Source of the DNA: a virus
Virus record (IMG/VR): IMGVR_UViG_3300032282_005448
Coordinates: 1 to 24,562 of that record
DNA: 24,562 bases
Reading direction: 5' to 3' (one strand)
The translations under genes were made by a program, and so were the position numbers. The first letter of the stretch is position 1. Each line of letters opens with the position of its first letter. The notes under the pieces are model-generated. The model was not told the origin of the DNA. It worked only from the letters and a program-made list of their open reading frames with translations, and searched no databases. This document shows, in pieces, positions 1-24,562 of the stretch.

Positions 1-1
1 C

Positions 2-652
2 TTAGCTATAACACAACAAAAAAGAAACAAAAAAACTAGAAAGAAACAACAAGTAGAGTTTTTTGACCACTTTGACTCTGAGGTTGTGGCTAACGACGTT
101 GAAACAGCTGGCCATGAAGCAACCGCCGCGGAAGAGCGTAACGCTTTTCCTTACAGAGCTGTTGTAGAAGTGTTAGGTGATCCTGACTTACGCCCAGATA
201 TGCCTGTATTTTTAGAAGGTGTAGGGCAAGTGTATTCAGGGTATTGGACCATACTCCAAACAGAGCATAAAATTATTGAAGAAGAACGTAACCGTCAACG
301 CTACACAACTATTTTGACTGTTGGTGTAGACTCTTTAGGAACAGCTAATACTTGGAGCGATAACAAAACTATTGTTGCGCCAGATTATGCCCCTAAAAGA
401 ACAATTGTTCCAAACAAAAAGCAAACAGTAGTTGTACCTAAGACGGGATTAAATATGTCGTCAAAGGCGCTTACCCCGCAATCAAAAGGCAGTTTTGGTT
501 CTTTAAACAACAGAGCCAAGCCTGTAACTAATCGGTCTCAAGAAACCCCTAAATGGAAAAGCCAGACTGCTTCTTTAAATAACATAATTACAGAGCCTAA
601 TAAAAGCCCAGTGATTTTAAACAGAATATTAAAACAGGCAGGTGCTAGATGA
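2..652 (+). CDS. Baseplate hub protein, gpD/gp27-like, C-terminal part (5' truncated by window edge)
   Basis: The reading frame is open from base 2 with no stop, so the gene almost certainly begins before the window; the in-frame GTG at 86 is probably internal. The visible 216 residues start with a Lys/Gln-rich stretch and continue into a segment with the motif GDPDLRPDMPVFLEGVG followed by YSGYWTILQTEHKI. This resembles the last beta domain of phage late-control D/VgrG-like hub proteins. The C-terminal ~80 residues are low-complexity, rich in Lys, Asn and Thr. The hub forms the ring on which the spike sits, and the next gene, overlapping by 4 bp (ATGA), is a gp5-like spike protein, which supports the call. 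Family assignment is by motif and neighbourhood only. Confidence 0.7.
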   Translation, partial: LAITQQKRNKKTRKKQQVEFFDHFDSEVVANDVETAGHEATAAEERNAFPYRAVVEVLGDPDLRPDMPVFLEGVGQVYSGYWTILQTEHKIIEEERNRQRYTTILTVGVDSLGTANTWSDNKTIVAPDYAPKRTIVPNKKQTVVVPKTGLNMSSKALTPQSKGSFGSLNNRAKPVTNRSQETPKWKSQTASLNNIITEPNKSPVILNRILKQAGAR

Positions 653-1347
653 GTTTTGATAAACGCTTCTATGGGATTTACAGCGCAGTTATTGCTGACG
701 CCGAAGACCCAGAGGATCTAGGACGCGTTAAGCTTATTATTCCACAAGTGCTTGGAAATAATATTACTGAGTGGTGTTATGGAACCGGCGGAGTTGCGGT
801 GTCTAATGTTAACTCTCCGTATGGAACCTTTATTACCACCGCTACTCAAACCGTTTCTGGGGCCAACACTGCAACTCTTGTTTCTAGCTGGCAAGACGAA
901 GATGTTAACAAAATGTACTCATCAGGTACAAGAATATACGCGGAGGAGACCGGCGACTACCTAATTGTTTGGTCAGCCATGCTTAATAAATCTAATGCGA
1001 GCAACGCTGAAGTAGATATTTGGGTAAGAGTAAACGGGCAAAACTTAGCAAACTCAAACACAAGAGGCCATTTATTCGGAAGTGACGCTGAAACAGTTTT
1101 GACAGATTCTTCAATTGTAGACTTGAAAGCCGGAGAATATTTTGAATTTGTATTCTCTTCTGCTGATGCAAACGTAAAAATACAATACTATGGGACATCT
1201 TCAAGCCCAACACGTCCAGCGGTTCCAGGGGTTATTGCCACAGCAAACTTAATAGGAAAGTGGCGACCTCAACCTGGAACAAAAGCTTGGGCTATGTTTG
1301 AAGCCGGGGACCCTAACTTTCCAGTATGGATGGGAGCGCTATCATGA
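649..1347 (+). CDS. Baseplate spike protein, gp5/gpV-like OB fold with inserted jelly-roll-like domain
   Basis: Residues 1-50 (YGIYSAVIADAEDPEDLGRV, then KLIIPQVLG) match the first strands of the gp5/VgrG-type OB fold. Residues 204-232, with QPGTKAWAMFEAGDPNFPVW, match its last strands. Between them, about residues 57-203 form a separate beta-rich unit (EETGDYLIVWSAML, VDIWVRVNGQNL, DLKAGEYFEFVF) that resembles a C1q/TNF-like jelly roll. The protein would sit at the tip of the tail tube inside the baseplate; the insert could project outward as a binding or trimerisation head (inference). No lysozyme domain or triple-helix repeat is visible. The start overlaps the hub gene by 4 bp. Confidence 0.8.
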   Translation: MSFDKRFYGIYSAVIADAEDPEDLGRVKLIIPQVLGNNITEWCYGTGGVAVSNVNSPYGTFITTATQTVSGANTATLVSSWQDEDVNKMYSSGTRIYAEETGDYLIVWSAMLNKSNASNAEVDIWVRVNGQNLANSNTRGHLFGSDAETVLTDSSIVDLKAGEYFEFVFSSADANVKIQYYGTSSSPTRPAVPGVIATANLIGKWRPQPGTKAWAMFEAGDPNFPVWMGALS

Positions 1348-1751
1348 CAGAAAGAGCAATGTCTCTTCCGTTTTCGTTTGATTCTTCTGGGTCGGTCTCT
1401 TATACAAGCGACGAAAAGAAGATTTGGCAGGACCGGGTAGTTCTAGTTGTGATGACTAGGCTTAACGAGCGCCTAATGAGGCCTACTTTTGGAAGCGAGT
1501 CTTCCAACTCTTTATTTGAAAACGCAAGTTCAGCTAGTGGTCTTTTAAAAGACACAATTGCTACAGCTTTTTCCAATTGGCTAAAGGATCTAGTTCTGAC
1601 GGATGTAGCCGTGTATACCGATGCAGCTGACGGGTACCTAGTAGCGGAGATTTTCTACAGGTATAACCCAATTGAGAATGAACAAAGTGTAAAGATAAAA
1701 ACCGCTATCCTTAGCCGTACAGGCGAAGTAATTCTGGAGGTACAACAATAA
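1344..1751 (+). CDS. Baseplate wedge protein, gp25/GpW-like
   Basis: A 135-residue protein from the ATG at 1344, which overlaps the spike stop codon as ATGA; an upstream in-frame ATG at 1326 lies deeper in the spike gene and is less likely. The sequence follows the gp25-like pattern: an N-terminal segment LPFSFDSSGSVSYTSDEKKI, then VLVVMTRLNERLMRPTFGS (the conserved T/RxGER-like turn), and a C-terminal beta part ending in ILEVQQ. In T4-type and P2-type phages this small protein links baseplate wedges to the sheath. It sits in the usual order before the J/gp6-like gene. Confidence 0.85.
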   Translation: MTERAMSLPFSFDSSGSVSYTSDEKKIWQDRVVLVVMTRLNERLMRPTFGSESSNSLFENASSASGLLKDTIATAFSNWLKDLVLTDVAVYTDAADGYLVAEIFYRYNPIENEQSVKIKTAILSRTGEVILEVQQ

Positions 1752-3466
1752 TGGCCAATAACTACATCCCACAGGTGGATTACACCTCAAGAGATTACGC
1801 CTCTATCCGTGAGGACTTAATTGACCTTATTCCGGAATACGCACCACTTTGGACTAACCGCGATCCAGCAGACTTTGGCATGACCATTCTTGAGACTTTT
1901 TCCTATATGGGCGACATCCTTAATTACTATATTGATAAGTCCGCTAACGAAGCTTTTATTTCTACAGCTAGCCAGCGAGATAACGTGCTTCAACTTGCAA
2001 AACTTCTGGGTTACAAACCAACGGAAAGTACAGCGTCCACTGTTACTGTAACTTTTACTAATACAACCGGGTCATCAATTACTGTCCCAGCTTTAACTCA
2101 AGTTGCAACCTCTACAATTTCCAACGCTTCTAATAACCAAATTGTTTTTGAAACCAACACCGCTGTCACTGTTCCGTCTGGAAGCACCAGCACTACTGTT
2201 TTGGCAACTCAAGGAACAACAATTACCTCAGAAGATATTGGTCAATCTGACGGAACTGTGAACCAAACATTTCAACTCTCTGGCTCACCTGTAATTACCG
2301 GAAGTATTTCTTTACTTGTAGGGTCTATTAATTACACTGAAGTTCCTTATCTAATTGACTACAACAGTTACGATCCTGTTTTTTCAACGTACACCAACGC
2401 AGCCGGTACTACTTTTGTAGTATTTGGAGACAACATTAGTGGGCGCGTACCGCCTAACAACGCCCAAATCTATGCAACATACAGAGTTGGCGGAGGAGCT
2501 GAAGGTAACGTTGCAGCTAACACTATCAAATACATTATTACAAATGCTGTTTCTGGTTTATCTGTTTTGAACAAATATGTGTCAGGATCAAACGACGGTT
2601 CTGCTTTAGGAGGCGCTGACCCGGAGTCAACAGACTCTATTCGTATTAACGCCCCTTTAAGCGTTCGTTCCCTAAACAGGGCGGTGTCATTATCAGATTA
2701 CTCTGCGTTAGTTGTGCAAGTAAGCGGTGTCGCTAAAGCAATTGCTATTGCAGACATCTATACAAGTGTTACGGTTTTCTTTGCCCCTTACGGAGATAAA
2801 GGTGTTCAAACTGACGGAGTAACCCCTTCTACAGTTTTTAATTCTCTTAAAACAACAGTTCAAGATTATCTTGTAGATAAAATCCCCGCTAACACAACCG
2901 TTACTTTCCAACCACCAAGTTATGTACCGGTATTAATTGACGCGTCTATTACGTGTTTACCACAGTATAAGCAAAGTTTAATAGAAGCAGATGTCAACTC
3001 AATTATTACAGAGCTATTAGCTTTTGATAACGTAGCATTTGCTGACCGAATTACACTACAAGATGTACTTGGTGCAATTGCCTCAGTGCCTGGCGTGGCT
3101 TATTCTCAAATTACAAAACTTGTTCGTCAAGACCAAGACATTACAAAAACTATTACAAACAAAGTTTTAACGTCAAACGTAGCAACTATTACTGTCGGGT
3201 CTAGCCACGGGTTTACTGTTGGACAAACCATTAGAGTGGCTGACGTAGATAGCACGTTTAACGGCACTTATGTTGTTACCGCAACAGCTTCAACAACAAT
3301 TTCATATGTTTGCATTGCTACAAACGTTGTGTCAACAGCTGTTACGGGAACCGCAAACGCCACTGCTTTAACTGTTGGAGATATTGTTTGCCAAACAGAT
3401 GAAATCCCAGAAACAGATTACACAACTGATGTAAAGCTTACATTAACCGGGGGTATCCTTAGCTAA
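1751..3466 (+). CDS. Baseplate wedge protein, baseplate J/gp6-like
   Basis: 571 residues. The N-terminus (YTSRDYASIREDLIDLIPEY, DPADFGMTILETFSYMGD, and ASQRDNVLQLAKLLGYKP) is typical of baseplate J/gp6-like wedge proteins. The middle contains the J-type ADPESTDSIRINAPLSVRSL followed by an SLSDY motif. Around residues 470-538 there is an extra beta module (LTSNVATITVGSSHGFTVGQ ... FNGTYVV) that is also found twice in the next protein. The protein forms the outer wedge of the baseplate and transmits the contraction signal. Overlap with the upstream gene is one base (TAATG), so translation is probably coupled. Confidence 0.88.
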   Translation: MANNYIPQVDYTSRDYASIREDLIDLIPEYAPLWTNRDPADFGMTILETFSYMGDILNYYIDKSANEAFISTASQRDNVLQLAKLLGYKPTESTASTVTVTFTNTTGSSITVPALTQVATSTISNASNNQIVFETNTAVTVPSGSTSTTVLATQGTTITSEDIGQSDGTVNQTFQLSGSPVITGSISLLVGSINYTEVPYLIDYNSYDPVFSTYTNAAGTTFVVFGDNISGRVPPNNAQIYATYRVGGGAEGNVAANTIKYIITNAVSGLSVLNKYVSGSNDGSALGGADPESTDSIRINAPLSVRSLNRAVSLSDYSALVVQVSGVAKAIAIADIYTSVTVFFAPYGDKGVQTDGVTPSTVFNSLKTTVQDYLVDKIPANTTVTFQPPSYVPVLIDASITCLPQYKQSLIEADVNSIITELLAFDNVAFADRITLQDVLGAIASVPGVAYSQITKLVRQDQDITKTITNKVLTSNVATITVGSSHGFTVGQTIRVADVDSTFNGTYVVTATASTTISYVCIATNVVSTAVTGTANATALTVGDIVCQTDEIPETDYTTDVKLTLTGGILS

Positions 3467-6042
3467 TGTCACGTTACGGTATTGATTACTACGGGTTAAG
3501 TTATTACGGCTCTTCTGCGGCAGTAAACTACTTAGCCGGCTCTTTCACCGCGCAATCTCGTGGATACGGATCTATCCGAGTAAAGTGGACAAGTCCAAGT
3601 GGTAAATGGTCAACCATACGTTTAGTTCGTAATTCTTATGGCTACCCTGTAAATGCGTACGATGGTGACATTCTTGTTAATGTTGAAAGAGAAAACGACC
3701 CAACGCTCTATAACGACACAACAAATTTAGCAAAAGGCGCTTTTTATTACTATTCCCTTTTTGTAGATGACACGATTACATATAATTGGATCCGTTCTGG
3801 AAACATTACAGGCGTGTCTGTTAAAGACTATAACTATGGTAATAAGCTGTATGAATACTTACCTGAAATCTACAAAATTAAACAACCTTACATTGCAACC
3901 GCAGACTGGGACAACGAAAATTTATCAAATTTTATGCATCTATTTGGGTTTCAACTTGATTACGCTCAAACGGTAACAAGTCTTTTAGTAGAACGTTACA
4001 ATTTGGAAAAAGTTGGTGGAACGCTGTTGCCGTCACTTCTTCAACAGTTTGGTCTTACATATGAACCTGAAATTGGGTACCAACAATCTAGAATTCTTGT
4101 GCGTGACGCGGTACAGATTGGTAAAAAAAAGGGAAGCTCTCAAGGTCTTCGTGAGTTTATGAAAGCTTTCACCGGGTATGCAATCCCAGAACCAATTTCT
4201 GGTACCCCAAACCCAAGCATTAGCGGTATTACAATGGGTCACAACTTAATGTTGGATTACAACGATTCATCATTTGAAGAGTCATTGGGACATTGGTCTT
4301 CCTCTGACGCAACAGCCACAGCTGCCGCTTTACAAGTTAAAAATATTACACGTGTGTCTTTAACTACTAACGTAGTGCAATTAACTATTGGATCTCACAC
4401 ATACCAAGTTGGAAATAAAATTAATACAGCGGGGTTTGCTCAACCCTTGTTTAATACGGTTGGCACCCCTAAGACTATTACAGCAATTACTTCAACATCT
4501 GTTTCTTTTGCGTTAACCGCAAGCGATATTGCTGAACTAGATTCCTACAATAAAGGAACAGCTTCTTATCCTAAACTAACGCCTTACCCAACACCATGGG
4601 CTGAGTCATCAGCTCTTGTTCTTTATCCAAACAAGCAAAATGGGATTTTGTCTGTAAAAAATGCAACTGGGTCAGCCGCAACAATTAAAATTGAATGCGG
4701 TTTAAATAGCCCTGTTCTTAAAGGTGTCCCGGTAACGGCTGGTAGCAGCTATGTATTTAGCGTGTACTCCGCAGCTGGTACGACGCTTCGCGGTATCGTT
4801 TTAAAAATACGTTGGTATGAACGCCTAGGTACATTTATTTCAGAAACAACAGGAAGTTCTGTAAACAACGCAGTAGGATCTTTTGCAGCACGACCAACAG
4901 TAACTGGAACCGCTCCTTCCGGCGCTTATTACGCAGTTCCTGTTATTACTATTGTTTCAGCTGCTGCATCAGCATCAAATGAGTACCATTATTTTGATTG
5001 TGCTCAATTTGAACAAGCATCCTCTGTTACATCTTTTGATGAAGCACGTCAGATCCACATGACACTTAAAGCAACAAGAATTAATGAGTTAAAAAACCCA
5101 CATTTTGCTTTAATCAGTGGAACTATATCTGCTCCTGTAGTAACACCTTGGTCAGTATCTGGAAGCTCTACCACAAAAGCAATTGACTTAAACTCCGCTG
5201 AACCTGGTGCGGAAATATGGTCACTTGCTTTTAAAAGCCTTACTTCAAATGTAGCTAGATTAGAGACTACTTACACCCACAATTACCGTGTGGGAGATAT
5301 TGTTTATATTTATGGTGTTGGAGCGCCGTTTGACGGCCTCCGCACTATTACGGCTGTGGGAATCGACACAGCAAATGATTTTAAATCTTATTTTCAATTT
5401 GCTTTAACTAATGCAAACATAACAAGAACCGCTGCGACAGGTACTTCTTGGGTCTCTGGAAACGCTCTTAAACTAACAGCGACTGCTGGTGGAACGGTAA
5501 ACGTTAAATCATGGGATGGCTCAACAACCTCACAGCTTATGCCTATACATTATCCAAGCACTAACTACACTTTTAGCTTACAGCTACAAAAATATGAATA
5601 TGTTTCAGGAGATGAACTAGTTACTCCTTACATATCTTGGTATGACAACACCAACACCTTAATAAGCACGGTCACAGGGGAAACAAAAAACGTTACTTCT
5701 TTTGAAACAAGTTGGGATACCGCTTACGTTACAGGTGTTGCGCCATCAAACGCTTACTCGGCAGTAGTTGGTATTAACTGGGTGGCTGTAAACACTCACA
5801 TCTTGTGGCTTGACTCTGCTCTGTTTGAACACAGTTCCGCCGTTTCAACTTTCTTTGATGGAAGCACTGGACCAGCAACATCTAACGATCTTTTTTGGGA
5901 GGGCGGAGCAACTAATGCGGCCCGTAGCCATCTCTATAAAAACCGTTTTGCTATTCAAACGCGGCTTAGCGACTATGCACTTAAAAACCAATTAAATGCA
6001 GGAAGCACAGTAGCAATTTACTTAGCACAACCTAAAACGTAG
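3466..6042 (+). CDS. Large tail protein: gpI-like domain plus tandem carbohydrate-binding-like domains
   Basis: 858 residues. About 20-120 resembles an Fn3-type fold (IRVKWTSPSGKWSTIRLVRN). About 125-240 is a P2 gpI-like tail domain (YLPEIYKIKQPY, LLPSLLQQFGLTYEPEIGYQ, KKGSSQGLREFMKAFTGY). Two units follow, about 258-530 and 535-800, each starting like a CBM4/9-type jelly roll (NLMLDYNDSSFEESLGHW in the first, NELKNPHFALISG in the second) and each ending DxAxFE. Each unit holds a short nested beta module. The C-terminus (FFDGSTGP, FWEGG) is common in tail adhesins. It probably joins baseplate to fibres and may bind cell-surface sugars (inference). Confidence 0.78.
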   Translation: MSRYGIDYYGLSYYGSSAAVNYLAGSFTAQSRGYGSIRVKWTSPSGKWSTIRLVRNSYGYPVNAYDGDILVNVERENDPTLYNDTTNLAKGAFYYYSLFVDDTITYNWIRSGNITGVSVKDYNYGNKLYEYLPEIYKIKQPYIATADWDNENLSNFMHLFGFQLDYAQTVTSLLVERYNLEKVGGTLLPSLLQQFGLTYEPEIGYQQSRILVRDAVQIGKKKGSSQGLREFMKAFTGYAIPEPISGTPNPSISGITMGHNLMLDYNDSSFEESLGHWSSSDATATAAALQVKNITRVSLTTNVVQLTIGSHTYQVGNKINTAGFAQPLFNTVGTPKTITAITSTSVSFALTASDIAELDSYNKGTASYPKLTPYPTPWAESSALVLYPNKQNGILSVKNATGSAATIKIECGLNSPVLKGVPVTAGSSYVFSVYSAAGTTLRGIVLKIRWYERLGTFISETTGSSVNNAVGSFAARPTVTGTAPSGAYYAVPVITIVSAAASASNEYHYFDCAQFEQASSVTSFDEARQIHMTLKATRINELKNPHFALISGTISAPVVTPWSVSGSSTTKAIDLNSAEPGAEIWSLAFKSLTSNVARLETTYTHNYRVGDIVYIYGVGAPFDGLRTITAVGIDTANDFKSYFQFALTNANITRTAATGTSWVSGNALKLTATAGGTVNVKSWDGSTTSQLMPIHYPSTNYTFSLQLQKYEYVSGDELVTPYISWYDNTNTLISTVTGETKNVTSFETSWDTAYVTGVAPSNAYSAVVGINWVAVNTHILWLDSALFEHSSAVSTFFDGSTGPATSNDLFWEGGATNAARSHLYKNRFAIQTRLSDYALKNQLNAGSTVAIYLAQPKT

Positions 6043-6048
6043 TACTAT
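6043..6048 (+). promoter_or_regulatory. Candidate -10 element of a leaderless promoter (TACTAT)
   Basis: TACTAT lies exactly 6 nt before the ATG at 6055, in the 12-nt gap after the tail gene. There is no Shine-Dalgarno in the gap. The spacing would place the transcript start at or very near the A of the ATG. No convincing -35 is visible. Four other starts in the window share this geometry. Confidence 0.5.
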
Positions 6049-6054
6049 CAGTTT

Positions 6055-6336
6055 ATGACTGAAATACTACTTGTTGGAATGTTTACGGCTTTCTTTTTAG
6101 CTGTACTAAAGCCTTTTATTAACCTTCTATCTATTTTAGGTGGGGGTTTAGTAATTAACGCCTCTTTTGCTTTAGTAATCGCGGCTATACCTGTTTACAT
6201 ATTGACCCCAAAAAACATACCTTCGCTGGTTGTTTGGGTATTTGCTGGAGCGTTTTTTGGTTCGTTCTTATTGGCAATAGCTGAGCGCGTAGCAACACAC
6301 CGACCTGCTGTTATAAACCCGACTAGACCTGAATAG
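6055..6336 (+). CDS. Small membrane protein with three predicted helices; possible holin
   Basis: 93 residues with three hydrophobic stretches, about 4-28, 32-50 and 56-78, and a short polar C-terminal tail with Arg, His and Pro. Size and topology fit a class I-type holin, and the place after the tail genes is common for lysis genes. However, no endolysin is visible next to it and no family motif was recognised. It may equally be another phage inner-membrane protein. The start has no ribosome-binding site; the TACTAT element 6 nt upstream suggests leaderless expression, which would separate it from the tail operon. Confidence 0.5.
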   Translation: MTEILLVGMFTAFFLAVLKPFINLLSILGGGLVINASFALVIAAIPVYILTPKNIPSLVVWVFAGAFFGSFLLAIAERVATHRPAVINPTRPE

Positions 6337-6376
6337 AAAATCGTGTATGGTAGGCCTCCCCTAACAAGGAGAGCTA

Positions 6377-6982
6377 ATGGAAAAATATTATGTAGTAGTT
6401 GCCGGTAACGGTACGACTAGTCGAGCTAACCTAGAAGCGCTTATGGAAGATCATTTCTATGCAAAAGGCGCTGACTGTGTTGTGCATATTGTTGAAGAAG
6501 GAAAGATAAGTCAAGCAAAAATCTTTTCAGCACAGTTTGCTAAAGATAAAAACAAGCCCGTCTTTCAAAATCCGCTTTCAGATGCTTTGGGTAAAACAGA
6601 CCCAAAGAACACATCGTGTTTTATTTTGTGGTCTGACGAAGACCCTGAATGCCAGAACGCTCTTGCCATGGCAACTGATATGGGGATCCCTTGCTTTGAC
6701 TTAACAGAGGGACTTTTACCTATCAAAGCCTCTAATGGTGTCAAGGCTGTAGTAGTACCTGTAATCCCATCCGCGGAAGAGACAACCCCTAAAATTGTAG
6801 AAGTACCTTACGTAGAACCTGAGGAAGAGGAAATTGAAGATGAGGATGAAGAAGACGAAGATAGCGAATACGACGAAGACGAGGCTGGAAACTTATATTT
6901 CGGTATCGAAGCTATCGCTAAAATCTTTGCTAAGGCTATTGTCGAAGAAATAGAAAAGGCCAAGAAGGGCCTTCAGGAGTGA
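6377..6982 (+). CDS. Unknown protein with strongly acidic segment
   Basis: 201 residues, no family recognised. The first ~125 residues alternate short beta strands and helices (KYYVVVAGNGTTSRANLEAL, CFILWSDEDPECQNALAMAT, MGIPCFDLTEGLL) in a way that suggests a small Rossmann-like fold, but no clear nucleotide-binding motif is certain. Residues 148-169 are almost all Asp/Glu. The last ~25 residues form a predicted amphipathic helix (IAKIFAKAIVEEIEKAKKG). It has a strong Shine-Dalgarno, AAGGAGAG at 6366-6373, and opens the run of replication genes. The acidic stretch could mimic DNA or bind a basic partner (speculation). Confidence 0.7.
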   Translation: MEKYYVVVAGNGTTSRANLEALMEDHFYAKGADCVVHIVEEGKISQAKIFSAQFAKDKNKPVFQNPLSDALGKTDPKNTSCFILWSDEDPECQNALAMATDMGIPCFDLTEGLLPIKASNGVKAVVVPVIPSAEETTPKIVEVPYVEPEEEEIEDEDEEDEDSEYDEDEAGNLYFGIEAIAKIFAKAIVEEIEKAKKGLQE

Positions 6983-7854
6983 TTACAGCCCGTGCCTTAG
7001 GTGTTCTCATGGAGATTGCCTCTAAAGAGCTCTACGGGGGCGCCAAAGCCCTATCAGAGGTATTCGTGGAGGGTAGAGATGCCTGCCAAAAATCCCTTAA
7101 TGAGCTAAAGGCCGCTGGGCTGACCCGTACGACAAAACAGAAGTATTCCGATGGTGCTTATAGAAGCATTATTGAGATCACACCCGCTGGGTGGGATTTA
7201 CTGGAAACCCGTATTTCAGAAGTACTGAAAACCCGTACTCTCTGTATACAGACAGAGTCATATAGCAGATTAAGCACTAATAGCTTATATGCTGATAAGC
7301 AAGAAAGAGTTCCCGACGTGGTCGGGGAAGAGACATTTATCAAAGTAGATTTAAAAACGGGAGGCGAAATGACATTTCTAGGGCAGATGGACAGTGACCC
7401 AGAAGAAGTACAGGAAAAACTTCAAAAAGACCGCGCTCGCCGAACCGCGGAATACCAAGAAGCCAAACTTAAAAAGCATGAAGACTCAGTTAACTCTTTA
7501 CAATTACAGTCTCCCGTTCTTTGGTCTGCCGATAAATCCTCTACAGAGTTTGTTCGACGACTTGAGGACATGTGGCACGTCAAACCTTGGACTGTGGCTA
7601 AGAGCCGTTTTAAGATAGCTTTTGCAAATGCTCGCAAAGCTCACGGAACAGACGGCGAACTTGAGTTATTGATGATGGATCGTTACTTCAGTCAGTTAGC
7701 TCATGAGACTCATATTAATGATCCAGAGCATATTTGGAAAAGATTTGTTTCCCAGTTTGGCTCTCTTGCAATTGATTGCAGAAGGGCTAGTGTTACCGAT
7801 GAAGATCTTGAAACTGCCAAGGTCTCCGCGGAGAAGTCTTGGGAAGGTATTTAA
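6979..7854 (+). CDS. Winged-helix DNA-binding protein, possible replication initiator
   Basis: 291 residues from a GTG overlapping the previous stop (GTGA), with AGGAG just upstream. Residues about 1-85 look like a winged helix (ALGVLMEIASKELYGGAKAL, SLNELKAAGLTRTTKQKY, and SIIEITPAGWDLLETR), as in PadR/MarR-type folds and in phage replication proteins. The C-terminal ~110 residues (FVRRLEDMWHVKPWTVAKSR) are helical and unassigned. A DNA-binding protein directly before a DnaC-like loader and DnaB-like helicase recalls the initiator-loader-helicase order of lambda O/P or DnaD systems. The initiator role rests on that order, not on a recognised family. Confidence 0.65.
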   Translation: MITARALGVLMEIASKELYGGAKALSEVFVEGRDACQKSLNELKAAGLTRTTKQKYSDGAYRSIIEITPAGWDLLETRISEVLKTRTLCIQTESYSRLSTNSLYADKQERVPDVVGEETFIKVDLKTGGEMTFLGQMDSDPEEVQEKLQKDRARRTAEYQEAKLKKHEDSVNSLQLQSPVLWSADKSSTEFVRRLEDMWHVKPWTVAKSRFKIAFANARKAHGTDGELELLMMDRYFSQLAHETHINDPEHIWKRFVSQFGSLAIDCRRASVTDEDLETAKVSAEKSWEGI

Positions 7855-8543
7855 TGTTTAATCCAAAAGAGTTAAAAGTTCGACGTCGTTCTTGGTTACA
7901 GATTGCTTCTGTTCCTGATGCGAGGGTTGGTTGGACCCTTGACGATTGCACGGATACCGAACCTTCAGATATTGACAAGATCCGCCGTTGGATTAAATCA
8001 GTAGAGGACGGAAAGATTATCCGTGCTGTTGGTTCAAAGGCTTGTGGCCGCGGTCTTCTCCTCTGCGGTCAACCAGGGCGTGGAAAGACCACACTAGCTT
8101 TAGCCGTCATTCAAGAAATGATTACTAAGTTCCCGCTAGAAGCTTTCTCACCATCTGAGAATAAGGTTTTAATCCGCCCTTGTTATTTTGCTACCTTCAA
8201 CGACATCATTGACCTTAAAGGTGAACTGATGGATGACTTCACTCCAGAGGCGGAAAACCTCTATAACGGGATGCTAGGGGAGTGTAAGGACGATGCTTAC
8301 AACATCCGGGTACTCATTATTGACGACCTAGGCAAAGAACACGCTAGTCTGTCCGGGTGGCAAAAGAACTTACTTCATCACGTGTTGAGAACCCGCTTTA
8401 ACAATGGATTGCCTACTATTGTCACAACAAATATCGAACTCAAGAATTGGGCGGGACTTTACGGTGATGCAACTGAAAGCTTTGCAAACGAAGCTTTTTC
8501 TTATCTACCCATTACTGCTGCCAAAGGAGACTTGCGTCGATGA
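7854..8543 (+). CDS. DnaC-like AAA+ ATPase, replicative helicase loader
   Basis: 229 residues from the ATG at 7854, which overlaps the previous stop by one base and has GGGAAGG 7-13 nt upstream; an in-frame TTG at 7839 is less likely. Walker A is GQPGRGKTT (residues 72-80) and Walker B is VLIIDDLGKEH. A later TIVTTNIEL resembles the sensor I segment of DnaC/IstB ATPases. Loaders of this family place the hexameric helicase on DNA, and a DnaB-like helicase is encoded three genes downstream. IstB-type transposition helpers share the fold, but no transposase is nearby. Confidence 0.85.
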   Translation: MFNPKELKVRRRSWLQIASVPDARVGWTLDDCTDTEPSDIDKIRRWIKSVEDGKIIRAVGSKACGRGLLLCGQPGRGKTTLALAVIQEMITKFPLEAFSPSENKVLIRPCYFATFNDIIDLKGELMDDFTPEAENLYNGMLGECKDDAYNIRVLIIDDLGKEHASLSGWQKNLLHHVLRTRFNNGLPTIVTTNIELKNWAGLYGDATESFANEAFSYLPITAAKGDLRR

Positions 8544-8854
8544 AAGAATTTCAAATGACTGATGATTTTCGTTTAATACAGGTTTTCTTACCTCATGAGA
8601 ACGTTTCTGGGCCAGGTATATACGAAGTATCTGTAGGTGACGCTGATGAGTTTAATTGCACTTGCCCGGGATTTTCTGGTCGAGCTAAATGTAAGCATGT
8701 TAATTTTGTAAAAGCTCGTGTTGAAACTAATAACGGGACTTACCCGTTAGAGATCTCGAGCAGGGCAACTACTGACGATGCTGCCAAAGCTCAGAAATCA
8801 ACTAAAGATTTTCGAGATTTTATTATTAAGTTTGGCAAGGTAGAGGTTCTCTAG
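8540..8854 (+). CDS. SWIM-type zinc finger protein
   Basis: 104 residues. Residues 40-53 carry CxCx8CxH (C40, C42, C51, H53) in the context FNCTCPGFSGRAKCKHVNFV, which matches a SWIM zinc finger. These fingers bind DNA or partner proteins. The start overlaps the loader gene by 4 bp (ATGA), so it is translated with the replication genes. No other domain is visible; the last ~35 residues are polar and Lys-rich. Confidence 0.8.
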   Translation: MKEFQMTDDFRLIQVFLPHENVSGPGIYEVSVGDADEFNCTCPGFSGRAKCKHVNFVKARVETNNGTYPLEISSRATTDDAAKAQKSTKDFRDFIIKFGKVEVL

Positions 8855-8855
8855 A

Positions 8856-9263
8856 TTGAAAAACGGGGACATCAGTAACGAGCTCCCCAGAAGAATAGTT
8901 GTAGTCAGCGATGTATTCTTAACTGTAGAGCTCACCATAAAAAAGAAGTTTAAATTTTTTCCTGTTCCAGAAGTGGACAAGAAAATTAGACGCGATATCT
9001 TAAGTTACTTGTATTTGTACACCACTAGAAACGGTGTGACACTTGAACTGGTTTCTTTTGATCTAGACCAAGATGAACTATCTAAAACTGTTGACGTACT
9101 TGACAGTATGGGTACTAACCCGTTTAGATACTTCTCATCATATGCATCAATAGACCATTTAGTAGCGGAGTTGCCTTATCGTCCAGAAGTAGTTGGGGTA
9201 TTAGATTTACCTACAAGACTTCTAAGATACGGCCATTGGGGATTGGATATAAATAGTTTATGA
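8856..9263 (+). CDS. Unknown protein within replication operon
   Basis: 135 residues from a TTG at 8856, one base after the preceding stop, with GAGG about 9 nt upstream. No family recognised with confidence. The pattern RRIVVVSDVFLTVE, then a helix, then GVTLELVSFDLDQDELSKTV and later VVGVLDLPTRLLRYGHWG alternates strands and helices and loosely recalls HAD-like folds, but the catalytic DxDx(T/V) motif is not present. The next gene, the helicase, overlaps it by 4 bp, so it is a real, co-translated gene. Confidence 0.65.
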   Translation: MKNGDISNELPRRIVVVSDVFLTVELTIKKKFKFFPVPEVDKKIRRDILSYLYLYTTRNGVTLELVSFDLDQDELSKTVDVLDSMGTNPFRYFSSYASIDHLVAELPYRPEVVGVLDLPTRLLRYGHWGLDINSL

Positions 9264-10486
9264 ACAACCAAGCAAAACTGATTAGCAAGATACTTGCAGA
9301 TCGTGATGCTTCTCTTGTATTAGAGAAGAACGTTAACGAGTCTTGGTTCTCTGACGCAACAGATAAAAAACTATTTCGTTTTATTCAACGTCATTTTTCT
9401 GAGTATCAAGAATGCCCAAGCCTTGATGTAATTCAAGAGAACTTTCCAACGTACACGCCAGTTGTTTGCGATGACAGTGTTTTTTATTTAATTGATAAGC
9501 TAATTGCAGAACGACGTAAGCAACGGATTGTTGCTACTTTAGGTTCCGCTTTAGAAGCGTTAGAAAAAGAGCAAGACCACGAGTCTGCTTTACTTGCTTT
9601 GCAGAATGGAATGATTAAGCTTGAGGAGGATGGGCTTAATAAATCTAACGACCTTGAAGTTACAAAAGCTGCAGCGACCGCAATTGCAGATTACGAATGG
9701 CGTAAAAGTAATCCAGGGTTACTTGGCATCCCAACAGGTTTTAACACTATTGATCAGTCAACTTCTGGACTACAGCCAGGACAGTTGGTTGTAATAATTG
9801 CTCCACCTAAAACCGGTAAGTCAACTTTAGCTTTGCAGATTGCTATCAATGCGCAGTTACAGGGTCACACGCCCATGTTTTATTCATTTGAGATGAGTAA
9901 CTCAGAGCAGTTAAGTCGTTATTACGCAATGCGATCTCGTATATCTCACAAACGTCTTATGACTGGTGCTTTGACCCCAGAAGAAGAAGCGATGTATTAC
10001 CGGATTGTTAATAACATACCTAATATGCGGGATAAGTTTTGGTTTATTGATTCCTCAGGTGGTCAGACAGTAAGCGGTATTGCTAGCAAGATCCAAAGCA
10101 AGAACCCTGACATTGTCTTTATTGATGGTACATATTTGATGATTGATGAGCAGACCGGGGAATCTAATACTCCTCAGGCCCTTACTAACATCACTCGTTC
10201 CCTTAAGCGTTTGGCGCAGAAGATTGAGAAGCCGATTGTTATTTCTACACAGGTTCTTAGTTGGAAGATGAAAAAAGGTCAAGTAACAGCGGACGCTATT
10301 GGTTACTCTTCTTCTTTCCATCAAGATGCAGATGTTATTTTTGGTCTACAGCGCGAAGATGAAGCCGTAGACGACACACGTTTACTTAGAGTTGTTGCAA
10401 GTCGTAATTCTGGCAATAGCGAAGTTTCCCTATGTTGGGATTGGGAGACTGGTCAATTCCGTGAATTAGGCATGGAAGACCTATGA
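9260..10486 (+). CDS. Replicative DNA helicase, DnaB-like
   Basis: 408 residues. The first ~130 residues are helical with limited DnaB-N resemblance (ESWFSDATDKKLFRFIQRHF). The RecA-like ATPase domain follows: Walker A APPKTGKST at 181-189, the helicase signature MFYSFEMSNSEQLSRYYAMR, Walker B DIVFIDGTYLM, STQVLSWKMKKG and the end motif DADVIFGLQREDEA. It unwinds the fork as a ring and works with the primase encoded next (4-bp overlap). It is a little shorter than bacterial DnaB (about 450-470 residues). Confidence 0.9.
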   Translation: MNNQAKLISKILADRDASLVLEKNVNESWFSDATDKKLFRFIQRHFSEYQECPSLDVIQENFPTYTPVVCDDSVFYLIDKLIAERRKQRIVATLGSALEALEKEQDHESALLALQNGMIKLEEDGLNKSNDLEVTKAAATAIADYEWRKSNPGLLGIPTGFNTIDQSTSGLQPGQLVVIIAPPKTGKSTLALQIAINAQLQGHTPMFYSFEMSNSEQLSRYYAMRSRISHKRLMTGALTPEEEAMYYRIVNNIPNMRDKFWFIDSSGGQTVSGIASKIQSKNPDIVFIDGTYLMIDEQTGESNTPQALTNITRSLKRLAQKIEKPIVISTQVLSWKMKKGQVTADAIGYSSSFHQDADVIFGLQREDEAVDDTRLLRVVASRNSGNSEVSLCWDWETGQFRELGMEDL

Positions 10487-11412
10487 CAGTAGAAGAGATG
10501 GAAGATACTCTTACCCGATTAGGTATGGAGTCCGTGTCTACTCGCGGAGATGAGGTTCAAAGCTACTGTCCTGCACACAAAGATAGAACCGGGCATGAGG
10601 ATCGTAATCCGTCATTTTGGATTAACGCCGATACGGGTGCTTTTATTTGTTTTTCTTGCCAGTTTAAAGGAAATGTTTATTCACTTATTAATTACGTTTC
10701 AGGGATTGACTACGATAAAGCTAAGGAATGGTTTGACTCCCCGTCTCTTTTAGTTTCTAGGTTTAACCGAATTACTGAGGAAAAGAAAGATCCAATTGAA
10801 GAGCCAACTATTATTACGGAGTCTATGCTTAGCGCGTTTGTTGACCCACCAGCAGAAGCGTTAGCTGCTCGCGGAATTACATTACATGCTTCTAGAGCTT
10901 ATGAACTTGGGTGGGACTCACGAAACGATAATTGGATTATCCCTATACGTGACGCAAAGACTGAAGTGTTATTGGGCTGGCAAGAAAAAGGATATAAGAA
11001 ACGATATTTTAATAATACACCTGCCAAAATGAAAAAGAGCAGTTCTTTATTTGGGTATAGACAGTATGTAGGCGGAGACATGATTGTTGTTGAGTCGCCT
11101 TTAGACGTTGTTCGTTTAGCTTCTATTGGGATTACCGGAGGTGTAGCAACCTATGGTGCCTTGATATCAATGTCGCAACTTATGTACATTCGTGGCGCCG
11201 ACCGAATCGTTTTTGCTTTAGATAACGACGAGGCTGGCAAAAATGCGTCACTAGCCATGGTAAAGACGTGCCGCGAGTTTTCTATAGAAGCGTGGTTTTT
11301 TAACTACAACCACACAGATATGAAAGATATTGGCGGAATGAGTCTTGATGAGGTACGTTTAGGAATATCAAATGCAAGACACTCAGTACACGGATTGAAG
11401 GCGGTTCTATGA
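10483..11412 (+). CDS. DNA primase, CHC2 zinc finger plus Toprim
   Basis: 309 residues. The N-terminal zinc finger has C29, H32, C56 and C59 (SYCPAHKDR ... FICFSCQFKGNVYSLI). The Toprim core shows the glutamate motif MIVVESPLDVVRLASIG and the acidic motif IVFALDNDEAGKNA. It makes RNA primers on the lagging strand. The protein is short compared with DnaG and lacks the DnaG C-terminal helicase-binding domain. It overlaps both the helicase and the kinase gene by 4 bp, so the three are co-translated. Confidence 0.9.
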   Translation: MTVEEMEDTLTRLGMESVSTRGDEVQSYCPAHKDRTGHEDRNPSFWINADTGAFICFSCQFKGNVYSLINYVSGIDYDKAKEWFDSPSLLVSRFNRITEEKKDPIEEPTIITESMLSAFVDPPAEALAARGITLHASRAYELGWDSRNDNWIIPIRDAKTEVLLGWQEKGYKKRYFNNTPAKMKKSSSLFGYRQYVGGDMIVVESPLDVVRLASIGITGGVATYGALISMSQLMYIRGADRIVFALDNDEAGKNASLAMVKTCREFSIEAWFFNYNHTDMKDIGGMSLDEVRLGISNARHSVHGLKAVL

Positions 11413-11939
11413 TTATTGGATTATCAGGCTACGCACGATCAGGTAAAGATACTGTAGCTGGGATGCTTATGGGTATCCACCACTACGACCGCGTAGCTTT
11501 TGCGGATACCATCAGAACACTTCTTCTTGCAATGGACCCTTTGGTTATGCATGGTGACATCTCATTTCGTTTAGAAGACATTGTTGAGTCTAAAGGATGG
11601 GAAACAGCAAAGATTGAGTATCCAGAAATCCGTCGTCTTCTTCAAGATTTAGGTGTTGGTGGAAGAGAACTGTTAGACGACAATGTTTGGATTAATGCCG
11701 CATTAAAAGACTTTGATAAAGATGACAAAATTGTTGTGACAGACGTTCGTTTTAAGAATGAAGCCGCTCGTATTAAGAATATGGGTGGTCAAGTTTGGCG
11801 TATTAACAGAATTAACATAGGCCCAGCCAACGATCACGTATCAGAAATTGATTTAGATTATTGGCAATTTGACGCTGTTATTACAAACAACAGTGATATG
11901 CCCAATTTGATTAAACAGATCCGCGCCCTGCTAGGGTAA
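11409..11939 (+). CDS. Deoxynucleoside monophosphate kinase
   Basis: 176 residues. The P-loop GYARSGKDT is at residues 7-15. The order P-loop, VAFADTIRTLLLAMDPLV, RLLQDLGVGGRELLDDNVWI, then VVTDVRFKNEAARIKNMGGQ matches phage dNMP kinases (T4 gp1-like, and the adenylate-kinase-like family). It phosphorylates dNMPs to dNDPs and so feeds the phage DNA polymerase. It begins with an ATGA overlap with the primase gene. Confidence 0.88.
   Translation: MIIGLSGYARSGKDTVAGMLMGIHHYDRVAFADTIRTLLLAMDPLVMHGDISFRLEDIVESKGWETAKIEYPEIRRLLQDLGVGGRELLDDNVWINAALKDFDKDDKIVVTDVRFKNEAARIKNMGGQVWRINRINIGPANDHVSEIDLDYWQFDAVITNNSDMPNLIKQIRALLG
11907..11937 (+). promoter_or_regulatory. Candidate leaderless promoter for the SNF2-type helicase
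   Basis: TAGGGT at 11932-11937 lies 6 nt before the ATG at 11944, the same geometry as at four other starts. TTGATT at 11907-11912 is a possible -35, but the 19-nt spacer is long. The AGGG inside the -10-like box could instead be a weak Shine-Dalgarno for the same start, so this is the least secure of the five. Confidence 0.35.
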
Positions 11940-11943
11940 AGCT

Positions 11944-13533
11944 ATGACGTTTACGGGGACACTTTTACCTTACCAACCAGAAGCTGTTGATCGCATGTGC
12001 GACCGACAGAAGATGTTGGTTGCCTATGATTTAGGGTTAGGTAAAACCGTATTAACTATTGCAGCAATTGAACGGCTTATGGATGAAAAACGCATTAAAG
12101 AACCCGGCTTAGTTATTTGTTTATCTAGCCTTAAATACCAGTGGCATAATCAGATTGGAAAATTTACAAATGGAACTTCAAAATCTCTTGTTATTGATGG
12201 AACACCTAACAAACGTCGTAAACAATACGAAGAAGCCCTTGACTGGCGTAATTCTGGGGTCGATTACATCATTCTTAATTATGAACAAGTTGTCAATGAT
12301 TGGGAGTCCGTACGAAACTTACCTAGAGGATTTGTAGTATTAGACGAAGCTACCGCTATTAAATCTTTTAGATCAAAGCGGTCTAAAGCCGTAAAGAAAT
12401 TAGGTAACGCAGACTTTAGGTTTGCTTTAACAGGCACACCTATTGAAAACGGAAAACCAGAAGAGTTGTATAGCATCATGCAGTTTGTTGATTCCTCCGT
12501 GCTTGGGCGTTTTGATATTTTTGATTCAACTTTTATTGTTCGTAATAATTGGGGTGCGGTAAAAAACTACCGCAATTTACCCACGCTTCACACCAAGCTT
12601 AAAGAAGCATGTGTTCGTAAAGCACAAAAAGACCCAGATGTATCACCTTTCTTACCGGACTCTATTCATAAAGAGCCAGTAAAAATTGTTCTTGACCGTA
12701 AGGCTTCAAAGTTGTACACACGTATAGCTAATGACTTACTCAACGACCTTGATGAAGCACAGAACCTTTTTGGTTCCGGGTTTAACATAATGGCTCATTA
12801 TGGTTATGAAAATAAACACGGCGGTCCAGAGGACGAGTTACGTGGAAAAATTATGTCAAAGGTAGGGTGTTTAAAGATGTTGTGCTCTCACCCTGCCCTG
12901 TTACACACAAGTGCAAAAAAGTATTTGTCTATAAACAATGAAGGTTCAGCTTACGCAAATGAACTTAAACAAGCTGGTGTTCTTGAGGGGTTAGACACAT
13001 CCCCCAAGCTTGATTACCTTATTCAATACGTTAAAGAATTTTTAGATCAAAACGATGCTAACAAAGTAGTTATTTTTGCAACCTATGTAGACATGCTTGA
13101 TTTAATTGCGGAAGGCTTAGGACCCGATCAATGTCGCCTTTACTCAGGAAAGATTGACGCTAAAACAAAAGAGGAGAATAAAATTGCATTTAATACTTTA
13201 CCCAATATCCGTGTTCTCATTAGCTCTGATGCTGGGGGTTACGGTGTGGACCTCCCTGCTGCTAACCTTCTTATCAACTTTGATTTACCATGGTCTTCTG
13301 GGGCTGCTACACAGCGCAACGGAAGAATTAAAAGAGCTTCGTCGACGTGGCCTTCGATAGTTATTCAAGATTTGATTGTTCAAGGCTCAATTGAGGAACG
13401 CCAATACGAGTCTCTCCAACAGAAAAATGCCTTAGCAAGCGCTGTGGTGGACGGTGAGGGTATTGACGACAAAGGGGGTATCCCAATGACAGTTGGAAGC
13501 TTAAAAACCTTCCTAGCGTCTTATACGGCTTAA
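11944..13533 (+). CDS. SNF2/DEAD-like superfamily 2 helicase
   Basis: 529 residues. Motif I is YDLGLGKT (about 28-35), motif II is DEAT at 134-137, motif III is LTGTPIEN at 162-169, and the C-terminal lobe has KVVIFATYVDMLDLI, ISSDAGGYGVDLPAAN and motif VI-like ATQRNGRIKR. This is the SNF2 arrangement. Such enzymes translocate on duplex DNA and move bound proteins; in phages the role is usually in recombination or fork remodelling. It lies 4 nt after the dNMP kinase stop and closes the replication run. Confidence 0.88.
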   Translation: MTFTGTLLPYQPEAVDRMCDRQKMLVAYDLGLGKTVLTIAAIERLMDEKRIKEPGLVICLSSLKYQWHNQIGKFTNGTSKSLVIDGTPNKRRKQYEEALDWRNSGVDYIILNYEQVVNDWESVRNLPRGFVVLDEATAIKSFRSKRSKAVKKLGNADFRFALTGTPIENGKPEELYSIMQFVDSSVLGRFDIFDSTFIVRNNWGAVKNYRNLPTLHTKLKEACVRKAQKDPDVSPFLPDSIHKEPVKIVLDRKASKLYTRIANDLLNDLDEAQNLFGSGFNIMAHYGYENKHGGPEDELRGKIMSKVGCLKMLCSHPALLHTSAKKYLSINNEGSAYANELKQAGVLEGLDTSPKLDYLIQYVKEFLDQNDANKVVIFATYVDMLDLIAEGLGPDQCRLYSGKIDAKTKEENKIAFNTLPNIRVLISSDAGGYGVDLPAANLLINFDLPWSSGAATQRNGRIKRASSTWPSIVIQDLIVQGSIEERQYESLQQKNALASAVVDGEGIDDKGGIPMTVGSLKTFLASYTA

Positions 13534-13536
13534 TTT

Positions 13537-13553
13537 ACCCAACAATACTGGGT
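13537..13553. repeat. Inverted repeat ACCCA-N7-TGGGT, candidate operator
   Basis: A perfect 5-bp inverted repeat with a 7-nt spacer lies between the helicase stop and the RHH gene, followed by a second GGGT. It covers the place where a -35 for the TACAAT box at 13563 would lie. No T-run follows, so it does not look like a terminator. An operator for the adjacent RHH protein is plausible (inference). Confidence 0.4.
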
Positions 13554-13562
13554 GGGTGACCT

Positions 13563-13568
13563 TACAAT
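13563..13568 (+). promoter_or_regulatory. Candidate -10 element of a leaderless promoter (TACAAT)
   Basis: TACAAT, close to the sigma-70 consensus TATAAT, lies exactly 6 nt before the ATG of the RHH gene. No Shine-Dalgarno is present in the 41-nt gap close to the start. No clear -35 is visible; the inverted repeat at 13537-13553 occupies that position. Confidence 0.55.
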
Positions 13569-13574
13569 TATCTA

Positions 13575-13718
13575 ATGCCTAATGCACCTAAGACTCCTAC
13601 GCGTACTATCCGCGTGTCGGATGACCTATGGACCGCTGTTCAAAAGAAAGCGGCCATCCAAGGGGTTACCGTTACCAGCATTATTATTGCCGCTCTAGAA
13701 AAGTACTTAGAAGACTAG
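13575..13718 (+). CDS. Small ribbon-helix-helix DNA-binding protein
   Basis: A complete 47-residue reading frame with ATG and TAG. The sequence TRTIRVSDDLWTAVQKKAAI, then QGVTVTSIIIAALEKYLED, has the beta strand, helix and helix of the Arc/CopG/MetJ class: alternating strand residues, then a TxTSIIIAALEKYL second helix. Such proteins dimerise and bind operators as repressors. The inverted repeat and -10 box just upstream suggest autoregulation. No toxin partner follows, so an antitoxin role is not supported. Confidence 0.8.
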   Translation: MPNAPKTPTRTIRVSDDLWTAVQKKAAIQGVTVTSIIIAALEKYLED

Positions 13719-13730
13719 CGGCGTGTCGCC

Positions 13731-13760
13731 TTGACGTTTGTCAGGGGTAGCCATTAAGTT
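13731..13760 (+). promoter_or_regulatory. Candidate leaderless promoter (TTGACG-N18-TAAGTT)
   Basis: TTGACG at 13731-13736 is a good -35 match, the spacer is 18 nt, and TAAGTT at 13755-13760 is a weak -10 of the TAnnnT type. The transcript start would fall at or near the A of the ATG at 13767. It occupies the whole intergenic gap, and no Shine-Dalgarno is well placed. Confidence 0.55.
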
Positions 13761-13766
13761 TTGGCT

Positions 13767-14159
13767 ATGGACATTAATACAGTAAAACAAACAGTCAAAC
13801 AATACCTAAGCCTTAAATCAGAAATTGATCTATTAGTTGATAGGTCAACCGAGCTTAAAAAGCGTTTAACTGCCGACGTTGAAGAGCTTGGCAAAACAGA
13901 CGACCGAGGTCACGTTGTTTTAGAACTTGACGATATTAAACTGACTAAGCAAAGAAAAGTTACTAAAAACTTAGACATGGATATTGCAGAAAAACTTCTT
14001 AAAGAAAAAAACATTTATGAGAAGTGTGTCAAAATGGTTCCAGTACTACAGGAGAATGAGATTTTAGCTTGTGTATACACTGATGAACTATCTGAAAGCG
14101 ATATCGATGAAATGTTTCCTTCAAAAATATCTTATGCATTTCTTGTAAAAGAGATCTAA
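13767..14159 (+). CDS. Unknown small protein with N-terminal coiled coil
   Basis: 130 residues from the ATG at 13767; a TTG two codons upstream (13761) is possible but the promoter geometry favours the ATG. Residues 1-40 form a likely helix or coiled coil (YLSLKSEIDLLVDRSTELKK). A beta stretch GHVVLELDDIKLTKQRKV and a C-terminal ESDIDEMFPSKISYAFLVKE follow. No family function is known to me. One-base overlap (TAATG) couples it to the MerR-like gene. Confidence 0.7.
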   Translation: MDINTVKQTVKQYLSLKSEIDLLVDRSTELKKRLTADVEELGKTDDRGHVVLELDDIKLTKQRKVTKNLDMDIAEKLLKEKNIYEKCVKMVPVLQENEILACVYTDELSESDIDEMFPSKISYAFLVKEI

Positions 14160-14632
14160 TGTCTGATGATTTAATTGATTCTACTTTTTCTGACTTGGAT
14201 GAGTTTTATCCAGGCAGTAAACGTAAGCGAAAAGTCTCAGAGCCTAAAAAGCGGGAAGTAGAACCACTTCAAGGTTGGGACTCAAAGCCATATGTTAAAA
14301 CATTACCCAACGGTAAAGACGTTGAAATGTTTACTATTGGTGCGCTTGCGCAATCACTTGGTCGCCCTGTAATAACTATCCGTACTTGGATCAAAGAGGG
14401 CTACCTTCCCGCTTCACCGTACCGACTCCCTTCCAAGAAGAACATTCGCGGAGAGGATCAAATGGGGCGCAGACTTTACTCTCGTTCCATGATTGAAACC
14501 GTTATTGATATGTTTGGGAAAGCTGGACTTCTACACATTAAACGTATAGAATGGACAGAACACCGGCAGCTCACTAACGAGATCGCCGAGGCGTGGGATA
14601 AAATCCGCGCAAACGAAACTAAACTAAACTAG
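14159..14632 (+). CDS. MerR/excisionase-like helix-turn-helix protein
   Basis: 157 residues. After a basic N-terminal part (GSKRKRKVSEPKKREVE), residues about 55-80 read MFTIGALAQSLGRPVITIRT followed by WIKEGYLPASPYRLP, a MerR/excisionase-type winged HTH: helix-turn-helix, then a wing before RRLYSRSMIETVIDMFGKAG. MerR effector domains are absent. It may regulate phage transcription or act as a DNA-bending factor; no integrase is present in the window, so a true excisionase role is not supported. Confidence 0.75.
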   Translation: MSDDLIDSTFSDLDEFYPGSKRKRKVSEPKKREVEPLQGWDSKPYVKTLPNGKDVEMFTIGALAQSLGRPVITIRTWIKEGYLPASPYRLPSKKNIRGEDQMGRRLYSRSMIETVIDMFGKAGLLHIKRIEWTEHRQLTNEIAEAWDKIRANETKLN

Positions 14633-14645
14633 GAGAAATCAGCCA

Positions 14646-15335
14646 ATGGCCGTAGACAGAACAGATACACTCGCACCATCAGATGATGCGTTTTCACTTG
14701 ACAATGCAGTACTTACCGATCGCCCAGCCCAAGCAACAAGTTCAGTGATTCAAGCTGGATGGGATGCAGCAGAAAAGGCGTCAGCACCTGTTGGAGATTA
14801 CCCAACAGACTTCAAGTTCATTGAAAACGAATATCAGATTATTCGTTTTATGGATCCAGAAGGTATTAAGGGACCCTTTGCTGTTTATAAGCAACACTTC
14901 CTTAATCAAAAGACAAGCGGTAAGCGTTCTTATGTATGTCTAGAGAACAACTGCCCGTTATGTATTCGCCTACAGGACAAAGCCGAAGATAAAAAGGCTT
15001 TTACTGTAATTAACTACAACGCAGAAGGTGGCCCACAGCGTCAGCTTTTAGTTGCTAGTGCAAAGTTGTTTAAGCAACTTGCAGGAATTGAGCATTCCGG
15101 AGCCGGACCACTAACCAGTAAGTATTGGTCAGTTACACGCACAGGCAAGCAGCAAACAACTAACTACATTATTACTCCAATTAAACCTCGTGATCTTGCC
15201 GAAGATGCAGCGCATCTTGGTCTTGATGAGGCTGCTGGGGAAGCAGTATTCCAACAGTTCAAACCGTTTGACCGTTCCGCAATTAAGGAATCAACATGGG
15301 ATGAACTTGAAGGCGTAGCACTTTCCCTTATTTAA
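14646..15335 (+). CDS. Single-stranded DNA-binding protein, T4 gp32-like
   Basis: 229 residues with AGGAGA 9 nt before the ATG. A zinc site of the gp32 type is visible: H84, C98, C103, C106 (KQHF ... VCLENNCPLCIRL). The region around it (FKFIENEYQIIRFMDPEG, then KAFTVINYNAEGGPQRQLL) fits an OB fold. T4 gp32 coordinates zinc through one His and three Cys in the same order. The C-terminus ends DELEGVALSLI and is less acidic than usual for an SSB tail. It is placed directly before the polymerase gene and is followed by a strong terminator. Confidence 0.75.
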   Translation: MAVDRTDTLAPSDDAFSLDNAVLTDRPAQATSSVIQAGWDAAEKASAPVGDYPTDFKFIENEYQIIRFMDPEGIKGPFAVYKQHFLNQKTSGKRSYVCLENNCPLCIRLQDKAEDKKAFTVINYNAEGGPQRQLLVASAKLFKQLAGIEHSGAGPLTSKYWSVTRTGKQQTTNYIITPIKPRDLAEDAAHLGLDEAAGEAVFQQFKPFDRSAIKESTWDELEGVALSLI

Positions 15336-15342
15336 TAAGTGT

Positions 15343-15387
15343 GGGGGGCTAGGTTTTCTGTCGTGGTTTGCCTAGCCCCTCCTTTTT
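15343..15387 (+). terminator. Strong Rho-independent terminator after the SSB gene
   Basis: GGGGCTAGG at 15345-15353 pairs with CCTAGCCCC at 15371-15379, extended by one G-T and one G-C pair. The loop is 17 nt, and TTTTT follows at 15383-15387. It ends only 4 nt before the polymerase Shine-Dalgarno. Confidence 0.88.
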
Positions 15388-15401
15388 AATTGGAGATTAC
15401 T

Positions 15402-17369
15402 TTGGATCATATAATTACGACCATTGAGCAACTCAATGAGATGGTCGAGCACTACATGAAGCAAGATGCTTTTGCTTTTGACGTGGAAACTGTTGGAGAC
15501 CGCAGAGGAGTTCCTGCTGTAAACGAGGTTTTATGGATCAGTTTAGCTACCCATGACCGCGGAGACGTTATCCCTCTTGGACACCCACATGGGGAATTTA
15601 TTAGTGAGACTTATCCATTAACTGGGGTAGGAGAAAAACGCGTACTTGCAGGTTTACCATTACGTGACTCTGACTACTCTAAAGATAAGAAGAAAGCTTT
15701 AAAAACATTTGGGCCAGCGCCCGAACAGCTAAACCCCGCAGAAGTCTTTAAAGCTTTAAAGCCATTGTTTTTTAATGACAAGATTTTAACCATTGGTCAT
15801 AACTTAGGGTTTGACCTTAGCTCAGTTGCTAAGTACTACAAAGGCCAAATTCCTGATGGCCCTTACTTTGACACGCTTATGGCTTCTTTTCTTTACGACA
15901 ACAAAAATAAAAACAAGGTTGGTCTTGATGATTGTTTAGACCGAGAGCTTGGTTTTAAAATGGAAAAAGGTATTGGCCATATGGTTGAGATATATTCCTT
16001 TAACGAAGTTGCTAAATACGCGTACCTTGATGCTAAATACACGTTTCTTCTTTGGAAAGCTTTACGTGAAAAAGTAAAAACCGCGGATGTTGAATACGTA
16101 ATGGGCATAGAGATGGACGTACTTAAAGTCTTATGTGACATGAAGCTTACTGGCGCACCCATTGACATGGAACAACTACAGATTTTGTACGACAAACTAA
16201 ATATTGAAATTGAGGATGTAAAAAAAGATATCTACTCAATCGCTGGAATCTTTAACATTAACTCTAATTCAGAAAAGCAGTACCTTCTTTACGGGCCTAA
16301 GGAAGAGGGGTGCCGAGGACTTAAACCTGTAATTTTGACAGGTAAAGGTGAGAAGAACGAAGGTACGCTTAACTACAAAGATTACTCCGTGTCAGCTGAG
16401 GCGTTAGAACCTTTCCGAGAAACAGATGAGTTAGCGGGAGCGCTACTTACGTACGCAGATTTAAACAAATTGTTAAGCACTTACGTAATTCCCTACTTGG
16501 GCGGGGATGTAGTAAAAACCACAAACGGTAAGGTAAAGACTGAGTATAAGGACAGCCTTCTAGTTAATGGTCGTGTCTACGCAGACTTTATTCAATGGGG
16601 TGCTGAGACTGGTCGTTTTTCAAGTCGTAACCCAAACTTACAGAATATTCCAAACCCATCTGTTAGTGACAACGGTAAAGCGATTCGTAACTTGTTCAAA
16701 GCCCCTGATGGCTACAAGCTTGTTGTTGCTGACTACTCACAGATCGAACCAAGAGTTATTGCTGCTATGTCACAGGATCCAATTATGATGGATAACTATT
16801 TGACCGGCGGAGACATATACACAACTGTAGGTAACACTATGGGGGTAGACCGTAAAGCTGGCAAGGTACTTGTACTGGCTATGGCTTACGGTGTGGGACC
16901 AGACAAGATTGCTAAGAGCATTGGGTGCACTGTTACAGAGGCTCGTAAACTCCTTACTGACTTTGGGGCTAAATTTTCATCGGTCAATGAGTATCGAACT
17001 CTTGTTATAGGCGTGGCGCGTAATTTAGGGTACGTAACCACCCTCCTTAAGCGTAGACGTTACCTTCCTGACATTAATTCACGCGTGGTAGGCTTCCGTG
17101 CAAGCGCAGAGCGACAGGCTTTTAATACTCGTATTCAAGGTTCTGCCGCTGACATTATTAAGTTAGCAATGGTCCGTGCGCATAACTTAATCCCAAAGGA
17201 GTCAAAGTTGATACTAACCGTTCACGATGAGTTAGTAACGCTTACTCCAGACCATTTGGTAGATCAAACTAGAGAGGCTATTCGAGAGGCAATGGAAGAT
17301 TTAAAAATTATTCCAATCCCCTTGATTGCAGACATTTCAGTTGTTCAACGGTGGGGAGACGCCAAGTGA
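15402..17369 (+). CDS. DNA polymerase I-like family A polymerase with 3'-5' exonuclease
   Basis: 655 residues from the TTG at 15402, chosen because GGAG at 15392-15395 is 6 nt upstream; the earlier TTG at 15390 overlaps the terminator tail region. The DnaQ-like exonuclease domain has D27/E29 (FDVET), N134/D138 (GHNLGFD) and Y206/D210 (YAYLD). The polymerase domain has motif A DYSQIEPR (D444), motif B R484, K488, L492, Y496 (RKAGKVLVLAMAYG), and motif C VHDE. The position equal to E. coli Phe762 is Leu. No 5' nuclease domain is present, as usual for phage enzymes. It is the replicative polymerase. Confidence 0.95.
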   Translation: MDHIITTIEQLNEMVEHYMKQDAFAFDVETVGDRRGVPAVNEVLWISLATHDRGDVIPLGHPHGEFISETYPLTGVGEKRVLAGLPLRDSDYSKDKKKALKTFGPAPEQLNPAEVFKALKPLFFNDKILTIGHNLGFDLSSVAKYYKGQIPDGPYFDTLMASFLYDNKNKNKVGLDDCLDRELGFKMEKGIGHMVEIYSFNEVAKYAYLDAKYTFLLWKALREKVKTADVEYVMGIEMDVLKVLCDMKLTGAPIDMEQLQILYDKLNIEIEDVKKDIYSIAGIFNINSNSEKQYLLYGPKEEGCRGLKPVILTGKGEKNEGTLNYKDYSVSAEALEPFRETDELAGALLTYADLNKLLSTYVIPYLGGDVVKTTNGKVKTEYKDSLLVNGRVYADFIQWGAETGRFSSRNPNLQNIPNPSVSDNGKAIRNLFKAPDGYKLVVADYSQIEPRVIAAMSQDPIMMDNYLTGGDIYTTVGNTMGVDRKAGKVLVLAMAYGVGPDKIAKSIGCTVTEARKLLTDFGAKFSSVNEYRTLVIGVARNLGYVTTLLKRRRYLPDINSRVVGFRASAERQAFNTRIQGSAADIIKLAMVRAHNLIPKESKLILTVHDELVTLTPDHLVDQTREAIREAMEDLKIIPIPLIADISVVQRWGDAK

Positions 17370-17860
17370 ATTGGTTTTCAAAGTTTTTTAAAAAAGATGA
17401 CGATGATGACTTTGATTTTGTTTCAGATGAGTTTCCTTCTAGCACTTTACTTCGTTGGTTTATTTATGACGTGGGCGTTGGTGACGAGAACGCTCTTGCG
17501 GAGTACCTAGGGCTAACCCGTGTAAGTGACGAGGGTAATACAAAAGAACAAGAAGATAGTGACAACCGTTTGGTTGAAATTAAAGAAGTGTTTCCCTACA
17601 TAGATTATATTTCAACTATCAGTTCTGATGTTATTACCGCAGCTCAATTGAAGATTTTAAAAGAAAGTCCCGCTATTCACGGCCCAGAAGTTCAAAAAGA
17701 ATTAGAAGATGATTTAAAAATTATGCGGGAAATATACAAATCTGTAGCTGCTACCACTTTACTTGGGGCTATATCTATAGGGGTACGACTTGGTGTTTTA
17801 GAACAAGGTGGAGTAGCCTTGGAAGAGATTGACTTAGAAGGAGATGATGATGAGTTCTAA
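17366..17860 (+). CDS. Unknown acidic protein
   Basis: 164 residues from the GTG at 17366, which overlaps the polymerase stop (GTGA) and has GGGGAG at 17353-17358 upstream. An earlier GTG at 17351 is that Shine-Dalgarno region itself. It starts MNWFSKFFKKDDDDDFDF, is largely helical, and ends in another acidic run. A hydrophobic segment near residues 130-145 (TTLLGAISIGVRLGVL) is too short and polar-flanked to call a membrane helix. Function not recognised; it is co-translated with the polymerase. Confidence 0.65.
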   Translation: MNWFSKFFKKDDDDDFDFVSDEFPSSTLLRWFIYDVGVGDENALAEYLGLTRVSDEGNTKEQEDSDNRLVEIKEVFPYIDYISTISSDVITAAQLKILKESPAIHGPEVQKELEDDLKIMREIYKSVAATTLLGAISIGVRLGVLEQGGVALEEIDLEGDDDEF

Positions 17861-18209
17861 TTGGTGGGCAAATAAACTTGGTAACACGCCAGTACCACAG
17901 CAACCTTCATATCAAGGCGTTCCTATACCTCAACAACAAGCGCCACAGACACCTAATGCGCCACAGAATTACCCAACCATGCGCACACCTGTAGGTGATC
18001 GTTGTCCAGGTTGTGGCAGTGGAAACTATGGTGGCGCCACTCCCGAAGCACGCAAACGTTGTTACGACTGCGGTTACCCCCTTCAACAAAGTGGCTCAGG
18101 TATAGGTACAGGGGTTACTAGCGGTCCTAAAGCTGCCGGACCAGCTCAAGCATCAAAGCAGGTACAACCAGGTGGGTTTAACCCACAGACAATCATTGGA
18201 CATATTTAA
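17850..18209 (+). CDS. Zinc-ribbon protein with Pro/Gln-rich linkers
   Basis: 119 residues. Of three consecutive ATG codons (17844, 17847, 17850) the last lies 6 nt after AAGGAG and is chosen. Residues 52-55 and 71-74 form a CxxC ... CxxC zinc ribbon (DRCPGCGSGNYGG, KRCYDCGYPL). The flanks are Pro/Gln/Gly-rich and probably disordered. It overlaps the upstream gene by 11 bp and the RecA gene by one base. A role in binding DNA or replication proteins is likely from context but not shown. Confidence 0.75.
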   Translation: MSSNWWANKLGNTPVPQQPSYQGVPIPQQQAPQTPNAPQNYPTMRTPVGDRCPGCGSGNYGGATPEARKRCYDCGYPLQQSGSGIGTGVTSGPKAAGPAQASKQVQPGGFNPQTIIGHI

Positions 18210-19270
18210 TGGCAATAACAGCAGATCTAGCAAAAGTTCTTAACGCAATTAACAAAAAGATGGGCGCAGATACTGTTGTATTGGGTTCAGATATTATTGC
18301 TGTTGCAGACCGTTTTACTACCGGCTCTGTTGCAGTAGATGTTTCACTTGGTGGAGGTTGGCCAGCTAATCAATGGCACGAGATTATTGGTGAAGCGAGC
18401 AATGGTAAGACTGCGCTTGCATTAAAAACTATTGCAGCTAACCAAAAACGTGATCCTAACTTTACAACGGTATGGGTTGCAGCAGAAGAGTGGGTCCCAG
18501 GGTACGCAGATTTGTGTGGCGTGGACACATCTAGAGTTTACGTAGTTTCTACAAACATTATGGAGATGGCCTATGAAGCAGTTATTGAGTTCACTGAAAG
18601 TAAAGCTGTGGACTGCATCGTTATTGATAGCCTTCCTGCCCTTGTTCCTTCATCTGAAGATGAAAAGCAAATGGAAGAATCGACAGTAGGACGCACGGCG
18701 TTACTAACCAATAAGTTTTTCCGTAAGGTAGGTAAGGCGTCTAAGCGCTCGCTTACAGAAGCAGAACGCCCATTCATCGGTATTGTCATTAACCAGTGGC
18801 GTTCAAAGATTGGCGTTATGTACGGAGATCCACGAACTACTCCAGGTGGACTAGGTAAGGACTACGCGTTCTTTACCCGTATGGAGGTACGCCGTGATGA
18901 ATGGATTGAGGCGGGAACTGGACAAGAAAAGCGTCGTATTGGTCAAGCTATTAAGGTAAGAATCATTAAGAACAAGTCGGCCCCACCATCACAAACCGCA
19001 ACAGTTGATTTTTATTTTGCATCTGGCGGAGATATTCCGGCAGGTGAGTTTGATTTTGCTAAAGAAATAGTGGCAATGGGCATCATTAACAAGGTTATTG
19101 TTAGAGCAGGTGCTTACTACCGTTATGCGGGTCGCCAGTGGCAGGGCAGTGATGCTATGCTTGCCTCTATACGGGAAGAGATAGACCTGAAAGAAGCCCT
19201 TGAACGGGATGTGTTGGACTCAATTAAAGCTGGGTCTAAGCATGTAGCCGAAGAGTCCGATGAGGACTGA
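18209..19270 (+). CDS. RecA-like recombinase
   Basis: 353 residues. Walker A is GEASNGKT (61-68), the strand with the catalytic glutamate reads WVAAEEWVPGYADLCGVD, Walker B is CIVIDSLPALVP (D140), and the L2-like region follows at GDPRTTPGGLGKDYAFFT. This matches the RecA core; the Walker A differs from the bacterial GPESSGKT. It should catalyse strand exchange for recombination-dependent replication and repair. The RecA-type C-terminal domain is short, ending in an acidic EESDED. The nuclease gene that follows overlaps it by 11 bp. Confidence 0.9.
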   Translation: MAITADLAKVLNAINKKMGADTVVLGSDIIAVADRFTTGSVAVDVSLGGGWPANQWHEIIGEASNGKTALALKTIAANQKRDPNFTTVWVAAEEWVPGYADLCGVDTSRVYVVSTNIMEMAYEAVIEFTESKAVDCIVIDSLPALVPSSEDEKQMEESTVGRTALLTNKFFRKVGKASKRSLTEAERPFIGIVINQWRSKIGVMYGDPRTTPGGLGKDYAFFTRMEVRRDEWIEAGTGQEKRRIGQAIKVRIIKNKSAPPSQTATVDFYFASGGDIPAGEFDFAKEIVAMGIINKVIVRAGAYYRYAGRQWQGSDAMLASIREEIDLKEALERDVLDSIKAGSKHVAEESDED

Positions 19271-19601
19271 GGGACAAAAGCAGTCTAAGAAGCACGAGGT
19301 ACGACTAGCTAAAGAAATTGGTGGACAGCGCTCAGCTGGAAGCGGATCTTTTTGGAGTCGTAAAGGTGATGTCCGCAGTAGCGATCTACTTATAGAGCAT
19401 AAGTGGACGGGCAAAGCTTCCTTTACTGTCAAAGCGACAGTTTTGGAAAAGATTGTTAAAGAAGCAATTCTTGACAGTCGGACTCCCGTCCTCGGTTTTA
19501 GTTTGAACAGCGAAAATTACGTTGTACTTACTGAAGATGATTTTCTGGAACTACGCCAGAATCTTCAGGAGTGTACTTGTACCAAGATAACGAGCACGTA
19601 G
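19260..19601 (+). CDS. PD-(D/E)XK nuclease, Holliday-junction-resolvase-like
   Basis: 113 residues. The sequence GGQRSAGSGSFWSRKGDVRS followed by SDLLIEHKWT resembles archaeal-type Hjc and phage resolvase-like nucleases. The likely metal-binding set is an early Glu (E13 or E19), D42, E46 and K48 (D-x3-ExK). It sits directly after RecA, where a junction-cleaving enzyme is expected. An uncharacterised PD-(D/E)XK nuclease with another DNA target cannot be excluded. Confidence 0.75.
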   Translation: MRTEGQKQSKKHEVRLAKEIGGQRSAGSGSFWSRKGDVRSSDLLIEHKWTGKASFTVKATVLEKIVKEAILDSRTPVLGFSLNSENYVVLTEDDFLELRQNLQECTCTKITST

Positions 19602-19894
19602 AGAGTTGGCGTTACAACGCTAAATGCCGTGGATTAGACACGGAGCTTTGGTACCCACCAAGAGATAAAGCAAAGTACAAACCAATCGCGGAGATATCTA
19701 AAGCCGTATGTTACGGTAAAGATGGATTACCAGAGTGCCCTGTTCGTAAACAATGCTTGTTGTATGCAGACAAGATGGATGAACAACACGGTATATGGGG
19801 AGGTATGTCGCACCGCGAGCGCAACGCATTAAAACGTAAAGCAACAAAAGCTGGAAAGACTTTAAAGGAATGGGTAGAGCTTAAGAAAGCGTGA
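19577..19894 (+). CDS. whiB: WhiB-family iron-sulfur transcription regulator
   Basis: About 105 residues. The TTG at 19577 is 5 nt after AGGAG, so it is preferred over the GTG at 19571, which lies inside that sequence. The four conserved cysteines are in AKCRGLDTELWYPP, SKAVCYGK and ECPVRKQCLLYA, and the WhiB signature GIWGGMSHRER is followed by a basic tail (LKRKATKAGK). The spacing between the second and third Cys is 8 rather than the usual 2. WhiB proteins carry a 4Fe-4S cluster and bind the host sigma factor; they occur in Actinobacteria and their phages, which is the best host clue here. Confidence 0.93.
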   Translation: MYQDNEHVESWRYNAKCRGLDTELWYPPRDKAKYKPIAEISKAVCYGKDGLPECPVRKQCLLYADKMDEQHGIWGGMSHRERNALKRKATKAGKTLKEWVELKKA

Positions 19895-19900
19895 TAGTGT
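19895..19900 (+). promoter_or_regulatory. Candidate -10 element of a leaderless promoter (TAGTGT)
   Basis: TAGTGT overlaps the end of the whiB gene and lies exactly 6 nt before the ATG at 19907. No Shine-Dalgarno is present in the 12-nt gap. No -35 of the TTGACA type is visible. Confidence 0.4.
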
Positions 19901-19906
19901 CCGCTT

Positions 19907-20779
19907 ATGACAAAACCATACAGATCAACTGGTTCACTTGATGCGTTTGTAAAAGCCGGTAAAAAAGATACACGCGTACTTGGCTCAGTAGAACGCCACG
20001 TACTAACAACCCCTAGAGACGAAGAACCTCGTAGACATGACGTATTACACCCGTCAGAGATGTCAGGGCTTGATTGGTGCCACAGAGCCTCTTATTTCCA
20101 GCTTCTAGGTCATGCACCAGCAGACCGTAAGTTTTCATTTAAGTTGTTGTCCGTGTTTGAAGAGGGCCACTCCATTCACGCTAAGTGGCAGGGTTGGTTC
20201 CACGGCATGGGTAACTTGTATGGTTTGTATAAGTGCCGCGGATGCGGGTCCAAATTTTGGAATATGGGTAACACTCCTTGTTCCGATTGTGAAGCTATAG
20301 GGTGGGACTACAACGAAGTGCCGCTTAACTATGAACCTTTGCGTATATCAGGTCATTCAGATGGATGGTTAGTCGGTTTAGGTAACCCTTTGATGCTTGA
20401 GATCAAGTCCGTGGGTGTTGGAACTTTGCGTTACGAAGCTCCACAGTTACTTAAGGAAAATGATTACGATTTTGAAAAGACGTGGAAGCAAATTAACGAG
20501 CCGTTTGGGAAACACGTTACCCAGATTCAAATTTACATGAAACTTGCCGAATTAATTGGGTACCCAGATGTACCGCAAGAAGCTGTGCTTATTTATGAGG
20601 CTAAAGCCACACAGGATGTAAAAGAGTTTGTTATTCCTAAAAGCGATTTTTCTATTAATCATATCTTTGCAGCAGCAGAACGTATCGTTACAGCGGTTGA
20701 CAACTTAACTCCACTTGATTGTAATATAAACCCTGCAGGTTGCAAAAAGTGTGAGGGGTATACAAATGAGTCCAATTGA
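19907..20779 (+). CDS. Cas4-like PD-(D/E)XK exonuclease with extra zinc ribbon
   Basis: 290 residues. The nuclease core shows H91, D152 (GHSDGWL), E165 and K167 (LMLEIKS) and the QIQIYM motif (Q208, Y210). C58 in WCHRASYF and C272, C279, C282 near the C-terminus are placed like the four cysteines that hold the 4Fe-4S cluster of Cas4/AddB-type nucleases. Between H91 and D152 lies an added zinc ribbon, C110/C113 and C125/C128. No CRISPR array or cas gene is nearby, so the role is probably DNA-end processing for RecA-dependent recombination. Confidence 0.85.
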   Translation: MTKPYRSTGSLDAFVKAGKKDTRVLGSVERHVLTTPRDEEPRRHDVLHPSEMSGLDWCHRASYFQLLGHAPADRKFSFKLLSVFEEGHSIHAKWQGWFHGMGNLYGLYKCRGCGSKFWNMGNTPCSDCEAIGWDYNEVPLNYEPLRISGHSDGWLVGLGNPLMLEIKSVGVGTLRYEAPQLLKENDYDFEKTWKQINEPFGKHVTQIQIYMKLAELIGYPDVPQEAVLIYEAKATQDVKEFVIPKSDFSINHIFAAAERIVTAVDNLTPLDCNINPAGCKKCEGYTNESN

Positions 20780-21263
20780 ATTACAACTAGCAGACGCTAG
20801 TAAGCGTGCTATTGATAAGTTAAAAGGTCAAGGACTTACCCTCAACGAGGGCTACAGTTATGATCCGCCCGCCCTTCCAGAGGACGTTACATCTGTAGAT
20901 GACGATGAGCTAATGGACATGTACGCAAAGTATGTGGCCTACCTTGAGTTTATTAACCTTCAGATGTGGTGTGCAAACACTGATAAAGCTGAGGCTGAAA
21001 AAGAAATGACTTTGATCAAGGCTAAGAAAAAATTGTCAATGAAGGCTTCCGGCACAGCAGTAGCCTTACTTGATGCAGAGATTGAAGTAGATGAGGACTA
21101 CCGCACAAGCGCGGATAAGTTTCAAGAGTTATACAATTACCACGGTTTAATTAACATTATGTCTGGAAAGCTTTCTAAGGACATTTCTTTTATCAATCGT
21201 GAAATCACCCGCCGAGTTAACATTAATAAAATGCAGGGTAGGTCCACTTGGCTAACTCCGTAA
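20766..21263 (+). CDS. Unknown mostly helical protein
   Basis: 165 residues from the ATG at 20766, with GAGGGG about 8 nt upstream; the in-frame GTG at 20751 is less likely. It overlaps the nuclease gene by 14 bp. The sequence is mostly predicted helix with charged heptad-like stretches (ANTDKAEAEKEMTLIKAKKK, then KFQELYNYHGLINIMSG) and a basic C-terminal part (FINREITRRVNINKMQGRS). Position between two recombination nucleases suggests a recombination accessory role, but nothing in the sequence proves it. Confidence 0.7.
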   Translation: MSPIELQLADASKRAIDKLKGQGLTLNEGYSYDPPALPEDVTSVDDDELMDMYAKYVAYLEFINLQMWCANTDKAEAEKEMTLIKAKKKLSMKASGTAVALLDAEIEVDEDYRTSADKFQELYNYHGLINIMSGKLSKDISFINREITRRVNINKMQGRSTWLTP

Positions 21264-21796
21264 AAAGCTTTGGTAGCCCTGCCGAACTATTTAACGGCCC
21301 CGTGCATGTAGGCATAGATCAGTCATATAGCGGATTTGCTATAACTGTCCTTCGCGGGGAAAACCAATGGACTACTGTTTATAAATCAGACAAGCGCGGC
21401 ATAGAGCGTCTTAAAGATATACAGGTTCATGTCATGGAGACTTTGTTTAATTTTGAGATTATAGACGTAGCCATGGAGGGTTACGCTTTTGGTTCACAAA
21501 TGGCTAACATGCTTGGTGAGCTTGGTGGCATGGTTAAACTAACTTTGTTAGATTTTGGAATTTACCCTTTGATTGTTCCCCCTACAAATTTAAAGAAATA
21601 TGTAACAGGTAAAGGCAACGGTGTGCCAAAGAGCCAAATGCTTTTGTACGTTTACAAAAAATGGGGAGTTGAGTTTACAGACGACAACGCAGCTGACTCG
21701 TACTCGTTAGCTCGACTAGTTGCCGGGATGCATGAAACGGCATATGAAAAAGAGGTGTACGATAAGCTCCAAGACCCAAAGTTCAGGGAGAAGTAA
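21248..21796 (+). CDS. RuvC-like Holliday junction resolvase
   Basis: 182 residues from a TTG at 21248, overlapping the previous gene by 16 bp. The RNase H-like fold has the first Asp in VHVGIDQSYSGFAITVL (D24), the Glu in IIDVAMEGYAFGS (E77), and the last acidic residues in TDDNAADSYSLARL (D146, D150). PTNLKKYVTGKGNGVPKSQM matches the basic strand-helix of RuvC proteins. It should cleave four-way junctions before packaging. A SNF2-type helicase, RecA and a second nuclease are nearby. Confidence 0.85.
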   Translation: MANSVKSFGSPAELFNGPVHVGIDQSYSGFAITVLRGENQWTTVYKSDKRGIERLKDIQVHVMETLFNFEIIDVAMEGYAFGSQMANMLGELGGMVKLTLLDFGIYPLIVPPTNLKKYVTGKGNGVPKSQMLLYVYKKWGVEFTDDNAADSYSLARLVAGMHETAYEKEVYDKLQDPKFREK

Positions 21797-21963
21797 TGCC
21801 TAATTATGATTTTTCGTGCGTCCCTTGTGATAGCACAGTTGAAATGCATATGACGTTCGATTCTGTTGAGCGCCCAAAATGCACAAAGTGCGGGGGCTAC
21901 ATGACAAAGGTTTACACACCCCCTGCTGTGCAATTTAAAGGTGGAGGTTGGGGCGGTCAATGA
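21796..21963 (+). CDS. Small FmdB-type zinc-ribbon protein
   Basis: A complete 55-residue frame with a one-base TAATG overlap to the RuvC gene. It begins MPNYDFSCVPC, with C8/C11 and C29/C32 (KCTKCGG) forming a zinc ribbon, and ends in a Gly/Trp-rich tail (KGGGWGG). This is the pattern of FmdB/zinc-ribbon regulatory proteins often seen in phages. The function is unknown; a nucleic-acid or protein contact is likely. Confidence 0.8.
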   Translation: MPNYDFSCVPCDSTVEMHMTFDSVERPKCTKCGGYMTKVYTPPAVQFKGGGWGGQ

Positions 21964-22190
21964 GCAAACGACAAAATAAAATTGCAGAACGTCAAGCTGA
22001 TCAGCATGAGTTCCTAAAAGAAAGACGTCAGCTGCAGATCGCGGTATTTGAAAGTAACTTCAATGTAGGTCTTAATTTCTATCAAGAAAATAAAGACAAA
22101 ATGTCTAAAGATGAAATAGCCATGATTGAGGCAGAAATTGAAAGCAATCGAAAGCTTCTAGATGATTTGAAAGCTAAATGGGATGCTTGA
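21960..22190 (+). CDS. Small coiled-coil protein
   Basis: 76 residues from the ATG at 21960, overlapping the previous stop (ATGA); GGAGG at 21943-21947 is a little far upstream. Almost entirely charged helix: NKIAERQADQHEFLKERRQL at the start and MIEAEIESNRKLLDDLKAKW near the end suggest a dimerising coiled coil. No family recognised. Confidence 0.7.
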   Translation: MSKRQNKIAERQADQHEFLKERRQLQIAVFESNFNVGLNFYQENKDKMSKDEIAMIEAEIESNRKLLDDLKAKWDA

Positions 22191-22353
22191 TCTAAGAGAT
22201 AAAGAAGCCCCTTTACACGTTTGCATTTGCGGTTCCACCTTGTGGAACGTCAAAGCCATGTTTGAAAACGGGGAAATATCCCTCTATATGTTAGATATGG
22301 AGTGCGAGCTTTGCGGTGCTTTAGCCACCGCCCCCACACCAATTGATTTTTAG
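22183..22353 (+). CDS. Small zinc-ribbon-like protein (CxC ... CxxC)
   Basis: A complete 56-residue frame from the ATG at 22183, overlapping the coiled-coil gene by 8 bp. C14 and C16 (HVCICGSTLW) and C41 and C44 (ECELCGAL) could bind one zinc. Hydrophobic residues between them (EISLYMLDM) fit strands of a zinc ribbon. Function unknown. It ends the run of overlapping genes that begins with the Cas4-like nuclease. Confidence 0.65.
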   Translation: MLDLRDKEAPLHVCICGSTLWNVKAMFENGEISLYMLDMECELCGALATAPTPIDF

Positions 22354-22424
22354 ACTTACACCCAGGCTCAAGTACTTCATAATTATTCCTACGGGGAACC
22401 ACTATTTGTACACCAAAGGAACAC

Positions 22425-22703
22425 ATGACCGAGCAACCAGAAGAACAGATCCTACGCGTTAGCGCTGGATCTAACCCACAAGCCGTAGCATCTGCAATAG
22501 CCCATAGCATTTATGAAACTCGTGGATGTAAACTTCGCGCCGTAGGTGCTGGAGCAGTAAACCAAGCAACAAAAGCCATAGCAATCGCTCGTGGTTACAC
22601 CGCACCACGAGGTTTAGACTTAGTGTGCATCCCTGGGTTTTCAACAATTGACAGCCACGATGGGCAGATTTCTGCCATTGTTTACACCGTCGAAGTCCGT
22701 TAA
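22425..22703 (+). CDS. SpoVS-like (stage V sporulation protein S family) protein
   Basis: 92 residues. After a 9-residue leader, LRVSAGSNPQAVASAIAHSI and LRAVGAGAVNQATKAIAIAR, then the GLDLVCIPGF segment, match the SpoVS family across its whole length, including the very conserved GAGA(V/L)NQA(T/V)KA. SpoVS of Bacillus affects septation and coat assembly; the fold is Alba-like and suggests nucleic-acid binding. The phage role is unknown. It has its own leader of 71 nt with AAAGGAA 4 nt before the ATG, so it may be expressed separately from the genes upstream. Confidence 0.88.
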   Translation: MTEQPEEQILRVSAGSNPQAVASAIAHSIYETRGCKLRAVGAGAVNQATKAIAIARGYTAPRGLDLVCIPGFSTIDSHDGQISAIVYTVEVR

Positions 22704-22744
22704 CCCTGCTACAGTTATTTAAACCTTAGGCCAAAGGAAACCAA

Positions 22745-23077
22745 ATGAAAAAAGATACTAAGAAGAATCCGGCACCAATCGCGCCGACTTCTGCAGAACC
22801 AAGCAACGCTGCAGGCTCAAAGCCACGCGTTGCTATGCCTGAAAAGGGCACACTTGTAAAGAAGACAGGAAACGCCAAGGGCGGAACTGATCCTTATACA
22901 CAAGCAAAGCCTTCACGTACAAAAGTAACCGCAACAGGCGGAGCTCGTTACGGTATTCGCGTAAAGTTCCAGAAGTCAACTGCACCAGAAGCTGGGGCAA
23001 CACAGGGCAATGGACGTATCCTTGCTTCAGCAACAAACCGTACTGCTCCAAACTTTAAAGACGGTATGAGCTTGTAA
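22745..23077 (+). CDS. Unknown basic, low-complexity protein
   Basis: 110 residues, rich in Lys, Ala, Pro, Thr and Gly, with very few large hydrophobic residues except GARYGIRVKFQ. It looks mostly disordered and positively charged, so DNA or RNA binding is possible. The Shine-Dalgarno AAAGGAAA is 6 nt from the ATG and sits in the same CCAAAGGAA 9-mer as that of the SpoVS-like gene. TACAGT at 22710-22715 is a possible -10. A strong terminator follows directly. No family recognised. Confidence 0.65.
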   Translation: MKKDTKKNPAPIAPTSAEPSNAAGSKPRVAMPEKGTLVKKTGNAKGGTDPYTQAKPSRTKVTATGGARYGIRVKFQKSTAPEAGATQGNGRILASATNRTAPNFKDGMSL

Positions 23078-23090
23078 GTTTTAAAAATAA

Positions 23091-23124
23091 GCCCCCGCAG
23101 TCTATGACTAGCGGGGGTTTTTTT
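23091..23124 (+). terminator. Strong Rho-independent terminator
   Basis: CCCCCGC at 23092-23098 pairs with GCGGGGG at 23111-23117. The stem continues inward as AGTC/GACT around a 3-nt loop with a single bulged A, and TTTTTTT follows at 23118-23124. The A-rich 5' flank could pair with the T-run, so it might also stop opposite-strand transcription. Confidence 0.92.
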
Positions 23125-23133
23125 ATGTATACT
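23104..23133 (+). promoter_or_regulatory. Candidate promoter for the Hsp20 gene (ATGACT-N18-TATACT)
   Basis: TATACT at 23128-23133 is a near-consensus -10. ATGACT at 23104-23109 is a partial -35 with an 18-nt spacer, but it lies inside the terminator hairpin. The transcript would have a leader of about 50 nt ending in the AAGGAGAT ribosome-binding site at 23177-23184. Confidence 0.4.
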
Positions 23134-23189
23134 AATACCGACCCGCCGATTGGGGGTCAATTAACTTATATCGTCTAAGGAGATATATT

Positions 23190-23690
23190 ATGGATTCAGG
23201 CATTCCAAATCACCCAAATTGGGGACAAATTCCAAACCCAAAGCTAACACCAACTTTTGCTCACAAGATCGTTAATAACCAAACAAGTTTAAACGAAATT
23301 TTAAGCAATCAATTCTTTTTGGGATTTCAAGACCAAATTCAACGTTGGTCTACTTTACCTATTAAACAATCGTCTTTTCCGCCTTACAACTTGTTAAAAA
23401 TCAATGAAGCTACTTACAAAGTAGAATTAGCTTTAGCGGGGTATTCAAAAGATGACGTAGAAATTACGGTAGAAAAAGACCTGCTTAAAGTAAAAAGCGT
23501 TGAAAGGGTTGAAACCACCACAGATGAGGTTCTGCACCAAGGAATCGCAAAACGTTTATGGACACAGCAATTTGTGCTTGGAGAGCACATGGTAGTAAAA
23601 GGGGCCGAGCTTAAAGACGGCTTATTGACTATAACTGTGGAGCGTGAACTTCCAGAAGAACTAAAACCAAAAACTATAAAAATCAAGTAG
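23190..23690 (+). CDS. Small heat shock protein, Hsp20/alpha-crystallin family
   Basis: 166 residues. The alpha-crystallin domain spans about 62-152: YKVELALAGYSKDDVEITVE, then a variable loop, then the AELKDGLLTITVE motif (the conserved GxL). The C-terminal KTIKIK supplies the I-x-I motif (I163, I165) used in oligomer assembly. The N-terminal ~60 residues are Asn/Pro-rich, as usual for this family. It is an ATP-independent holdase and may protect phage or host proteins during infection. A strong AAGGAG and a position after a terminator suggest its own transcription unit. Confidence 0.93.
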   Translation: MDSGIPNHPNWGQIPNPKLTPTFAHKIVNNQTSLNEILSNQFFLGFQDQIQRWSTLPIKQSSFPPYNLLKINEATYKVELALAGYSKDDVEITVEKDLLKVKSVERVETTTDEVLHQGIAKRLWTQQFVLGEHMVVKGAELKDGLLTITVERELPEELKPKTIKIK

Positions 23691-23727
23691 ACTTGGCAGC
23701 GACTAGACTCGCTACCTAGACAAGACC

Positions 23728-23739
23728 TAGACATGTCTA
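23728..23739. repeat. 12-bp perfect palindrome TAGACATGTCTA
   Basis: A self-complementary 12-mer in the gap between the Hsp20 gene and the tRNA. A TAGACA repeat at 23717-23722 lies 17 nt before TAAACT at 23740-23745, so the palindrome would fall between -35 and -10 of a possible promoter. An operator is possible; it is not proven. Confidence 0.4.
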
Positions 23740-23752
23740 TAAACTATCCTCG

Positions 23753-23772
23753 CGTATCTTTAATTAGATACG
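23753..23772. repeat. 7-bp inverted repeat CGTATCT-N6-AGATACG
   Basis: A perfect hairpin with loop ttaatt, 41 nt before the tRNA. No T-run follows on the + strand, so it is not a standard terminator. It could be a processing signal or an operator. Confidence 0.4.
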
Positions 23773-23813
23773 TAAGCGGACCTGAGCATTGTCCATGTAA
23801 ACGGCTCATTTTT

Positions 23814-23886
23814 TGCCCCATAGCTCAGCCGGCAGAGCACGCGACTGTTAATCGCGTTGTCCCTGGTTCGATCCCAGGTGGGGCAG
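23814..23886 (+). tRNA. tRNA-Asn (anticodon GTT)
   Basis: A 73-nt cloverleaf. Acceptor TGCCCCA pairs with TGGGGCA (7 bp), the D stem is GCTC/GAGC, the anticodon stem CGCGA/TCGCG holds loop CTGTTAA with anticodon GTT, the variable loop is TTGTC, and the T stem CCTGG/CCAGG holds TTCGATC. The discriminator base is G. The 3' CCA is not encoded. It may supplement the host Asn-tRNA pool for AAC/AAT codons. Confidence 0.95.
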
Positions 23887-23930
23887 CTTATGTGATAGTC
23901 TTGATACGTCGCGACGAGACGGGAGACTAC

Positions 23931-24167
23931 GTGCTAGAGATACTTAAAAAACACATAGAAACAGCTTCAGATGGTTGCTCTGTGCAAGATTGGATTTCCA
24001 CTTTAGACGTTGCAGAACAAAAAGCTTTTGATGATATTTGCGAACACAGTGAAAATATAAATGTTACTAGTTTATACAAAGAAATATCTGCAACAGACCC
24101 ACTTCCATTTAAAATAACGGCGTTTCGCTCACACTTAAGGAGCTACTGCACGTGTCCAAAAAATTAA
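23931..24167 (+). CDS. Unknown small protein downstream of the tRNA
   Basis: 78 residues from a GTG at 23931 with GGGAG 5 nt upstream. The frame is open further upstream, but that part runs through the tRNA gene and cannot be the real N-terminus; a GTG at 23892 is the only other late start. The protein is helical, charged and ends FRSHLRSYCTCPKN, with a Cys-x-Cys pair that might bind metal. No family recognised. The next gene overlaps its end by 16 bp. Confidence 0.6.
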   Translation: MLEILKKHIETASDGCSVQDWISTLDVAEQKAFDDICEHSENINVTSLYKEISATDPLPFKITAFRSHLRSYCTCPKN

Positions 24168-24562
24168 ACATACTTGGAAAAGCATTAATTAACGCTGATT
24201 TAAACGGTGTGGAAAATGATTACAAAAGAACTAATACCCCACCAGAATATAGAGCGCGTTTAGATATAGGACCAGAGGGCGGATATTTTGTTTCTACTCC
24301 GCGTATCGCTGGTGAGTTACCAGATGCTGTAGAGATGTTTAAAGATTTTGATTTAGACCCAAAAGTGTGGACAGTTATTAGTGTTCGCAAAAGCCGTTGG
24401 CAACGTTATGACGGTGAATGGTTAGAAGCAGCGCGTGTAAGTGTTAAGCCCGCAGATCACATTTCGGGACACGATATTGATTACGATGATTTAGTAAAAG
24501 AGGTAAGTAAATGGAAACCAGGAAAGACGGAGACTCACACGGGACCCTTGTACGCCATATAC
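24152..24562 (+). CDS. Unknown protein, N-terminal part (3' truncated by window edge)
   Basis: 137 codons from a GTG at 24152, with AAGGAG 9 nt upstream, open to the end of the window. The segment KVWTVISVRKSRWQRYDGEW, then LEAARVSV, resembles N-terminal regions that, from memory, precede calcineurin-like phosphoesterase domains in some phage proteins. No catalytic motif is within the visible part, so that link is weak. The gene overlaps the previous one by 16 bp. Confidence 0.65.
   Translation, partial: MSKKLNILGKALINADLNGVENDYKRTNTPPEYRARLDIGPEGGYFVSTPRIAGELPDAVEMFKDFDLDPKVWTVISVRKSRWQRYDGEWLEAARVSVKPADHISGHDIDYDDLVKEVSKWKPGKTETHTGPLYAIY

Follow-up and report, generated by a model that had tools for sequence, protein, structure and literature searches.

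A phage baseplate OB-fold protein with a predicted C1q/TNF-like jelly roll in an exchangeable internal loop

The central spikes of contractile phages and injection systems are usually pictured as an OB-fold base that ends in a C-terminal needle or a PAAR tip. T4 gp5, P2 gpV and VgrG carry lysozyme and/or a C-terminal β-helix needle, and their needles grow from the C-terminus end of the OB barrel. Adhesion-type domains have been described within a conserved tail-tip core protein, the evolved Dit proteins of siphophages (PMC10688798, PMC6669499), and the tail fibres of eCIS carry C1q domains (PMC12923769). Here we describe an OB spike variant with a probable exchangeable tip borne on a loop. Its fold and modularity are well supported, and we infer its oligomeric state, position and function.

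The DNA analysed was the IMG/VR virus record IMGVR_UViG_3300032282_005448, positions 1-24,562 (24,562 nucleotides, hereafter the window), which derives from a virus of bacteria. The spike gene sits in a baseplate operon in the order hub, spike, gp25, gp6/J and gp7/I-like, with all five genes on the + strand. The start of the contig cuts the first gene (2-652), which encodes the C-terminal part of a gp27/GPD-like hub protein (phrog_52, E=1.8e-4); the full-length syntenic hub gene in the relative L048 matched both Phage_GPD (8e-7) and phrog_52 (3e-15). The second gene (649-1347) encodes the 232 aa OB-fold spike protein with the jelly roll inside, as delineated from the ORF, profiles and a structural model. 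Its end is overlapped by the start of the gene for a gp25-like baseplate wedge protein (1326-1751; phrog_43, 3.5e-12; GPW_gp25, 3.4e-5, under the curated cut-off). A gp6/J-like baseplate wedge protein (1751-3466; Baseplate_J, 2e-10; phrog_219, 2.7e-42) and an 858 aa gpI/gp7-like tail protein (3466-6042; Tail_P2_I, 5.4e-4, slightly under the cut-off) follow. Gene order around the spike was identical in the four loci that were fully laid out, two with a jelly roll (L048, L036), one with an empty loop (L013) and one with a His-rich insert (L162). The order was putative tape measure, ~370 aa protein, Phage_tail_X-like protein, GPD-like hub, spike, gp25, J and gpI-like protein. The position of the spike gene between a GPD/gp27-like hub and gp25 is the gp5/VgrG slot and is conserved.

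Two side observations were made elsewhere in the window. Within the gpI/gp7-like protein, the stretch at 5110-5809 (about residues 548-781) had no blastn counterpart in L171, the nearest relative, and may be another exchanged domain. A tRNA-Asn (GTT) lies at 23814-23887 (+) within a listed ORF (23733-24167), which is probably spurious where the tRNA overlaps it.

The OB domain of the spike protein is complete and broken at a single point, with seamless flanks. Phage_base_V (PF04717) matched the 232 aa protein with an E-value of 2.5e-8 and 34.6 bits against a curated cut-off of 23.8, the best stretch being residues 11-44, and it matched 64 of 64 relatives. The family phrog_430, "baseplate hub subunit and tail lysozyme", was matched by 30 family members, and profile searches matched solved VgrG/gp5 and central-spike chains. 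An HMM was built from 19 distinct relatives without an insert (76-83 aa) and used with the search space set to 1000. This HMM aligned to the window protein in two pieces, model positions 1-49 with residues 1-49 (i-E 1.8e-18) and model positions 51-78 with residues 204-231 (i-E 5e-9). The N-terminal half (residues 1-49, 649-795) holds strands at 11-17, 27-30 and 43-45 according to the HMM, Phage_base_V and DSSP on the model, and the C-terminal half (residues 204-232, 1258-1344) holds strands at 212-217 and 225-231 according to the HMM and the model. Given 64 aligned family members, AlphaFold2 returned a two-domain chain with a mean pLDDT of 93.3 and a pTM of 0.85. The run without an alignment was uninformative (pLDDT 35), a difference accounted for by alignment depth.

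The initial annotation, made from the DNA letters, had proposed an OB fold in two halves around a separate insert of ~145 residues. The insertless HMM and the model agree on the two halves, with boundaries within a few residues, and the insert is close to the proposed size at 154 aa (residues 50-203). Spike genes that lack the insert were found in related phages, as the same 76-83 aa proteins. The model did not show one continuous fold, nor is the insert an ordinary gp5 OB loop: the β3-β4 loop of solved spikes has only 7-11 residues (8kea, 7aef), and ordinary OB-loop variation was ruled out as its source on this ground.

Structural comparison of the model identifies the insert as a C1q/TNF/BclA-like jelly roll by fold. 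With its linkers it spans residues 50-203 (796-1257), as defined by Foldseek, stand-alone homologues and a profile; the alignment profile A2 matched 817-1260 of the window, and the strands in the AlphaFold2 model lie between residues 58 and 206, the last one running to about residue 206. The best Foldseek matches in the PDB included Bacillus BxpB/ExsFA (E 1.9e-7), TNF-family ligands and BclA (~1e-7 to 1e-6), with target-normalised TM scores of about 0.6-0.7. The knob/petal of the phi812 central spike ranked fifth (PDB 9eul, E 4.8e-7, TMq 0.49), and a domain of the short tail fibre of cyanophage A-1(L) ranked seventh (8ke9). At the sequence level, a Pfam search of the window protein gave no match to the C1q, TNF or BclA families, and among 40 contigs none of C1q, TNF or BclA_C was found above the Pfam cut-off. 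Sub-threshold BclA_C matches were obtained for 29 of 64 relatives at E<=0.1 (best E 7.5e-8), and TNF matches for 3 of 64. Together with the Foldseek result, these matches bear out the earlier proposal of a separate C1q/TNF-like jelly roll between the OB halves. When the window protein by itself was compared with the sequences of solved structures, only chance matches came back; weak matches to neuroplastin, adenovirus fibre and PLK4, and a match to Glyco_hydro_20 (E 0.097), were likewise taken as chance.

The jelly roll is also found outside the OB context. Residues 56-203 alone matched proteins of cultured and environmental phages, and the domain forms the C-terminal residues 332-475 of a 478 aa protein of Limnohabitans phage DC31 (L031). 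Viral proteins in BFVD matched it over about 150-160 residues, and several of these are named as C1q, collagen-repeat, S74-peptidase or side tail fibre proteins. Among relatives, the median pairwise dN/dS of the insert was 0.13 (65 pairs, with sequences in common between them), indicating purifying selection and hence a real, maintained coding domain; at this median there was no sign of diversifying selection.

The β3-β4 loop of the OB fold is an insertion hotspot. IMG/VR was scanned for relatives, of which one scan returned 378; the best 80 were fetched and nearly all bear the jelly roll. Across all fetched loci, in a survey that in places includes near-copies and one contig fetched twice, the loop between the OB halves was 2-8 (no insert), 10-24, 43-50, 69-83, 105-132 or 145-183 (jelly roll) residues long. 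Inserts of 43-132 residues are His-rich, contain no jelly roll and are non-homologous to it, and they occupy the identical OB loop; their bearers are L006, L007, L121-L122 and, in part, L131-L177. Their layout is symmetrical, with an outward HxxH, a Gly/Ser-rich turn, an invariant HxH and a returning HTxH. Histidine accounts for 10.5% of residues in the His-rich insert and for 2.6% in the OB part. HxH occurred 43 times compared to a mean of 20.4 and a maximum of 36 in 1000 shuffles, counts that come from related sequences and give no clean probability. HxH metal sites occur in the trimeric fibre and spike tips of T4 gp37 and P2 gpV. By analogy, the His-rich insert may form an out-and-back, metal-pinned arm; it has a conserved HxH in common with the gp37 and gpV needles, and a search for sequence kinship with solved needles found none.

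Relatedness of the OB part and of the insert is only loosely coupled (r = 0.33 over 55 distinct proteins). The inserts of L037 and L053 are 85% identical and their OB parts 47%, and the inserts of L004 and L080 are 47% identical and their OB parts 93%. This decoupling indicates that the jelly roll is transferred as a unit of its own. L011, without an insert, and L004, with one, have near-identical OB parts, and both flanks share about 82% DNA identity. Each short loop of the insertless proteins looks like one end of the loop that holds the insert in L004, GGGLATS (L011) resembling one end and ISPN (L012) the other, as if insert deletion had left them behind. On a backbone tree of the gp6/J protein (119 rows, built by a quick method and with some long branches meeting), the three insert states require at least 16 changes. 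The nearest relative of the window on this tree, L170, has a J protein that is 94% identical and carries a His-rich insert. As far as position 600 the window and L170 share about 78-93% DNA identity, followed by 38-67% at 601-1320 and 75-100% beyond; since the divergence is confined to about 600-1320, the whole spike gene was replaced in this pair.

That the presence of the insert differs among close relatives could also mean that it is a dispensable hitch-hiker in a permissive loop. We regard this as very improbable, given its low dN/dS, its occurrence in about 80 fetched loci (the best 80 of 378) and the use of the same spot, in other phages, by a His-rich insert that is not homologous to it and whose histidines are conserved.

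The spike chain stops right after the last OB strand and has no C-terminal needle. PAAR, Tox-PAAR and Gp5_C were detected in 0 of 40 contigs (the window and 39 relatives, possibly partial), and control genomes were positive. The needle that the initial annotation had placed near the inserted head is thus not borne out, although partial contigs may conceal a separate tip protein. Among cultured phages, those with the J protein closest to the window's infect Streptomyces (33-35% identity). Three of these, LuckySocke, BRock and pSt2308 (L201, L202, L203), have a syntenic OB protein with ~125 extra C-terminal residues that have no Pfam match, and the β3-β4 loop, read in LuckySocke and BRock, is short. 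This protein, found in the same gene order, hints weakly that the window group may infect Actinobacteria. The C-terminal extension of the Streptomyces phages offers a different solution at the barrel end where the β3-β4 loop opens.

With no needle or PAAR found in the 40 contigs and a very short OB domain, the protein might be another baseplate or tail-tip component rather than the central spike, with its insert serving as a side adhesin. This is quite unlikely: the gene occupies the conserved gp5/VgrG slot between the GPD/gp27-like hub and gp25, and the matches to phrog_430 and to solved VgrG/gp5 and central-spike chains also argue against it.

The split OB domain, the jelly-roll fold, the module exchange, the missing C-terminal needle and the synteny are all computational results, and alongside them we propose how the protein may work. 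The gene product would form the base of the central spike in a phage with a contractile tail, as a pared-down OB domain of the gp5/VgrG type that is presumably trimeric beneath the gp27-like hub. Its β3-β4 connection would carry a complete C1q/TNF-like jelly roll. Because OB strands 4 and 5 pair as a hairpin, the β3-β4 connection opens at the C-terminus end of the barrel. This would put the insert on the three-fold axis at the distal end, facing the cell, where a blunt axial trimeric knob would replace the needle. The two termini of the C1q/TNF fold lie close together, which would allow insertion into a loop without disturbing the host fold. Both OB spikes and C1q/TNF/BclA folds are usually trimers, so one three-fold axis could serve both. 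The loop would act as a socket that is empty or filled by a His-rich out-and-back arm or by one of several jelly-roll subtypes, exchanged by recombination. We consider it probable that the protein serves as the OB base of a spike and bears, on its distal loop, a trimeric head that can be exchanged. The likeliest job of this head is to touch the cell surface on the axis of the tail, with a second role in the stability of the spike trimer. The exchange pattern favours surface contact, as does the finding of this domain in proteins of the fibre type. Since insertless relatives exist, the head is not essential for assembly; those relatives may use other adhesins. That the insert shows no sign of diversifying selection also counts against the proposal.

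Trimer stabilisation is the main rival to surface contact. The jelly roll could be purely structural, trimerising or capping three small OB domains that lack a β-helix needle and binding nothing on the host. C1q/TNF/BclA folds are established trimers, the spike protein has no other evident trimerising part and the insert is under purifying selection, all of which would suit such a role. The insertless relatives of 76-80 aa belong to the same lineages, indicating that the OB domain manages without the jelly roll, and the frequent swaps of divergent subtypes suit a binding module better. We therefore regard a purely structural role as unlikely, although less so than the two alternatives above.

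Under the proposal of an exchangeable surface-contacting head, an internal loop of the OB fold appears to supply the tip. More broadly, and tentatively, the β3-β4 loop could be a dedicated axial tip-exchange socket in many uncultured contractile phages, left bare or fitted with a metal-pinned arm or a C1q-like receptor-binding knob. If so, the central spike, besides the peripheral fibres, would take part in host contact. The natural forms with no insert, a His-rich arm or a jelly roll occur in closely related backgrounds, and comparing them offers a way to test what the axial tip does in adsorption and envelope penetration.

The best viral match to the whole chain is A0A6J7WM73 of an uncultured Caudovirales phage in BFVD (235 aa, whole-chain TM 0.79/0.78, 29% identity). 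It is annotated merely as "Gp5/Type VI secretion system Vgr protein OB-fold domain-containing protein", with the inserted domain unmentioned, and we found no description of a split-OB/jelly-roll spike, including the insert of A0A6J7WM73, in the open-licence literature. In T4 gp5, P2 gpV and VgrG the OB domain adjoins the gp27/GPD hub, as it does here. Unlike in those proteins, the extra domain of the window spike is internal and the OB fold is terminal, and there is neither lysozyme nor a β-helix needle. The OB proteins of LuckySocke, BRock and pSt2308 are syntenic and likewise lack a recognised needle; they have a C-terminal extension instead. The knob and petal of the central spike of Staphylococcus phage phi812 (9eul) match the insert in fold and belong to a contractile phage; no paper on this structure was found in the open-licence literature. 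The C1q-like heads of eCIS are also part of contractile systems but sit on peripheral fibres, whereas that of the window lies in the OB domain of the spike. The nearest conceptual precedent is the evolved Dit, which is alike in its working but not in membership: its core is the siphophage Dit, whereas the core described here is a Phage_base_V OB protein encoded in a gp25/J baseplate operon.
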